DNA of 64,000 nt. Origin: Pseudomonas sp. SCB32. GTDB lineage: Bacteria; Pseudomonadota; Gammaproteobacteria; Pseudomonadales; Pseudomonadaceae. The translations under genes and the position numbers were made by a program. The number at the start of each line of letters is the position of its first letter. Position 1 is the stretch's first letter. The notes beneath the pieces are model-generated. The model saw nothing but the letters and a program-made list of their open reading frames with translations. It searched no databases and was not told the origin of the DNA. Where the stretch lies: positions 3,782,001 through 3,846,000 of the forward strand of contig NZ_CP045118.1 of NCBI RefSeq assembly GCF_009189165.1, given 5' to 3'. Shown one piece after another: positions 1 through 64,000 of the stretch.

Positions 1-1019
1 AGCGCGACATGCTGGTGGTGACCAAGGACCCGCTGTCCAACGGCGACGGCCTCAACGTGCTGGTGAAGCGCGAAGTGGTCGGTTTCCGCGCCAATATCGC
101 CGAGCCCAAAGGTGAGTTCGAGGAAGACGGCGAGAAGCGCTACCGCTACCGCGTCGAGCCCAACGAGATGCCCGAAGGCCTCTACCGCCTGCGCCCGAAC
201 CACCCGCTGTCGCGCAACCTCGACCACAACTGGCAGCAGGCGCTGCAGAAGACTTCCGCCGAGCGCCGCGTCGGCCTGTCGTGGGTCGCCAAGCTGCGCG
301 AGGAACGCCTGGAGCTGACCGCCACCAGCGAGGAAGGCGTCACCGCCAGCGTCGCCCTGGACGGCCCGTTCGGCGTCGCCAACAAGCCGGAACAGGCACT
401 GGACCAGTTGCACGACCTGCTCGGCCAACTGGGCACCACCCAGTACCACGCTGACAGCATCGAGCTGGACACCCCGCAGGCCTTCTTCATCCCCAATTCT
501 CAGCTCAAGTCGCTGCGCCGCGAAGCCATCGAGGCGCTCACCGAAGCCCGTGTTCAGGCCCACCCGCGCGGTGGCCGCAAGGCCGAGACCAGCCCGCCGC
601 CGGTATACCCGGAGTCGCACCTGTCCTTCCTTTTCAACGTCTACAACGAGAAGGCCCGCGCGTTCTACCACCGCCACGGCGTGCAGCTGATCGACGCCGC
701 CTACGAGGCCCACGAGGAAACCGGCGAAGTGCCGGTGATGATCACCAAGCACTGCCTGCGCTTCTCCTTCAACCTGTGCCCGAAACAGGCCAAGGGCGTC
801 ACCGGCGTGCGCACCAAGGTGCAGCCGATGCAGCTGATCCACGGCGACGAAGTGCTGACCCTGAAGTTCGACTGCAAACCGTGCGAGATGCACGTGATCG
901 GCAAGATCAAGGGCCACATCCTCGGCCTGCCGCAGCCGGGCAGCGACGGCGTGAGCAACATCGTCGGGCAGATCAGCCCGGAAGACCTGCTCAAGACCAT
1001 TCGCAAGCCGGCGCATTGA
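1..1019 (+). CDS. rlhA: Peptidase U32-family rRNA hydroxylase, C-terminal part (5' end outside window)
   Basis: The reading frame is open from the first base and ends at 1019, so only the C-terminal ~338 residues are present. The sequence resembles YdcP/RlhA, the U32-family protein needed for 5-hydroxycytidine at C2501 of 23S rRNA. Four cysteines fit an iron-sulfur ligand set: two in the stretch CLRFSFNLC and two in CKPC near the C-terminus. The family assignment is by recognition of this C-terminal half and the start cannot be judged. REP-like DNA follows the stop. Confidence 0.8.
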   Translation, partial: RDMLVVTKDPLSNGDGLNVLVKREVVGFRANIAEPKGEFEEDGEKRYRYRVEPNEMPEGLYRLRPNHPLSRNLDHNWQQALQKTSAERRVGLSWVAKLREERLELTATSEEGVTASVALDGPFGVANKPEQALDQLHDLLGQLGTTQYHADSIELDTPQAFFIPNSQLKSLRREAIEALTEARVQAHPRGGRKAETSPPPVYPESHLSFLFNVYNEKARAFYHRHGVQLIDAAYEAHEETGEVPVMITKHCLRFSFNLCPKQAKGVTGVRTKVQPMQLIHGDEVLTLKFDCKPCEMHVIGKIKGHILGLPQPGSDGVSNIVGQISPEDLLKTIRKPAH

Positions 1020-1035
1020 GGCCGGCTGTCACCTT

Positions 1036-1130
1036 CACTGTAGGAGCGAGCTTGCTCGCGAACAGCCCTGGCGCCTGAGCTGCCGGGAAATTCGTTCGCG
1101 AGCAAGAACTAGGCGTCCCCCTCACTCCTA
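1036..1130. repeat. REP-type inverted repeat pair
   Basis: The block opens with GTAGGAGCGAGCTTGCTCGC and closes with the inverse theme (GCGAGCAAG, then CACTCCTACA). A similar block in the opposite orientation lies at 11594-11690, including the GACGCCCAGT-like inner sequence. This is the usual Pseudomonas REP/BIME arrangement in an intergenic gap and no gene is visible here. Confidence 0.75.
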
Positions 1131-1170
1131 CAAAGAGCAATCCCCCTGCGCAATTCCCCGATCCCCCGCT

Positions 1171-1584
1171 ATGATCGGGAACATGACCTCCACTCCCCCG
1201 CTCCGCCAGCAATGCCCACCCGGTGCCTGCGACTGCCACCGCGAGCGACTGCTGGAGAATCCCAATGCTGATATGCGCATCCTGCTGCTGACCCGGCACG
1301 AGGAGCAGCGACTGCTGGAGCGTCTGGAAAACCTGAAAGACCTGGCCGACCTCGAGCGCATGCAGCACAAGCTCTTCGAGCAGCTCGGCATCCGCCTGCA
1401 CATCGCCCCCGGCTTCAACGAAGTGCGGACCACGCGCGGCATCGAGTTCGACTTCGACGAGCAGCCCGGCCTCTGCCGCAAGACCCGCCAGGCCATCCCC
1501 GCCGCGATCCGCCGGAGCATGGAGAAGAACCCGGAAATCGCCTGGCGCCTGCTGGACTCCCACGATCTGCTAGGCGGGCTCTGA
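1171..1584 (+). CDS. Conserved hypothetical protein with CPPGACDC motif
   Basis: A 137-residue protein I do not recognise functionally. It has a cysteine-rich N-terminal motif (CPPGACDCHRERL), a charged helical middle (EEQRLLERLENLKDL) and a C-terminal half ending AWRLLDSHDLLGGL. The cysteines could bind metal or an iron-sulfur cluster, which is inference only. The start is uncertain: ATG at 1171 has no Shine-Dalgarno sequence, while ATG at 1183 follows a GGGA at short spacing. Codon use matches the neighbours, so it is probably a real gene. Confidence 0.6.
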   Translation: MIGNMTSTPPLRQQCPPGACDCHRERLLENPNADMRILLLTRHEEQRLLERLENLKDLADLERMQHKLFEQLGIRLHIAPGFNEVRTTRGIEFDFDEQPGLCRKTRQAIPAAIRRSMEKNPEIAWRLLDSHDLLGGL

Positions 1585-1720
1585 TAGCCATTCTTCAGGA
1601 GCGCCCAAGCACGCTGATCGCGGACAAGGTCCGCCCAGGCCAGCAACGTAGGAGAGGATCTTATCCGCGATCCGGCCGCCAGACCGGCCACAGCCGATAT
1701 CGCAGACGAAGCCGGCAGCC

Positions 1721-2341
1721 CTACTCCTTCGCGGCCCGCATCGCCCCGGCCAACTCCGAACTACCGCGCTGCTCCAGCTCCCCGGCAGCACCCAGCCGAT
1801 CACGATCCTCCTTGTTCTGGCTCAGCTTGGACTTGCCGACAATCTGGCCAATCTCCACCTCGATGCCGACGATATTCGCCAGCATCCCGCTGATGAACTC
1901 CGGCGTGGAATCGCTCATCTTCCACGGCCGCTCCTCGCCCGCCTCATGGGTGCGGGTCAGGCGCCCGACCAGGCCGCGCACGAAGCGCTCCTCGTCCATC
2001 ACCGTCAGGCGGCCGCGCACATGCACCACCTGGTAGTTCCAGGTCGGCACCTGGCGGTGCTCCTCGTGCTTGCTCGGATACCAGTTGGGCGAGACATAGG
2101 CGTGGTCGCCACGGAAGATCACCAACACCTCCTCCCCGTCGGCCTCCCGCCACACCGGGTTATTTCGCGCGACGTGGGCGCGCAGCAACGGCTTCTCGCC
2201 GTCCAGCGCCAGCTCGAAGGGCAGGTGATTGGCATCCAGCACGCCGCCATGGGCGGTCACCAGGATGCCCAGCGGATGCTCGCGGATCAGCCGGTTCAGC
2301 TCGTCCGGGCGGTTTTCCTCAAAGTGTGCAGGTACGTACAT
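1721..2341 (-). CDS. PaiB-type FMN-binding protein
   Basis: A 206-residue protein of the PaiB/FMN-binding family (split-barrel flavoprotein fold, often annotated as negative transcriptional regulator). The opening MYVPAHFEE, the HLPFELALDG segment, HVARNNPVW and YVSPNWYPSKHEEHRQVPTWNYQVVHVRG are family signatures. A GAGG six bases upstream of the ATG supports this start. The role in Pseudomonas is not established; homologues are linked to polyamine metabolism or to flavin-dependent redox. It is transcribed alone, away from the diguanylate cyclase at 2547. Confidence 0.85.
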   Translation of the reverse strand: MYVPAHFEENRPDELNRLIREHPLGILVTAHGGVLDANHLPFELALDGEKPLLRAHVARNNPVWREADGEEVLVIFRGDHAYVSPNWYPSKHEEHRQVPTWNYQVVHVRGRLTVMDEERFVRGLVGRLTRTHEAGEERPWKMSDSTPEFISGMLANIVGIEVEIGQIVGKSKLSQNKEDRDRLGAAGELEQRGSSELAGAMRAAKE

Positions 2342-2546
2342 GGGGGGCCTCGAAACCAGGGAATGCCACCATCATGCCGATGCATTGGCACTCCATAAAG
2401 ATCCATCACTGGCGAAGATGAAAGATCCAATTCAGCCGTATGTTCGCTGCGATGTATACCAACCTGCTGGACGGCGGTCGTGCCGCCCCCTACTCTAGCC
2501 ACTGGCCAGCATTCGCCCAGGACGGCAGACACAGGCTCCCACCCCG

Positions 2547-3740
2547 ATGACCCTACCCGAGTATCCCGCCGAGCCTTCCCGGCAGTTCCAGGGGAAGATG
2601 CCGCCAAGCCTGCAAGCCGCCTACAAGGCCTATGTAATCCAGCATTACCGGCGCTTCCTGCTGGCGATCAACTTCATCGCCATGGCGGCCTACGACTCCT
2701 ACGTGCTGGCCGACGCGCTGCTGATCCCGGACATGGTCAAGGAGTCGCTGCTCCTGCGCGCCGGCCTGAGCCTGATCGGCCTGCTCAACATCTTCCTGGT
2801 ATTCCGCTTCAGCCGCAGCGTGCTGGTGATGGACCTGCTGATGCCGGTGCACGACATCATCTCCACCCTTGCCTGGTTCGAGCTGCTCAAGCGCAGCGCC
2901 TCGCCCGACGTGCCCTTCTTCCTCTATGCCTCGGTGGTCTTCATCCTCCTCGGCAACCTGGGGGTGCGCTATTCGTTCAAGGGCATCGCGCTGATCTCGG
3001 CGGTCATCTCGACCATCATTCTCTACAACGTCTGGCTGATCCACCACGGCGCGGCCAAACCCGTGCTGACCTTCACCCTGGTCTACCTGCCAGTGGCGCT
3101 GTTCAGCCTGTTCATCAGCTGGACCAACATCAGGGGCGTGCGCCAGGCCTTCCTCGCCGACCAGGAAGAACGCCGCCAGCGGGTCGAACTGGATGCGCTC
3201 AACCTGCGCCTGCAGGAGCTGGCCAGCACTGACGCGCTGACTGGCGTCGGCAACCGCCGCGCCCTGGACGCCCAGCTCAAGGCCAGCTGGGACGGCATGC
3301 GCGCCCACGGTCGCCCCTTCGCCCTGTTGCTGGTGGATATTGACTACTTCAAGCCCTACAACGACCATTTCGGCCACCAGACAGGCGACCGCTGCCTGTG
3401 CCGCGTGGCCGAATCCCTGGTGGGCAGCCTGCGCGGAGGTCGTGCCAGCGTCTATCGTTATGGCGGTGAGGAGTTTGTCGTGCTGCTCGAATCCGGCAGC
3501 GTCGACGACCTGCGTCGTGTGGCCGAGCGCTTGCGCGAGCAGGTGGCCAGCCTGAACATAGAACACCTGCACCGACCCGACGCCCTGCGGCACCTCACCA
3601 TCAGCCTCGGGGGGGCGATGGCCAATGAGGAGGGCCTGAACCAACCGCGCGATCTGCTCGCGCGATGCGACCAACGCCTTTACTGCGCCAAGCAGGACGG
3701 ACGCAACCGCGTGCAACTCAGTGGTCCGTCGCCGGACTGA
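2547..3740 (+). CDS. Membrane diguanylate cyclase (GGDEF)
   Basis: Makes c-di-GMP from two GTP. About five or six membrane segments occupy residues 30-200, with a GGDEF domain from about 225 to 395. Active-site residues are present: DALTGVGNRR, LLVDIDYFKPYND and YRYGGEEFVVL. The inhibitory I-site (RxxD five residues before GGEEF) is absent, with GGRA in that place, so product inhibition through that site is not expected. ATG 2547 has no clear ribosome site; ATG 2598 follows AGGGGAAG and is an alternative. The next cyclase begins about 115 bases downstream, so co-transcription is possible. Confidence 0.88.
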   Translation: MTLPEYPAEPSRQFQGKMPPSLQAAYKAYVIQHYRRFLLAINFIAMAAYDSYVLADALLIPDMVKESLLLRAGLSLIGLLNIFLVFRFSRSVLVMDLLMPVHDIISTLAWFELLKRSASPDVPFFLYASVVFILLGNLGVRYSFKGIALISAVISTIILYNVWLIHHGAAKPVLTFTLVYLPVALFSLFISWTNIRGVRQAFLADQEERRQRVELDALNLRLQELASTDALTGVGNRRALDAQLKASWDGMRAHGRPFALLLVDIDYFKPYNDHFGHQTGDRCLCRVAESLVGSLRGGRASVYRYGGEEFVVLLESGSVDDLRRVAERLREQVASLNIEHLHRPDALRHLTISLGGAMANEEGLNQPRDLLARCDQRLYCAKQDGRNRVQLSGPSPD

Positions 3741-3856
3741 CGCACGCAACCAACCTGACGCACCCGGCCAGTATCTCAGAGCACGGCCGACGGGCGAGAC
3801 CCACGCCCGACACGCCGGGTGGCAGACGCCACCGGTACCGACCCAACGAGGCCCAT

Positions 3857-5380
3857 GTGAAACGCGACATTCGCCTTGCCGTACTTCTGCTGTCGATCAT
3901 CAGCCTGACCGTGGCGGCGGCCACCGCCTGGGAGCTGTGGTCCGCCCGCGAGCGCACCCTCGCCAAGGCCTACACGCACAACCTCAACCTGACCCAGGCG
4001 CTGGACACCTACGTCGAAGGCATCATCACCCAGAGCTCCATGCTGCTCCTGGGCCTGAGCGAACGCCTGGAGCACGACGGCACAGGCCCCGCGCAACTGG
4101 AACGCCTGCGCCGCCTGGTGCAACGCCAGCAACCCCTGCTCAACCAGCTCGACGGCATCGTCATCTACGATGACCAGGGCAACTGGCTGATGACCTCCAG
4201 CGGCGAGGTTCCGCCCGGCACCAGCAGCGCCGACCGCGCCTTCTTCATCCACCATCGCGACACGCCATCGACCGACGCCTACATCGGCGAGCCGATCCGC
4301 AGCCGCTACAACGGCAAATGGGTAATCACCGTCAGCCGCCGCTACAACCACCCCGACGGCAGCTTCGCCGGGGTCATTTCCGCGACCCTGGGCGTGGAGA
4401 CCCTCCTCCATCTGTTCGGCAAGATCGACATCGGCAGGTACGGCGCCATCGGCGTCGCCCTGAGCAACGGCCAGGTGCTGGTGCGCTTCCCGTTCCGCGA
4501 GAGCGACATGGGCCGCGTGCTCTCCCGTTCGCCGATCTTCACCGGCTACCTGGACAACGCCAACGTCGGCACCGCCACCTTCAGCTCCTCGCTGGACGGC
4601 ATCGAGCGCATCTATGCTTTCCGCAAGAACGACCGCTACCCGCTGGTGACCTCGGTTGCCCTGGGCAAGAACGAAGCCCTGGCCGCCTGGCGAGCCGATG
4701 CCCTGCGCACAGTGAGCATCGCCTCCGGCCTGCTGATCGTGATCGTCATCGTCGGCAGCCTGATGATCCTCGCGATCAAGCGCCGCATCGGCACCGAAGC
4801 CCTGCTGGTGGCGGCCCGCGAAGAGCTGCTCAAGGCCAACCGCCAGCTCGAGGTACTGGCCTCCCGCGACCCACTCACCGGCCTGCAGAACCGCCGCAGC
4901 TTCGACGACCACCTCGCCGCCGAACTGCGCCGCGCCCAGCGCGGGCGGAACCCGCTGGGCCTGTTGCTGATCGACATCGACTACTTCAAGCGCTTCAACG
5001 ATACCTACGGCCACCCCGCCGGTGACGACTGCCTGCGCAACATCGGCCAGCTGCTGGCCGACAGCGTGCGGCGCCCCGGCGACCTGACGGCGCGCTACGG
5101 CGGCGAAGAGCTCGCGGTGATCCTGCCCAACACCGACAGCGCCGGTGCGCAGGCCGTGGCCGAGCAGATCCTGCAGCACCTCTGGCAATGCAACCTGACC
5201 CACGTCGGCAGCCCGTTCGGCCGAGTGACCGCCAGCATCGGCATCGCCACTCTGGCCGCCGGTTCGGATACCTCCGCCGGGGCCCTGATCGGCGCCGCCG
5301 ACCAGGCCCTGTACCGGGCCAAGGCCGCCGGACGCAACCGCCTGGACTGCGCGCCCAGCCTCACCGGAACCGAGTCATGA
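3857..5380 (+). CDS. Sensor diguanylate cyclase with periplasmic PDC/CACHE domain
   Basis: A 507-residue GGDEF enzyme. One N-terminal membrane segment (LAVLLLSIISLTVAAA) and a second near residue 290 (SGLLIVIVIVGSLMI) bracket a periplasmic double-PDC-like sensor domain typical of small-molecule receptors. The cytoplasmic GGDEF domain has DPLTGLQNRR, LLIDIDYFKRFND and RYGGEELAVIL. RPGD five residues before GGEEL is an intact inhibitory I-site. I chose GTG 3857 because GAGG lies five bases upstream and the membrane segment starts at once. Its stop overlaps the sirtuin start by four bases. Confidence 0.88.
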   Translation: MKRDIRLAVLLLSIISLTVAAATAWELWSARERTLAKAYTHNLNLTQALDTYVEGIITQSSMLLLGLSERLEHDGTGPAQLERLRRLVQRQQPLLNQLDGIVIYDDQGNWLMTSSGEVPPGTSSADRAFFIHHRDTPSTDAYIGEPIRSRYNGKWVITVSRRYNHPDGSFAGVISATLGVETLLHLFGKIDIGRYGAIGVALSNGQVLVRFPFRESDMGRVLSRSPIFTGYLDNANVGTATFSSSLDGIERIYAFRKNDRYPLVTSVALGKNEALAAWRADALRTVSIASGLLIVIVIVGSLMILAIKRRIGTEALLVAAREELLKANRQLEVLASRDPLTGLQNRRSFDDHLAAELRRAQRGRNPLGLLLIDIDYFKRFNDTYGHPAGDDCLRNIGQLLADSVRRPGDLTARYGGEELAVILPNTDSAGAQAVAEQILQHLWQCNLTHVGSPFGRVTASIGIATLAAGSDTSAGALIGAADQALYRAKAAGRNRLDCAPSLTGTES

Positions 5381-6153
5381 CCTTCGCCCCCGCCCTCCTC
5401 GATGCCCTGCGCAACGCCCGGCATGTGGTGGTTTTCACTGGCGCCGGGGTTTCCGCCGAAAGCGGCATTCCCACCTTCCGCGACCGCCTCACCGGTCTCT
5501 GGGCACGTTTCGAGCCCTCCCGCCTGGCCACCGCCGATGCTTTCCGCGCCGACCCATCACTGGTCTGGGGCTGGTACCAGTGGCGGCGCAGTATCGTCCA
5601 CCGCGCACGCCCCAATCCCGCGCACCTGGCCATCGCCGCGCTGGCAGCCAAGGTGCCGCAACTGACCCTGGTCACCCAGAACGTCGACGACCTCCACGAG
5701 CGCGCCGGCAGCGCCTCCGTCATTCACCTGCACGGCCAGCTCGAACGCCCGCGCTGCTTCACCTGCCAGCGCGAGCCGGATGAGCCGCTGCCGGTCCCCG
5801 ACGAACCCGAGGCCGGCCGGCACGTCACCCCGCCCGCCTGCGCCCATTGCGGTGGCCCGTTGCGCCCTGGCGTGGTGTGGTTCGGCGAAAGCCTGCCGCT
5901 GAACGCGCTGACCCACGCCTTTGAAGCCGCCGAAGACTGCGACCTGCTGATCTCGGTCGGCACCTCCGGCGTGGTCTACCCGGCGGCGGAAATCCCCCAG
6001 GTGGCCTGGCGCGCCGGCGCCACGCTGCTGCACATCAACCCCACGCCGGGGCCGCTGCACGGCGAACGGGATTTCGCCCTCGCCAGCGCGGCGGGTGTGG
6101 CGCTGCCGGAGTTGGTCGAGACGGCGTTCGCGGCCAGGGCAAGTAGCTCCTGA
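5377..6153 (+). CDS. cobB: NAD-dependent protein deacylase, sirtuin class III
   Basis: Removes acyl groups from lysines, consuming NAD. GAGVSAESGIPTFRD and TQNVDDLHERAG are the NAD-binding and catalytic motifs, with the active-site histidine in HLHGQLE. CFTC and CAHCG supply the zinc cysteines. YQWR gives the YxxR pair that recognises succinyl or malonyl lysine in SIRT5/CobB-like enzymes, so desuccinylation is plausible (inference). The ATG overlaps the TGA of the upstream cyclase, so the two genes are translationally coupled. Confidence 0.92.
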   Translation: MTFAPALLDALRNARHVVVFTGAGVSAESGIPTFRDRLTGLWARFEPSRLATADAFRADPSLVWGWYQWRRSIVHRARPNPAHLAIAALAAKVPQLTLVTQNVDDLHERAGSASVIHLHGQLERPRCFTCQREPDEPLPVPDEPEAGRHVTPPACAHCGGPLRPGVVWFGESLPLNALTHAFEAAEDCDLLISVGTSGVVYPAAEIPQVAWRAGATLLHINPTPGPLHGERDFALASAAGVALPELVETAFAARASSS

Positions 6154-6162
6154 TCAATCCGT

Positions 6163-6246
6163 AGGATGGCGTGGAGCGAAGCGATACCCATCGATCACGG
6201 CACCGCCAGCATGGGTATCGCCTAGGCTCCACCCATCCTACGAAGC
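6163..6246. repeat. Palindromic intergenic repeat (GTAGGATGG type)
   Basis: A GTAGGATGGCGTGGAGC arm is followed by an inverse arm ending GGCTCCACCCATCCTAC, with ATACCCAT/ATGGGTAT inside. A related arm recurs at 16825. This is a second repeat family distinct from the GTAGGAGCG REP type. It lies between the convergent sirtuin and agmatine operon and may terminate both transcripts. Confidence 0.65.
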
Positions 6247-6412
6247 TTGCTTTCCCTTGGCGTCATCCCCGCGAACGCGGCGACCCGGTTCGTAGAGCGC
6301 ATAACCCGGAACGGGTTATCCGCCATGCCTCCTACGAAGAGAGCGTCGGCGTAGACCTGTAGGAGCGGGCCACGCCCGCGATCCGCCGGCAATGTCAGCG
6401 CACAACCCCAGC

Positions 6413-7513
6413 CTAGACCGCCGGCATCTGCAAGGTCACACAGTGGATACCCCCGCCCCCGGCCGCGATGGGGTCGATGTCCAGCTGGACGACTTCCCGG
6501 TCCGGATACAGCTCACCCAGCAGCGCATGGCAATGCTCGTCCGCCTCCGCGTCGCCGAAGCGCGGCGCGATCACCCCGCCGTTCACCGGCAGGTAGTTGA
6601 TGTAGCCAGCGGCGAAGTCCGGGTTGCCTCTGTTGTACGGGCTCGGTTTGGGCTTGAGCGGCGGTGGCAGGCTATGCAGGCGTAGCGGGCGCCCGTCGGC
6701 GTCGGTCGCCGTCTTGAGTATCTCCAGATGCCGGCGGGTCACCGCGTAGTCGTAGGACTGCGGGTCGTTGTCCAGGTTGACCACCAGCACGCCCGGCTCG
6801 ACGAAGCGCGCATAGAAGTCCACGTGGGCATCGGTGATGTCCTTGCCACGAATGCCCGGCAGCCAGATCACCTTGCGCAGCCCCAAGCGCTGCTTCAGCT
6901 CCGCCTCGATGCGCGGGCGCGTCCAGCCGGGGTTGCGGTTGTCGTTGACCCAGCAGCTCTCGGTGAAGATGGCGGTGCCCTGGCCGTCCACCTCGATGCC
7001 GCCGCCCTCACCGCACAGTTTGCTGACGAACGCCTGGGCTTCCAGGTCCTCGGCCAGGGCCGCCGCCGCTTCGCCATCGCGCCCGGCCTGTTGCTTGCCA
7101 CCCCAGCCGTTGAAATTGAAATCGGCCTGGGCCAGGCCACCGGCGTCGTTCACCAGGAAGCAGCCACCGTAGTCACGGACCCAGATGTCATCCAGCGGCA
7201 GCGCCAGGAAGTCGATGTTGGGGCCGGCGCAGGCGCGTTTGGCCTCGGCCAGTTGCTCCGGCCGGCAGAGCACCGTCACCGGCTGGAACTCGGCGATGGT
7301 GCGGGCGAGCCGCACCACCGTCGCGTTCACCGCACCCGCCCAGTCCTTCCAGATCTCGGGCGACGCCGCATAGGCGACGAACACCCGCTCCTGCCGGCGG
7401 TGCTCGTCGGGCATGTACCAGCGCTCCGTCGCCAGCGCGACGCGGCCCAGGCCCAGTCCGAACCCCGTCGCCAGCGTCATGCCGGCGCCGAGCAGGTTCC
7501 TGCGAGTCATCAT
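6413..7513 (-). CDS. agu2A': Tat-exported agmatine deiminase-family protein (Agu2A'-like)
   Basis: Last gene of the four-gene agmatine operon, 366 residues. The N-terminus MMTRRNLLGAG plus a hydrophobic stretch ending ALA is a twin-arginine export signal, so this deiminase should act in the periplasm. The fold is porphyromonas-type peptidylarginine deiminase/agmatine deiminase: DDIWVRDYGG, the FNGWGGK motif, GEGGGIEVDG, and the catalytic cysteine in GGGGIHCVTLQMP. GAGGAG lies five bases before the first ATG. It resembles the cytoplasmic paralogue at 9546. Periplasmic conversion of agmatine to N-carbamoylputrescine is inferred, not shown. Confidence 0.85.
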   Translation of the reverse strand: MMTRRNLLGAGMTLATGFGLGLGRVALATERWYMPDEHRRQERVFVAYAASPEIWKDWAGAVNATVVRLARTIAEFQPVTVLCRPEQLAEAKRACAGPNIDFLALPLDDIWVRDYGGCFLVNDAGGLAQADFNFNGWGGKQQAGRDGEAAAALAEDLEAQAFVSKLCGEGGGIEVDGQGTAIFTESCWVNDNRNPGWTRPRIEAELKQRLGLRKVIWLPGIRGKDITDAHVDFYARFVEPGVLVVNLDNDPQSYDYAVTRRHLEILKTATDADGRPLRLHSLPPPLKPKPSPYNRGNPDFAAGYINYLPVNGGVIAPRFGDAEADEHCHALLGELYPDREVVQLDIDPIAAGGGGIHCVTLQMPAV

Positions 7514-7522
7514 GTCGTCTCC

Positions 7523-8635
7523 TCAGCTTCCGGTGCCGGTGCCGGTGCCGGTGCCGGTCTTGAAACTTGTCCAGGTGCGCATCCGCGCACGCATGTCGCG
7601 CTGCGGAATGTCCTTGCCGGGGAATAGCCGCGCATAGGCCTTCTCATCAAGATAGATGTCCGGATTGTTGCGCATGCTCGCGTCCACCATCGGCCGCGCC
7701 TTGGCATTGGAGGTCGGGTAGCCGGTGGCGTTGCTGATTGCCGCCATCACCTGCGGGCGCATCAGGTAGTTGATCAGCGCATAGGCGTATTCCGGGTGCG
7801 GCGCGTCGGCGGGAATCGCCATGGTGTCCATCCACACCGAGGTGCCTTCGCGTGGTACGCGATACTCGAAGCGCTCCTTCTTGCCCGCCTCGTCGGCGGC
7901 GCGCTGCGACTGGATCACGTCACCGCTGTAGCCCAGCGACAGGCACAGGTCGCCGTTGACCAGCTGGGTGACCGGCTGCGACTGGAACTTGCGGATATAC
8001 GGGCGGATGCCATTGAGCACCGCCAGCGCGTCGGCCAGGTCCTCCGGCTTGCCGCTGCGCGGGTCACGCCCCAGGTAATTGAGCACCACCGCGAGCACTT
8101 CGTCCGGCGAGTCGATCAGCGAGATGCCGCAGTCAGCGAAATGCTTGGCCAACTCCGGCTTGAACAGCAGGTCGAGGCTGTTTACCGGCGCGTCACTCAT
8201 GCGCTGGTCGATCTTCGCGCGGTTGAAGGTCAGGCCGATGCTGCCCCAGGTGTAGGGCACCACGGCGTGGCGCGAATACGGGTACTTGCTCTGCAGGTTC
8301 TGAAGGCCCGGCTCGATGTCGCCCAGGTGCTCCAGTTTGCTGTCATCCAGCTTCTGCAGCGCACCGGCGCGCATCAGCCGCTCGGCCACGGTGTCGCCGG
8401 GGAAGACCAGGTCATAGCCGCTGTGCCCGGCCATCATCTTGGCCTCCAGCGTCTCGCTGCCGTCCATCACGTCATAGATCACCCGGATGCCGGTCTCACG
8501 AGTGAAACCGTCGAGGGTGTCAGGGGCGAAGTAGTCCGCCCAGTTGAACAGGCGCAGGACCTTTTCCTCCGCCGCCGCAGGTTGCAGGGCGCAAGCCAGG
8601 GACAGGCCCAGCGCGCCGATCAGCATCGATTTCAT
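7523..8635 (-). CDS. agu2C: Periplasmic polyamine-binding protein (Agu2C-like, PotF/SpuD family)
   Basis: A 370-residue solute-binding protein. A signal peptide ends ALQPAAA, then VLRLFNWADYFAPDTLDGF is the PotD/PotF family start. Later signatures are SGYDLVFPGD, VPYTWGSIGL and GYPTSNAKARPMV. No ABC permease or ATPase is linked, so it probably feeds a transporter encoded elsewhere or acts as a sensor partner. The C-terminus ends KTGTGTGTGTGS, encoded by a hexamer repeat; the paralogue at 61485 stops at KTGT. GGGAG precedes the ATG, two bases after the upstream stop. Confidence 0.88.
   Translation of the reverse strand: MKSMLIGALGLSLACALQPAAAEEKVLRLFNWADYFAPDTLDGFTRETGIRVIYDVMDGSETLEAKMMAGHSGYDLVFPGDTVAERLMRAGALQKLDDSKLEHLGDIEPGLQNLQSKYPYSRHAVVPYTWGSIGLTFNRAKIDQRMSDAPVNSLDLLFKPELAKHFADCGISLIDSPDEVLAVVLNYLGRDPRSGKPEDLADALAVLNGIRPYIRKFQSQPVTQLVNGDLCLSLGYSGDVIQSQRAADEAGKKERFEYRVPREGTSVWMDTMAIPADAPHPEYAYALINYLMRPQVMAAISNATGYPTSNAKARPMVDASMRNNPDIYLDEKAYARLFPGKDIPQRDMRARMRTWTSFKTGTGTGTGTGS
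7530..7558 (-). repeat. Hexanucleotide tandem repeat inside a CDS end
   Basis: About 4.8 perfect copies of CCGGTG (plus-strand sense) lie at the 3' end of the polyamine-binding gene and encode alternating Thr-Gly at the C-terminus. A change of one unit keeps the frame and adds or removes two residues. Confidence 0.9.
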
Positions 8636-8637
8636 GG

Positions 8638-9545
<908 letters not shown>

Positions 9546-9546
<1 letters not shown>

Positions 9547-10598
9547 CACAGGCCTCCCAGCGGCCAGGCCGGCTGCTGCTGGGTGATGCAGTGCACCCCG
9601 CCGCCACCGTGGGCCAGGTGGTTGATGCGCACGGGCACCACCTCGCGTCCGGGGAAGGCACGGGCCAGCACTGCGGCAGCTTCGTCATCGGCGGCGATGC
9701 CGTAGGCCGGCATGATCACAGCGCCGTTGGCCAGGTAGAAGTTGGTGTAGGACGCGCAGAAGACTTCCGCCTCCGGGTCCACCGCCGTGCTGGCCTCGAA
9801 CAGCTCGATCAGCTCGAAGGAGCGGCCCTTGGCATCGGTCGCCAACTCCAGTGCACGGCGGTTCTCGCGGGCAACTTCGGCGTAGGTGCTGGAAGCATCG
9901 CGGGTTGCGTCCACCAGCAGCACGCCGGGGCGGGCGAAGGCACATACGCCATCGACGTGGCCGTCGGTCATGTCGCCCGTCACGTACTGCGGGTCGCCCG
10001 GCAGCCAGATGGTCTTGGTCACGCCCAGCAGGCGGGCGAAGATTTCCTCCATCTCGCGCTTGCTCACGCCGGGATTGCGGTTGGGGTTGAGCAGCACCGA
10101 CTCGGTAGTGATCAGCGTGCCTTCGCCGTCCACGTGGATGGCCCCGCCCTCGTTGGCCAGCGGCGTGCCGAAGCAGCCCAGCCCCAGCTGATTGAGCACG
10201 CGCCGGCCCAGCCCCTCGTCCAGCGTGTGCACCGACTTGCCGCCCCAGGCGTTGAAGCGCCAGCTCACCCCGGCCACACCATGCTGCGGATGGCAGACGA
10301 AGGTCGGCCCGGAATCACGGCACCAGCTGTCGTCGATGGGCAGCACCACCAGTTCCACGTTCGGTCCGCACAGTGCGTCGGCGCGGGCCACGGCGGACGG
10401 GTCCACCACCAGCTTCACCAGCTCGAAACGGGCAATGGCGTTGGCCACCCGGATGAAGTCTTCCTGCACCTGCTCCAGGGTCACGCCCCAGCCGTCTTCC
10501 CAGAGCGGACGGTTATGCGGGAACGCCATCCAGGTCGCTGCGTGGGGTACCCATTCGGCGGGCATGCGCCAGCCGTTCTGCATATCGTTGAGATGCAT
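9546..10598 (-). CDS. agu2A: Agmatine deiminase (Agu2A-like)
   Basis: Converts agmatine to N-carbamoylputrescine and ammonia. The 350-residue sequence has the family signatures MPAEWVPHAATWMAFPHN near the N-terminus, DDSWCRDSGPTFV, RFNAWGGK, NEGGAIHVDGEG and the catalytic cysteine in HGGGGVHCITQQQPA. It is first in a four-gene operon with overlapping or 2-10 base junctions. ATG 10598 has AAAGG eight bases upstream; the earlier TTG at 10604 does not fit that site. A LysR gene starts 134 bases away on the other strand. Confidence 0.93.
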
Positions 10599-10732
10599 AC
10601 ACAAAGCCTTTTGGTTAGGAATTTTTATCGGAATTAAAGGGTTCAGCGGCGCCTGAAACCATCCTAGGCCTGTGAAACCGTGACAACAAACGATAGATTT
10701 TGCGTAAATCTGATCAGCAGAACTTATCGATC
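10599..10732. promoter_or_regulatory. Divergent promoter region between agu2 operon and LysR gene
   Basis: A 134-base, locally AT-rich gap (GGAATTTTTATCGGAATTAAAGG, CGATAGATTTTGCG) between divergently transcribed genes. LysR regulators usually bind in such gaps, but I could not fix a single operator. ATCGG/ATCAG half-sites are weak. Promoters for both directions must lie here. Confidence 0.5.
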
Positions 10733-11596
10733 ATGCTCAAACACTGGCCTCCCCTGAACACCCTGCGCGGCTTCGAAGCTGCGGCCCGGCTGGGCAGCTT
10801 CCACAAGGCGGCGGAGGAACTGCACCTCACCCAGTCCGCCATCAGCCAGCAGATCCGCAGCCTGGAAAGCTTCGTCGAACAGCCGCTGTTCTATCGCAGC
10901 GGCCGCAAGGTCGCCCTCACCGACGCCGGCTTCGACCTGCTCAGCACCACCCAGTCGCTGCTGCAGCAACTGGCCGTGGGCATCCGTCGCCTCGACCAGT
11001 ACCGCAAACCCAACCAGCTGGTGGTCAACACCACCCCGGCCTTCGCCCGCCACTGGCTGGTACCGCGCCTGGGCGACTTCCACACCCGCCACCCGCAGAT
11101 CGACCTGTGGCTGCTGACCACCAGCGACACCCCGGACATGGCCACCCAGACCATCGACATCGCCGTGCGCGACGACCTCACCGCCCAGGCCGAATGCCGC
11201 TTCCGTATCCTCCTCGAAGACCGCCTCTACCCCGCGTGCCACCCACGCCTGCTCGACCAGCCGGCGGAAACGCGCACCACCCTGCACGGCGAGCGGGAAA
11301 TGGACTGGGCGCACTGGCAGCTGCAAGGCGGCGCCGATATCGGCCAGCGCAGCGCGGGGTTGAACTTCTCCGATCCGGGCCTGCTGCTGGATGCCGCCAG
11401 CCAGAGCCTGGGCATTGCCCTGGTCAGCCGGCTGCTGGCCGGCGACGCGCGGGAGAGCGGCCTGCTGACACCGCTGTGCGAACAGACCGTGCGTGGCCCT
11501 TACTGGTCGTTGCTGGTCCATCAGCAAAGCGACCGGACAGCACAGGTGGGGCAGTTCTGCGAGTGGCTGGAGGGGGCGTTGGGGCTATCCCTGTAG
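10733..11596 (+). CDS. LysR-family regulator (GcvA-like), probable agu2 regulator
   Basis: A 287-residue LysR protein with an N-terminal winged helix-turn-helix (LNTLRGFEAAARLGSFHKAAEELHL then TQSAISQQIRSLE) and a periplasmic-binding-like effector domain (VNTTPAFARHWLVPRLGDFH). The GFEAAARLGSF and VNTTPAFA wording is typical of the GcvA/AmpR-like subgroup. Its divergent position makes the agmatine operon the likely target (inference). ATG 10733 is chosen because it directly precedes the conserved domain; a TTG at 10700 would add eleven residues. Confidence 0.85.
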   Translation: MLKHWPPLNTLRGFEAAARLGSFHKAAEELHLTQSAISQQIRSLESFVEQPLFYRSGRKVALTDAGFDLLSTTQSLLQQLAVGIRRLDQYRKPNQLVVNTTPAFARHWLVPRLGDFHTRHPQIDLWLLTTSDTPDMATQTIDIAVRDDLTAQAECRFRILLEDRLYPACHPRLLDQPAETRTTLHGEREMDWAHWQLQGGADIGQRSAGLNFSDPGLLLDAASQSLGIALVSRLLAGDARESGLLTPLCEQTVRGPYWSLLVHQQSDRTAQVGQFCEWLEGALGLSL

Positions 11597-11690
11597 GACC
11601 GAGGGGGACGCCCAGTCCTTGCTCGCGAATGAACTCCCTGGCAGCTCTGGAGTTGGCCAGGTTCGCGAGCAAGCTCGCTCCTACGAAGAA
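11594..11690. repeat. REP-type inverted repeat pair
   Basis: Starts CTGTAGGACCGAGGGGGACG, with GCTCGCGAATG inside, and ends GTTCGCGAGCAAGCTCGC followed by TCCTAC. It is essentially the 1036-1130 block in reverse orientation. It follows the LysR stop. Confidence 0.75.
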
Positions 11691-11723
11691 CCTCCCCACC
11701 TCGACGCCCATGCAATTCTCTCC

Positions 11724-11754
11724 TTGACCTCAAGTTCACTTGAACTCGTAGGGT
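11724..11754 (+). promoter_or_regulatory. MerR/SoxR-type promoter with operator in a 19-bp spacer
   Basis: TTGACC at 11724-11729, then exactly 19 bases, then TAGGGT at 11749-11754. The overlong spacer contains the near palindrome CTCAAGTTCACTTGAA. Long spacers with a central dyad are the hallmark of MerR-activated promoters, and the dyad is close to the SoxR box. The site lies 66 bases upstream of the flavodoxin-like gene. A nearly identical promoter lies at 36676-36706 next to a merR gene. Confidence 0.75.
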
Positions 11755-11819
11755 TACGCCATGCCCGCTCCGAACCCACGGACGCGCTCTTCCACCTTGC
11801 GTGAACCCACGGAGAAACC

Positions 11820-12410
11820 ATGAAAAGCATCGCCATCGTCTACCACAGCGCCAGCGGCCGCACCGAGCGGATCGCCCAGACCATCGCCAGCGGCGCCGGC
11901 CTGGTGCCGGGCTGCGACGTGCATCTGCTCAAGGCCCAGGCGCTCATCGAACGTCCGGACGCCCTGCTCACCTACCACGGCCTGATCCTTGGCTCGCCCA
12001 CCTACCTGGGCGGCGTCTCGGCGCCACTGAAAGCCCTGATGGACGCCACCGGCCCACTCTGGCGCCAGCAGAAGCTGCGCGGTCGCCTCGCCGCTGGCTT
12101 CACCGTCTCGGCGCTGCCCGCGGGCGACAAGCAGTCCACGCTGATCTCGCTGTTCACCTTCTGCATGCAGCACGGGATGCTCTGGGCCGGCAATCCGATC
12201 CTCCCCGAGCAGCACCTGGGCGTGCCCTATGACGAGGCTGCCAACCGCCTCGGCTCCTGGACCGGATTGATGGCCCAGGCCGACAAGACGGCGCCGGACT
12301 TCGTCCCCGGCGACCTGAAGACCGCACGGATGTTCGGCCAGCACTTCGCCGAGACCCTGTGTCGGCTGCGCCAGCCACACGGCGAAACCGCGCAGGAGAC
12401 CCACGCATGA
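11820..12410 (+). CDS. Flavodoxin-like NAD(P)H-dependent oxidoreductase
   Basis: A 196-residue flavodoxin-fold protein. IVYHSASGRTERIAQTIASG is the FMN phosphate-binding loop, and ILGSPTYLGGVSAPLKALMD with LWRQQKLRGRLAAGFTVSA is typical of WrbA/NADPH-dependent FMN reductases. A redox or quinone-reducing role is likely; the substrate is unknown. It is the first gene of a two-gene unit overlapping the DUF2798 gene, behind a MerR-type promoter, which suggests induction by redox-active or toxic compounds (inference). Confidence 0.85.
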   Translation: MKSIAIVYHSASGRTERIAQTIASGAGLVPGCDVHLLKAQALIERPDALLTYHGLILGSPTYLGGVSAPLKALMDATGPLWRQQKLRGRLAAGFTVSALPAGDKQSTLISLFTFCMQHGMLWAGNPILPEQHLGVPYDEAANRLGSWTGLMAQADKTAPDFVPGDLKTARMFGQHFAETLCRLRQPHGETAQETHA

Positions 12411-12637
12411 TCGCCCGCCGCTACAGCCCGCTGCTGTTCGCGCTGATCCTCTCCGGCGTGATGACCCTGCTGGTCTCCGGCCTCTCCACCTTCCGGGCCG
12501 TCGGCTTCGTCCCCACCGTCGCCCAGCTCTGGGTAGGCGCCTGGCTCACCAGCTGGTGCATCGCCTTCCCGCTGGTGCTGGTCATCGCCCCGCTGACACG
12601 GCGGCTGGTCGAGAGACTGGTCCGGGCAGAGTCGTAG
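12407..12637 (+). CDS. DUF2798 small membrane protein
   Basis: A 76-residue protein with two predicted membrane helices (LLFALILSGVMTLLVSGLSTF and, after a short loop, WLTSWCIAFPLVLVIAPL). This matches the DUF2798 pattern of two helices with a Trp between them. The ATG overlaps the stop of the flavodoxin-like gene (ATGA), so the two are coupled. Function unknown. Confidence 0.82.
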   Translation: MIARRYSPLLFALILSGVMTLLVSGLSTFRAVGFVPTVAQLWVGAWLTSWCIAFPLVLVIAPLTRRLVERLVRAES

Positions 12638-12810
12638 GATGGCTGGGACGCTCCACGGATAGCGAATGACGATATTGCAGAGCAGGCGGCTTGAGCTACC
12701 GTCGTCCTGCGACCATTCGCTTACCCGCCCTCGGCCTGCCCCTTGAATGAAAACAGAAACCAACTGGTAATCCCGGACTTTCCAGGCTTATGAACACCAG
12801 CAGATTCGCC

Positions 12811-14016
12811 CTAAACAACCCCGTAACTACTAAACACTTTTACCCTATTGAACAGCACTCGAGTATTGCAACGCGACGACCGCACAACAACCTCTCTAAG
12901 GCGACACTTGGTCGGAATAGTAAAATCAAATTTCGTAAAGGTCTCCAGAGCATCCGTCTTCAGATAGCGATACCATCCGATGGCAGGATCGGGCGACATG
13001 GAAAGCCCTATTACATCATCGATATTTTCACCCTCAAAAACAAAGGAGATTATCGCACCGCATTCATCCGCCACACTTCCTCCACCCAGCACACTACACT
13101 CAATAGAATATGAGCCAGAACCAAGCCCAAGCTTCACCGAGAGACCATCCGAAATGAATCCCACCTTTCCAAATCCCGAATCAAACAGGACCTGACCTAT
13201 GGCATCGTGACGCTGAAAGTCCGGAACAACCGTTGGAAACTCGTCACCCAGCCGTGCACAATCCTTTGCAACCGGATGTTTGGACAGAGAATTGGAAAGA
13301 GTTATCGGCGAATCACTTCCATTGACACCCGCATCCTGGGAAACATGCCGAGTCAAAATATAACTCACGCACCGGGAGTCAAGTACCACCGGAGTCCGAA
13401 CGTCAACAGTGGTATGGTCACCGCCATCGGGGAACTGAAGACTTTTCAGCTCGGCATTGTAGCGCCCAATGAACGCCATCCCCGCCGACAACAGGGGTTG
13501 CCTGAACTTCCTGAAATTACTGAATATCCCATTAGAATAAAGCGCGGTCAGCCCCATACCAAAGGATACCGCCATTCCCTCATACTCCTGGCGCATGTAC
13601 CCGGCAAGTCGGTCCAGGTAATTTGCGCTTAGCACATCATCATCGTCGACCCTGAACCAGGCCACAGTGGTAGATTCGGCCCCCGCAAGAAAGTCAAGCA
13701 TCGCTTTTTTGTAATTCAGGTCGGAACCCGTTTTGTTCAAATACAGAACCGGGTATTTCTCCGCCGCGTCCTCGAGCACCTTCAGCCACTTTTCAGGCAG
13801 AAACTCCGAATAGAGGAGAATATGTCGATAATTGTACTTTTCAGCCATCTTCTGATAAATCGGCAAACTCCTCCCCAGAAAGATCTCAATCCTTGGAAGC
13901 ATACGTTCATCCGAGTACAACTCTCGCAGATATACAGATTCCGACTTCTTTGAAATATGCCACGCAACACTTCCCGGATGAAAAAGACTGAACTGGGTAA
14001 CTCCGAAAAAACGCAT
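12811..14016 (-). CDS. Putative rhamnosyltransferase-family glycosyltransferase
   Basis: A 401-residue protein resembling the putative rhamnosyl transferase family. The N-terminus has FFGVTQFSLFHPGS, then ELYSDERMLPRIEIFLGRSLP, followed by an acidic RVDDDD motif of the DxD kind that binds a sugar nucleotide through a metal. The C-terminal ~110 residues (from about FGKVGFISDGLSVKLG) look like a separate beta-rich domain I do not recognise. ATG 14016 has AAGGA seven bases upstream; a TTG at 14037 is possible. Base composition is clearly more AT-rich than its neighbours, a sign of transfer. No other glycan genes are adjacent. Confidence 0.7.
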   Translation of the reverse strand: MRFFGVTQFSLFHPGSVAWHISKKSESVYLRELYSDERMLPRIEIFLGRSLPIYQKMAEKYNYRHILLYSEFLPEKWLKVLEDAAEKYPVLYLNKTGSDLNYKKAMLDFLAGAESTTVAWFRVDDDDVLSANYLDRLAGYMRQEYEGMAVSFGMGLTALYSNGIFSNFRKFRQPLLSAGMAFIGRYNAELKSLQFPDGGDHTTVDVRTPVVLDSRCVSYILTRHVSQDAGVNGSDSPITLSNSLSKHPVAKDCARLGDEFPTVVPDFQRHDAIGQVLFDSGFGKVGFISDGLSVKLGLGSGSYSIECSVLGGGSVADECGAIISFVFEGENIDDVIGLSMSPDPAIGWYRYLKTDALETFTKFDFTIPTKCRLREVVVRSSRCNTRVLFNRVKVFSSYGVV

Positions 14017-14202
14017 CGCTTCGTCCTTATTTTCCAACTAATAACGGACGCTATTTACAGACCCCCAGACCTGAAATCCATCGGGCTTTTCTTAATCTTC
14101 AAGAGAGGCATCCGGGCCGTGAGCTGGAGCCCTGGAAGATCCGTTGCTCCCTAATGAAAAACCTGACACCTGCGAAATGTTTACCTCTTAAGTTGGAGAA
14201 TC

Positions 14203-14439
14203 CATGCTTTCATCCGGAAAATTCCCGGCGATCGTTTCATGCTCGCCTAGTCTTTGTCCGACATCGCTCCCAACCAGGAAAAGCATTTCGATAGCGACCG
14301 CCGCAACTTGATACGCCTGGTGACCGGCGGCCCCGAACAGTCTGCCTGGAAGGACGTACCCAATCTCGGATCCTGGACACTTCAGAATCTGGGCAGCGCC
14401 ATGGCGTTCTTGCCAGCCCGGGAAGCAACGGCCCCCTGA
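14203..14439 (+). pseudogene. Possible remnant of a small gene
   Basis: ATG 14203 has GGAG at good spacing but its frame soon becomes unconvincing. From 14254 (TTG) another frame encodes 61 residues (SDIAPNQEKHFDSDRRN, LIRLVTGGPEQSAW, LGSWTLQNLGSAMAFLPA) that read like real protein but have no ribosome site and a stop just upstream. A frameshifted small gene would explain both. I do not recognise the protein. Confidence 0.3.
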
Positions 14440-14580
14440 TCCTCGTTTGCTCACGAACGATTCGGGCGCGTCTGACCACGCGAATCCGGACGCGATGGAC
14501 CCAGGAAGTGCATCTAAGATTGGCGCGATCGCATTCGCAGACGCCGTGCGAATGCAGGAAAACGCGCAACGCTACAATGG
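14440..14580 (+). repeat. Duplicated promoter block, copy 1
   Basis: About 140 bases aligning by eye at roughly 70% with 15010-15147. Shared landmarks in order: CACGAAC, GAATCCGG followed by CGCGATG, AGTGCAT or GGTGCAT, CGCGATCGC or CGTGATCGC, TTCGCAG, TGCAGGAA, and an identical end GCAACGCTACAATGGC. TACAAT serves as the probable -10 element. The -35 region is weak in both copies, suggesting an activator. Copy 1 drives the cupin gene. Confidence 0.7.
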
Positions 14581-14606
14581 CAAGCCCCCTACGGAGCCCA
14601 GACACC

Positions 14607-14918
14607 TTGAAAATCATCCGCAGCAAGCGCTTCACCGCGAACCGTCCCTGGGGCGCGCTCGATATCGCCAACATGAACGGAATCACCACCCGGCTGCACT
14701 GGACCGACCAGCCGTACAAATGGCACATCAATGACGGCGAAGAGGTATTCGTGGTGCTCGACGGGCGGGTGGCGATGCATTACCGCGATACGAAGGGCGA
14801 GCATCAGGTCATGCTGGAAACCGGGGATATCTTCTACGCCTCCATCGGCACCGAGCATGTGGCCCACCCACAAGGCGAGGCGCGCATTCTGGTGATCGAA
14901 AGCGAGGGGAGTGTCTGA
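14607..14918 (+). CDS. Cupin-domain protein
   Basis: A 103-residue single-domain cupin. WHINDGEEVFVVLDGRVAMHY and LETGDIFYASIGTEHVAHP are the two cupin motifs with metal-ligand histidines and glutamate. I start it at TTG 14607, giving MKIIRSKRFT-like wording with GGAG upstream; the in-frame ATG 14577 overlaps the probable -10 TACAAT and so would not be transcribed. The function is unknown; such cupins are often dioxygenase- or sugar-isomerase-like or ligand sensors. Confidence 0.78.
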   Translation: MKIIRSKRFTANRPWGALDIANMNGITTRLHWTDQPYKWHINDGEEVFVVLDGRVAMHYRDTKGEHQVMLETGDIFYASIGTEHVAHPQGEARILVIESEGSV

Positions 14919-15009
14919 TCCCCACCTTCGTCCGCTGTCCGCTCCCGCAAATCGAACCTTCCCACCCGACTCTGCGCAGCCAGCCTACATGGCATCCCCC
15001 TATCCTCGC

Positions 15010-15147
15010 CCGGTCACGAACCATTCATGGCCGGGTTTGACAGCCCGAATCCGGGCGCGATGCGCCCCAGCAGGTGCATGTGAGAGCGGCGTGATCGCTT
15101 TCGCAGGCCCCGCGCGACTGCAGGAATAACTGCAACGCTACAATGGC
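15010..15147 (+). repeat. Duplicated promoter block, copy 2
   Basis: Second copy of the block at 14440-14580, with TACAAT at 15139-15144 as probable -10. The predicted transcription start near 15150 coincides with the first base of a 12-base-pair inverted repeat, so the structured element would form the very 5' end of the Bro-N mRNA. Confidence 0.7.
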
Positions 15148-15148
15148 G

Positions 15149-15213
15149 GACCGCGCGGGGAGACCCAAAAGGTCTGCCGGTTCCCGGATCCGGTCTGTCA
15201 ACCCCGCGCGGTC
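15149..15213 (+). promoter_or_regulatory. Structured RNA leader, three-way junction candidate
   Basis: GACCGCGCGGGG (15149-15160) pairs perfectly with CCCCGCGCGGTC (15202-15213). Enclosed are a hairpin AGACC-CAAAA-GGTCT (15161-15175) and a second one GCCGG...CCGGT (15176-15194). Together they make a three-stem junction about 65 bases long at the predicted 5' end of the transcript, 64 bases before the Bro-N start codon. It could control translation or be an antisense-type RNA. Confidence 0.6.
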
Positions 15214-15277
15214 TGCCACCCTTCGATGACAGCGGCGTGTGGCAGCTTCTTCAATATGGATATTCGGGAGCAAAAGC

Positions 15278-15865
15278 ATGCAAGACGACTGCTACACAGC
15301 CACAACCTTCCAACGTCACAACCGCCCATTACGCGGCGTGCTGATCGACGACCAGCCCTGGTTCGTCGCCCATGACCTTGCCTGCCTTCTCGGCGTGCGC
15401 TTCCCGCAGACGCTGGCGCAGCGGGTGGAGGAATACGAGGTACAGACCGTCCGCCTGCTCTCCGCCAGCGGAGGGGAATTGCTGGAGGACGTCATCAACG
15501 AGGCGGCGCTGTACAAGGTGCTGATCCGCTTCGGTCACCCAGAGAGCCGCACGCTCGGATGCTGGCTGTCGGAGCAGGTGATTCCGCCGATGCGCGGCCA
15601 GGTGAAGGACGACGCGCAGCGGCCACGGCGGATAACGATGCGCTGGGAATCCCTGCGGATGACGGTGCTGGACTGGCAGGGGGGGAAATCTGGGTGCCCT
15701 TCCAGCAAGTGCCGACCTTCAGCCCGTTCAAGGGCGGCAAGGGCTGGCTGGGGCGGCTCAGGGGCAGCGCGCCGAGCCACGAGGGCGGCGTCTGACGGCA
15801 GTTTGCCGCCGGAAATGAAAAAGCCCCGCGAATGCGGGGCTTTTTCGACAAGTGGCGTCGATTAG
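15278..15865 (+). pseudogene. Bro-N (antirepressor-like) gene, frameshifted at a G tract
   Basis: ATG 15278 has CGGGAG seven bases upstream. Residues 1-100 form a Bro-N domain as in phage antirepressors (FQRHNRPLRGVLIDDQPWFVAHDLACLLGV, ALYKVLIRFGHPESRTLGCWLSEQVIPPM). After WESLRMTVLDWQG the frame is lost at seven Gs (15679-15685). The proper continuation EIWVPFQQVPTFSPFKGG lies in another frame and ends at 15795; the paralogue at 56105 has LGVLEWHGRLWVPFEELP in the same place. As written, the frame runs on through the terminator hairpin to 15865, into the cold-shock gene's stop codon. One more or two fewer Gs would repair it. A phase-variable tract, a true pseudogene and a sequencing error are all possible. 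Confidence 0.75.
15817..15847. terminator. Bidirectional rho-independent terminator
   Basis: GAAAAAGCCCCGC-GAAT-GCGGGGCTTTTTC is a perfect GC stem flanked by A and T runs, so it can end transcription from both the Bro-N gene and the cold-shock gene. Confidence 0.93.
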
Positions 15866-16071
15866 ACGGCGCGAACTTGCTCGGCCTGCGGGCCTTTCTG
15901 GCCGGCGGTCACGATGAAGCTGACCTTCTGGCCTTCGTCGAGGGACTTGTAGCCGTTGCCTTCGATCTGACGGAAGTGAACGAATACGTCCGGGCCGCTT
16001 TCCGGGGTGATGAAGCCGAAGCCCTTCTCAGCGTTGAACCACTTGACGGTGCCGTTTTGACGATCGGACAT
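15862..16071 (-). CDS. CspA-family cold-shock protein
   Basis: A 69-residue single cold-shock domain that binds single-stranded RNA and DNA and melts RNA structure. [20 protein letters not shown] contains RNP1 and [11 protein letters not shown] contains RNP2. A long AT-containing leader upstream (from 16072) is in keeping with cold-regulated csp genes, but I cannot define a cold box. It is monocistronic with a strong terminator after it. Confidence 0.95.
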
Positions 16072-16905
16072 GATGTTGTCTCCAGATATTGTTTGCTAAA
16101 GGCCAGCCGAATTGCCGACCGGCGATGAGCTGAATGCGTAGTGAAGAGGTGCCGAGGAGATGGAACATCGTGTAGACAGAACATCAAGTCGCGGCGCTTT
16201 ACCGGGCAGGCAGCGCGAGCAGAATACATGGGACGTAGGGAATTGGTAGCTTTTTTTCACGTCGCTGGTCGTATTTGTCAGGCGGCCGAGGGTTTGAAGT
16301 GGGGGTTGACCGGGTGCAGAGGCCCGGTTTCTGGGCTTTCCCGCCTGTCGGGCGGGTGGATTTTCGATTGTTCGATTGGCGGCTTGAAGGCCTGCTCTAC
16401 GCCCTCGGAAATGGGCTTCGCAGGAGCGGACTCCGTTCGCGATGTTCTTGCTCTTCGTAGGGCGCATAACGCCTGAGGCGTTATGCGCCGTTTTGGCTTT
16501 GGCTTTGGGTGTTCATGCGCCGCTTCGGCGTGTGCTGGGACTTTTTGTTTCGCCCCCTCGGGCGAGTTCCTTTTGGCGAACGCCGGATAGCCGCCCTCCC
16601 AAAAGGAACCAAAAGGTCTCGTCCCGACATCCGGCCCCGGCTTCGCCGGGGTTCCCTCCCTCCGGTATCGCTCCGAGGGTCGGCTCGCAAGAGCCATCCA
16701 TGGCCCTTCAAGCCTCTCGCGGTATCCATGCCGCTCGCCCCTCTGCGCAATACCTCCACTCGGCCTCCTGACGGGACTCTGCGCGCGCCTGCGACTTTGG
16801 CTGCTTCATGCCGGGTTGCTCTTCGTAGGATGGCGTGGAGCGCAGCGATACCCATCACGGCGGATAACGCTGCGCGCTATTCGCCCTACCAAAAGCAGCC
16901 CCGCC
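16072..16905. other. 834-base gap: csp leader, palindromes and a repeat-like noncoding block
   Basis: 16072-16270 is the upstream region of the cold-shock gene. 16420-16495 contains a REP-like GCAGGAGCGGACTCCG and a palindrome GGCGCATAACGCC...GGCGTTATGCGCC. 16530-16800 is a GC-rich block with CCAAAAGGAACCAAAAGG, CGGCTTCGCCGG and CTTCAAGCCTCTCG that resembles noncoding repeats common in Pseudomonas genomes. Open frames here on both strands look like accidental GC-rich frames. No gene is called. Confidence 0.6.
16824..16890. repeat. GTAGGATGG-type palindromic repeat
   Basis: GTAGGATGGCGTGGAGCGCA, then GATACCCATCACGG and finally GCGCTATTCGCCCTACC. The first arm matches the repeat at 6163. It lies just downstream of the otsA stop. 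Confidence 0.65.
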
Positions 16906-18318
16906 TCAGTGGCCCAGGTAATGGTTCGACAACCAGTTCAGCGCCCTTCCCGGCCGGGTCAGCGCGTCGATGAAACTCGGCCCCCAGAACCTTATGTCAT
17001 TGGCCTGCAGCACCGCGTACATGTCACGATAGCGCGCCCTGCGCTCCCCCAGCGGCATGCGCAGGGCAGTATCGATGGCCTCGGCCAGGGCATCGCGGTC
17101 ATGGGGATTGACGATCAGCGCGCCGCCCAGCTCGGTGGCGGCGCCGGCGAACTGGGAGAGGATCAGCACACCGGGGTCGTCCGGATCCTGCGCGGCGACG
17201 AACTCCTTGGCGACCAGGTTCATGCCATCGCGCAGCGGCGTCACCAGGCCAATGCGCGCCTGGCGCATGACCATGGCGATGTCCTCGCGGCGGTGGTTGC
17301 GCGCCACGTAGCGCAGGGGCACCCAGGACACGGCGCCGAAGCGGCCGTTGATGTGCCCTACCCGTGCGCTGACGGCGGCATCGATGTCGGCGTACTCGGG
17401 GATGTCCTGGCGGCAGCCGGGGGATATCTGCAGGCAGGTCACATGGTTGCGCCACTCGGGGTAGCACTCCAGGAAGCGCTCGTAGCCGTCCAGGCGGTTG
17501 ACGATGCCCTTGGAGTAGTCGAGGCGGTCCACGCCGACCATCAGCGCGCGGCCGCCGAGGCTTTCGCGCAGGTCCTGGGCGGCCTGACTCCGCTCCGACG
17601 CCTCGGCCAACTGGCGGAAGCCCTCGGCATCCACGCCCACCGGGAACACACCCACGCGGAAGTGCTGGTTTTCCAGGTGATAGCGCCGGCCATCGGGGGT
17701 GGCGGCGCCGACCACGCGGGTGAGGTAGCGGGCAAAATTGCTGGCGTCGTTCTCGGTCTGGAAGCCGATCAGGTTGTATTCGGTGAGGGCGCGGATCAGT
17801 TCGGCGTGGTGGGGGATCGCGGTGAGCAGGTCCGCCGGCGGCATCGGGATGTGCAGGAAGAAGCCGATGCGGTTGGCGTGCCCACGGGCGCGCAGGGCCA
17901 GGGCGAGCGGGATGAGGTGGTAGTCGTGCACCCAGAGCACGTCGTCCGGCTCCAACAGCGGGCTCAGGCGTTCGGCGAAGAATTCGTTGACCCGCCGATA
18001 GCCACCGAAATCGGCCTCGCTGAATTCGGCGAGGTCCACCCGGTAGTGCAGGATGGGCCAGAGCACGCGGTTGGCGAAGCCGTTGTAGTACTCGTCGAAG
18101 TCCTGCGGGTGCAGGTCGGTGAGGATGTAGGTGAGGTTGCCGCGCTCCAGGGTGGTGAGCGGCCCCGGCTCCTCGGCCACGTGGCCGCTCCAGCCGAACC
18201 AGATGCCCTCACGCTCGCGCATGGCGGCCTCGATGGCGACGGCAAGCCCGCCCGGCGCGGCCGGATGGTTTTCATCGGGCACCATCACCCGGTTGGAGAT
18301 CACCACGAGGCGCGGCAT
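16906..18318 (-). CDS. otsA: Trehalose-6-phosphate synthase
   Basis: Transfers glucose from UDP-glucose to glucose-6-phosphate. The 470-residue GT20 enzyme has VVISNRVMVPDE at the N-terminus, the HDYHLIPLA motif, IGFFLHIPMP, GVDRLDYSKGI and the late DGMNLVAKEFVAAQ motif binding the nucleotide sugar. It is last in an otsB-GH15-otsA operon; its start overlaps the GH15 gene by 19 bases. It makes the osmoprotectant trehalose together with OtsB. Confidence 0.95.
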   Translation of the reverse strand: MPRLVVISNRVMVPDENHPAAPGGLAVAIEAAMREREGIWFGWSGHVAEEPGPLTTLERGNLTYILTDLHPQDFDEYYNGFANRVLWPILHYRVDLAEFSEADFGGYRRVNEFFAERLSPLLEPDDVLWVHDYHLIPLALALRARGHANRIGFFLHIPMPPADLLTAIPHHAELIRALTEYNLIGFQTENDASNFARYLTRVVGAATPDGRRYHLENQHFRVGVFPVGVDAEGFRQLAEASERSQAAQDLRESLGGRALMVGVDRLDYSKGIVNRLDGYERFLECYPEWRNHVTCLQISPGCRQDIPEYADIDAAVSARVGHINGRFGAVSWVPLRYVARNHRREDIAMVMRQARIGLVTPLRDGMNLVAKEFVAAQDPDDPGVLILSQFAGAATELGGALIVNPHDRDALAEAIDTALRMPLGERRARYRDMYAVLQANDIRFWGPSFIDALTRPGRALNWLSNHYLGH

Positions 18319-20099
18319 AGACCTTCCTCCCAGCCGATGGAAAGACGCATGGCCGAGTTGATCAGCCCGGCCATGGAGTAGGTCTGCGGGATATTGCCCC
18401 AGAGCTCGCCGGTGTGCGGGTGCAGGTCTTCGGAGAGCAGCCCGTAACGATTGCGCGCGGCGATCAGTTCCTCGAACAGCGTGCGGGCTTCGTCACGGCG
18501 GCCGATGGCGGCGAGCGCGTCGAGGTACCAGAACTTGACTACCAGGAAGGCGGTTTCCGGCACGCCGAAGTCATCCGCCGCAGCGTAGCGCAGCAGGTGG
18601 CCGTTGACGTTGAGTTCGCGGCCGATGCACTCGACGGTGGCGACGAAGCGCGGATCGTCGGCTTCGATGATGCCCAGTTCGTTCATCAGCAGCACGCTGG
18701 CATCGAGGTCGTCATGGCCGAACGCACCGGTGAAGCACTGTTTCCTCTCGCTCCAGGCTTCGGCGAGGATGCGCTCGCGCAGCCTCGCGGCCTTCGCCAT
18801 CCAGGCTTCGCCCTCCTCCACCCGGCCAAGACGCCGGGCGATGCGCCCGACGCGGTCGCAGGCGACCCAGCAGAGCAGTGCGGAATGGGTGTGGATACGC
18901 TGCCGGCCACGGTATTCCCAGATGCCGGCATCGGGCTCGAAGGCGGCGTGCACGGCCTTGTCGGCGAGGGACTCGAGCAGTTGCAGCATGCCCTCGCTGC
19001 TGGGGCTGGGCAGGCGGTCGTCGACGAAGCTCTGCAGCACGGCCAGCACCACGGAGCCGAACACGTCGTGCTGGTTCTGCTCCACCGCCTGGTTGCCGAC
19101 GCGCACCGGAGCGTGGCCCAGGAAGCCGGCCAGGTCCGGCTCATCGCGCTCGGTGAGGTCCATGTCGGGGATGATGCCGTACAGCGGCTTGAGTTCGGCG
19201 TCACCGCTGGCCACGGTGGTGATGAAGTCGATGTAGCCCTCCATGGTGCGGGTGGCGCCCAGGCGGTTGAGGGCGAGAATCACGAAGTAGGCGTCGCGCA
19301 GCCAGCAGTAGCGGTAGTCCCAGTTGCGCCGGGAGCCGGGCGCCTCGGGGATGGAGGTGGTGGCGGCAGCGATGATCGCCCCGGTCTCCTCGAAGTTGCA
19401 CAACTTGAGGGTGATGGCCGAGCGGATCACCACCTGCTGCCATTCGAAGGAGATCGCCAGACCGCGCACCCAGTCGTGCCAATGGCCCTGGGTGCGCTTG
19501 AGGAATTCGCGGACGACGTCGCCGGGAGCGTTGTCCAGCGGCTCGTCCATGCCGATCACCATGCTCACCGGGTGGCGCAGGGCGAAGCGGGTCTCGTTGA
19601 GCAGGTAGGACAGCGGCGCGTCGGTGGTCAGGCGGATCGGCTCATCGCCATCCAGGTAGCGGATATGGCTGGAGCCCGCCACGCTACGGCGCGGTTTGCC
19701 GTAACCGTGGGTCGGACGCACGCGCAGTGTGACCCTGGGCAGCCCTTCCAGTGGCTCGATCAGCCGGCACAACTGGGCCGGACGGAACACCCGGCCGTAT
19801 TGCAGAAAGCGCGGGGCGAAGTCGGTGATGCGCACCGCCCCACCGCTGTCGTCGCGCAGCACGGTGGTGATGATCGCGGTGTTGCGCTGGTACTCGGACA
19901 TATGGCTGACCTGGCCGTCGAGCAGCACGTCGGCGAAACCTTTTTCCTCGTCGCCGGCCAGCAACCGGGAGAACGCCGGGTCGCCATCGAAGTTGGGGTA
20001 GCACCACCACACCAGCCGCCCCTGCGGGTTGACCAGGGCGGCCACGCGGCAGTTGCCGATCAGGCCCAGCTCCAGTGCTCCGTCGTGCCGTTCAGTCAT
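18300..20099 (-). CDS. Glycoside hydrolase family 15 protein, possible trehalase
   Basis: A 599-residue GH15 protein. The N-terminal beta-sandwich starts LGLIGNCRVAALVNPQGRLVWWCYPNFDGDP. The (alpha/alpha)6 catalytic domain has RRNWDYRYCWLRDAYF, the substrate-site signature of GH15. Near the C-terminus, LLSEDLHPHTGELWGNIPQTYS carries the likely catalytic glutamate. Bacterial GH15 members include glucoamylases, glucodextranases and mycobacterial-type trehalases. Its place between otsB and otsA favours trehalose or a related disaccharide, but glucan hydrolysis cannot be excluded. ATG 20099 overlaps the otsB stop by four bases. Confidence 0.88.
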   Translation of the reverse strand: MTERHDGALELGLIGNCRVAALVNPQGRLVWWCYPNFDGDPAFSRLLAGDEEKGFADVLLDGQVSHMSEYQRNTAIITTVLRDDSGGAVRITDFAPRFLQYGRVFRPAQLCRLIEPLEGLPRVTLRVRPTHGYGKPRRSVAGSSHIRYLDGDEPIRLTTDAPLSYLLNETRFALRHPVSMVIGMDEPLDNAPGDVVREFLKRTQGHWHDWVRGLAISFEWQQVVIRSAITLKLCNFEETGAIIAAATTSIPEAPGSRRNWDYRYCWLRDAYFVILALNRLGATRTMEGYIDFITTVASGDAELKPLYGIIPDMDLTERDEPDLAGFLGHAPVRVGNQAVEQNQHDVFGSVVLAVLQSFVDDRLPSPSSEGMLQLLESLADKAVHAAFEPDAGIWEYRGRQRIHTHSALLCWVACDRVGRIARRLGRVEEGEAWMAKAARLRERILAEAWSERKQCFTGAFGHDDLDASVLLMNELGIIEADDPRFVATVECIGRELNVNGHLLRYAAADDFGVPETAFLVVKFWYLDALAAIGRRDEARTLFEELIAARNRYGLLSEDLHPHTGELWGNIPQTYSMAGLINSAMRLSIGWEEGLCRASW

Positions 20100-20911
20100 C
20101 GATCCTTTCCTCCTGCCGCCGTGATGAGTGCGGTACGGACTGCCGCCGCATTGGCGAAGACGGCACTCGCCCCCGGCAGCATTCTCCCGACCGAGAGCCC
20201 CAGCCCTTGCAGGCTGGGCATCAGGGCCAGGGCGGGTTGGTCGGTGAGGTCGTCGCCGACGAACAGCGGGCGACGACCGGCGAAAGCCAGCGTGGTCATC
20301 AGGCGCTGGATGGCACCCGCCTTGTCGATGCCCTCGGCGACGACTTCGTAGACCTTCTTGCCGCCGAGCAGGCGCAAGCCCGCGCCCTCCGGCGCGATGA
20401 GCAGCGCCTGCAGGGCCACCCGCAGCGCCGGCGCGCTGTCGGGGACGGCGCGGTAATGCAGGGCGAAGCTGCTGCCCTTGTCCTCGGCCAGCACACCTTT
20501 GTGAGCGCACGCGAGTGCATTGAGCTGCACGCGCACGCAGGCGGGCAAATCACGGGTGGTGCGGCGCAGCGGGCTCTCGCCGGTTTCGCGCCAGTGGGCG
20601 CCGTGACCGCCGCTGGCGGGCAGGCGCAGGGGATGGAACAGCCGGTCGAGCTCGTCGACCGGGCGGCCGCTGATCAGGGCCAGGGCACCGTCGAGACGTC
20701 GATGCAGCTCGCTGAGCGCATCGACCAACCCGGGCGGGACGTGCACCGCGTCGGGGGTTTCGGCGATGTCCAGAAGGGTTCCGTCGACATCCAGGAACAC
20801 GGCGGTCTGCTTGCACTGGCCGAGCCACAGCTGCAGCAGCGCTGCGGCTGAGACCTCGCTGAGCGGGGCCATGGCGGTGTCGACAGGTCCTCGTTGTGGG
20901 GGACGTGACAT
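20096..20911 (-). CDS. otsB: Trehalose-6-phosphate phosphatase
   Basis: A HAD-superfamily phosphatase releasing trehalose from trehalose-6-phosphate. FLDVDGTLLDIAETPD holds the nucleophilic aspartate, ALISGRPVDELDRLF is motif II, and VYEVVAEGIDKAGAIQ and LFVGDDLTDQPAL are the later motifs. The start is ATG 20911 with GGAGA eight bases before it, giving 271 residues; an upstream ATG at 20998 lacks such a site. First gene of the trehalose operon. Confidence 0.93.
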   Translation of the reverse strand: MSRPPQRGPVDTAMAPLSEVSAAALLQLWLGQCKQTAVFLDVDGTLLDIAETPDAVHVPPGLVDALSELHRRLDGALALISGRPVDELDRLFHPLRLPASGGHGAHWRETGESPLRRTTRDLPACVRVQLNALACAHKGVLAEDKGSSFALHYRAVPDSAPALRVALQALLIAPEGAGLRLLGGKKVYEVVAEGIDKAGAIQRLMTTLAFAGRRPLFVGDDLTDQPALALMPSLQGLGLSVGRMLPGASAVFANAAAVRTALITAAGGKDR

Positions 20912-21180
20912 AAGCCATTTCTCCGATTGCAGCTCGTACCGTTGTGCCAGCGAAGCCACAACGGACGATTGAAGGAGTCCTTGGACCGTAACACGCATGA
21001 GACAGGGGGTCGACCGGCAATGGCCCGGACGGTGCCTGGCAAAAGGCCGCCATCAGTGCGAACGACGGAGCCCATCCCATCCTCCGCGCCGCGTGCGGAA
21101 GCCTCCCGCCGCCACCTCGGGAGGGACCATCTACGCTACAAGGCGGACATCCGACTTCCGAGCACGACAAGGACCCGCAC

Positions 21181-22191
21181 ATGCATACCATCACACGCTG
21201 GCTGGGCACCGCCCTGCTCGCCCTGGGCCTGCTGGGCCAGGGCGTCACCGCCGAGGAACGCAAACCGATCCACTTTGGCGAACTGACCTGGGAGAGCGGC
21301 AGCCTGATCACCGAGATGCTCCGCCTGCTGGTGGAACAGGGTTACGGCTACCCCACCGACACCCTGCCCGGCAGCACCGTCAGCCTGGAGGCGGCGCTGG
21401 CGCGCAATGACATCCAGGTGATCGCCGAGGAATGGGCCGGACGCAGTCCCGCCTGGGTCAAGGCCGAAGCCGAGCACAAGGTCTACGGCCTGGGCGATAT
21501 CGTGAAAAACGCCGACGAAGGCTGGTGGGTGCCGGATTATGTGGTCCATGGCGACCCGGCGCGGGGCATCGCCGCGCTGGCTCCGGAGCTGCGTTCGGTG
21601 AGCGACCTGCCGCGCTACCGAGCGGTGTTCCGCGACGCCGAGTCGCCGGACAAGGGCCGCTTCCTCAACAGCCCCACCGGCTGGACCTCGGAGATCGTCA
21701 ACTCGCAGAAGCTCAAGGCCTACGGCCTGGAGAGCAGCTACGTGAACTTCCGCAGCGGCTCGGGCGCGGCCATGGATGCCGAGATCGCCTCGTCGATCCG
21801 CCGTGGCAAGCCGGTGCTGTTCTACTACTGGTCACCGACCCCGCTGATGGGCCGCTACAAGCTGCTGCGCCTGGAAGAACCGCCGTTCGACGCCGAAGCC
21901 TGGAAGACCCTGTCCGATCCCAACAACCCCAACCCCCGCGGCAGCCGCTCGCTGCCGGCGAAGCTGTCGGTGGGCGTCTCCGCGCCCTTCCACCAGCAGT
22001 ACCCGGAACTGGTGGCGCTGTTCGAGAAGGTCGATATTCCCATCGGCCTGCTCAACGCCGCCCTGGCGAAAATGAGCGAGACACGCCAGCCCCCGCGTGA
22101 CGCCGCCCGCGAGTTCCTCAAGGCGAACCCGCAGGTATGGCAGAACTGGCTGCCGGCCGAGCAGCGCGCCAGGGCCGAGGCGGCTCTATGA
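21181..22191 (+). CDS. Glycine betaine/choline-type ABC substrate-binding protein
   Basis: A 336-residue OpuAC-family periplasmic protein. The signal peptide ends GQGVTA, then HFGELTWESGSLITEML begins the binding domain. Further signatures are GSTVSLEAALARNDIQVIAEEWAGR, LNSPTGWTSEIVN and FYYWSPTPLMGRYKL, whose Trp/Tyr residues form the aromatic box for quaternary amines. The exact ligand cannot be read off. It is first in a two-gene unit with a permease; no ATPase gene follows. Confidence 0.87.
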   Translation: MHTITRWLGTALLALGLLGQGVTAEERKPIHFGELTWESGSLITEMLRLLVEQGYGYPTDTLPGSTVSLEAALARNDIQVIAEEWAGRSPAWVKAEAEHKVYGLGDIVKNADEGWWVPDYVVHGDPARGIAALAPELRSVSDLPRYRAVFRDAESPDKGRFLNSPTGWTSEIVNSQKLKAYGLESSYVNFRSGSGAAMDAEIASSIRRGKPVLFYYWSPTPLMGRYKLLRLEEPPFDAEAWKTLSDPNNPNPRGSRSLPAKLSVGVSAPFHQQYPELVALFEKVDIPIGLLNAALAKMSETRQPPRDAAREFLKANPQVWQNWLPAEQRARAEAAL

Positions 22192-23030
22192 GTTCGGAGT
22201 TCCCCGAAGGCCTGCACTACTCCATCGCGGGGCCGGTGAACCAGCTGGTGGACCGCCTGGTGCTGAACTACGGCGACGCCCTGCGCCAGGTCTCCGACAG
22301 CCTGCTGCAACTGGTGGTGGCGCTGGAGAACCTGCTGCGCCTGCTGCCCTGGTGGTTGCTGCTGGCGCTGGTCGGGCTGCTTGCCTGGCACGCCGGGCGC
22401 AGTTGGGTACGCGCCCTGACCCTGGTAGGGCTGCTGTTCCTGATCGGTGTGGTCGGCCTGTGGGACAAGCTGCTGCAGACCTGCGCGCTGGTGCTGGTCG
22501 CCACCGGCCTGTGCGTGCTGATCGGGGTGCCAATGGGCGTGGCGCTGGCCTATCGCCCGATGGCCCGGCGCCTGCTGTTGCCCCTGCTGGACGTCATGCA
22601 GACCCTGCCCAGCTTCGTCTACCTGATCCCGGTGCTGATGCTGTTCGGCCTGGGCAAGGTGCCGGCGATCTTCGCCACCCTGATCTACGCCTTGCCGCCG
22701 CTGGTACGGCTCACCGAGCTGGGCCTGCGCCAGGTCGACCCTGCGCTGAGCGAGGCGGCGCGCTGCCTGGGCGCCACGCGCTGGCAGAGGCTGCGCCATG
22801 TCGAGCTGCCGGAGGCGCTGCCGAGCATCATGGCCGGCCTCAACCAGACGGTGATGATGGCGCTGTCGATGGTGGTGGTCGCCTCGATGATCGGCGCGCG
22901 CGGGCTGGGCGAAGACGTGCTGGTGGGCATCCAGACCCTGAACGTGGGCCGTGGCGTCGAAGCCGGCCTGGCCATTGTCGCGCTGGCGGTGGTGATCGAT
23001 CGGGTGACGCAGGACTACGGAAAACGCTGA
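22188..23030 (+). CDS. Betaine/choline-type ABC transporter permease
   Basis: A 280-residue inner-membrane protein with about six to eight helices and the BPD-transporter domain (LVATGLCVLIGVPMGVALAYRP, LDVMQTLPSFVYLIPVLMLFG). The EAA loop that docks the ATPase is LSEAARCLGATRWQRLRHVELPEALP. The ATG overlaps the TGA of the binding-protein gene. No ATP-binding subunit is encoded within the window, so the ATPase must come from another locus or have been lost. Confidence 0.9.
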   Translation: MSSEFPEGLHYSIAGPVNQLVDRLVLNYGDALRQVSDSLLQLVVALENLLRLLPWWLLLALVGLLAWHAGRSWVRALTLVGLLFLIGVVGLWDKLLQTCALVLVATGLCVLIGVPMGVALAYRPMARRLLLPLLDVMQTLPSFVYLIPVLMLFGLGKVPAIFATLIYALPPLVRLTELGLRQVDPALSEAARCLGATRWQRLRHVELPEALPSIMAGLNQTVMMALSMVVVASMIGARGLGEDVLVGIQTLNVGRGVEAGLAIVALAVVIDRVTQDYGKR

Positions 23031-23154
23031 GCGGTGGGACTCAGAAAAATCTGCGAATGAGATTTCTCTGACAGCAACTGGGGAATCCGACGCCTCATCA
23101 AGCGGCCGCCAATCCACAGAATGCTGCGAACCCCAATGCCCATCGGAGCAATCG

Positions 23155-24396
23155 ATGTCGCCCCTTTCCGCGCTGATCCTGCAGGCGTCCGGCCTTCACC
23201 GCTCGACGGCGGTGAACGCCCTCCACCACCTTGGCTACAGCTACCTCGCGGAAGTCGCCAGCAACGCCCTGGCCCTGGACAGGCTGCGCAGCGTTGGCGG
23301 CGTGCACCTGCTGCTCTGCGACGTGCGCATCGACCCGGTGCCACGCCTGGACTTCCTCCAGACCGTGGCACGCGAACGCCTCGCCCACGGCGTGGTGGTC
23401 AGCGGCGAGATGGCACCGGGCACCTGGTCGGCGCTGGCGCACCTGCTGCAGCTGCAGGGCATGAAGGTGTTCTGGCTGGGTAATGAACCGGCCACCCTGG
23501 AGCGCTTGCGCACCCTGCTTGCCGACTTCGAACCCCAGGCCCCGCAGCAGGCCATCCCATGGCGCGACCAGGGCAGCATCGATGTCGGCGACATCGGCCA
23601 GGCGCTGGAGCGCGGCGAGCTGCGCGCTGCCCTGCAGTCCAAGGTCACGGTCGCCACCGGGCAGGTCTACGGCTTCGAAGTGCTCGCCCGCTGGCACCGC
23701 GAGGACGGACAGGTGCTTCTGCCGGACCGCTTCCTGCCGGCCCTGCGCCGGGATGGCCTGCTCGATGCGTTGCTGTTCGAGCTGATGGGCCAGGCTCATG
23801 ACGCATTGCGGGCCCACGGTCGGACCGACCTGGAACTCTCCCTCAACCTGGAAGCCGAGCAGATCGCCCAGGCCGATTTCGCCGCCTGCATCGGGCGCGA
23901 ATTGCAGCGCCGGCAGATCAACCCACGGAACGTCACCTTCGAGCTGACCGAAACCTCGCCGCTGCACGCGCCGTCGCTGAGCCTGGAGAACGTGCTGCGT
24001 CTGCGCCTGCTGGGCTGCGGGTTGGCCATCGACGATTTCGGCTGCGGTCATTCCAGCCTGCAACGCCTGGTGGAACTGCCGTTCACTGAGCTGAAGCTCG
24101 ACCGCAGCTTCCTCGCCAACCTCGACATGGGTGATCCGCGCCGCCTGGCCGTGCTGACCAATGCCCTGGCGCTGGGCCGCGAACTGGGCCTGCGCGTGGT
24201 GGCCGAGGGCGTGGAAAGCGCCAGCCAGCATCGCCAACTGCAGAGCCTGGGATGCGAAGCCGCCCAGGGCTATCTGTTCGGCAAGCCGGTTGCCGTCAGT
24301 GAACTGTCCGGGCTGCTGCGTGGTGCGCCGATGCGCCTGCCGAGAGCAGAGGTGATTACCCTCAAGGCCGACTCGGTGGTACGCCTGGCCGACTGA
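23155..24396 (+). CDS. EAL-domain protein with degenerate receiver-like N-terminus
   Basis: A 413-residue probable c-di-GMP phosphodiesterase. Residues 1-125 look like a receiver domain (LLLCDVRI holds an aspartate) but the acidic pair at the first strand is missing (ALILQAS), so normal phosphorylation is doubtful. The EAL domain starts at about 145 with FEVLARW, EVL replacing EAL. The metal and catalytic residues remain visible: SLNLEAEQ, FELTETSPL, IDDFGCGHSSL, LKLDRSFL and VAEGVES. Overall layout resembles RocR. GGAG lies six bases before the ATG. Confidence 0.87.
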   Translation: MSPLSALILQASGLHRSTAVNALHHLGYSYLAEVASNALALDRLRSVGGVHLLLCDVRIDPVPRLDFLQTVARERLAHGVVVSGEMAPGTWSALAHLLQLQGMKVFWLGNEPATLERLRTLLADFEPQAPQQAIPWRDQGSIDVGDIGQALERGELRAALQSKVTVATGQVYGFEVLARWHREDGQVLLPDRFLPALRRDGLLDALLFELMGQAHDALRAHGRTDLELSLNLEAEQIAQADFAACIGRELQRRQINPRNVTFELTETSPLHAPSLSLENVLRLRLLGCGLAIDDFGCGHSSLQRLVELPFTELKLDRSFLANLDMGDPRRLAVLTNALALGRELGLRVVAEGVESASQHRQLQSLGCEAAQGYLFGKPVAVSELSGLLRGAPMRLPRAEVITLKADSVVRLAD

Positions 24397-24838
24397 TCCC
24401 GCGCACAAAAGAAAACGGCCGTTGCCGACCTCCTGTCTGCAACAGCCGCTTGAATTGTCCTCAGCAAAGGACCTATGGACTGTAGGCCAATTGCCATCAG
24501 CTTGACTTCCCCCTCCTCCCGCACCGGCCTTTCGTACCCATTTTCAATCAGTTTCGCCAGGCGGCGGGCGCCATCGCCTGATGGCCCCGAACGCTGCACA
24601 ACCGGGCTCCCCACAGAGGCCTGGCAGGCAGCAAACTCATATGGCCACGGGTTGACGTGGACTTGCCCGACGGCACCGTTCGGCCAATCATCCGGAATCC
24701 GCTTTCCTGTCGTCCTGAAGCTCTGGAATCCAATGCCAGGGCACCTTGCGGACCTGCGGAAAAGCGCCGATGCAGAAGATTCCAGCGGGCAGCGGAACCG
24801 CCCGTCCAGCCCCGTCGAGCCAGGAGCCCCGTCACACC
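24397..24838. other. 442-base gap with a terminator-like hairpin
   Basis: At 24415-24450 GGCCGTTGC pairs with GCAACAGCC (one mismatch) and could terminate the EAL gene. The remainder up to the LysR start shows no gene-like frame I trust. AGGAG at 24823 lies 12 bases before the LysR ATG, which is long for a ribosome site. Confidence 0.45.
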
Positions 24839-25732
24839 ATGCCCCGGGAAAACTTCAACGACCTGATCGCCTTCGTCACAGTGGCGCGCGAAGGCAGCTT
24901 CACCAAGGCCGCGGCGCAGCTGGGCGTATCCCAGTCGGCGCTGAGCCACACCATCCGCGCCCTGGAAACCCGTCTCGGGCTGCGCCTGCTCAGCCGCACC
25001 ACCCGCAGCGTGTCCCCCACCGAGGCCGGTGAACGGCTGCTGCAGACCCTGGCGCCGCGCTTCGAGGAGATCGAGGCGGAACTGGCGGCGCTCAGCGACT
25101 TCCGCGACAAGCCCGTCGGCACCCTGCGTATCACCGCCGCCGAGCATGCCGCCAGCAGCGTACTCTGGCCGAAACTGGCGAAGGTGCTGCCGGATTATCC
25201 GGACATCAAGGTCGAGGTGAGCATCGACTACGGCCTGACCGACATCGCCGCCGAACGCTTCGACGCCGGCGTGCGCCTGGGCGACCAGGTGGCCAAGGAC
25301 ATGATCGCCGTGCGCATCGCCCCGGACCTGCGCATGGCGGTGGTCGCCAGCCCTGGCTACCTCGCCCGCAAGGAACGCCCGGAAGACGTGCCGGCGCTGT
25401 CCCGGCACGACTGCCTGAACCTGCGCCTGCCGACCTATGGCGGACTGATGGCCTGGGAGTTCGCCAAGGACGGTCATGAAGTGAAGGCACGGGTGGAAGG
25501 ACAACTGACGTTCAACAGCAGCCCGCACATCCTCCGCGCGGCGCTGGACGGCTTCGGCCTCGCCTACCTGCCGCAGGACATGGTCACCGAGCATGTCGCC
25601 GAAGGTCGCCTGGAGCTGGTACTGGAAGACTGGTGCCCGACCTTCCCCGGCTACCACCTCTACTACCCGAGCCGGCGGCAGAAATCCCGCGCCTTCACGG
25701 TGCTGGTGGACGCCCTGCGCCACCACGACTGA
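24839..25732 (+). CDS. LysR-family regulator
   Basis: A 297-residue LysR protein with its HTH in FVTVAREGSFTKAAAQLGVS, followed by QSALSHTIRALETRLGLRLL, and an effector domain of the CrgA-type (LRITAAEHAASSVLWPKLAK, FDAGVRLGDQV). CrgA-like members often control adjacent aldo/keto reductase or dehydrogenase genes, and such genes follow here on the opposite strand. The target is inferred from position only. Confidence 0.87.
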   Translation: MPRENFNDLIAFVTVAREGSFTKAAAQLGVSQSALSHTIRALETRLGLRLLSRTTRSVSPTEAGERLLQTLAPRFEEIEAELAALSDFRDKPVGTLRITAAEHAASSVLWPKLAKVLPDYPDIKVEVSIDYGLTDIAAERFDAGVRLGDQVAKDMIAVRIAPDLRMAVVASPGYLARKERPEDVPALSRHDCLNLRLPTYGGLMAWEFAKDGHEVKARVEGQLTFNSSPHILRAALDGFGLAYLPQDMVTEHVAEGRLELVLEDWCPTFPGYHLYYPSRRQKSRAFTVLVDALRHHD

Positions 25733-25733
25733 A

Positions 25734-25758
25734 CGCCGGGCGCAGGGTGCGCCCGGCG
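25734..25758. terminator. Hairpin between convergent genes
   Basis: CGCCGGGCGC and GCGCCCGGCG form a ten-base perfect stem with a short loop, placed exactly between the stops of the LysR gene and the alcohol dehydrogenase gene. No T run follows, so it may be a processing or transcription-blocking hairpin. Confidence 0.6.
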
Positions 25759-25765
25759 TGCTGCA

Positions 25766-26809
25766 TCAGCCCAGCGAAGCCATGTCGATGACGAAGCGGT
25801 AGCGCACGTCAGAGCGCTCCATGCGCTCGAAGGCGTGGTTGATCTCGTCCATGCGGATCATCTCGCACTCCGGGAGGATGTTCTTCTTGCCGCAGAAATC
25901 GAGCATCTCCTGGGTCTCGGCGATGCCGCCGATGGGTGAACCGGCGATACGGCGGCGGCCCAGCAGCAACGGGATGCTGCTGATCTCGTCGATGGGACCG
26001 ACCTGCCCGACCATCACCAGCGTGCCGTCCACGTCCAGCAGCGGCATGTAGGGCTTGAGATCGTGCTTCACCGGCACGGTGTCGATGATCAGGTCGAAGC
26101 TGTTGGCGGCCGCCTTCATGGCCTGGGCATCGGAGGACACCAGCAACGCGTCGGCGCCCAGCTCCAGGGCGTCGGTGCGCTTGTCGGCGGTGCGGCTGAG
26201 CACGGTGACGGTGGCGCCCAGGCCGATGGCCAGCTTCACCGCCATGTGCCCGAGCCCGCCGAGGCCGACCACGCCAACCCGGCTGCCCGGCCCGACGTTC
26301 CAGGTGCGCAGTGGCGAGTAGGTGGTGATGCCGGCGCACAGCAGCGGCGCCGCGCGACTCAGGTCCAGGCCTTGCGGCACGCGCAGGACAAACTCCTCGC
26401 GCACCACCAGCTGCTTCGAATAGCCGCCCTGGGTCGCTTCGCGGGTGATGCGGTCGACGCCGTTGTAGGTCTGGGTGTTGCCCTGTCGGCACAGCTGCTC
26501 CTCGCCCTTGCGGCACTGGTCGCACTGCTGGCAGGAATCCACCATGCAGCCCACCGCCACGGCGTCACCGACCTTGTAGCGGGTGACTTGCGACCCGACT
26601 GCGGTGACCCGACCGACGATCTCGTGGCCCGGCACCATCGGGTAGCGGCTGAAGCCCCAGTCGTTGCGCGCCTGGTGCAGGTCGGAATGGCAGACGCCGC
26701 AATAGAGGACGTCCATGGCCACGTCATTGTCGCGCAGCGAGCGGCGCTCGAAGGTGAAGGGAGCCAGCGGGTCCTGCGGGTTCTGCGCGGCGTATCCAAG
26801 GGTCTTCAT
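25766..26809 (-). CDS. Zinc-dependent NAD(P) alcohol dehydrogenase (YahK/cinnamyl type)
   Basis: A 347-residue medium-chain dehydrogenase reducing aldehydes to alcohols. CGVCHSDLHQARNDWG and GHEIVGRV bind the catalytic zinc, CQQCDQCRKGEEQLC binds the structural zinc, and GLGGLGHMAVKLA binds the cofactor. The wording fits the YahK/CAD group, which usually prefers NADPH. ATG 26809 has AGGAG eight bases upstream. It is the third gene of a CMD-AKR-ADH set on the minus strand. Confidence 0.9.
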   Translation of the reverse strand: MKTLGYAAQNPQDPLAPFTFERRSLRDNDVAMDVLYCGVCHSDLHQARNDWGFSRYPMVPGHEIVGRVTAVGSQVTRYKVGDAVAVGCMVDSCQQCDQCRKGEEQLCRQGNTQTYNGVDRITREATQGGYSKQLVVREEFVLRVPQGLDLSRAAPLLCAGITTYSPLRTWNVGPGSRVGVVGLGGLGHMAVKLAIGLGATVTVLSRTADKRTDALELGADALLVSSDAQAMKAAANSFDLIIDTVPVKHDLKPYMPLLDVDGTLVMVGQVGPIDEISSIPLLLGRRRIAGSPIGGIAETQEMLDFCGKKNILPECEMIRMDEINHAFERMERSDVRYRFVIDMASLG

Positions 26810-26829
26810 CGGCAATGCTCCTGAGCGGT

Positions 26830-27834
26830 TCAACGGGCCTGGCGGCCTTCGATGGGGTAAGCGGGGTCACTGTAGCCGGGGGTGGAGGCATGGCCAGGCG
26901 GCACCAGGCTGTCCACCAGCGCTTCGTCCTCGGCGGTAAGGTTCACCTCCAGCGCCTGCATGTAACCGTCCCAGTGCGCCTCGGTGCGCGGGCCGGCGAT
27001 GGCCGAGCTGACCAGCCGGTTGTTCAGCACCCAGGCCAGGGCGAAGGCCACCGGGGTGATGCCTCGGGAGGCGGCATGTTCGGCGATGCGCTGGGCGATC
27101 TGCAGGGATTCGGGGCGCCATTCGGTCTGCTGGATGCGTTTGTCGCCGCGGCCGGCGCGGGAATCCGCCGGCGGCTCGGCGCCGGGCCGGTACTTGCCGG
27201 TGAGCACGCCACGGGCCAGCGGGCTGTAGGGCACCACGCCAATGCCGAAGTGGCCGGCGGCGGGCATCTGCTCGACTTCGGCGGTGCGGTCCACCAGGTT
27301 GTACAGCGGCTCGCTGCACACCGGGCGGTCGATGCCCAGCTGGTCGGCCAGGCGCACCACTTCGGCGATACGCCAGCCACGGAAGTTGGACAGCCCGTAG
27401 TAACGCACCTTGCCCTGGCGGATCAGCTCGCCAACCGCGCGCAGGCCCTCTTCCAGCGGCGAGTCGGTGACGGTGCGGTGGAAGTAGAGGATGTCCAGGT
27501 AATCGGTGTCCAGGCGCTTCAGGCTGTTCTCCACCGACTGGTAGATCCACTTGCGCGACTGGCCCTGGGCGTTCGGGCCGTCGCCGAAGGCATAGCCGAC
27601 CTTGCTGGCGATCACCCAGTCGTCACGATGGGCGGCGAGCGCACGGCCAACCACCTCTTCGGAGCGGCCCTTGTGGTAGACGTCGGCGGTATCGATGAAG
27701 TTGACGCCCTGCTCGAAGGCCTTGTCGACGATGCGGCGGGCGGTGGCTTCGTCGGTCTCGCCGCCGAACATCATGGCGCCCAGGCAAAGGGGCGAGACTT
27801 TCAGGGCGCTGCGGCCCAGGTAACGGTATTCCAT
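26830..27834 (-). CDS. Aldo/keto reductase
   Basis: A 334-residue TIM-barrel NADPH oxidoreductase. FIDTADVYHKGRSEEVVGRAL contains the catalytic Asp and Tyr, DWVIASKVGYAF the lysine and LDILYFHRTV the histidine. VVPYSPLARGVLTGKYR and the late IAGPRTEAHWDG match YajO/YghZ-type reductases. ATG 27834 has GAGG eight bases before it. It lies 20 bases from the dehydrogenase gene, so the two are almost certainly co-transcribed. Confidence 0.9.
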   Translation of the reverse strand: MEYRYLGRSALKVSPLCLGAMMFGGETDEATARRIVDKAFEQGVNFIDTADVYHKGRSEEVVGRALAAHRDDWVIASKVGYAFGDGPNAQGQSRKWIYQSVENSLKRLDTDYLDILYFHRTVTDSPLEEGLRAVGELIRQGKVRYYGLSNFRGWRIAEVVRLADQLGIDRPVCSEPLYNLVDRTAEVEQMPAAGHFGIGVVPYSPLARGVLTGKYRPGAEPPADSRAGRGDKRIQQTEWRPESLQIAQRIAEHAASRGITPVAFALAWVLNNRLVSSAIAGPRTEAHWDGYMQALEVNLTAEDEALVDSLVPPGHASTPGYSDPAYPIEGRQAR

Positions 27835-27844
27835 GGTGAAGTCC

Positions 27845-28174
27845 TCAGGCGGCATCGCGTTCGGCGAACACGCGACGGGCCACGCCCAGCGCGGTAGAGG
27901 CCGTGGGCCAGCCGGAATAGAAAGCCAGGTGGGTGATGGCCTCGATCAGCTCTTCGCGGGTGAGGCCGTTGTCCAGGGCCTTGCCCAGGTGAAAGTACAG
28001 CTCGTTGGCCTGGTAGCGCGCCACCAGGCTGGCCACGGTGACCAGGCTGCGGTCGCGGGGCGACAGGCCGGGGCGTTCCCAGACGTCACCGAACAGCACA
28101 CGGTCGGTGTAGTCGGCCAGCGCCGGGGCGATGTCGCCGAAGGCCTTGTGGGCGGTGGAGGATCGCTCGCTCAT
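27845..28174 (-). CDS. Carboxymuconolactone decarboxylase-family protein
   Basis: A 109-residue single-domain CMD/AhpD-like protein (GLSPRDRSLVTVASLVARYQ, FHLGKALDNGLTREELIEAITHLAFYSGWP). It lacks the CxxC of true AhpD, so it is not an obvious peroxidase partner. It leads the minus-strand unit with an aldo/keto reductase and an alcohol dehydrogenase; such trios often answer to a CrgA-type LysR. ATG 28174 is chosen for the GGAG six bases upstream. Confidence 0.87.
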   Translation of the reverse strand: MSERSSTAHKAFGDIAPALADYTDRVLFGDVWERPGLSPRDRSLVTVASLVARYQANELYFHLGKALDNGLTREELIEAITHLAFYSGWPTASTALGVARRVFAERDAA

Positions 28175-28259
28175 GATGTTCTCCCTTTCACTGGTGAAGT
28201 TGCCGACCATGCTAGGCCTCGGCAGGGCCTCGATTAAGGGGCGCAACACGCTTGGACCT

Positions 28260-28308
28260 ATGAAGCGTGCTCATGAATAGTCGCCCACGATCCATGAACC
28301 ACACTCAT
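28260..28308. promoter_or_regulatory. Paired operator-like sites ATGA-N7-TCAT
   Basis: Two copies of the dyad ATGA-N7-TCAT occur at 28260-28274 and 28294-28308, 34 bases apart, about three helical turns. They sit in the divergent promoter region between the CMD gene and the aldo/keto reductase at 28418. Regularly spaced twin dyads fit a LysR (or TetR) regulator controlling both directions; the LysR at 24839 is the nearest candidate. Confidence 0.6.
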
Positions 28309-28357
28309 AGGCGAATGCGGTTTTGCCCGTCTAATCACCACGCAAGCCTCTGAGTAA

Positions 28358-29401
<1,044 letters not shown>

Positions 29402-29403
29402 CC

Positions 29404-29640
29404 GAGCGGGAGGAAAGCATCGCGGACGGAGTCCGCTCCTACGTCGCAGGGAATTCCCGTAGGAGCGGACTCCGTCCGCGAAAGGGTGGGCTCAATCCTG
29501 GGGCCCAGGCAGAAGGCTTAGCCCTTCGCGGGCATGGCCCGCTCCTACGAAGAGCGAGACACGCCGGAGCTCACCGTAGGAGCGGGCCATGCCCGCGATG
29601 TTCTTGGTGCAGCGAAACGATGAGTATCGCCTCGCTCAAC
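29404..29640. repeat. BIME cluster of REP-type palindromes
   Basis: At least four alternating arms occur: CGGACGGAGTCCGCTCCTAC, GTAGGAGCGGACTCCGTCCG, CGGGCATGGCCCGCTCCTAC and GTAGGAGCGGGCCATGCCCG. They are head-to-head and tail-to-tail, a classic BIME layout in the gap between convergent genes. I see no spacer regularity that would suggest CRISPR. Confidence 0.85.
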
Positions 29641-29669
29641 GCCATCCTACGACCTCGCGCAGGCCTGAA

Positions 29670-30620
29670 TCAGGACTCCACGGCCCGCGCCGGAACCGCC
29701 GCCGGCGCGCGGTGCAGACCGATGGCCCAGAGCACGCCAACGGTCAGCAGGACGATCGCCAGCGCCTCCACCGGGCTTGGCAGACGCTGCTGGTGCACAT
29801 ACGCGTAAGCGCAGGCGAACAGCGTCTCGAAGACGATCAGCTGGCCGCCGAGACTCATCGGCAGTCGACGGGTCGCGGCGTTCCACAAGCAGTTGGCCAC
29901 CCAGGAGCCGAACACGGCGAGGAACAGCGACACCCAGAGGAAGGCCATCCAGCGCTCCGCCGGAATGCCGGTGGGCACCGCCTGCGGCGCGACCAGTACG
30001 CCCACACCCGCCAGCACGACGGCCATGACACCGGTAGCCACACCGATCAGCGTCGACCATTCGTGGCTGTTGAAGTGGCTGGCCTTCAGGTAGCGTGCGT
30101 TCGCCGTGGCGTACCAGGACCAGCAGGCGACTCCGCAGAAGCCGCAGACGATGCCCAGGATGCGCTCGCCCGGCGTGCTCCCGGAGGCCATCAGCGCAGT
30201 GGGATCGAGGTTGATGCAGAGGATGCCCAGGGCCACCAGCGCCAGCGGAAACTTCATCCGCGACAGCGGCAGCGAGTCGTGCTCGGAGCGGCTGCAGTAG
30301 CTGATCGCCAGCGGCATGATGCCGTTGATCAGCGAGGCCGCCGCCACCCCGGCGAACTGCACCGCCGCCGAGAGCAGCGCGAAGTACAGCAGGTTGCCGG
30401 CCAGGGACAGGCGCACCAGCATCGACAGGTCCTCGCGACTGACCCGGCGGAACAGGCCGACGGCCACCGGCAGTGCGATCAGCAGGGAGATGGCGCCGTA
30501 CAAGGCGAAGCGCACCGAGCTGATCAGCAGCGGGTTGAACTCCGGCACCAGCGACGGCGCGAGGATCACCCCGCCCCAGATAGCACCCGCCATGCCTGCA
30601 TAGACCACCCCGCGCTTCAT
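29670..30620 (-). CDS. EamA/DMT-family transporter
   Basis: A 316-residue inner-membrane protein with about ten helices in two EamA repeats (GVVYAGMAGAIWGGVILAPS for the first, LGIVCGFCGVACWSWYATAN for the second). Drug/metabolite family members export amino acids, metabolites or quaternary amines; the substrate here is unknown. The divergent LysR gene at 30728 is its likely regulator. Confidence 0.87.
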   Translation of the reverse strand: MKRGVVYAGMAGAIWGGVILAPSLVPEFNPLLISSVRFALYGAISLLIALPVAVGLFRRVSREDLSMLVRLSLAGNLLYFALLSAAVQFAGVAAASLINGIMPLAISYCSRSEHDSLPLSRMKFPLALVALGILCINLDPTALMASGSTPGERILGIVCGFCGVACWSWYATANARYLKASHFNSHEWSTLIGVATGVMAVVLAGVGVLVAPQAVPTGIPAERWMAFLWVSLFLAVFGSWVANCLWNAATRRLPMSLGGQLIVFETLFACAYAYVHQQRLPSPVEALAIVLLTVGVLWAIGLHRAPAAVPARAVES

Positions 30621-30727
30621 CTACAACAACCTCAACTTTCAGTGAATGCCTGGAAACTGCTGCCACGGTAGCGACTGTGCTAGCGTCTGACCAAGGATAA
30701 ATCCGCACCGAGACATTCCTTGTGGGA

Positions 30728-31666
30728 ATGTCGCTAGACCTTCACCGGAGAGCCGCCATCAGCCGTTATCTGCGTACCCTGCCGCCCCTGGAAACCCTGA
30801 TCACCTTCGAGGCCGTTGGCCGCTGCGGCAGTTTCACCCTGGCCGCCACCGAGCTGTTCCTCACCCAGAGCGCGGTGAGCAAGCAGATGCGCGCGCTGGA
30901 GGACAGCCTCAAGGTGCCGCTGTTCGAGCGCAAGCCGCGTGGCGTCACCCTGACCGCCGCCGGCGCCGAGTTGCTGGGCACCGTGGACATGCTGCTCGAC
31001 CGCCTGCAACACAGCGTGCGGCGCATCCGCAACGTGCACCAGAGCAACGCCGTGTCGGTGCTGGCGACCCACGCGCTGGCGCAATTCTGGCTGTTCCCCA
31101 AGCTGATCGAGTTCAACAAGGCGCACCCCGGCATCGCCGTGCACGTGCACGCGATCAACGAGATCGACGAAGCCAGCCTGGTGGATTTCGACCTCGGCAT
31201 CCTCTACGGCGCCGGCGACTGGACCACACTGAACAGCCGCTTCGTGCTGCCGGAGATCGTCTACCCGGTGGCCCGTCCGGACCTCGACGTCTCAGCCATC
31301 CGCACGCTGGAACAACTGGCCGCCGCGCCGCTGGTGCAACTGGACACCTCGGCCTGGAGCTGCCTGGACTGGCACGACTGGTTCGGCCACTTCGGCAAGG
31401 ACTACCAGCCGGCGGAGAGCGACCCGGTGTTCAACCAGCTCACCCTCGCCTACCGCGCCGTGCAGCAGGGCATGGGCATCGGCCTCGCATGGAGCTTCAT
31501 GGCCGACGAGGCGGTGGCCAAGGGCGAGATGCAGCGGGTGACCGACCATGCGCTGGTGACCGAACGCGGGGAATACCTGGTGTCGCTGCGGCACCGCCAG
31601 CTGTCGCCCTCGGCGCAGTTGTTCCATGACTGGCTGCTGGCGTCGGTGGGCGAATCCTCGGGCTGA
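30728..31666 (+). CDS. LysR-family regulator (GcvA-like)
   Basis: A 312-residue LysR protein with HTH LITFEAVGRCGSFTLAATEL, followed by FLTQSAVSKQMRALEDSLKV, and an effector domain containing VSVLATHALAQFWLFPKL. It is divergent from the EamA transporter gene with only about 107 bases between starts. The start is uncertain: ATG 30728 or GTG 30722, neither with a clear ribosome site. Confidence 0.85.
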   Translation: MSLDLHRRAAISRYLRTLPPLETLITFEAVGRCGSFTLAATELFLTQSAVSKQMRALEDSLKVPLFERKPRGVTLTAAGAELLGTVDMLLDRLQHSVRRIRNVHQSNAVSVLATHALAQFWLFPKLIEFNKAHPGIAVHVHAINEIDEASLVDFDLGILYGAGDWTTLNSRFVLPEIVYPVARPDLDVSAIRTLEQLAAAPLVQLDTSAWSCLDWHDWFGHFGKDYQPAESDPVFNQLTLAYRAVQQGMGIGLAWSFMADEAVAKGEMQRVTDHALVTERGEYLVSLRHRQLSPSAQLFHDWLLASVGESSG

Positions 31667-31819
31667 ACCGAATCGCCCCCGCCGGACCAGGGCCCCCCTG
31701 CACGATCCCCCAAGGCCCGGCTCGATCCGCTCTGCCACTGGCAATGCCCGCGCATTGCGCGAAAATAAACAGATCCTCCTTTTCTGCCGTGCGCCCTGCG
31801 CACCGTCGCGAGCATCGAC

Positions 31820-32323
31820 ATGACCGACCACCCCATCGAGCTGGTGCCGACCGGCCCGGAACACATCGAGCTGATCCGCAACCTCTACCAGTTCTACGCC
31901 TACGAGTCCTCGGACTGGGAGCAGGAGGACGTCGAGGTGGACGGCCGCTTCTACATCCACGAGGAGCATTTGGCGCGCTATTGGAGCGAGCCGGAATGGA
32001 GCGCCAACCTGATCCTCGTCGACGGTTTCATCGCCGGCTTCGTGCTGATCGAAGGCAGCGAACTGCCGGGCATCGACGCCCTGGAGCTGGCGGACCTGTT
32101 CGTGCTGAAGAAGTACCGCCGCCAGGGTGTCGGCCGCACAGTCGCGACCCAGGTGCTGCTGGACAATCCCGGTCCCTGGCTGGTGCGCTACTACACCGGC
32201 GATGCCCTGGCGGCGGCGTTCTGGAAGGCAGTGCTGGGCGCCCTGCCACGCCCGGTCCGGCACGTCGATCCGGGCGACGATCCGCAGCTGGCGAGCTTTT
32301 TCATCAACCCGTGGACCCACTGA
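31820..32323 (+). CDS. GNAT-family N-acetyltransferase
   Basis: A 167-residue GNAT protein. LVPTGPEHIELIRNLYQFYAYE is the family N-terminus and ADLFVLKKYRRQGVGRTVATQVL holds the acetyl-CoA pyrophosphate loop (RRQGVG). The substrate cannot be deduced. It is a lone gene followed by a hairpin. Confidence 0.87.
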   Translation: MTDHPIELVPTGPEHIELIRNLYQFYAYESSDWEQEDVEVDGRFYIHEEHLARYWSEPEWSANLILVDGFIAGFVLIEGSELPGIDALELADLFVLKKYRRQGVGRTVATQVLLDNPGPWLVRYYTGDALAAAFWKAVLGALPRPVRHVDPGDDPQLASFFINPWTH

Positions 32324-32330
32324 GGGATTG

Positions 32331-32350
32331 CCGGCCGGTTGTTCGGCCGG
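32331..32350 (+). terminator. Terminator-like hairpin after the GNAT gene
   Basis: CCGGCCG-GTTGTT-CGGCCGG is a perfect seven-pair stem eight bases after the stop. The following sequence (ATCAGTCTTCTGTCATTT) is T-rich but not a clean T run. Confidence 0.65.
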
Positions 32351-32442
32351 ATCAGTCTTCTGTCATTTCCGATCATTGAGCAGGCTCCATGCACGGTCGT
32401 ATCGTCCTGTTCAAACGACAAGAGCGATCAGGAGGTAATCCC

Positions 32443-32880
32443 ATGTCTGCCCTCAACCTGAACACCCACGCCGCCGCGTCCCTGGAGCGCTGGCACCAGA
32501 TGATTGCCCGCAAGGACTTCACCCACCTGCCGGAGCTGCTGGCGCCGAACATCGTGTTCCGCTCACCCATGGCCCATACGCCCTACCCCGGCGCGCCGGT
32601 GGCCGCGACCATCCTCGGCACCGTGCTGCAGGTGTTCGGCGACTTCGTCTACCACCGCGAACTGGCCACCGCCGACGGCCTGAGCGTGGTCCTGGAGTTC
32701 AGTGCCCAGGTCAACGGCCGCGACCTCAAGGGCATCGACATGATCCGCTTCGACGAGACCGGCAAGATCGTCGAGTTCGAAGTGATGATCCGCCCCATGA
32801 GCGGCCTGCAGGCCCTCGGCGAAGAGATGGGCCGCCGCCTGGGTGCCTACCTGTCCGCGCAGAAGGCACCGGCGAACTGA
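32443..32880 (+). CDS. SnoaL/NTF2-like protein
   Basis: A 145-residue protein of the SnoaL-like/nuclear transport factor 2 fold, a cone-shaped barrel used by small isomerases, hydratases and polyketide enzymes. Signatures are LERWHQMIARKDFTHLPELLAPNIVFRSP and IDMIRFDETGKIVEFEVMIRP. A strong AGGAGGT precedes ATG 32443. No catalytic assignment is possible from sequence alone. Confidence 0.83.
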   Translation: MSALNLNTHAAASLERWHQMIARKDFTHLPELLAPNIVFRSPMAHTPYPGAPVAATILGTVLQVFGDFVYHRELATADGLSVVLEFSAQVNGRDLKGIDMIRFDETGKIVEFEVMIRPMSGLQALGEEMGRRLGAYLSAQKAPAN

Positions 32881-32892
32881 TCCCCGCTTTCG

Positions 32893-32916
32893 CCCGCCGG
32901 ACATCCGACCGGCGGG
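32893..32916. terminator. Hairpin between convergent genes
   Basis: CCCGCCGG-acatccga-CCGGCGGG is a perfect eight-pair stem between the SnoaL-like gene and the convergent LysR gene, without a T run. Confidence 0.55.
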
Positions 32917-32925
32917 TATCCCCGG

Positions 32926-33840
32926 CTAGCGCTCCTGCCGCCGTTCCAGCATGAACTCGATGAACGCCCGCACCCGCGACGGCACATGCCGGGCGTGGGG
33001 GTAGATCAGCAGGAAGGGGCGCGTGGTACCGCCGTAGTCATGCAGCACCTCCACCAGCGCACCGGCCGCCAGCTCCGCCTGCACGGTGAAGCGGTAGGCC
33101 TGCATCAGCCCGCCGCCGTGCTTCACCAGGGTCGCGGTGGCCAGGTGGTCTTCCAACACCGTGAAATTGCCTGAGGTCTCCACCTCCACGCTGCGACCAT
33201 TGACCCGGAATGACCAAGGCACCCGGCGCCCGGTGCTGGGCAGGTCGTACTGGATGCAGTCATGGCCGGCGAGATCGTCCGGGGTCAGCGGCGTGCCGGC
33301 GCGGCGCAGGTACTCCGGGGTGCCCACCACCACCAGCTCGGCATCCTCCAGGCGCCGCGCGACAAGGCTCGAATCCGCCGGTTCGCGCCCCCGCACCGCC
33401 AGGTCATAGCCTTCGTCGGCGAAGTCGATGTTGCGGTTGCTGACGTGGATGTCCACCGTCACCTGCGGGTAACGCAGGCGGAACTCCGGCAGCAGCGGCA
33501 ACAGCCGGTAATGCGCATAGGGCGTCGGCACGCTGATGCGCAGCCGGCCAGACGGTACGCTCTGGCCGCCGGTGACCTCGCGTTCGGCGTCCACCAGTTG
33601 CCCCAGGGCCTGGCGACACTGCTCGAAGAAATTGCGCCCGCCCTCGGTCAGGCGCATCTGCCGCGTGGTGCGCACGAACAGGCGAACACCCAGGCGCTCC
33701 TCCAGGCGCGCCACCGAGCGGCTCACCGCCGCCGGGGTGATGCCGGCCTCGTTGGCGGCGGCGGTGAAGCTGCCGGTTTCCGCGGCAAGGCAGAACAGCT
33801 CGATGCTGCCCAGTTGCAGGTCGTCGAAATGGCGAGTCAT
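32926..33840 (-). CDS. LysR-family regulator
   Basis: A 304-residue LysR protein with HTH SIELFCLAAETGSFTAAANE, then AGITPAAVSRSVARLEERLG, and a CrgA-type effector domain (RLRISVPTPYAHYRLLPLLPEF). It is divergent from a short-chain dehydrogenase gene. In the gap, ATGAGG at 33861-33866 and CCTCAT at 33888-33893 form an inverted pair that could be its operator. Regulation of the SDR-tautomerase pair is inferred from position. Confidence 0.88.
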   Translation of the reverse strand: MTRHFDDLQLGSIELFCLAAETGSFTAAANEAGITPAAVSRSVARLEERLGVRLFVRTTRQMRLTEGGRNFFEQCRQALGQLVDAEREVTGGQSVPSGRLRISVPTPYAHYRLLPLLPEFRLRYPQVTVDIHVSNRNIDFADEGYDLAVRGREPADSSLVARRLEDAELVVVGTPEYLRRAGTPLTPDDLAGHDCIQYDLPSTGRRVPWSFRVNGRSVEVETSGNFTVLEDHLATATLVKHGGGLMQAYRFTVQAELAAGALVEVLHDYGGTTRPFLLIYPHARHVPSRVRAFIEFMLERRQER

Positions 33841-33972
33841 GGTGTTGCTCGATTCATTACATGAGGTATCAATTCAAATGCCATGAGCCTCATTTTTCAA
33901 GCGACGCTTACAGCCTAGATTGAGCTCCAAGACGCGGGCAAACCGCCCCGACTCACCCGAGGAGATTCGATC

Positions 33973-34707
33973 ATGAGCAAGACCGTCATCGTCACCGGCG
34001 CTTCCAGCGGCCTGGGCTTCGCCATCGCCGAGGCCTACCTGGCGCGCGGCTACAACGTGGTGGGCAACGCCCGCAGCCTGGCCCGCCTGCAGGAGGCCGC
34101 GCAGAAGCTGGGCAACCCGGCCAACTTCCTGCTGGTGGAAGGCGACATCGCCAGGCCGGAAACCGCCAAGCGAATGTTCGCCCAGGCCACCGAAGCCTTC
34201 GGCAAGGTGGACATCCTGATCAACAACGCCGGCATCTTCATCGCCAAGCCGGTGACCGAGTACAGCGAGGCGGAGGTCGAGAGCATCGTCGACACCAACC
34301 TCAAGGGTTTCTTCTACCCGTCCCAGGCCGCCGCGCAGCACATGGCCGCCAACGGTTCGGGGCACATCGTGACGATCACCGCCGCCATCGCCATGCAACC
34401 CAACGCCAAGGTGCCGGCGCTGCTGCCGGTGTTGATCAAGGGCGGCCTGAACAGCGCGGTGCGCGGCCTGGCCCTGGAACTGGCCGGCTCCCAGGTGCAG
34501 GTCAACGCCGTGGCGCCGGGGATCATCCAGACCCCGATGCACGCCGACAACGCCGAAACCCGCGCCTTCCTCGGCGGCCTGGCGCCCACCGGCAAGGTCG
34601 GCACCCCGCAGGACATCGTCGACGCCGTGCTCTACCTGACCGACTCGACTTTCGTCACCGGTGCCATCCTGAACGTCGACGGTGGCTCCACCACCGGCAC
34701 CTGGTAA
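33973..34707 (+). CDS. SDR-family protein lacking the catalytic tyrosine
   Basis: A 244-residue Rossmann-fold protein with TGASSGLGFAIAEAYL (NAD(P) binding), the DI acidic motif, INNAGIF and the C-terminal VTGAILNVDGGSTTG. The usual Ser-Tyr-Lys set is altered: the serine position reads TITAAIA, and where YxxxK is expected the sequence is LLPVLIKGGLN, with only the lysine present. It may therefore not be a standard oxidoreductase. GAGGAG precedes the ATG. A tautomerase gene follows after 18 bases. Confidence 0.85.
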   Translation: MSKTVIVTGASSGLGFAIAEAYLARGYNVVGNARSLARLQEAAQKLGNPANFLLVEGDIARPETAKRMFAQATEAFGKVDILINNAGIFIAKPVTEYSEAEVESIVDTNLKGFFYPSQAAAQHMAANGSGHIVTITAAIAMQPNAKVPALLPVLIKGGLNSAVRGLALELAGSQVQVNAVAPGIIQTPMHADNAETRAFLGGLAPTGKVGTPQDIVDAVLYLTDSTFVTGAILNVDGGSTTGTW

Positions 34708-34725
34708 ACCACAGGAGAACCCGAG

Positions 34726-34941
34726 ATGCCTTACGTGAACATCCAGGTCACCGACGAAGGGGTGACCGCCGAGGAGCGCCGCCTGCTGATCGAAGGCGTG
34801 ACCGAACTGCTGGAGCGTGTGCTGAGAAAACCACCGGCGAGCACCTTCGTGGTGATCCAGGAAATCCCCACCGACAGCTGGGGCGTGGGTGGCGAGACGG
34901 TCAAGGCGCTGCGCGCGCGGGAAAAGAAACCCGCCGGCTGA
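34726..34941 (+). CDS. 4-oxalocrotonate tautomerase-family protein
   Basis: A 71-residue tautomerase subunit. After removal of Met, Pro-1 (MPYVNIQVTDEGV) is the catalytic base of this family, and TFVVIQEIPTDSWGVGGE matches the conserved second half. Family members interconvert keto and enol forms, often in aromatic breakdown. It is probably co-transcribed with the upstream SDR-like gene. Confidence 0.87.
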   Translation: MPYVNIQVTDEGVTAEERRLLIEGVTELLERVLRKPPASTFVVIQEIPTDSWGVGGETVKALRAREKKPAG

Positions 34942-35048
34942 GGCTGCGGGCACGCCGGGGGCCCGCCAGGGCCTCCGGCAATTGCGCTGCACTGTTGTGG
35001 TGCTGCTAGGATCGCGGGATACCGTTTTCGCCATCGCCGAGGCAAGGA

Positions 35049-36242
35049 ATGCTCGCCGCGCTCAAGCGTTATCCGCTACAGGTCAACCTGCTGCTCTGCG
35101 CCACCTTCCTGCTGACCCTGGCGCGCGGCATCACCCTGCCCTACCTGGTCATCTACCTGTCGACCAACTTTGACCTGCCGGTCGAGCGCATCGGCCTGGT
35201 CATGGGCGGCGCGCTGTTCGGCGGTGCGCTGCTGAGCCTCTACGGCGGCTACCTGATCGACCGCCAGCCGGGCTTCCGACTGATCCTCGGCTTCGGCCTG
35301 TGCTTCGTCGCCGCCTTCCTCGGCATGCTGCTGACCCGGCAGTTGTGGCTGTTCTTCCTGTTCCTGCTCGGTTTCAACTTCGCCTATTCGGTCACCGACG
35401 TGGTGGTGAAGACCGTGTTCGGCCGCCTGCTCGCGGCGGGCGAACAGGGCCGCGCCTTCTCCATCCGCTACACCCTGATCAACCTCGCCTACGCCATCGG
35501 CCCTTTCATCGGCGCGGCGCTGGCCCATGTCAGCCAGAAGCTGCCGTTCATGGTCTCCGCCGCCCTCGGGGTCGTCTTCCTGCTGGCCTTCCTGCGCTAT
35601 GGCGACCGCGACATGCGCCCGGCCGGCGGCAGCGCGCCGCCATCCTTCCTCGCGGTGATGGGCGTGCTGTCCAAGGACCATCGGCTGATGTACTTCACCG
35701 TCGGCGGCGTGCTAACCGCCGTGGTGTTCGGCCAGTTCTCCGCCTACCTGTCGCAGTACCTGGTGACTACCAGCAGCGCGGAATACGCCTACCAGGTGAT
35801 CCAGACGCTGCTCGGCGTCAACGCGGTCTCAGTGCTCGCCCTGCAGTACCTGCTGGGCAAGCGTATCGACAACGACCACCTGCAGCGCTGGCTGATCATC
35901 GGGCTGGGGCTGTTCGTGCTCGGCATCGTCGGCTTCGGCCTGTCGCAGAACGTGATGCACTGGGGGCTGGCGATGGTGGTGTTCACCCTCGGCGAGATCA
36001 TCGTGATCCCCGCCGAGTACATGTTCATCGACCGCATCGCCCCGCCGCACCTGCGCGGCGTGTACTACGGCACGCAGAACCTGTCGAACCTCGGCGGCGC
36101 CGCCGGGCCGGTGCTGGTCGGCTTCGCCCTGAGCCTGTGGGCGCCGCACTGGGTGTTCGTGATGCTCGCTGGCTGCATCGTCATCGGCGCCTTCTTCTAC
36201 GTCGCCGGCGCCTCGCTGTCCCCGCCCCGGCCACGGGACTGA
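35049..36242 (+). CDS. MFS transporter (MdtH/YdeE-like)
   Basis: A 397-residue, 12-helix major facilitator protein. The helix 2-3 loop has GGYLIDRQPGFRLILG (MFS motif A theme) and GRAFSIRYTLINLAYAIGPFIGA lies in helix 5. The layout resembles drug and efflux transporters such as MdtH/YdeE. The last 46 bases overlap the end of the convergent merR gene, so transcription of the two collides. Confidence 0.87.
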   Translation: MLAALKRYPLQVNLLLCATFLLTLARGITLPYLVIYLSTNFDLPVERIGLVMGGALFGGALLSLYGGYLIDRQPGFRLILGFGLCFVAAFLGMLLTRQLWLFFLFLLGFNFAYSVTDVVVKTVFGRLLAAGEQGRAFSIRYTLINLAYAIGPFIGAALAHVSQKLPFMVSAALGVVFLLAFLRYGDRDMRPAGGSAPPSFLAVMGVLSKDHRLMYFTVGGVLTAVVFGQFSAYLSQYLVTTSSAEYAYQVIQTLLGVNAVSVLALQYLLGKRIDNDHLQRWLIIGLGLFVLGIVGFGLSQNVMHWGLAMVVFTLGEIIVIPAEYMFIDRIAPPHLRGVYYGTQNLSNLGGAAGPVLVGFALSLWAPHWVFVMLAGCIVIGAFFYVAGASLSPPRPRD

Positions 36243-36673
36243 CGGAGTACCTTGCGAGGCTTTTCCGACCGCCCGCGCGACGTGGCGCGGATGGCGACGC
36301 TCATCAGCCGCTGGAACTTCGGGCAGGCCAGGTGATCCGGCGCCTGGCACTCGGCGGCGTGGCGCAAGCTGTCGCGGATCGCGCTGAGCCGGCGGATGCT
36401 GCGGTCCAGTTCCTCCGCCTTTTCCCGCAACAGATCGCGGTCGATCACCGGCCGCGCACCGCCGACGAAGATGGCACCGATCTCCTCCAGGGAGAACCCC
36501 GCCTCGCGGCCCAGCGCGATCAGTGACAGGCGCGGCAGCACTTCGTCGCTGAACACCCGGCGCATGCCGTTGCGGCCGATCGAGCGGATCAGCCCCTTCT
36601 CCTCGTAGTAACGCAGGGTCGAGACCGGCAGGCCGGACCAGCGCGCTACCTGGCCGATATCCATCTCTTTCAT
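36197..36673 (-). CDS. MerR-family regulator
   Basis: A 158-residue MerR protein. MDIGQVARWSGLPVSTLRYYEEKGLI is the winged-helix start and FSLEEIGAIFVGG leads into the dimerisation helix. It lacks the four-cysteine iron-sulfur cluster of SoxR; only C-x8-C remains (ECQAPDHLAC), so the signal is unknown. ATG 36673 lies next to a MerR-type promoter facing the DUF2938 gene. The same promoter design upstream of 11820 suggests a second target. Confidence 0.88.
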   Translation of the reverse strand: MKEMDIGQVARWSGLPVSTLRYYEEKGLIRSIGRNGMRRVFSDEVLPRLSLIALGREAGFSLEEIGAIFVGGARPVIDRDLLREKAEELDRSIRRLSAIRDSLRHAAECQAPDHLACPKFQRLMSVAIRATSRGRSEKPRKVLRQSRGRGGDSEAPAT

Positions 36674-36675
36674 GC

Positions 36676-36706
36676 TTGACCTCAAGTCGACTTGAGCTGG
36701 AATGCT
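36676..36706 (+). promoter_or_regulatory. MerR-type promoter with perfect operator dyad
   Basis: TTGACC at 36676-36681, a 19-base spacer, and AATGCT at 36701-36706. The spacer region contains CTCAAGTCGACTTGAG, a perfect 16-base palindrome. It sits between the merR start and the DUF2938 gene it faces, and almost repeats the promoter at 11724. Confidence 0.85.
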
Positions 36707-36747
36707 GTGTTGATCGGAGCTTCACCATACCCATTCAGGAGACTTTC

Positions 36748-37257
36748 ATGAACCCGATCGACACCTTCCTGCTTCACAGCCTGCTCATTGGCATCGTCGC
36801 GACCCTGGTGATGGACGGCTGGACACTGCTGCTCAAGCGCGTCTTCGGCGTCCCTTCGCTGGACTACGCCATGGTCGGCCGCTGGATTGGCCACATGCGT
36901 TACGGCCGCTTCCACCACACCGCCATCGGCAAGGCGCAGTCCATCGCTGGCGAACGGGCGCTGGGCTGGATCGCGCATTACCTGATCGGCATCGCTTTCG
37001 CTGCCGCGCTGCTGCTCCTGAGCGGCCCTGACTGGCTGTCCCGGCCCGGCCCGCTGCCGGCGCTGCTGTTCGGTCTGGTCACGGTCGCCCTACCCTACCT
37101 GGTGATGCAGCCCGCGCTGGGGATGGGCATCGCCGCCAGCAAGTCGCCCGCTCCACGCAAAGCACGGATCAAGAGCCTGGGTACGCACCTGGTGTTTGGC
37201 GTCGGCCTGTACCTGGGCGGGCTGGTCAACGCCGCAATGGCGGCCATCGCCGGTTGA
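36748..37257 (+). CDS. DUF2938 membrane protein
   Basis: A 169-residue inner-membrane protein with about four helices (LLHSLLIGIVATLVMDGWTLL, YLIGIAFAAALLLLSG, FGLVTVALPYLVMQPALGMG and HLVFGVGLYLGGLVNAAMAA). VMDGWTLLLKRVFGVPSLDYAMVGRW is the DUF2938 signature. CAGGAG precedes the ATG by six bases. It is the direct partner of the divergent MerR promoter, so it is probably induced by that regulator's signal. Function unknown. Confidence 0.85.
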   Translation: MNPIDTFLLHSLLIGIVATLVMDGWTLLLKRVFGVPSLDYAMVGRWIGHMRYGRFHHTAIGKAQSIAGERALGWIAHYLIGIAFAAALLLLSGPDWLSRPGPLPALLFGLVTVALPYLVMQPALGMGIAASKSPAPRKARIKSLGTHLVFGVGLYLGGLVNAAMAAIAG

Positions 37258-37585
37258 TGGCACGGCGGCAGAAGGAGCCTCGAAAACCCTCGACGGCCGG
37301 AAGCGCTGGCGTGTCGGGCCGACATCATTCGGCACGCCGCCAGTCCCTGCGCGGCTGCGTCGTTGCGGCGGGCGCGCAAGAGCCCGCTGCTCTGGCCGGT
37401 ATTGTCACAAGGCCGATTGTCCGCGCCTTGCGAGAACTCGCCTTTTCATTGACGTATGAGGCCTTCCTTGTGGAGCCGGGCCACGACAATGGTCATTCCG
37501 CAGGTTGCTGCGGCAATCTTCTCAAGTCCTTCCCAGCCCCCACCCGGGCGGCCTGCCGTCGAAGCACCGCCCCCAGGAGTCCATC
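37258..37585. other. 328-base gap without a recognisable gene
   Basis: Frames here are short and show no conserved wording. A ribosome site (CAGGAG) at the end belongs to the small gene at 37586. I see no strong hairpin or repeat. Confidence 0.5.
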
Positions 37586-37819
37586 ATGCCTGGTACCCAA
37601 GCCCGCGCCCTGCGCGCCGTGCGCTCCGCCTCGTTCAACAATGACGTGGTCGTCGAGCTGCTACGGGAAATCACTCCGATGATCGATAGCCACGAGCTGG
37701 GCCGCCGCCTGCGCTGCGCGACCCGGCAACTCGAACACGACGCCCATACGCTTGAAGACGTCTGGGCGGACATGGTCGCCAACGGCGCCTGCGTCACGCA
37801 ACGCTCGCGGCAGCGCTGA
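37586..37819 (+). CDS. Small hypothetical protein
   Basis: A 77-residue hydrophilic, probably helical protein (NNDVVVELLREITPMIDSHE, RLRCATRQLEHDAHTLEDVWADMV). AGGAG lies six bases before the ATG. I do not recognise it. It is convergent with the SulP gene, whose stop is nine bases away. Confidence 0.6.
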   Translation: MPGTQARALRAVRSASFNNDVVVELLREITPMIDSHELGRRLRCATRQLEHDAHTLEDVWADMVANGACVTQRSRQR

Positions 37820-37828
37820 CGCACCCGC

Positions 37829-39274
37829 TCAGGCGTGCTGGATACCCGCGCGCTTGAGCAGCTGCCGGCAACGCTCCGACAGGTGCACCACCCGCAGCTG
37901 CTTGCCCGCCTTGGAATAGCGCTCGCGCAGCGTCTTCAGCGCGGCAATGGCCGAGTAGTCGACGAAGCTCAGGTGCGCGCAATCCAGGGTCACCTGCCGC
38001 GGATCGTTCGCCGGGTCGAACTGGTTGAGGAACGTCGTGGTCGAGGCGAAGAACAGCGTGCCGTGCAGGCAGTAGAGCCGGCTGCCGTCGGCCTCGTCGT
38101 GCACGTCGGCATACAGCTCGCGGGCATGCTTCCAGGCAAAATCCAGGGCGGCGATGACGATGCCGCAGAACACGGCGATCGCAAGGTCGGTGGCCACGGT
38201 GATCGCGGTCACCGCGATGATCACCAGCACATCGCTGGTCGGCACCTTGTTCAGCACCCGCAGCGAGGCCCAGGCGAAGGTCTGCTGCGACACCACGAAC
38301 ATCACCCCCACCAGCGCCGCCAGCGGAATGCGTTCGATCAGCGGCGAGAGAAACAGCACGAAGAGCAGGATCATCACCCCGGCCACCACACCCGACAGCC
38401 GGCCCCGGCCGCCGGAACTGAGGTTGATCACCGTCTGCCCGATCATGGCGCAGCCACCCATGCCGCCGAACAGGCCGGAGACGATGTTGGCGCCGCCCAG
38501 CGCCACGCATTCGCGGTCGGGGAAGCCACGGCTCTCGGTGACCTCGTCGGTGAGGTTCAGGGTCAGCAGGGTTTCCAGGATGCCGACCATCGCCATGAGG
38601 AAGGCATAGGGCGCGATGATCCGCAGGGTGTCCAGGTTCCACGGGATGTCCGGCAGGGCGAACTGCGGCAGGCCGCCAGCGATGTGCGCCATGTCGCCCA
38701 GGGTGCGGGTCGGCAGGCCCAGCAGGTAGACCAGCAGGCCCACGCCGAGGATCGCCACCAGCGCCGGCGGCACCGCGCGAGTCAGCCTGGGCAGCAGGTA
38801 GACCACCGTCATGGTCAGCGCGACCAGGCCGAGCATCAGGTACAGCGGATTGCCGCTGAGCCAGTGTTCGCCGTCCTTGAAATGCTCCAGCTGGGCCAGC
38901 GCGATGACGATCGCCAGTCCGTTGACGAAGCCCAGCATCACCGGATGCGGCACCATCCGCACCAGCTTGCCCAGGCGCAACAGGCCGAAGGCGATCATCA
39001 CCAGGCCGCCCAGCAGCACCGTGGCCAGCAGGTACTGCACGCCGTGCTGCACCACCAGCGCGACGATCACCACCGCCATCGAGCCGGCCGCGCCGGAGAC
39101 CATGCCGGGCCGGCCGCCGAACAGCGCGGTGAGGGTGCAGAGGATGAAGGCGCCATACAGCCCCATCAGCGGATTGAGGTGGGCGACCAGGGCAAAGGCG
39201 ATGCACTCGGGCACCAGGGCGAAGGACGTGGTCAGTCCTGCCAGGACATCGGCACGCAGGCGGGCGGGTTTCAT
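37829..39274 (-). CDS. SulP-family anion transporter with STAS domain
   Basis: A 481-residue transporter: about eleven to fourteen helices from residue 10 to 375, then a cytoplasmic STAS domain (LFFASTTTFLNQFDP, VTLDCAHLSFVDYSAIAALKTL). The SulP signature region is FALVPECIAFALVAHLNPLMGLYGAF. Members carry sulfate, bicarbonate, dicarboxylates or chloride; the substrate is not evident. ATG 39274 starts directly before the domain; a frame extension to 39349 lacks support. Confidence 0.9.
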   Translation of the reverse strand: MKPARLRADVLAGLTTSFALVPECIAFALVAHLNPLMGLYGAFILCTLTALFGGRPGMVSGAAGSMAVVIVALVVQHGVQYLLATVLLGGLVMIAFGLLRLGKLVRMVPHPVMLGFVNGLAIVIALAQLEHFKDGEHWLSGNPLYLMLGLVALTMTVVYLLPRLTRAVPPALVAILGVGLLVYLLGLPTRTLGDMAHIAGGLPQFALPDIPWNLDTLRIIAPYAFLMAMVGILETLLTLNLTDEVTESRGFPDRECVALGGANIVSGLFGGMGGCAMIGQTVINLSSGGRGRLSGVVAGVMILLFVLFLSPLIERIPLAALVGVMFVVSQQTFAWASLRVLNKVPTSDVLVIIAVTAITVATDLAIAVFCGIVIAALDFAWKHARELYADVHDEADGSRLYCLHGTLFFASTTTFLNQFDPANDPRQVTLDCAHLSFVDYSAIAALKTLRERYSKAGKQLRVVHLSERCRQLLKRAGIQHA

Positions 39275-39367
39275 GGTTCGACTCAGGAAGGGTGCTGCGA
39301 AAAAGGCCGCCAATGGTACGGAAATGCGCCGTGCCCGACCACTCGCCACACCCGCGCGACGTGCCGG

Positions 39368-40366
39368 TCAGCTCTCCGGAATCGACGGCCCGATCTCGAC
39401 GATACGCCGCACATAGATGAGCGGCTCGGGCATGACCGGGTCATCCAGCGCCTCTCCCGAGAAGCACCGCCAGTGGTTGGCCACCATGTCGTAGCCCGAC
39501 AGCTGGCTGAAGGCCACACCCGCCGAAAACCGGGGGTTGATGTCCATCAGCAATGGCACGCCGGCATGCACCAGAAACTCGATATTGATGCAGCCATTCA
39601 GATCGAGGGCGCGGGCGACTTCGAGCGCCCTGTCGATCAGCACTGGATCATTGAGCATCTTGACGGTCATACCGGCGCCGTTGGAGGTGCGCACCAGCTC
39701 CTGCCTGGCCATGGCCGCCGAGCGCCCGGTGCTGCGCTGGCGCACGACATCCACCACGCACACCTCGCCATCGAGCAGCGGCTGCACGACATAGCCGAGA
39801 CCATCCAGCTTCCTGAGGAAGTGCCGCAGGTCATGGGCATCGTAGATCCGCTCCAGCCCTTCGCTGCTGCGCCCCCCGCGTGGCTTGGCGATCATAGGGA
39901 AGACCAGCCCCGCCAGGGGAAGCTCCTCCAGGCGCCAGGTGGGAATGGTGCGAATGACCGGGTCGTTGCAGAACACGTCGAAGACGCGCCACTTGTCGCG
40001 GCTGACGCGTATGCCTTCGACCGGAGACATGCACAGCGTAATGCCACGACGGGAGAAGGCCTCATGGTGCAGGGCGAAGGCATCGATCTCCACATCCGTC
40101 AGCGGCAGCACATGGGTGACCCCTTCGGATTCGCAGAGGGACAGCACGCGGCGGACATAGGCTTGGGAGTCCCGCGGAGCGGGCACCCGATACACGGTAT
40201 CGAGCAAGGCAGAGGTGGCCGTCCATTCCTGCGGAACCGAGCTACTGCCCAGGATTCGCATGTGAGAACAACCGCGCAACGAAGTGATTACCGCTTCTGC
40301 GGAGAAGGAACCGATGGCGGTGACCAGAAGCGTTGGGGAGGAACCGCGGGCTGGTCGCGTATTCAT
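39368..40366 (-). CDS. Orphan ATP-grasp enzyme
   Basis: A 332-residue ATP-grasp protein of the carbamoyl-phosphate-synthase-like/PylC-like type. The N-terminal Rossmann-like part begins LLVTAIGSFSAEAVITSL. The ATP-grasp core has FPMIAKPRGGRSSEGLERI (phosphate loop) and INIEFLVHAGVPLLMDINPRFSAG, where Glu, Asp and Asn bind Mg-ATP. Such enzymes ligate a carboxylate to an amine or thiol. No biosynthetic partner lies nearby, so the substrate is open. The DNA around 40370-40560 is slightly lower in GC. Confidence 0.8.
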   Translation of the reverse strand: MNTRPARGSSPTLLVTAIGSFSAEAVITSLRGCSHMRILGSSSVPQEWTATSALLDTVYRVPAPRDSQAYVRRVLSLCESEGVTHVLPLTDVEIDAFALHHEAFSRRGITLCMSPVEGIRVSRDKWRVFDVFCNDPVIRTIPTWRLEELPLAGLVFPMIAKPRGGRSSEGLERIYDAHDLRHFLRKLDGLGYVVQPLLDGEVCVVDVVRQRSTGRSAAMARQELVRTSNGAGMTVKMLNDPVLIDRALEVARALDLNGCINIEFLVHAGVPLLMDINPRFSAGVAFSQLSGYDMVANHWRCFSGEALDDPVMPEPLIYVRRIVEIGPSIPES

Positions 40367-40585
40367 TTCGCTTTCCCACCGCCGACGCGTCGGGAAAGCA
40401 GTGGAGCAGGGTCACCAGCGCCCATTTCCAATGGCCTCGCATTGATTCTACTGCCTTACCGCCGAATCACCCTCCTGGCCCTCTTTTCCTATACACCCAG
40501 CGTAGACCCTAAACATGCAGGCAGCGGAGCTGCTCATCGCGAACCCGACGAAGCCACGCTCCCACTCTGCGCAGGCAGCTACGCC

Positions 40586-41152
40586 CTACCCGGCCTGGCC
40601 CTGCACCAGCGCGCCGTGCAGGAATAGCTGCTCGAGCACGCTGGCCGAGCTGGAGCTGGCCGCCCGGCCGTAGCGCACGGCATCGACCATGCCGTAGATC
40701 ATCGAGAGGAAGAGTTCGGTGAAGACCGCGGCAGTGATGTCGATGCGGAACACGCCGCTCTGCTGGCCGCGCAGGAAGAAGGCATCCACGGCGTCGGTGT
40801 AGTAGCTCCAGCGCTCGGTGGCGTCCTCGATGTCGAGGCTCTCGGCGCGGTACTGGAAGAGCAGGAAGGCCAGCATATCGCGGTGCTTGAGGTGCTCGCC
40901 GATCAGTTTGCGCAGGGCATCCAGCGGTTGCGCCTGTTGCAGCTCGGCGGCCTCGAGGATCTGCCGGATCACCGAATGTCCGTGGGTCTCCAGCGTCTGC
41001 ACCAGGTTGTCGCGGGTGCCGCAGAAACGATGCAGCGTGGCCTTGCTCACCCCTGCCGATTCCGCCAGCTCCTTCAGCGTCGCCCGAGGGCGATCGACGA
41101 TGGCCACGGCCAGCGCGTTGAGAAGACGTTCATCGTGGGCAGTGGGTGCCAT
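40586..41152 (-). CDS. nfxB: NfxB-type repressor of mexCD-oprJ
   Basis: A 188-residue HTH protein. HDERLLNALAVAIVDRPRAT then LKELAESAGVSKATLHRFCG are the N-terminal HTH wording I recognise from P. aeruginosa NfxB, and RGQQSGVFRIDITAAVFTELFLSMIYGMVDAVR matches its C-terminal half. NfxB represses the divergent mexCD-oprJ operon, and loss-of-function mutants overexpress the pump. ATG 41152 has GAGG six bases upstream. Confidence 0.93.
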   Translation of the reverse strand: MAPTAHDERLLNALAVAIVDRPRATLKELAESAGVSKATLHRFCGTRDNLVQTLETHGHSVIRQILEAAELQQAQPLDALRKLIGEHLKHRDMLAFLLFQYRAESLDIEDATERWSYYTDAVDAFFLRGQQSGVFRIDITAAVFTELFLSMIYGMVDAVRYGRAASSSSASVLEQLFLHGALVQGQAG

Positions 41153-41177
41153 TCGTAGCCTCGGAACTGGATGTTGG

Positions 41178-41258
41178 ATTGTCTCATTGTGCAGAAAAAG
41201 ACCCTCCTTTTGAAAGGAGATGACACATTTTATACAAAACAGAAGCATATGAGACAAT
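41178..41258. promoter_or_regulatory. NfxB-mexC operator region
   Basis: ATTGTCTCAT (41178-41187) and ATGAGACAAT (41249-41258) are perfect inverse copies 61 bases apart, in an AT-rich gap unlike the surrounding DNA. A TTGACT at 41260 could be the mexC -35. The pair suggests repressor loading at both divergent promoters. Confidence 0.65.
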
Positions 41259-41323
41259 ATTGACTCATTTTGAATTTATAAGGATCATACGCACCTTTCC
41301 AGTTAGACAGACCCGGGTGAATC

Positions 41324-42472
41324 ATGGGCAGCGTGCGTGCAGTAGGGATGATCAGTGCTTTGGTAGCGGCAATGGCACTGGCCGGTTGCGGGCCTTCGGG
41401 CGAGCCGGAAGCGGCCGCCGAGATCGCCCGTCCGGTGGATGTGGTGGCGGTGGTTACCGAGCCACTGGTGTTGACCTCGGAGCTGCCGGGGCGCATCGAG
41501 CCCATGCGGGTGGCCGAAGTCCGCGCGCGGGTGGTCGGCATCGTGCTGCAGAAGCGCTTCGAGGAAGGCGCCGACGTGAAGGCCGGCGACCTGCTGTTCC
41601 AGATCGACCCGGCGCCGCTGAAGGCCGCCGTGTCCCGTGCCGAAGGCGAACTGGCGCGCGCCCAGGCCTCGCTCTATGAGGCGCAGGCGCGGGTCAAGCG
41701 CTACGAGCCGCTGGTGAAGATCGAAGCGGTCAGCCAGCAGGACTTCGACAGCGCCACCGCCGACATGCGCAGCTCGCAGGCGGCGGTGCGCTCGGCACAG
41801 GCGGACCTGGAAAGCGCGCGGCTGAACCTGGGCTATGCCTCGGTCAAGGCACCGATTTCCGGGCGCATCGGCCGTGCGCTGGTCACCGAGGGCGCGCTGG
41901 TCGGCCAGGGCGAGGCCACGCTGATGGCGCGCATCCAGCAGCTCGACCCGATCTACGCCGACTTCACCCAGCCGGTGGCCGACGCGCTGCGTCTGCGCGA
42001 GGCGCTCAAGGGCGGCAACCTCTCCGCCGGGCAGAGCCAGGCGCTGAGCATCCGTGTCGACGGCACCAATTATGAGCGCCAGGGCGAGCTGTTGTTCACC
42101 GATGTCTCGGTGGACCGTGGCACCGGCCAGGTGTCCCTGCGCGGCAGCTTCGCCAACCCCGACGGCGTGCTGCTGCCGGGCATGTACGTGCGGGTCACCG
42201 CGCCGCAGGGCAGCGACGCCAAGGCCATCCTGGTGCCGCAGCGCGCCGTGCAGCGCGCCACCGACGGCAGCGCCCACGTGCTGGTGATCGGCGCCGACAG
42301 CCGCGTCGAGGCCCGCCAGGTGCAGACCGGCGCCATGCAGGGCTCGCGCTGGCAGATCAGCCAGGGCCTGGCCAGCGGTGATCGGGTGATCGTCGGCGGT
42401 CTCACCGGCCTGCAGCCGGGCAGCAAGGTCGAAGCGCGCCAGACACAGGAGCAACAGGCGGCACGCCAGTAA
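41324..42472 (+). CDS. mexC: RND efflux periplasmic adaptor
   Basis: A 382-residue membrane-fusion lipoprotein linking the inner-membrane pump to the outer-membrane channel. The lipobox is ALAGC. ELPGRIEPMRVAEVRARVVG, the hairpin region AEGELARAQASLYEAQARVKRYEPLVK and VPQRAVQRATDG are close to MexC. It is the first gene of the mexCD-oprJ operon and divergent from nfxB; the usual inducers in P. aeruginosa are membrane-active compounds. Confidence 0.94.
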   Translation: MGSVRAVGMISALVAAMALAGCGPSGEPEAAAEIARPVDVVAVVTEPLVLTSELPGRIEPMRVAEVRARVVGIVLQKRFEEGADVKAGDLLFQIDPAPLKAAVSRAEGELARAQASLYEAQARVKRYEPLVKIEAVSQQDFDSATADMRSSQAAVRSAQADLESARLNLGYASVKAPISGRIGRALVTEGALVGQGEATLMARIQQLDPIYADFTQPVADALRLREALKGGNLSAGQSQALSIRVDGTNYERQGELLFTDVSVDRGTGQVSLRGSFANPDGVLLPGMYVRVTAPQGSDAKAILVPQRAVQRATDGSAHVLVIGADSRVEARQVQTGAMQGSRWQISQGLASGDRVIVGGLTGLQPGSKVEARQTQEQQAARQ

Positions 42473-42499
42473 GGCCGGGCTCGTCGCGAGGAATCTTTC

Positions 42500-45631
<3,132 letters not shown>

Positions 45632-45636
45632 CCGCC

Positions 45637-47067
45637 ATGCGCAAACCAGCCTTTACCGCGTCGGCCCTGCTGCTGGCGCTGGCCCCGGCCCTGTTCCTGG
45701 GCGGATGCTCCATGGCCCCCACTTACGAGCGCCCCCAAGCCCCGGTCGCGTCCAGCTGGAGCGGCCCCGCCGCACAAGCCGGCCAGGCCGCGAGCAACCT
45801 GGACTGGCAGACCTTCATCGTCGACGGCGAGCTGCGCGGCCTGGTGAACATCGCCCTGGACAACAACCGCTCGCTGCGCCAGACCCTGCTGGACATCGAG
45901 CAGGCCCGCGCTCAGTACCAGATACAGCGCTCCGAGCAGGTGCCGGGGCTCAGCGGTACGGCCAACGGCAACCGCCAGCGCTTGCCGGGAGACCTGTCCG
46001 GTGACGGCCGCTCCGGCGTGAGCAGCACCTATCAGGTCGGCCTGGCGCTGCCCGAGTACGAGGTGGACCTGTTCGGCCGGGTGAAGAGCCTGACCGACGC
46101 AGCCCTGGAGCAGTACCTGGCCACCGAGGAGGCCGGGCGCAGTGCGCGCATCGCGCTGGTCGCCGAAGTCAGCCAGGCCTACCTGAGCTACGACGGCGCC
46201 CAGCGCCGCCTGCTGCTGACCGAGCAGACCCTGGCCAGCCGCGTGGATTCGCTGGACCTGATCGGAAAGCGCCGCACGGCCGGCGCCGCCACCGCGCTGG
46301 ACTACCAGGAAGCGCTGGGGCTGGTGGAGCAGTCCCGCGCCGAACTGGAAAGCAACGCCCGGCAGAAGCAGCAGGCGCTCAACGCCCTGGTGCTGCTGCT
46401 CGGCTCACCGGATGCGGCGAAGCGCATTCCGCAGGTGCCACAGCCCAAGGCCATGCTGATCCAGGACATCGCACTCGGTACGCCATCGGAGCTGATTGAA
46501 CGGCGCCCGGACATCCTCGCCGCCGAGCACCAGCTCAAGGCGCGCAACGCCGACATCGGCGCGGCGCGGGCGGCGTTCTTCCCGCGCATCAGCCTGACCG
46601 GCAGCTTCGGTACGTCCAGCGCGGAAATGTCCGGCCTGTTCGACGGCGGCTCGCGCTCCTGGAGCTTCGTACCGAGCCTGACGCTGCCGATCTTCGATGC
46701 CGGGCGCAACAGCGCCAACCTGGACCTGGCCAAGGTCCGCAAGGATTCCGCCGTGGCCGCCTACGAAGGCACCATCCAGACCGCCTTCCGCGAAGTGGCC
46801 GATGCGCTGGCCGCCACCGACACCCTGCGTCGCGAGGAAGTCGCCCGCCGTGCCCTGGTGAACACCACCCAGGAGACGCTGAAGCTGGCCAAGGCGCGCT
46901 ACGAAGGCGGCGTCGACAACCACCTGCGCTACCTGGACGCGCAGCGCAACAACTTCATCAACGAAGCGGCCTACATCGAGACCAGCACCCAGCGGCAGCT
47001 CGCCCTGGTCGACCTGTTCCGCGCCCTTGGCGGTGGCTGGAGTGGGGATGCGGTGGCGCGGCGCTGA
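45637..47067 (+). CDS. oprJ: Outer-membrane efflux channel lipoprotein
   Basis: A 476-residue TolC-like channel. The lipobox is FLGGC and the mature protein starts CSMAPTYERP. IGAARAAFFPRISLTGSFGTSS and YEGGVDNHLRYLDAQRNNFINE are hallmark repeats of the OprM/OprJ group. ATG 45637 has GGAG eight bases upstream; the GTG at 45628 overlaps the mexD stop and is less likely. Last gene of the operon; REP elements follow. Confidence 0.94.
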   Translation: MRKPAFTASALLLALAPALFLGGCSMAPTYERPQAPVASSWSGPAAQAGQAASNLDWQTFIVDGELRGLVNIALDNNRSLRQTLLDIEQARAQYQIQRSEQVPGLSGTANGNRQRLPGDLSGDGRSGVSSTYQVGLALPEYEVDLFGRVKSLTDAALEQYLATEEAGRSARIALVAEVSQAYLSYDGAQRRLLLTEQTLASRVDSLDLIGKRRTAGAATALDYQEALGLVEQSRAELESNARQKQQALNALVLLLGSPDAAKRIPQVPQPKAMLIQDIALGTPSELIERRPDILAAEHQLKARNADIGAARAAFFPRISLTGSFGTSSAEMSGLFDGGSRSWSFVPSLTLPIFDAGRNSANLDLAKVRKDSAVAAYEGTIQTAFREVADALAATDTLRREEVARRALVNTTQETLKLAKARYEGGVDNHLRYLDAQRNNFINEAAYIETSTQRQLALVDLFRALGGGWSGDAVARR

Positions 47068-47564
47068 GCCGGCGCCGCACCACTACCTGTAGGAGCGCGC
47101 CATGCGCGCGATCGCGGGCATGGCGCGCTCCTACATAGTTTTCTGGGTGATCCCCCTTCGGGCCAGCGCAAGCGCTGTTCGCGATGGAGCCGCGTCCCGC
47201 GTTCGCGGGGATGACGTGTGCGGAGGATGATGCATAACGCCGTCACTCCCGCGAACGCGGGAGCCTAGAAGACAGTTGCTCCTACAGGGAGCTGGATGCT
47301 GCTCTCGTAGGAGCGGATCTTATCCGCGAGCCGCCGGCAAGGCCGGTGCCCGACGGTTCGCACCCAGCATCGGCATTCACCTGCCACCATCGATTCCGCC
47401 ACGCTGGATTTCGCCGACAAGGTCCGCTCCGGCATTGTTTTCTGGGTGATCCCCCTTCGGGACAGCGCTTGCGCTGAACGCACTTCAGTGCGGCCCGAAG
47501 GGTGAGCGCAGCGAATAGCCCAAAAGACAGCTGCTCCTACGGGCTGGTTCGCCGCAGCGACTGA
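47068..47564. repeat. REP-rich gap of 497 bases
   Basis: 47083-47132 is a near-perfect palindrome (GTAGGAGCGCGCCATGCGCG against CATGGCGCGCTCCTAC). 47310-47430 holds GGAGCGGATCTTATCCGCGA and GACAAGGTCCGCTCC arms. The sequence TTTTCTGGGTGATCCCCCTT, then CGGGCCAGCGC or CGGGACAGCGC, occurs twice, at about 47138 and 47439. No gene is visible. Confidence 0.8.
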
Positions 47565-47873
47565 TCAGGCGCCGAACACCGGTCGGAAGAAGCTCCGCTC
47601 GTAGCTGATGATGCAGCGGGTTTCTTCCGCGTAGCGGAACGCGGCCTGGCAGTCGGGATCGTCCATGGACTGCTGCCGGTAACGTTCGTAGTCAGCCAGG
47701 CTGGGAAACGTGAACATCGCCAGGGCAATGTTGCTGGCGCCTTCGGAGGGCAGGAAATAGCCATGGTGCTGGCCGCCGAAGCGCTCCACCAGGGGAATCC
47801 ACAACCGGCCGTAATGTTCGAATTCCTTGAGCTTGTATGGGTCCAGCACGTAGCGCAGGTAACAGGTGACCAT
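47565..47873 (-). CDS. NIPSNAP-family protein
   Basis: A 102-residue dimeric alpha/beta-barrel protein (CYLRYVLDPYKLKEFEHYGR, WIPLVERFGGQHHGYFLPSE, FTFPSLADYERYRQQS). Bacterial NIPSNAP proteins have no settled function. ATG 47873 fits the conserved start (MVTCYLRY) with a GAGAG-type site upstream; the frame extends to 47930 without support. Confidence 0.82.
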   Translation of the reverse strand: MVTCYLRYVLDPYKLKEFEHYGRLWIPLVERFGGQHHGYFLPSEGASNIALAMFTFPSLADYERYRQQSMDDPDCQAAFRYAEETRCIISYERSFFRPVFGA

Positions 47874-48196
47874 CTCGCCAACTCTCTTCCGGTGAAAGGA
47901 ACAGCCACTGTACAGAGCAAAACCGAGCATCGGTAGGACGACTCAACGTTGTAGGAGCGCGCCATGCGCGCGAATCGCGGGCATGGCCCGCTCCTACAGG
48001 GTGCTCCGAACGGAGCTTCTCCACGTAATCCCGGCGCAGCGCGTAGGGCGCATAACCCGGATCAGGTGATCCACCCTACCGGGGCCGTCCGAGGCGACCT
48101 GCCCTATATCACCCCGCTTGGGTAGACTAGCCGGCCGCGGGGTTAGTCGCCCCATCCCACTGGCGTCGGCGCGAGGCCGGCGCGGAGCGTAACGGA
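47874..48196. repeat. 323-base gap with REP-type palindromes
   Basis: 47952-48000 has GTAGGAGCGCGCCATGCGCG and GGGCATGGCCCGCTCCTAC. 48041-48082 has GTAGGGCGCATAACCCGGAT with CACCCTACC. The upstream region of the mgtC-like gene takes the rest. No gene is visible. Confidence 0.7.
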
Positions 48197-48889
48197 ATGC
48201 ATTTCGAGATCATCCTGGACCTGTTCGCCGCCCTCTGCTTCGGCGCCCTGATCGGCATGGAGCGGCAATGGCGACAGCGCTTCACCGGCGTCGCCACCCA
48301 CGGGCTGGTAGCGCTGGGCGCGGCCACCTTCGCTACCCTGCCCTTCCTCATGGACGCGCAGGACCAAGTGGTGCGCATGTCCGCCCAAGTGGTCACCGGC
48401 ATCGGCTTCCTCGGCGCTGGCGTGATCATGCGCGACGGTCTGAGCGTGCGCGGCCTGAGCACCGCGGCCACGATCTGGTGCACCGGCGCGGTGGGCGTGC
48501 TGGCCGGCAGTGGTTTCTTCCTCGCCGCGCTGTCCGCCACCCTGCTGATCGTCCTCTGCAACCTGACGCTGCCGTCGGTGACCCGCTGGATCCAGCGCCA
48601 CGCCCCCATCGAGCCGAGCAGCGAGCGTTACTACCTGGTCGAGGCGGTGACCGAACCACACCAGGAAGCCCTGGTGCGCTCCACCCTGCTCAATCGCCTG
48701 AGCGCCAACGGCCTGGCCCTGCAACGCCTGGAAAGCCATGCGCGCAAGACCGGCGGCGAGGTGGAAGTTACCGCCCTGGTGCTCGCCGCCAGCGGCAAGG
48801 ACAGCCTCCTGGAGGCCCTGGTCGGCGAACTGGCGCTGGCGCCCTATGTCTCGGCGGCGTGCTGGTCGATCAGCGAAGAGCCGCAGTGA
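48197..48889 (+). CDS. MgtC/SapB-family membrane protein
   Basis: A 230-residue protein with four N-terminal helices (FAALCFGALIGMERQWRQRF, TGIGFLGAGVIM, LSTAATIWCTGAVGVLAGSG and FFLAALSATLLIVL) and a cytoplasmic ACT-like tail (ALVRSTLLNRLSANGLALQRLES). The MgtC signature GIGFLGAGVI is intact. MgtC proteins modulate F-type ATP synthase and survival under low magnesium or in hosts. I see no magnesium-sensing leader. Confidence 0.88.
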   Translation: MHFEIILDLFAALCFGALIGMERQWRQRFTGVATHGLVALGAATFATLPFLMDAQDQVVRMSAQVVTGIGFLGAGVIMRDGLSVRGLSTAATIWCTGAVGVLAGSGFFLAALSATLLIVLCNLTLPSVTRWIQRHAPIEPSSERYYLVEAVTEPHQEALVRSTLLNRLSANGLALQRLESHARKTGGEVEVTALVLAASGKDSLLEALVGELALAPYVSAACWSISEEPQ

Positions 48890-48900
48890 AATCCCGCCCA

Positions 48901-48932
48901 TGAAAAAGGGAGCCAGATGGCTCCCTTTTTCA
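48901..48932. terminator. Bidirectional terminator
   Basis: TGAAAAAGGGAGCC-AGAT-GGCTCCCTTTTTCA is a perfect stem with flanking A and T runs, ending both the mgtC-like gene and the convergent cupin gene. Confidence 0.93.
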
Positions 48933-48942
48933 TGGCTGGAAA

Positions 48943-49287
48943 TCAGGCGAAGACGAAGTACTTGCGCACCGTTTCCACCACTTCCCAGGTGCCCTTCATG
49001 CCCGGCTCGATGACGAACACATCGCCGGCACGCAGGTGGATCGGCTGCTCACCCTCCGGGGTGATGATGCAGTAGCCGTCGAGGAAGTGACAGTACTCCC
49101 ACTTCTCGTAGCTCACCTCGAACTTGCCGGGGGTGCAGATCCAGGTGCCCATGATCTTGCTGCCGTCTTTCGAGAGGTAGGCGTTGAGGTTGACGGTGTG
49201 CGGGTCGCCGCCGATGCGCTTCCACTTGGTGGCGTCCAGCACCGGGGTCGGACAGGTTTCGCGCAGCACGGTAATGAAGTCGGACAT
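48943..49287 (-). CDS. Cupin protein (DUF861-type)
   Basis: A 114-residue cupin. GTWICTPGKFEVSYEKWEYCHFLDGYCIITPEG and LRAGDVFVIEPGMKGTWEVVETVRKYFV match the (S)-ureidoglycine aminohydrolase-like DUF861 group. The role is unknown; homologues are often beside amine catabolic genes. ATG 49287 follows GGAG by five bases. Confidence 0.83.
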   Translation of the reverse strand: MSDFITVLRETCPTPVLDATKWKRIGGDPHTVNLNAYLSKDGSKIMGTWICTPGKFEVSYEKWEYCHFLDGYCIITPEGEQPIHLRAGDVFVIEPGMKGTWEVVETVRKYFVFA

Positions 49288-49446
49288 CTCAGCTCCGGGT
49301 CGATCCAGTGAAGGGCCCGTCACCATAGGTCGGCGCGCCAGGGAAGAGTTGCCTGGGGCCGACCTGCGGTTGTCCGTTGACGGCCTGTCTCAGCCCAGCC
49401 CTCATCGAACCGACTGATCGAGCGGGAATGCGCCCGTCACTGAATG

Positions 49447-49486
49447 CAAAAGCCCCGGCACTCAATCGAGCACCAGGGCTTCTGAC
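49447..49486 (-). terminator. Terminator of the adhesin gene
   Basis: Read on the minus strand, AAGCCCTGG and CCGGGGCTT pair across a 15-base loop and are followed by TTTTGC. It lies about 50 bases beyond the adhesin stop. Confidence 0.65.
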
Positions 49487-49534
49487 CTTACTTCCCTTAC
49501 CCGTCACACAGGCCCGTGCAAGGGGGATGACGCA

Positions 49535-52500
49535 TTACCAGTTGTAACCGACAGAGCCACCCGCGGAGAAGCGACCCTGGGTGTCAGTGCTGCCACCGAG
49601 CTTGGTGGTCCACTTGCCGTCGTTGGACATGTGCGACACACCCACCGATACCGCGGACTGACCGTTGTAGTGGCCGACCCCGACTGCCGTGGTGCTGCCG
49701 CCATTGACGATCGGCTGCGACAGGCTGGCGATGGCGATGGCACCGGCGATACCCGCGCTGAGCTCGTCATCCTGCTTGCTCAGGTCACGCTTGAGGTCGT
49801 TGTAGCGCTCCGCGGACTGGCTGCTCAGGGCCTGCAGTGCGTCATTCACCTGGCCCACGTTGGCAGCATCGGTACGCTCAGTGCCGGCGGCCACATGAGT
49901 GATCTGACGCTCGTTGCCAGCACTGCCTACGGCCACGCTATTGTCGCGCTCAGCAACCGAGTTGGCGCCGATGGCCACCGAGTTCTTGCCCTTGGCCTTG
50001 GCGTTGGAGCCCATCGCGGTGCTGTTCGCACCCGAGGCATGCGCGCCTGCGCCCATGGCCACCGAATCGGTCCCCGAGGCGGTCGGCTTCGGCAGCTTCG
50101 AGGCGTTGTTCACCTGGGAGATATCGCTGACGCTGTCTGCGACCTTGACGATGCGGCTGTCGACATCGTTCACGCGCTTGCCCAGATCGGTAACGGCGCC
50201 ATCCAGTTTCCCGGTCATGCCTTCGACCTTACTGTCGGTGTACGACTTGGACTCGGCCACGGCACCGTCGAGCTGGCGCAGGTTGACCGCATCGGTCGCT
50301 TCCTTGGCATCGGCCACGTTGCTGAGGGTACGGGTTTCACCGGTTGCGGCGTTGCCAACCGATACGGTGCCGGTGGTGGCGTTTGCCTGACCGGAGTACT
50401 TGCCGGTGTAGTTCTCGGCACCGCGACCGTTGTCGCTGGAGCCGCTGCCCAGGGCAATGCTGCCATCGGCGGAGGCTTGAGCATCGGCGCCCATGGCGAT
50501 GGCACCTGCACCGCTCGCCTTGGCATTGCCGCCCGCGGCGATGGAGTCGGCACCGCTGGCAACCGAGTCATCCTTGGCCGAGGCCGTGTGGAAGTACTTG
50601 ATGCCGCCGCCGTTGGCGATGTTCATCACGCTGCCTTCCAGGTTGCTGACGCGCCCATCGATGACGGCAACCTTGTTGTTGGTCTCGAACAGCTGGCCAC
50701 CGTTGACGGCGTCCTTGCTATCGGCCGCCACGGCACCGTCGGCGACGTTGATCAGCTTGCGTGCGCCAGCGGTGCCGGCGAAGTCCACGGCTGCACCATC
50801 GGTGCCCTTGCCCACGGTCAGGTTTTCACCGGCGGCGGTCTGTTGCACCAGGCCGATGGTGCCGCTGTTGAGGTTATTGGTGATGGTGGCGATGTCACCT
50901 TCGACATTGGTCACGCGGCCATCCAGATGGGTGATCGACGCAGTGTTGCCGGCAATGTCAGCGGTGTTCTGAATGGTACGGGCATCGAGGTTGCCGATGC
51001 TGCCTTCATTGTTGGTCACGCGGACATCGAGGCTACTGATATCGCCCTCGTTGGTCGTCACGCGCTGGTCCAGCGACGAGATGTTCAGGGTGTTCTGAAC
51101 CACTTGCTCGTTGGTGGTGAACAGCTGGCCACCGTTGACGGCATCCTTGCTGTCCTTGGCCACGGCGCCATCAGCGACGTTGATCAGCTTGCGAGCACCC
51201 GCGGTGCCAGCGAAGTCCACGGCTGCGCCGTCGGTGTCCTTGCCCACAGTCAGGTTTTCGCCAGCAGCGGACTGCTGAACCAGGCCGATGGTGCCGCTGT
51301 TCAGGTTGCTGGTGATGGTGGAGATATCACCTTCGACGGTGGTCATGCGGCCGTCCAGGCCGGTAATCGACGTGGTGTTGTCGTAAACGCGGCTGTCGAT
51401 GTTGCTGATCGCGTCGCCCATGTTGTTGATGGTGCTGGTGGAGCCATCCGCGTTGGTCACGGTGTAGCTCGGTGCCGAGATGGAACCGTCGGCATTGACT
51501 ACCGAGCCGCCACCCATGGCGTTGGCGACCGACTGGCTCACGCCGAACAGCTGGCCACCGTTGACGGCATCCTTGCTGTCCTTGGCCACGGCGCCATCAG
51601 CGACGTTGATCAGCTTGCGAGCACCCGCGGTGCCGGCGAAGTCCACGGCTGCGCCGTCGGTGTCCTTGCCCACAGTCAGGTTTTCGCCAGCAGCGGACTG
51701 CTGAACCAGGCCGATGGTGCCGCTGTTCAGGTTGCTGGTGATGGTGGAGATATCACCTTCGACGGTGGTCACGCGGCCATCCAGGTTGGTGATCGAGGTG
51801 GCGTTGCTGGCGATGTCAGCGGTGTTCTGAGCGGTACGGGCATCGAGGTTGCTGATATCGCCCTCGTTGGTCGTCACACGCTGGTCCAGCGACGAGATGT
51901 TGGTGGTGTTCTGCGCTACCTGCTCATTGGTCGCGAACAGTTGCGAACCGTTAACGGCATCGGAGCTGGCCGCACTCAGGTCGCCTGCGGCAACCTTGGA
52001 GATTTTCTGGGATTGCCCGGAACCATGGCTGGCGTCATACGCGCCAGTCGCAGCGTTCCACTGCAGAGCGTTCTGCTGAAGAGCGCCGATCTGGCCAGTA
52101 TGGGTCGCTACAGTGCCTTCAGCCGCGGTCATGCGACCATCCAGGGTGTTGATGCTGTTGGTGTTTTCAGTGGTCTGCTGATTGGTAGCGAACAGTTGCG
52201 AGCCGTTGGTGGCATCGGTGCTGGTCGCCGACAACTGGCCGGCCGCCACGTTCTGCACGCGGCGCTCGGCACCGACGGAACCCATGCTCACCACGCCGAC
52301 CGGAGCAGCACCGGCGAAGGTGTAAGTGCGCCCACCCACAGTGGCGCTGTCGTAGCGGCCAATACCGGCAGTGGTGGCGCCTGCGGCGGAAATCATGGAT
52401 GAGTTACTGCCCAGCGCCACCGAGTTGCTGACGGTGTTGACGATGTTATTGCCCAGGGCGAACACATCGGTCTGGCCGGCGGCAACCGAGCCATTGCTGC

Positions 52501-53689
52501 CGATCACGGCACTGTTGTTGGCTTGAATGACGTTGGTATTGCCGAAGGCGAAGCTGCCACTACCGGAAATGTTGTTGTCGTTACCCACGCTGTAGCTGTT
52601 GTTGCCGGTGATGATGGTCGGGTCGCCGAAGGCACCCGAACCGCTGCCGGAAACCTGGTTACCGGTACCCACGCTCAGGGAATTCACACCCGACGCCACC
52701 GAGCCGTTACCGATGGCAATACCGTTGTTGGCCGAAACCTTCGAGCCATTACCGATGGCGACACCGTTGGTCCCCGTGCCGGTAGTGGCAGCCCGAACAC
52801 CCAGCGCCAGGCTGTTGTTCGCCGCACTGGAAGCGCCAGTGCCAATACTCACGGCATCGGCACCCGCCGCATTGGTGGCCTGGTTAAGGTAAGTCGCATC
52901 GCCAACCGTGTTGCCCGCGCTGGACAGCTGGCTGGAAGTACCGATGGCGATGGAGCGCAGGCCGCTGGCGGTTGCCGACTGGCCCAGACCGATAGCACCA
53001 GTACCGGTCGCCGTCGCGACAAAGCCCTGGGCGATGCTGTAGTTACCGTTGGCCAGCGCTTCACGACCCGTTGCAATGGCACCCAGGCCATTGGCCAGGG
53101 CGTTGCCACCCAGGGCGAGCGAGAAATTGCGCAGCGCCTGGGAATGGGCACCGATGGCGACGCCGGTCTCCCCCACTACCGTTGCGCTGTCGCCGACAGC
53201 CACGCCGCCGCCACGACCGCCAGCGGTATAGCCGTCCAGCTTGAAGATTTTGTCGTCCGCGTCATTGGTCTTGGTCGAGGCATACGCACCAAGCGACACG
53301 TAAGAGCCCAGGGCATACTGGTTATCCCACGCCTTGGTCGGGGCATAGGAGCTGGTGCGGTACGCATACTGGTAGTAGTCGGTGTAGACGCTGTCATAGG
53401 TACCGCCACCCGCCTTGTATGCAGGACCTGCGTTGGCCGCTTCCATGCCAGCCATGCTCAGCAGTACGGCCGACAGCGAACCAACCATACCAGCCAGCAG
53501 GGCCCGGATGCTGCCGAGCAAAGCGAAACCAGCATCTTTCAGACTGCCCCACTGATTACTGGCGTTGGCTACCTGACCCGAACAGCTACGATCGCTCCCA
53601 CAGCCTTTGCCACGCGTTGTAGCGAGCTCGGAAGCCACCACCCAGCTCTGATGGACCGCGCTCCAAACTACTCGATAGACCTTGTTCAT
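49535..53689 (-). CDS. Trimeric autotransporter adhesin (YadA/Hia type)
   Basis: A 1384-residue surface fibre. The start MNKVYRVVWSAVHQSWVVAS is the extended signal-peptide region of large type V secreted proteins, followed by a hydrophobic core ending AANA. Head repeats (AIGLGQSATASGLRSIAIGT, NSVALGSN and similar, Hep_Hag type) cover about residues 160-510. A coiled-coil stalk with NGSQLFATNQQ necks comes next. The C-terminal YadA anchor is LSAGIAGAIAIASLSQPIVN with VGVGHYNGQSAVSVGVSHMS, ending VGYNW. Three copies of a block containing LTVGKDTDGAAVDFAGTAGA, then RKLINVADGAVA, interrupt the stalk. ATG 53689 is chosen for the ESPR; the frame upstream to 54154 lacks gene character. It mediates adhesion or aggregation. 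Confidence 0.93.
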   Translation of the reverse strand: MNKVYRVVWSAVHQSWVVASELATTRGKGCGSDRSCSGQVANASNQWGSLKDAGFALLGSIRALLAGMVGSLSAVLLSMAGMEAANAGPAYKAGGGTYDSVYTDYYQYAYRTSSYAPTKAWDNQYALGSYVSLGAYASTKTNDADDKIFKLDGYTAGGRGGGVAVGDSATVVGETGVAIGAHSQALRNFSLALGGNALANGLGAIATGREALANGNYSIAQGFVATATGTGAIGLGQSATASGLRSIAIGTSSQLSSAGNTVGDATYLNQATNAAGADAVSIGTGASSAANNSLALGVRAATTGTGTNGVAIGNGSKVSANNGIAIGNGSVASGVNSLSVGTGNQVSGSGSGAFGDPTIITGNNSYSVGNDNNISGSGSFAFGNTNVIQANNSAVIGSNGSVAAGQTDVFALGNNIVNTVSNSVALGSNSSMISAAGATTAGIGRYDSATVGGRTYTFAGAAPVGVVSMGSVGAERRVQNVAAGQLSATSTDATNGSQLFATNQQTTENTNSINTLDGRMTAAEGTVATHTGQIGALQQNALQWNAATGAYDASHGSGQSQKISKVAAGDLSAASSDAVNGSQLFATNEQVAQNTTNISSLDQRVTTNEGDISNLDARTAQNTADIASNATSITNLDGRVTTVEGDISTITSNLNSGTIGLVQQSAAGENLTVGKDTDGAAVDFAGTAGARKLINVADGAVAKDSKDAVNGGQLFGVSQSVANAMGGGSVVNADGSISAPSYTVTNADGSTSTINNMGDAISNIDSRVYDNTTSITGLDGRMTTVEGDISTITSNLNSGTIGLVQQSAAGENLTVGKDTDGAAVDFAGTAGARKLINVADGAVAKDSKDAVNGGQLFTTNEQVVQNTLNISSLDQRVTTNEGDISSLDVRVTNNEGSIGNLDARTIQNTADIAGNTASITHLDGRVTNVEGDIATITNNLNSGTIGLVQQTAAGENLTVGKGTDGAAVDFAGTAGARKLINVADGAVAADSKDAVNGGQLFETNNKVAVIDGRVSNLEGSVMNIANGGGIKYFHTASAKDDSVASGADSIAAGGNAKASGAGAIAMGADAQASADGSIALGSGSSDNGRGAENYTGKYSGQANATTGTVSVGNAATGETRTLSNVADAKEATDAVNLRQLDGAVAESKSYTDSKVEGMTGKLDGAVTDLGKRVNDVDSRIVKVADSVSDISQVNNASKLPKPTASGTDSVAMGAGAHASGANSTAMGSNAKAKGKNSVAIGANSVAERDNSVAVGSAGNERQITHVAAGTERTDAANVGQVNDALQALSSQSAERYNDLKRDLSKQDDELSAGIAGAIAIASLSQPIVNGGSTTAVGVGHYNGQSAVSVGVSHMSNDGKWTTKLGGSTDTQGRFSAGGSVGYNW
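50687..50875 (-). repeat. Adhesin internal repeat, copy most C-terminal
   Basis: Encodes LVQQTAAGENLTVGKGTDGA, then AVDFAGTAGARKLINVADGA, VAADSKDAVNGGQLF. It is diverged from the other two copies. Confidence 0.85.
51119..51358 (-). repeat. Adhesin internal repeat, middle copy
   Basis: About 240 bases, differing from the copy at 51545-51784 at only about three positions counted by eye. It encodes TTVEGDISTITSNLNSGTIG through DSKDAVNGGQLF. Confidence 0.9.
51545..51784 (-). repeat. Adhesin internal repeat, N-terminal copy
   Basis: Almost identical to 51119-51358 and offset by 426 bases, a multiple of three, so a crossover between copies removes or adds exactly 142 residues in frame. Confidence 0.9.
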
Positions 53690-54070
53690 GATTCTCTCTT
53701 CCCGAAATTGGGTTGCTTTGGAAATTGCCGATGGGTATTCGCGTTGTCCGGTGATCGGTGCCACGCGAAACATGTGGGGCCATCGTAAAAATCCAGGCAG
53801 AACGAGAGACCCAGCAGATCCTGATGCGCCTGTAGTACAAATCCTTATCCTGAGAAATCTCTTACAGCGCACTATCCAATGCGACGCAGCAGAGCCACGC
53901 AGACGGGCTGCCGAACCGGCAGAATCCGCTGCTGAGACGCGCGAGCAGGCACAGGACCTGTCGAATCGACTGACAGCACCGAAGCCGCAGTAGTAATCAA
54001 CCGGGAAGAAGAAGGCTCTTGCGTATGAGGGGGCTGGGCAGTAGCGCATTGGCAAAGCGCCGGGGCCGAT

Positions 54071-54228
54071 AGAACCCAGCCAATGGCGTCGGCAAACTCC
54101 GCCGCCAGGGAGCCGATGTCCTGGATTGCTTGACTGCAGGATCTGCGTATTCAACGGCAGGGACGACGTATGTCGTCACCACCGACGCAGGACGCCGCAT
54201 TGCGCGGCTGAAGGCCATCAAGCACTGA
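54071..54228 (+). pseudogene. Possible C-terminal fragment of a winged-helix protein
   Basis: After a TAG near 54068 the frame reads NPANGVGKLRRQGADVLDCL and ends TYVVTTDAGRRIARLKAIKH before TGA 54226. This looks like the recognition helix and wing of a small phage-type winged HTH protein, without a start. It could be a relic; similarity is by impression only. Confidence 0.3.
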
Positions 54229-54397
54229 CGCTATCGTCCAGGCTGTACCAGAGTCCCCGGTCACAGACCCGATAGCCGAAGGGGCTTTGGTTGTAGGCGC
54301 GAGCGTACCCAGATCTGCATCCATTCATACGGGATGACGGGGCTGGTGACTAATCGAAACCAGCCCTCTCCATCGAGCAGTCGGCGTTGTGCGGCGC
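54200..54397 (-). pseudogene. Possible frameshifted small gene downstream of the lipoprotein
   Basis: On the minus strand one frame reads AQRRLLDGEGWFRLVTSP and VIPYEWMQIWVR. A second frame, joined near 54315, reads RAYNQSPFGYRVCDRGLWYS and LDDSVSA before a stop. Both halves look protein-like and abut, suggesting a broken small gene. I do not recognise the protein. Confidence 0.3.
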
Positions 54398-55273
54398 CTA
54401 TTGAGCAGCTGCAGGCTTTCCGACCTGCACAAGGTTGGCGACCTGGAGACGGTAGTCCATCCCCAGCAACATTCCCCGGCCGTACCAGGGCTGACCGTAG
54501 TGCAGGAGCGTCAGCCCATCGCTGGTCGATGCGTCGTAGCGCGTGCCGGAGTTGGTGGTGAAGGTGAGCCGGTTGTGCTCAAGGCGCTCCAGGCGGTACT
54601 GGGTATCCTGCGCCTGCATCTGCTGCTTCAGCCTCGCCAGGTAGCCGGGTGCCAGTTCACGGAAGATCGCCTGGGCCTGCTGCCGGTATTCAGGCTCGGT
54701 CAAGCCCGGCGTAGCCGACAGCCGTGTGGCGATGATCGCGAAAGTATCGGCATCAGCCCGCGCCTGGCCCAGCTTGAGCGAGAGCAGGCGGCCCAGGACG
54801 GCCTGGTCGATCACCCGCGCGGGCTCGCCCCCCGCCTTCTTGTCGCCGCTTGCATTGCCGGGAGGCTGGCTACGCATCACATCGTCAGGGTTCAGCGGAG
54901 TCAACGCCGCACTGGCCTGGGCGGCAGCACAGGCTTCGGCCTGCGCCGCTCGGTCGCCGTTGACCAGCAAGGCCGTCGCATCGGCGCTCTTGAGCGGCAG
55001 CCGGGCGGCATCGATACCGTACTGGGCCAACTGCGCCGCGCTCTGCTGCGGGGTCATCTGCCCCTGGGCCAGCAGGCAAAGGTGATTGACCAGCACGGGA
55101 ATGCGCTTGCCATTGAAGGTGGGATACAGCGCGCGCACCGCCTCCTGAATCACCGGCAGCGCTGGCACGCTGACCCGCTCGGCCGATGTGGCCGCCCCGC
55201 CGGAGGGCCCTTGCGGGCCACAGGCCGCCAGTGAAAGAAGCAGCGCCGGGAGTGCGAGGAGCTTGTAGTTCAT
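54398..55273 (-). CDS. Hypothetical lipoprotein
   Basis: A 291-residue secreted lipoprotein. MNYKLLALPALLLSLAAC is a signal peptide with lipobox LAAC. The mature part is Ala/Gln-rich with cysteines in NHLCLLAQGQ and EACAAAQ, and a conserved-looking end (TLLHYGQPWYGRGMLLGMDY). I do not recognise a domain. It probably sits in the inner or outer membrane facing the periplasm, and is divergent from fosA. Confidence 0.65.
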   Translation of the reverse strand: MNYKLLALPALLLSLAACGPQGPSGGAATSAERVSVPALPVIQEAVRALYPTFNGKRIPVLVNHLCLLAQGQMTPQQSAAQLAQYGIDAARLPLKSADATALLVNGDRAAQAEACAAAQASAALTPLNPDDVMRSQPPGNASGDKKAGGEPARVIDQAVLGRLLSLKLGQARADADTFAIIATRLSATPGLTEPEYRQQAQAIFRELAPGYLARLKQQMQAQDTQYRLERLEHNRLTFTTNSGTRYDASTSDGLTLLHYGQPWYGRGMLLGMDYRLQVANLVQVGKPAAAQ

Positions 55274-55610
55274 AGGACCACCAGAAGGGAAAGGAATCGG
55301 TGCCGACGCACAGTCCGCCGGCGGATACGGCGGCGATTCTAGAAATCCATCCGGTAGGGAGCGGCCCTCGAAATCTCATGAGCACGTAGGAAATTTCTTG
55401 TTGCTTCCACGCGAATGTACACACGAGAGTCAGGGACGTAGGGCGAATGATGTTCGACGTTATCCGCCGATTAGCCTGGCGCTCAGGGCGCGTCAGGCTT
55501 GACCGCCGAAGCTGCCGACAGATGCGGGTGACACGGCGTACAACCGTGAACGGATGTACGCCCTACGACCTGCTAACCTCAGCCGACCACGCCTCCTTGG
55601 ACATCACGTC
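55274..55610. other. 337-base gap between divergent genes
   Basis: It holds the promoters of the lipoprotein and fosA. A palindrome-like GTAGGGCGAATGATG with ATGTACGCCCTACG near 55440-55568 is a relative of the dispersed GTAGGGCG repeats. No gene is seen. Confidence 0.5.
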
Positions 55611-56021
55611 ATGCTGTTGGGTCTGAACCACCTCACACTGGCTGTAACCGACCTTTCCCGCAGCATCGCCTTCTACCAGTCCCTGCCCGGCTCGAAGCTG
55701 AAAGCGAGATGGGCAACCGGCGCCTACCTGGCGCTGGGCGAACTCTGGCTGTGCCTTTCGCTGGACGAGAAGCGGCAGAAGGAAAGGCAACCGGACAACA
55801 CGCACTACGCCATCTCTGTCGCCCAGGACGATTTCGCGGTCACCTGCGCGCAACTGCGTTCGCTGGGCATCGTCGAGTGGAAAGCGAATGTCAGCGAAGG
55901 CGACTCGTTCTACTTCCTCGACCCTGACGGACACAGGCTGGAGCTGCATGTGGGCAGCTTGGCGTCACGGCTGGAGAAGTGCAGGCTTGAGCCCTATCGG
56001 GATATGGAATTCTTCGACTGA
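55611..56021 (+). CDS. fosA: Fosfomycin glutathione transferase
   Basis: A 136-residue vicinal-oxygen-chelate metalloenzyme that adds glutathione to fosfomycin. [20 protein letters not shown] holds the first metal histidine, NTHYAISV the second and [12 protein letters not shown] the glutamate; [16 protein letters not shown] matches chromosomal Pseudomonas FosA. ATG 55611 gives the usual family length; the upstream frame to 55554 adds unrelated residues. It is the chromosomal type, with no mobile element near. Confidence 0.94.
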
Positions 56022-56035
56022 TGCGAGCGCCTCGC

Positions 56036-56104
56036 GGACAAGGTCCGCTCCTACGCGAGCAGCATGCAACTCACCTGTAGGAGCGGGCCATGCCCGCGAT
56101 GCGT
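56036..56104. repeat. REP-type palindrome remnants
   Basis: GCGGACAAGGTCCGCTCCTAC followed by GTAGGAGCGGGCCATGCCCG. Two unlike arms lie between fosA and the convergent Bro-N gene. Confidence 0.7.
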
Positions 56105-56569
56105 TTACGCCTCGGGCCGCTCCAGGCGCGCTACCTTGGGCAGTTCCTCGAATGGCACCCACAACCGGCCGTGCCACTCGAGCACGCCCAGATGCTGGTT
56201 GCTCCAGCTCAACTGGGATTCGCGCGGGCGCAATGCCGGGTGCTCCGCGCTGCGCTGGGCCGGCGCCACCTGGCGGTTGAGCCAGAAGCGTACGCTGCGG
56301 TTTTCCGGGTGGTGGTAGTTGATGAGGGTGACGTAGACGCCGGAATCGCTGACCAGCAGGGCCTTTTCGTAATTACCGTTGTTGTCGGTGATCCAGCAGG
56401 TGCGCAGCTGGTCGTCGTCGAGGCTGTTGTGCAGGCGCTCGTCGAGCTGCCGGCCGATCAGGCGGCCCAGGTCGGTGGCGCAGAACCAGGGTTCGTCATC
56501 GAGCAGGAAGGCGCGCAGCTGGCGGCGGTGGCGGATGAAGGTGGAGGAGATGAGGATTTCGTTATCCAT
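56105..56569 (-). CDS. Bro-N domain (antirepressor-like) protein
   Basis: A 154-residue intact relative of the frameshifted gene at 15278. The Bro-N part reads FIRHRRQLRAFLLDDEPWFCATDLGRLIG and YVTLINYHHPENRSVRFWLN. The C-terminal module is LGVLEWHGRLWVPFEELPKV, the same module split by the frameshift in the paralogue. Bro-N domains bind DNA and occur in phage antirepressors and baculovirus BRO proteins, but no phage genes are adjacent. GGAGG lies six bases before the ATG. Confidence 0.85.
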   Translation of the reverse strand: MDNEILISSTFIRHRRQLRAFLLDDEPWFCATDLGRLIGRQLDERLHNSLDDDQLRTCWITDNNGNYEKALLVSDSGVYVTLINYHHPENRSVRFWLNRQVAPAQRSAEHPALRPRESQLSWSNQHLGVLEWHGRLWVPFEELPKVARLERPEA

Positions 56570-56670
56570 GGCGGACCTCCGCGAGCGTGCGCAGAAAAGA
56601 AATCCTGAGAGGGCAATTGCCGGAGCAATAGAGCTGATGTCGCATTCGGATTACCTACTGGTTCGTTCAT
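56458..56670 (-). CDS. Possible small protein overlapping the Bro-N gene start
   Basis: On the minus strand ATG 56670 after GGGGCGAGAA opens a 70-residue frame (MNEPVGNPNATSALLLRQLP, SQDFFSAHARGG) that overlaps the first part of the Bro-N gene in another frame. The first 35 residues look coding and the rest looks like shadow. It may be a leader peptide controlling Bro-N translation. Confidence 0.3.
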   Translation of the reverse strand: MNEPVGNPNATSALLLRQLPSQDFFSAHARGGPPWITKSSSPPPSSATAASCAPSCSMTNPGSAPPTWAA

Positions 56671-57335
56671 TTCTCGCCCCCTGTTCAGAGGGGCGACCGG
56701 GTGCTTGAACACGGCAGTAGGACCGCCTGCAGTTTTCCCCTTTCGGGTGTTATATGGCTGCACGCCACCCGGCCATAGCAGTAGCTACAGCAATAAAAAC
56801 AACCGCTTTTCCGGGATGGCGGCAACCGCCTACTGGGTGTGTTCAGCACCGCACGCAAAGGTACTTACTCGCCCAGCGCTCTGTTAGCCCTCCCGAAGCG
56901 CGCGGGGATGATACGGAAACTTCGCACGCGAGATAGTGGAATCAGTTCATAGGAACGTTCACTTCTCGCAGGCATTTGCTCAGGGCTGGGATGGCGAATA
57001 CCTGTAAGGCCGAGGGGGGACACTCAGTCATTGCTCACGAACCGCACTCTGCCGTTATTTCTGTAGGGGGCGGACATTGATCGCGGGCATGGCCCGCTCC
57101 TACAGGTTGAACTCAGTGCGTCCGTTCCTTGTAGGAGCGGACCTTGTCCGCGAAATCCATCGCGGATGGCTCCGTTCCAACAGGGAAACACCTGCGCATC
57201 GCACCCACGCAGGAGCGGACTCCGTCCGCGATCAGCCGTGGTTCACGAGCAAGGAATGGGCGTCCCCCTCGGTCCTACGGGTGTTCATCCTGCAACGTGG
57301 GTGCAGTGGCAAGCCTTCGCGGACAAGGTCCGCTC
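56570..57335. other. 766-base gap: structured leader region and REP elements
   Basis: 56690-56940 is compositionally distinct and contains several short dyads (separate entry). 57000-57335 is a string of REP arms (GTAAGGCCGAGGGGGGACAC, GCATGGCCCGCTCCTACAGG, GTAGGAGCGGACCTTGTCCG, CGGACAAGGTCCGCTCCTAC). No gene is called. Confidence 0.6.
56708..56751 (-). promoter_or_regulatory. Branched RNA element candidate upstream of the second Bro-N gene
   Basis: Read on the minus strand, AACAC and GTGTT can close a junction that holds CCC-GAAA-GGG and GGCGGT-CCT-ACTGCC. It is followed, about 20 bases on, by a further hairpin with CCCCT/AGGGG arms before the small frame at 56670. The arrangement recalls the stronger three-stem element at 15149. 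The pairing is by eye. Confidence 0.4.
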
Positions 57336-58373
57336 CTACGAGGGCATCCGCCGGCGCGACGTGGCGATCAACCCGGTGGCGCGGGCGCGCAGTTGCCCGC
57401 AGCCGCCGTCGACATCCTGCCCGGCGCTGTTGCGCACCTTGGTCAGCACACCCCGGCTGTGCAGGTAGCGAACGATCTCGTTGATGCGCTCGCCGTCCGG
57501 GCGCTGGTACTGGTCGCCTTCGAGGCTGTTGAAGGGGATCAGGTTGAGGACGCCGAACTTGCCCTTGAGCAGGCGCAGGATGCCGTCGAGCTCGTCCTGG
57601 CTGTCGTTGATGCCCTTGAGCAGCGTCCACTGGTACTGGATGGGGTAGCCGACCTGCCGGGCATAGGTTTCGCCCAGCTCCACCAGTTCGTCCGGGCTGA
57701 GCTTCGGCGCGCGCGGCAGCAGTTGCTCGCGCAATTCGGCATTGCTGGTGTGCAGCGAGAGCGCCAGCGCCGGTTTGATCCGCTGCTGCGGCAGGCGCTC
57801 GAACACGCGCGGGTCGCCCACGGTGGAGAACACCAGGTTCTTGTGGCCGATGCCGCCGTCGGTGCCGAGGCGATCGATGGCCTCGAGCACGTTGTCGAGG
57901 TTGTGCGCCGGCTCGCCCATGCCCATGAACACCACGCGATTCACCGCTCGGATGCGACGAGCCAGCACCACCTGGGCAAGGATTTCCATGGCGCTCACCT
58001 GGCGCAGCAGGCCGCTCTTGCCGGTCATGCAGAACAGGCAGCCCACCGCGCAACCGACCTGGCTGGACACGCACACGCCGCCGCGCGGCAGCAGCACGCT
58101 CTCCACCATCTGGCCGTCGCGCAGCTGCACCAGCAGGCGCTCGGAGCCGTCCGCGCCGGGGTGGCGGGAATGCAGGCGGGCCAGCTGCGCAAGTTCGGCG
58201 GCGATGTCCGCCACGCCGTTGCGTACGGTGAGCGGCAGGAAGTCTTCACTGGCCTGGCGCTTCGTGCCGCTGTCCAGCGCCCTGCCCTGCAGCCAGGCGC
58301 GCAGCATCCGGGCGCGGTGCAGGGGCAGCGCTCCGAGATCGGCGAGGCGTTGGTCGAGGTCGGTGTAGTGCAT
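57336..58373 (-). CDS. RlmN/Cfr-like radical SAM RNA methyltransferase
   Basis: A 345-residue radical SAM protein. The cluster motif CxxxCxxC is CAVGCLFC in VSSQVGCAVGCLFCMTGKSG. VVFMGMGEPAHNLDNVLEAI and SLHTSNAELREQLLP are RlmN signatures. The C-terminal catalytic cysteine is in NSAGQDVDGGCGQL. Family members methylate C2 of adenosine in 23S rRNA or tRNA. MTGKSGLLR differs from the STAQQGFNR of E. coli RlmN, so this may be a paralogue with another target. It is divergent from ampC. Confidence 0.87.
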   Translation of the reverse strand: MHYTDLDQRLADLGALPLHRARMLRAWLQGRALDSGTKRQASEDFLPLTVRNGVADIAAELAQLARLHSRHPGADGSERLLVQLRDGQMVESVLLPRGGVCVSSQVGCAVGCLFCMTGKSGLLRQVSAMEILAQVVLARRIRAVNRVVFMGMGEPAHNLDNVLEAIDRLGTDGGIGHKNLVFSTVGDPRVFERLPQQRIKPALALSLHTSNAELREQLLPRAPKLSPDELVELGETYARQVGYPIQYQWTLLKGINDSQDELDGILRLLKGKFGVLNLIPFNSLEGDQYQRPDGERINEIVRYLHSRGVLTKVRNSAGQDVDGGCGQLRARATGLIATSRRRMPS

Positions 58374-58504
58374 GGGGCGCGCATGCTACCACCGGCAGGG
58401 TTCGCGGCGTAGCGCAGGCTGTCGCCGGGCTCGCCACTGGAGGGATGGGCGCGGCGATGCTAGGGTCAGGTTCTGCAATTGCCCATCGCAACAGGATGTT
58501 CGCC

Positions 58505-59653
58505 ATGCGCCTGACCGGCCTCCTCACTCTCAGCTGCTCGCTCACCCTTTCCAGCATTCCTCCGGCCAGCGCCGCCATGGCGCCGGACTTCGACGCCAAG
58601 GTGCAGAAGGCCGCCGAGGCGGTGATGCGCGAGAACGGCATCACCGGACTGGCGATCGGCGTCACCGATAACGGCGAGCAGCGCTTCTATAACTTCGGCC
58701 TGGCCTCCCGCGAGAATCACCAGCCGGTCACCAGCGACACGCTGTTCGAGGTCGGCTCGATCAGCAAGACCTTCACCGTGACCCTCGCCGCCTTCGCCCA
58801 GGCCGCCGGCAAGCTGTCGCTCAAGGACAGCCCCACCCACTACATGCCGGAGCTGCGAGGCAGCGCGCTGGACAAGGTCAGCCTGATCAACCTCGCCACC
58901 CACACCGCCGGCGGCTTCCCACTGCAGATTCCCGACGCGGTGCAAACGCCGGAGCAGCTCACCCAGTACTACAACGACTGGCAGCCGCAGTACCTCGCCG
59001 GCAGCCAGCGCACCTACGCCAATCCCAGCATCGCCCTGGTCGGCTTCGCCACCGAGCGGGCGCTCGACATGCCGTTCAAGACGGCGATGCAACGCAACGT
59101 GTTCGCCCCGCTGGGCCTCTCCAACACCCACATCGAGGTGCCGGTGACCCGCCAGGGTTACTACGCACAGGGCTACGACAAGGACGACGCGCCGGTGCGG
59201 ATCAATCCCGACGTGCTGGCCGACGTGGCCTATGGCGTGCGCACCAGCAGCCGCGACCTGCTGCACTTCGTGGAGATCCAGTTGGGCCGGGTCAAGCTGG
59301 GGGAAAAGCTGCAGGCTGCGCTCGACGCCACCCGCACCGGCTACTACAAGGTCGGCCCGATGACCCAGGACCTGATATGGGAACAGTACGCCTACCCACC
59401 ACGCCTGGAAGAGCTGCAGCAGTACAACGGCAGCCAGATGGTCCAGGGCAGCCAGCCAGTCACCGCGATCGACCCGCCGCTGCCACCGCAACAGAAGGTC
59501 TGGGTGAACAAGACCGGCGCCACCGCCGGCTTCGGCGCCTACGTGGCCTTCGTACCGGCGAAGCAGCGCGGCATCGTGCTGCTCGCCAACCGCAACTACC
59601 CCAACGACGCGCGAGTGAAGCTGGCCTGGGACATTCTCTCGCGGCTGCAGTGA
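58505..59653 (+). CDS. ampC: Class C beta-lactamase
   Basis: A periplasmic serine beta-lactamase, 382 residues from ATG 58505, which has AGGA eight bases upstream; ATG 58496 is an alternative. The signal peptide ends PPASA. All three active-site motifs are present: FEVGSISKTF (SxxK), TYANPSIAL (YxN) and WVNKTGATAGFGAYV (KTG). The divergent neighbour is an rRNA methyltransferase-like gene, not ampR, so the usual AmpR induction circuit is not adjacent. Confidence 0.93.
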   Translation: MRLTGLLTLSCSLTLSSIPPASAAMAPDFDAKVQKAAEAVMRENGITGLAIGVTDNGEQRFYNFGLASRENHQPVTSDTLFEVGSISKTFTVTLAAFAQAAGKLSLKDSPTHYMPELRGSALDKVSLINLATHTAGGFPLQIPDAVQTPEQLTQYYNDWQPQYLAGSQRTYANPSIALVGFATERALDMPFKTAMQRNVFAPLGLSNTHIEVPVTRQGYYAQGYDKDDAPVRINPDVLADVAYGVRTSSRDLLHFVEIQLGRVKLGEKLQAALDATRTGYYKVGPMTQDLIWEQYAYPPRLEELQQYNGSQMVQGSQPVTAIDPPLPPQQKVWVNKTGATAGFGAYVAFVPAKQRGIVLLANRNYPNDARVKLAWDILSRLQ

Positions 59654-59655
59654 GC

Positions 59656-60447
59656 TCAGGCGTCGGCCTGGGCCTTGAGGAACAGCGCGAACAATTCCGG
59701 CTGTGACTTGATATTCAGCTTGGCGTAGATGTGCCGGCGGTGGACCTTCACCGTCTCGGCCGAGATGTCCAGCTTGTTCGCCACTTCCTTGTTCGAGCAG
59801 CCGCCGAGCATCAGGCGGATCACGTCCAGCTCGCGGGCGGTCAGCGGCGTACCCAGGCGCGCCATCGCCGCCTCCAGATCGCCCTGCCAGCGCGGTGCCT
59901 GGCGCGGTGCCTGCTCAACCATGGCGCCCTCGAAGAACAGGCGCTGGCGCATCAGCCCGGCAACCCACGGCCGGATCAGCTCCAGAAGCGCGATCTGCTC
60001 CACCGTGAAGCGCCGCCGGCTGCCCAGCGACAGGCACAGTGTGCGCGTGTCGTCGAGCTGCACGTTGTACTGCACCTCGTCCTCCTTGACGTTGCGATCG
60101 AAGTACAGCCGGTAGTACTCGGTCTGGCGGAAGCGCTCGGGGGCCACCTCGGACAGGCGGAACAACCCGCTTCCAGGCCTCTCGCGGTTGGCGACATAGA
60201 ACGGGTCGAGCAGGTACAGGCCTTTGATGTAGTCGTGGAACAGCGGATCGGGCGACTCCCCTTCGTAGGGGCTCTCGGCAAACAGGTAGGGCCGGCCATC
60301 GCTGAACAGTAGCGCCACCCAGTTATCCAGCGGCACGTACTCATCCAGTATCCGCGCCAGCGCAGGCCAGAAGCCGGGCCGGTCGAGCGACTCGACCAGC
60401 TGCCCCACCGACCGGTGCCAGGCCACATCCGCAAGGCTCAGGTTCAT
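59656..60447 (-). CDS. LuxR-type transcriptional regulator
   Basis: A 263-residue regulator. The C-terminal HTH is LTARELDVIRLMLGGCSNKE, then VANKLDISAETVKVHRRHIY. The N-terminal ~180 residues (WVALLFSDGRPYLFAESPYE, LYLLDPFYVAN) are a sensor domain of unknown ligand, not a clear autoinducer domain. It lies divergent from the nitrilase-PotF pair, which it probably controls. The start is ATG 60447, with a G-rich site upstream; 60453 is possible. Confidence 0.87.
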   Translation of the reverse strand: MNLSLADVAWHRSVGQLVESLDRPGFWPALARILDEYVPLDNWVALLFSDGRPYLFAESPYEGESPDPLFHDYIKGLYLLDPFYVANRERPGSGLFRLSEVAPERFRQTEYYRLYFDRNVKEDEVQYNVQLDDTRTLCLSLGSRRRFTVEQIALLELIRPWVAGLMRQRLFFEGAMVEQAPRQAPRWQGDLEAAMARLGTPLTARELDVIRLMLGGCSNKEVANKLDISAETVKVHRRHIYAKLNIKSQPELFALFLKAQADA

Positions 60448-60576
60448 CCGCATACCCCCCGGGGTTAACTACTCGACGTGATAGGAAATCCTTAAGCGAA
60501 ACGCATACTTGCATTGCCTCCGGGGCCTTGTCACTGGCCTTGGCGGAGTCCTCTCGAACAACAACAAGGCCCGACA

Positions 60577-61392
60577 ATGAAACTCGAATTGGTACAGATG
60601 ACAGGCCGCGACGGCGACACTGCGCACAACCTGCAGCGCATCCTCAAGGCCATCGCCACCTGCGCGCCGGACACCGATCTGGTGGTTTTCCACGAGTCGC
60701 AGATCACCGGCTTCCTCGATGCCGGCAACATCGCCGCCAACGCCGAGCCCCTCGACGGCCCGAGCGTGTGCGCCATCGCCCAGGCCGCCCGCGACCATGA
60801 GGTCGCCGTGGTGGTCGGACTGATCGAGAACGACGGCGGACGCTTCTACAACACCACGTTGTTCATCGCGCCGGAGGGCATCCTGGCGCGCTACCGCAAG
60901 ACCCACCTGTGGATCTCCGAACCCGGCCTGGTGGAGCCCGGCGATCGCTACGTGACCTTCCCATGGCGCGGCGTGCGCATCGGCCTGCTGATCTGCTTCG
61001 ACGCCGAGTTCCCCGAGACCGCCCGCGCCATGGCCGAGCTGGGCGCCCAACTGATCCTGGTCACCGACGGCAACATGGAGCCCTACGGCCACGTGCATCG
61101 CACCTCCATCGCCGCCCGCGCGCAGGAGAACCAGGTGTTCGCCGTGGTGGTGAACCGCGTGGGCAGCGGCGACGACGACCTGACCTTCGCCGGCGGCAGC
61201 GCCGCGTTCGATCCTTTCGGCCACCTGCTGTTCGAAGCCGGGCGCGAGGAATGCCGGCACAGCGTCGAGCTGGACTTCACCCGGCTCGCCGCCGCCCGCG
61301 AGTTGTACGACTATCAGCGGGAGAAACGCTTCCGCCTGCCGGGTGAGCGCATCGAGCACGCCGACGGCCGCCGCGAACTGCTGATTCCCTGA
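60577..61392 (+). CDS. Carbon-nitrogen hydrolase (nitrilase family)
   Basis: A 271-residue amidase with the triad Glu (VVFHESQITGF), Lys (YRKTHLWISEPG) and Cys (LLICFDAEFPETAR). It is distinct from the carbamoylputrescine amidase at 8638 and closer in feel to omega-amidase or aliphatic amidase types. It is followed by a polyamine-binding protein gene, so an N-acyl or carbamoyl polyamine is a reasonable substrate guess. The start at ATG 60577 fits the family N-terminus. Confidence 0.85.
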   Translation: MKLELVQMTGRDGDTAHNLQRILKAIATCAPDTDLVVFHESQITGFLDAGNIAANAEPLDGPSVCAIAQAARDHEVAVVVGLIENDGGRFYNTTLFIAPEGILARYRKTHLWISEPGLVEPGDRYVTFPWRGVRIGLLICFDAEFPETARAMAELGAQLILVTDGNMEPYGHVHRTSIAARAQENQVFAVVVNRVGSGDDDLTFAGGSAAFDPFGHLLFEAGREECRHSVELDFTRLAAARELYDYQREKRFRLPGERIEHADGRRELLIP

Positions 61393-61484
61393 AACGAGCC
61401 GCCCTTTGCCGGTTGCAACCTGCCCATAACAATTCCAATGAAAACCGTCGGCGCTCCCCACGGAGCGCCGGCCAGGAGCATCCC

Positions 61485-62588
61485 ATGAAAGTCCCGCGAT
61501 TACTGGCACTGGCGTTGGCCAGTCTGATCGGTGCGCCGCTGTCCGGCGCCTGGGCCGCCGACGGCCCCACCGTGCACCTGTACAACTGGTACGACTTCAT
61601 CGCCCCCGAAACGCCCAAGGAATTCCAGCAGGAAAGCGGCATCACCCCGGTGCTGGACGTGTTCGACAACGCCGAGGTGATGCAGAGCAAGCTGATGGCC
61701 GGGCGCACCGGCTACGACGTGGTGGTGATCAGTGGCGACGTCATGCCCAACCTGATCAAGGCCGGCGTACTGCAGGAACTGGACCGCGCCAAGTTGCCGA
61801 ACTGGCCGCACCTGGACCCGGAAGTGCTCGCCACCCTGCAGAAGAACGACCCCGGCAACCGTTATGGCGCGCCCTACCTCTGGGGCACCACCGGCATCGG
61901 CTACGACGTCGACAAGATTCACGAGCTGTTCGGCGACCAGGCGCCGGTGAACACCTGGGACCTGATCTTCAAGGAAGAGAACATCGCCAAGCTCAGCCAG
62001 TGTGGCGTCGCCATGCTCGACTCGCCGACGGAGATCGTCTCCATCGCCCTGCACTACCTGGGCCTGCCGCCCAACAGCCAGAACCCCGACGACTACCGCA
62101 AGGCCGAGGAGCTGCTGCTGAAGATCCGCCCCTACGTGCGCTACTTCGACTCCTCGAAGTTCATCACTGACCTGGCCAACGGCAACACCTGCGCGGTGGT
62201 CGGCTGGGAAGGCGGGGTGTTCGATGCGCGGCTCACCGCCGAGCGCGCCGGCAATGGCCGCAAGATCGCCTACAGCATCCCCCGCGAAGGCGCGCCGGTG
62301 TGGGTGGAAAGCTTCGTGCTGCTCAAGGACGCCCCGCACCCCGAGCAGGGCCTGAGCTTCATCGACTACATGCTGCGCCCGCAGGTGATCGCCAAGAGTT
62401 CCGACTACGTCGGCTACCCCAACGCCAACCGCGACGCCACCACGCTGGTGAATGCGAAGCTGCGCGACGACCCCGGCGCCTACCCGTCGAAAGAGGTGAT
62501 GGCCACGCTGTTCCCCCTCGAACCCCTGCCGCTGAAGGCGGAGCGAGTGCGCACCCGGGTGTGGAGCAAGGTCAAGACCGGCACCTGA
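61485..62588 (+). CDS. Periplasmic polyamine-binding protein (PotF family)
   Basis: A 367-residue solute-binding protein. The signal peptide ends SGAWA and the mature part begins HLYNWYDFIAPETPKEFQQE, with GYDVVVISGD, YGAPYLWGTTGIGYD and VGYPNANRDATTLV. It is a paralogue of the protein at 7523 and ends KVKTGT. CAGGAG precedes the ATG. No transporter subunits are linked. It is probably co-transcribed with the nitrilase gene. Confidence 0.9.
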   Translation: MKVPRLLALALASLIGAPLSGAWAADGPTVHLYNWYDFIAPETPKEFQQESGITPVLDVFDNAEVMQSKLMAGRTGYDVVVISGDVMPNLIKAGVLQELDRAKLPNWPHLDPEVLATLQKNDPGNRYGAPYLWGTTGIGYDVDKIHELFGDQAPVNTWDLIFKEENIAKLSQCGVAMLDSPTEIVSIALHYLGLPPNSQNPDDYRKAEELLLKIRPYVRYFDSSKFITDLANGNTCAVVGWEGGVFDARLTAERAGNGRKIAYSIPREGAPVWVESFVLLKDAPHPEQGLSFIDYMLRPQVIAKSSDYVGYPNANRDATTLVNAKLRDDPGAYPSKEVMATLFPLEPLPLKAERVRTRVWSKVKTGT

Positions 62589-62701
62589 GCCGTTCCATCA
62601 TTGCCGCTGATAATTTCCATCGAGACGCGGGTACTGATCCCTGGCGGGCGATCCTGTTAGCGTTGTGCCCTGACAGTATCCGCCACCACAGGACCAGTGC
62701 C

Positions 62702-63787
62702 TTGCCCCGCATCCCCTTGCAGCGTGCCCCCATCGGCGACTACAGCCACTCCCCGCAAGCGCGCGGTGGCCGCTTCCACAACCTCACGCCACGCCCGGCG
62801 CAGATGCCCGAGCCGAATGCGAAGGTGCTGTGGGACGTGCTGTTCAACAAACCGAAGAACACCGTGCCGCACGCGCCGGTGCCGGTGCGCGCCCTCAGCC
62901 GTACCGAGCTGGACTACGCCCCGGACCGCAGCCTGTACCGCCTCGGCCACTCGACCCTGCTGCTGAAACTGCGCGGCGGCTGGTGGCTGACCGACCCGGT
63001 GTTTTCCGAGCGCGCCTCGCCCTTATCCTTCGCCGGCCCCAGGCGCTTCCACGCACCGCCCATTGCCCTGGAAGACCTGCCGCCGATCCGTGGCGTGATC
63101 CTCTCCCACGACCATTACGACCACCTCGACCGCGCCACCATCCAGGTGTTGACCGAGCGCGCCGAGGTCTTCATCACTCCGCTTGGCGTCGGCGACAGGC
63201 TGATCGACTGGGGCGTACCGGCGGACAAGGTGAAACAGCTCGACTGGTGGCAGAACATCCAGGTGGATGGCCTGTGCCTGACCGCCACACCCGCGCAGCA
63301 CTTCTCCGGCCGCGGCCTGCGCGACGGCAACCGTACGCTCTGGTGCTCCTGGGTGATCGAGGACGAACGCCTGCGCATCTTCTTCAGCGGCGACACCGGC
63401 TACTTCGACGGCTTCGCCGAGATCGGCCGGCGCTTCGGTTCATTCGACCTGACGCTGATGGAAACCGGCGCCTACAACGAACACTGGCCCTACGTGCACA
63501 TGCACCCTCAGGAGACCGTCCAGGCGCACCAGGACCTCAATGGCCGCTGGCTGCTGCCGATCCACAACGGCACCTTCGATCTGGCCATGCATGCCTGGTA
63601 CGAACCCTTCGAACGCGTGCTGCAACTGGCCGGCGAGCGCGGCATTGCGGTCACCACGCCGATGATGGGCGAGCGCATCGACATCGATTCCCCGCACTGG
63701 GGTGAGCACTGGTGGCGCGCCGTGGTCGCCGAAGAAGTCAGGGCAGCGACGCCGCGTGGCGCTTGCCGCTCCGTTCGGGAAAGCTGA
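62702..63787 (+). CDS. MBL-fold metal-dependent hydrolase (UlaG/NAPE-PLD-like)
   Basis: A 361-residue metallo-beta-lactamase-fold protein. SHDHYDHLD is the HxHxDH zinc motif; later ligands are in TPAQHFSGRG, FSGDTGYFDGF and LPIHNGTFDLA. The layout matches the UlaG/NAPE-PLD-like group of lactonases and phosphodiesterases. TTG 62702 has AGGA eight bases upstream and is preferred; the first Met is farther in (MPEPNAKVLW). The reaction is unknown. Confidence 0.86.
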   Translation: MPRIPLQRAPIGDYSHSPQARGGRFHNLTPRPAQMPEPNAKVLWDVLFNKPKNTVPHAPVPVRALSRTELDYAPDRSLYRLGHSTLLLKLRGGWWLTDPVFSERASPLSFAGPRRFHAPPIALEDLPPIRGVILSHDHYDHLDRATIQVLTERAEVFITPLGVGDRLIDWGVPADKVKQLDWWQNIQVDGLCLTATPAQHFSGRGLRDGNRTLWCSWVIEDERLRIFFSGDTGYFDGFAEIGRRFGSFDLTLMETGAYNEHWPYVHMHPQETVQAHQDLNGRWLLPIHNGTFDLAMHAWYEPFERVLQLAGERGIAVTTPMMGERIDIDSPHWGEHWWRAVVAEEVRAATPRGACRSVRES

Positions 63788-64000
63788 TCCGGATCGCTGG
63801 CCGGCTTGCAGCGTGAACCGCGCAGCGAGCCGACATCCATAGAAACGCCGATACGCCCGGTCTGCACACCGGGCAATACCGGTGCGCCAGCGGGTGTGGG
63901 CTGAACGAGCGCGAAAGATCAGGGGGATGCGTAGCGCCACTGTCCGCACGCTTTGGGACAGCGACGGGGCCCTGCCGGCTCGGCGCTGGCGCAATTGACC
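63788..64000. other. End of window without a recognisable gene
   Basis: About 210 bases after the hydrolase stop contain only GC-rich accidental frames. A short dyad GCCCGGTCTG-CACACCGGGC lies near 63857. A gene beginning beyond the window cannot be excluded. Confidence 0.4.

Follow-up and report, generated by a model that had tools for sequence, protein, structure and literature searches.

C4 antisense RNAs have been described from Proteobacteria and phages (Weinberg 2010, PMC2864571), and according to the available part of PMC5320573 that prediction includes the Pseudomonadales. Heteroimmunity of the phages P1 and P7 is described as requiring C4 (PMC12197685), and processing by RNase P is reported for phage C4 RNAs (PMC5320573). 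For the C4-like RNAs of Acinetobacter baumannii, the same source describes a high-coverage region that begins mostly at GGW, and twice at GGC, with apparent processing. In integron cassettes of Xanthomonas, the accessible text of PMC12444791 places sRNA-Xcc1 ahead of symE and leaves the mechanism of this RNA open; its targets are predicted generically in that of PMC2996969. The accessible literature on C4 and antirepressor antisense RNAs, sRNA-Xcc1 and qslA, comprising few subscription papers and no supplements, gives no account of Pseudomonas cassettes or of an Xcc1 mechanism. The C4 family itself is already known, including its multicopy chromosomal members in Acinetobacter; what may be new is an address rule for adjacent chromosomal genes, together with a link to QslA and sRNA-Xcc1.

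The window, a stretch of 64,000 nucleotides from the chromosome of Pseudomonas sp. SCB32, contains a structured element at 15149-15213 that is identified, on the basis of its sequence, as a C4 antisense RNA, a phage-type silencer that is here chromosomal and lies beside an antirepressor-like gene. The features of the locus are as follows.

14432-14581, plus strand: second and degenerate copy of the spacer between a1b1 and C4, 78% identical to 14996-15147
14919-15803, no strand assigned: whole module of about 0.88 kb, inserted between a cupin gene and the cspA terminator (right-hand boundary approximate)
14978-15006, plus strand: predicted module promoter, with −10 TATCCT at 15001-15006, a degenerate −35 AGCCAG at 14978-14983 and 17-nt spacing
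15000-15055, plus strand: a1b1 target leader, with b1 TTGACAG at 15037-15043 and a1 ATCCGGG at 15049-15055
15139-15223, plus strand: C4 antisense RNA, full-length match (positions 1-87) to Rfam RF01695 at 76.2 bits (threshold 45)
Parts of C4, plus strand: predicted processed 5′ end G15145; loop a′ TTCCCGGAT at 15181-15189; b′ CTGTCAA at 15195-15201
15227-15232, plus strand: b2 target site TGACAG, a 6-bp perfect complement to b′
15239-15245, plus strand: c2 GTGGCAG, 7 bp complementary to the C4 3′ arm/tail CTGCCAC at 15213-15219
15262-15270, plus strand: a2 target site ATTCGGGAG, which holds the Bro-N Shine-Dalgarno GGGAG
15278-15865, plus strand: Bro-N antirepressor-like gene, 195 aa as read, matching PF02498 (31.8 bits) and PHROG anti-repressor families

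Our main reading, to which we assign a probability of roughly 85%, is that a C4-family antisense RNA, carried in a self-contained cassette, silences the adjacent Bro-N gene as mainly its own target. The reading draws on family membership, a covarying outer structure, covarying complementarity at two sites, dispersed copies and the insertion at this locus.

The original prediction had described a three-stem element here, and this description was borne out. A perfect 12-bp inverted repeat (15149-15160 / 15202-15213) encloses two hairpins, and the minimum free energy of the 65-base element from RNA folding is −40.0 kcal/mol versus −24.8 ± 3.1 in 200 shuffles (z −4.88), none of which reached the stability of the native sequence. 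The minus strand is also stable (z −4.01), which inverted repeats would lead one to expect; the Rfam match lies on the plus strand. In the predicted fold the outer stem extends to 16 pairs with one G-U (15145-15160 / 15202-15217). The element has no match to RF02221, the sRNA-Xcc1 family, of which the sole over-threshold member in the window is at 56687-56774.

Homologues for comparison were taken from 101 of the 215 C4 matches in the genus (E ≤ 0.001), with the strand of two (L042 and L043) set by a sequence rule. An RNAalifold consensus of the 98 distinct sequences had 1,942 of 2,031 cells (95.6%) paired, and a two-sided change was seen at least once at 16 of the 21 consensus pairs. This consensus corresponds to the outer stem and the first hairpin; the second hairpin (P3) was not recovered and hence lies outside the covariation result, and it is present in the predicted fold of 15149-15213. 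The covariance comparison across Pseudomonas that had been proposed at the outset returned homologues with compensatory changes. Together with the RF01695 score, these changes uphold the choice of phage P1 C4 as the model for a structured RNA in front of a Bro-N gene.

Complementarity between C4 and its surroundings is found in the window copy at all five sites, a1, b1, b2, c2 and a2. The P3 loop TTCCCGGAT can form nine contiguous pairs, two of them G-U, with a2 (ATTCGGGAG), and its final seven letters are perfectly complementary to a1. The b′ strand is complementary to both b2 and b1, such that a1 and b1 are each 7-bp perfect complements, to the C4 loop and to b′ respectively. The RF03163 (c4-a1b1) match covering this leader (15000-15051) scores 39.3 bits against a threshold of 46.7, with an E-value of 9.3e-08. 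Among paralogues, the loop and target letters differ on both sides together, for instance TCCTTGTG/CACAAGGA, and both partners are likewise altered in CTCCGGTT/AACCGGAG and TCCTACTA/TAGTAGGA.

Modules were divided by their b′ letters, with 25 of the 101 (six of 16 in the SCB32 genome) assigned to class II and the window copy to class I. For the class I modules of the SCB32 genome, the position-limited windows, which were picked after the first pairing results so that exact ranks are partly post hoc, gave the cognate partner as best in 10/10 for loop to a2, 8/10 for b′ to b2, 9/10 for b′ to b1 and 7/10 for loop to a1, with 0/10,000 permutations in each comparison. Over all 16 modules of the genome, the same windows returned the cognate as best in 11 for a2 and in 11 for a1. 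With unrestricted windows the cognate was best in only 9/16 downstream and 5/16 upstream, and the mean was reached by 0/10,000 permutations on each side. The corresponding counts, downstream and upstream, for five other genomes were 88 and 0 (G005), 0 and 0 (G011), 0 and 0 (G017), 0 and 1 (G001), and 10 and 4 (G003) of 10,000. Eighteen C4 loci from other genera together with one P. aeruginosa phage gave 0/10,000 on both sides, with the cognate best in 12/19 and 15/19. Since modules related by descent share letters, pooled cross-genome tests count related sequences, and the test within a single genome is cleaner.

In class I, the C4 loop is an address code that covaries with the ribosome site of the adjacent gene. 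Because the loop serves as the address, each cassette would silence mainly its own gene. The a2 duplex (at least 6 bp) ends no more than 16 nt from the start codon in 66 of the 72 class I modules that have an ORF, and the Shine-Dalgarno was more paired than after shuffling of the upstream letters in 78 of 96 leaders, classes pooled. A third patch, c2, was considered and set aside from the main claim on account of weak covariation: permutation counts were 117/10,000 for the class I modules of the SCB32 genome and 0/10,000 over 76 class I modules, and in class II they were 2,611/10,000 over 25 modules and 10,000/10,000 within the genome.

Class II departs from this pattern. Its main pairing is that of the loop with a1, for which the cognate was best in 20/25 (0/10,000 permutations; 16/10,000 for the six SCB32 modules). 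Pairing of the loop with a2 gave 54/10,000 over the 25 modules and 739/10,000 for the six, and b′ with b2 gave 883/10,000 and 6,656/10,000, respectively. The cognate a2 was best in two of the six and in four of the 25, so the group is not uniform. For most of class II, occlusion of the Shine-Dalgarno is unsupported, and it is chiefly the a1b1 pairing that is kept. Such occlusion is consequently not a universal mechanism, and class II may work by attenuation at a1b1, as does the CI RNA of phage P4. Extended to all modules, the same idea would have C4 act mainly on transcription, by pairing with the nascent a1b1 and causing early termination in the manner of P4 CI RNA with seqA and seqC, the Shine-Dalgarno pairing being secondary. 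Retention of the a1b1 pairing in both classes speaks for it, as do the identical seqA-CI-seqC order of P4 (described in PMC4825925) and the presence of the RNA isrK just 5′ of C4 in L056, L057, L060 and L075. However, the window copy is a class I module, and in that class a2 at the Shine-Dalgarno covaries just as strictly; we hold a mainly transcriptional action to be possible, though rather doubtful.

Immediately upstream of the element, the hexamer TACAAT (15139-15144) had been proposed as a −10 box placing the transcript start at the first base of the hairpin. The letters are present as described; they are not the conserved promoter. At the equivalent position the 101 modules carry variable hexamers, most commonly GTCTAT (16/101) and CTCTAT (15/101), with TGTTAT also seen. 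Instead, 73 of 99 modules, against 1.3 expected, have a TTG-N19..21-TANNNT pair in the 80 nt preceding b1. This conserved −35/−10 pair sits approximately 31 nt 5′ of b1, that is, ahead of the a1b1 target, which rules out TACAAT as the conserved promoter and leaves a start at the first base of the element unsupported. The predicted window promoter aligns with the position of the conserved pair, but its −35 is off-pattern and the window copy is not one of the 73. The TACAAT position adjoins GG at 15145-15146 (GGC at 15145-15147), and it is at such a GG that processing of C4 RNAs is reported (PMC5320573).

These results also bear on whether the 65-base hairpin could be a cis-acting leader of riboswitch or attenuator type, driven by its own TACAAT promoter, instead of an antisense RNA. 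Beyond the presence of that hexamer, the evidence runs the other way, with the RF01695 match, the covarying complementarity in trans and a promoter located elsewhere in 73 of the 99 modules. A pure cis-acting leader was dropped in favour of an antisense RNA on the covarying loop and target complementarity, and we consider it highly improbable. The element had been left as either a cis-regulator or a separate small RNA, and it would probably be both: C4 is probably a segment of the leader that is excised to act as a small RNA.

The cassette would then be read, in order, as promoter, a1b1 site, C4, b2/a2 site and Bro-N gene. In the proposed mechanism, a single transcript is predicted to begin near 15013, and RNase P would cleave it at G15145, freeing a C4 RNA of about 77 nt. 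C4 would then target transcripts of this same kind, in which the P3 loop and b′ would pair with a2 and b2 and mask the Bro-N Shine-Dalgarno, such that the protein would not be made. A further effect, early termination or autoregulation, probably comes from pairing at the leader a1b1, as is reported for seqA and the CI RNA of phage P4. We infer the repression, the role of a1b1, the action of the Bro-N protein and the reason for upkeep of the cassette, which may be either a selfish silencing module or a silenced anti-regulator.

The module is missing in all three relatives in which the cupin and cspA flanks are both conserved (L227, L228 and L229). The comparison covered the homologous junction of 12 genomes, out of 20 others in the genus that have long otsA matches; nine of these 12 junction loci match on the cspA/otsA side only, and none of the 12 has an Rfam match over threshold. 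The degenerate spacer copy at 14432-14581 stops at the C4 start and is fused to the upstream region of the cupin gene, where the three relatives differ. The hexamer GTCTGA occurs at both module ends (14913-14918 and 15790-15795), and a short target duplication is possible; the right-hand occurrence doubles as the stop of an ORF in another frame.

Six genes near the window copy, together with the cupin and cold-shock genes, encode non-phage Pfam domains, and a prophage location for the window copy was rejected on these neighbours. Of 20 flanking ORF stretches from 15 loci of the SCB32 genome, seven have Pfam domains (JetD_C, Fimbrial, AceK, OmpA-like, OprD, AMP nucleosidase and CDO_I), with no phage family among them; the other 13 stretches lack a Pfam match and may include shadow ORFs, so a location outside prophages is not asserted for every one of the 16 loci. 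The JetD_C domain (Wadjet, 140 bits) is encoded at L001 3-668 on the plus strand, beside a C4 module of the SCB32 genome. A PADLOC search of five cassette proteins returned no match, and a reading of the cassettes as defence genes was rejected for these proteins.

The Bro-N gene of the window contains a run of seven G (15679-15685), after which a C-terminal WVPF..PTF motif continues in another frame (ORF 15559-15795). In relatives from L049-L051, which are 64–67% identical, this motif is in frame. A real change, phase variation and a sequencing error are all compatible with the run. The window cassette may be decaying, given its low a1b1 score, poor −35, two G-U pairs at a2 and out-of-frame Bro-N end. 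That it is a functionless remnant of a dead prophage appears unlikely: the out-of-frame end, the degenerate −35 and the partial upstream duplicate are features such a remnant could have, and set against them are the complementarity at all five sites, the non-phage neighbours and the clean insertion of a single cassette.

The genome of SCB32 (6.31 Mb, a single contig) contains 16 C4 matches over cut-off, 11 matches to c4-a1b1 at E ≤ 0.001 (two over cut-off), 17 to Bro-N (13 over cut-off) and three to sRNA-Xcc1. By position, 11 of the 17 Bro-N matches sit behind C4 and three behind sRNA-Xcc1; among the remaining three, one retains an a1b1 match and another, by eye, a b2/a2-like sequence. C4 was found in all 25 genomes of the genus, SCB32 included, with 1–20 matches each. 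In a sample of the class searched with stricter filters, any C4 was present in 18 of 274 genomes, again including SCB32. None was detected in 14 control genomes, four of which have Bro-N matches. Tandem C4 RNAs approximately 240 to 600 nt apart were observed at L081 with L086 (G005) and at G285:C9.

The genes behind C4 are not confined to Bro-N. They include QslA (PF18226, 80.4 bits), DUF3077/DUF6124-like proteins and unnamed families. QslA has 18 matches in the genus, and each of the 16 above cut-off is preceded on its own strand, at a distance of 113 to 476 nt, by an over-threshold C4, although in several loci another ORF may intervene; of the two weaker matches, one has a C4 upstream. The loci L139-L155 are QslA loci behind C4 (L156 excepted), and the surroundings of L139 look by eye like a genomic island. 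In a P. aeruginosa phage (L137), a C4 of 86.4 bits lies ahead of an 88-aa ORF and a Rha protein.

This phage unit, in which C4 precedes two genes, and the essential part of C4 in the heteroimmunity of P1 and P7 (PMC12197685) could suggest that chromosomal C4 RNAs are kept as immunity against incoming phages with matching ant genes. Such a role is improbable in our estimation. All ten class I loops of the SCB32 genome find their best match in the gene next to them, PADLOC recognised none of the five cassette proteins, and a search of phage DNA returned 22 P. aeruginosa records, of which the 20 listed each match 80 of 311 query bases (26%), confined to the C4 region. Silencing of the cassette's own gene remains the preferred reading.

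A second Bro-N gene within the window is preceded by a different RNA.

56105-56569, minus strand: second Bro-N gene, 154 aa, with a PF02498 match (G000:C1:3838261-3838515), downstream of sRNA-Xcc1
56687-56774, minus strand: sRNA-Xcc1 (RF02221, 84.3 bits, threshold 53), upstream of the second Bro-N gene

The loop of this sRNA-Xcc1, CCTACTG, is complementary to CAGTAGG both downstream and upstream. Over 30 loci, loop complementarity to the own downstream region was matched by 0/10,000 permutations, as was that to the own upstream region over 29 loci; the cognate was the single best in only 8/30 and 4/29, respectively. Pfam searches of four ORFs behind sRNA-Xcc1 identified three as SymE (PF08845), and one was without a match. 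Within the class sample, sRNA-Xcc1 is present in 20 of 274 genomes at E ≤ 0.001 and in 12 of 274 over cut-off, SCB32 included. Like C4, it precedes Bro-N or SymE-like genes and has a loop that fits an upstream and a downstream site; unlike C4, it belongs to an Rfam family of its own, for which no clan is shown.

A further RNA, isrK (RF01394), has no match in the window at the gathering threshold, nor is it among the 12 matches listed for 14000-17000. It lies directly 5′ of C4 in four of 18 other sources (the four loci named above), and in three of these (L056, L060 and L075) the best a1/b1 matches fall inside isrK, which suggests a relationship between isrK and the a1b1 leader as components of a single system.

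Taken more broadly, we lean towards the view that C4 and sRNA-Xcc1 represent two folds of one class of address-coded antisense cassette, in which an RNA processed from the leader would use a two-site code to silence the gene directly behind it. Such cassettes would occur on chromosomes, in integrons (as described in PMC12444791) and in phages, with unrelated small regulators or toxins as cargo (Bro-N, the LasR antiactivator QslA, DUF3077-like proteins, Rha and SymE). Up to 20 of them, largely orthogonal, would coexist per Pseudomonas genome, and quorum sensing through QslA would come under the control of such an RNA. With a readable address, the target of a given C4 is often predictable; this offers target predictions for the many Acinetobacter C4-like RNAs, suggests how sRNA-Xcc1 may work and provides quorum-sensing antiactivators of the QslA type with a possible RNA input. 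As antisense pairs, the cassettes would also form a naturally occurring and largely orthogonal set.

In comparison to the C4 system of P1 and P7 (RF01695, RF03163), the cassettes share the a′ loop, the b′ strand, the upstream a1b1, the a2b2 at the ribosome site and an antirepressor-type gene. They differ in being small and chromosomal, with 16 matches in one genome, and in that class II is mostly without the a2b2 pairing. The cassette Bro-N proteins (about 157–195 aa) are also shorter than most of the phage anti-repressor profiles they match (150–480 positions). With the CI RNA of P4, likened here by gene order alone, they have in common a processed antisense RNA that is flanked by a target on either side; the CI RNA differs in that it is described as acting through transcription termination (both as given in PMC4825925). 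The Group 1 C4-like sRNAs of A. baumannii, as described in PMC5320573, resemble the Pseudomonas RNAs in their many chromosomal copies (21 in AB5075), variable a′ loop and apparent processing. Their targets are left open in the available text of that source, whereas here the loop fits both the adjacent gene and the upstream a1b1.
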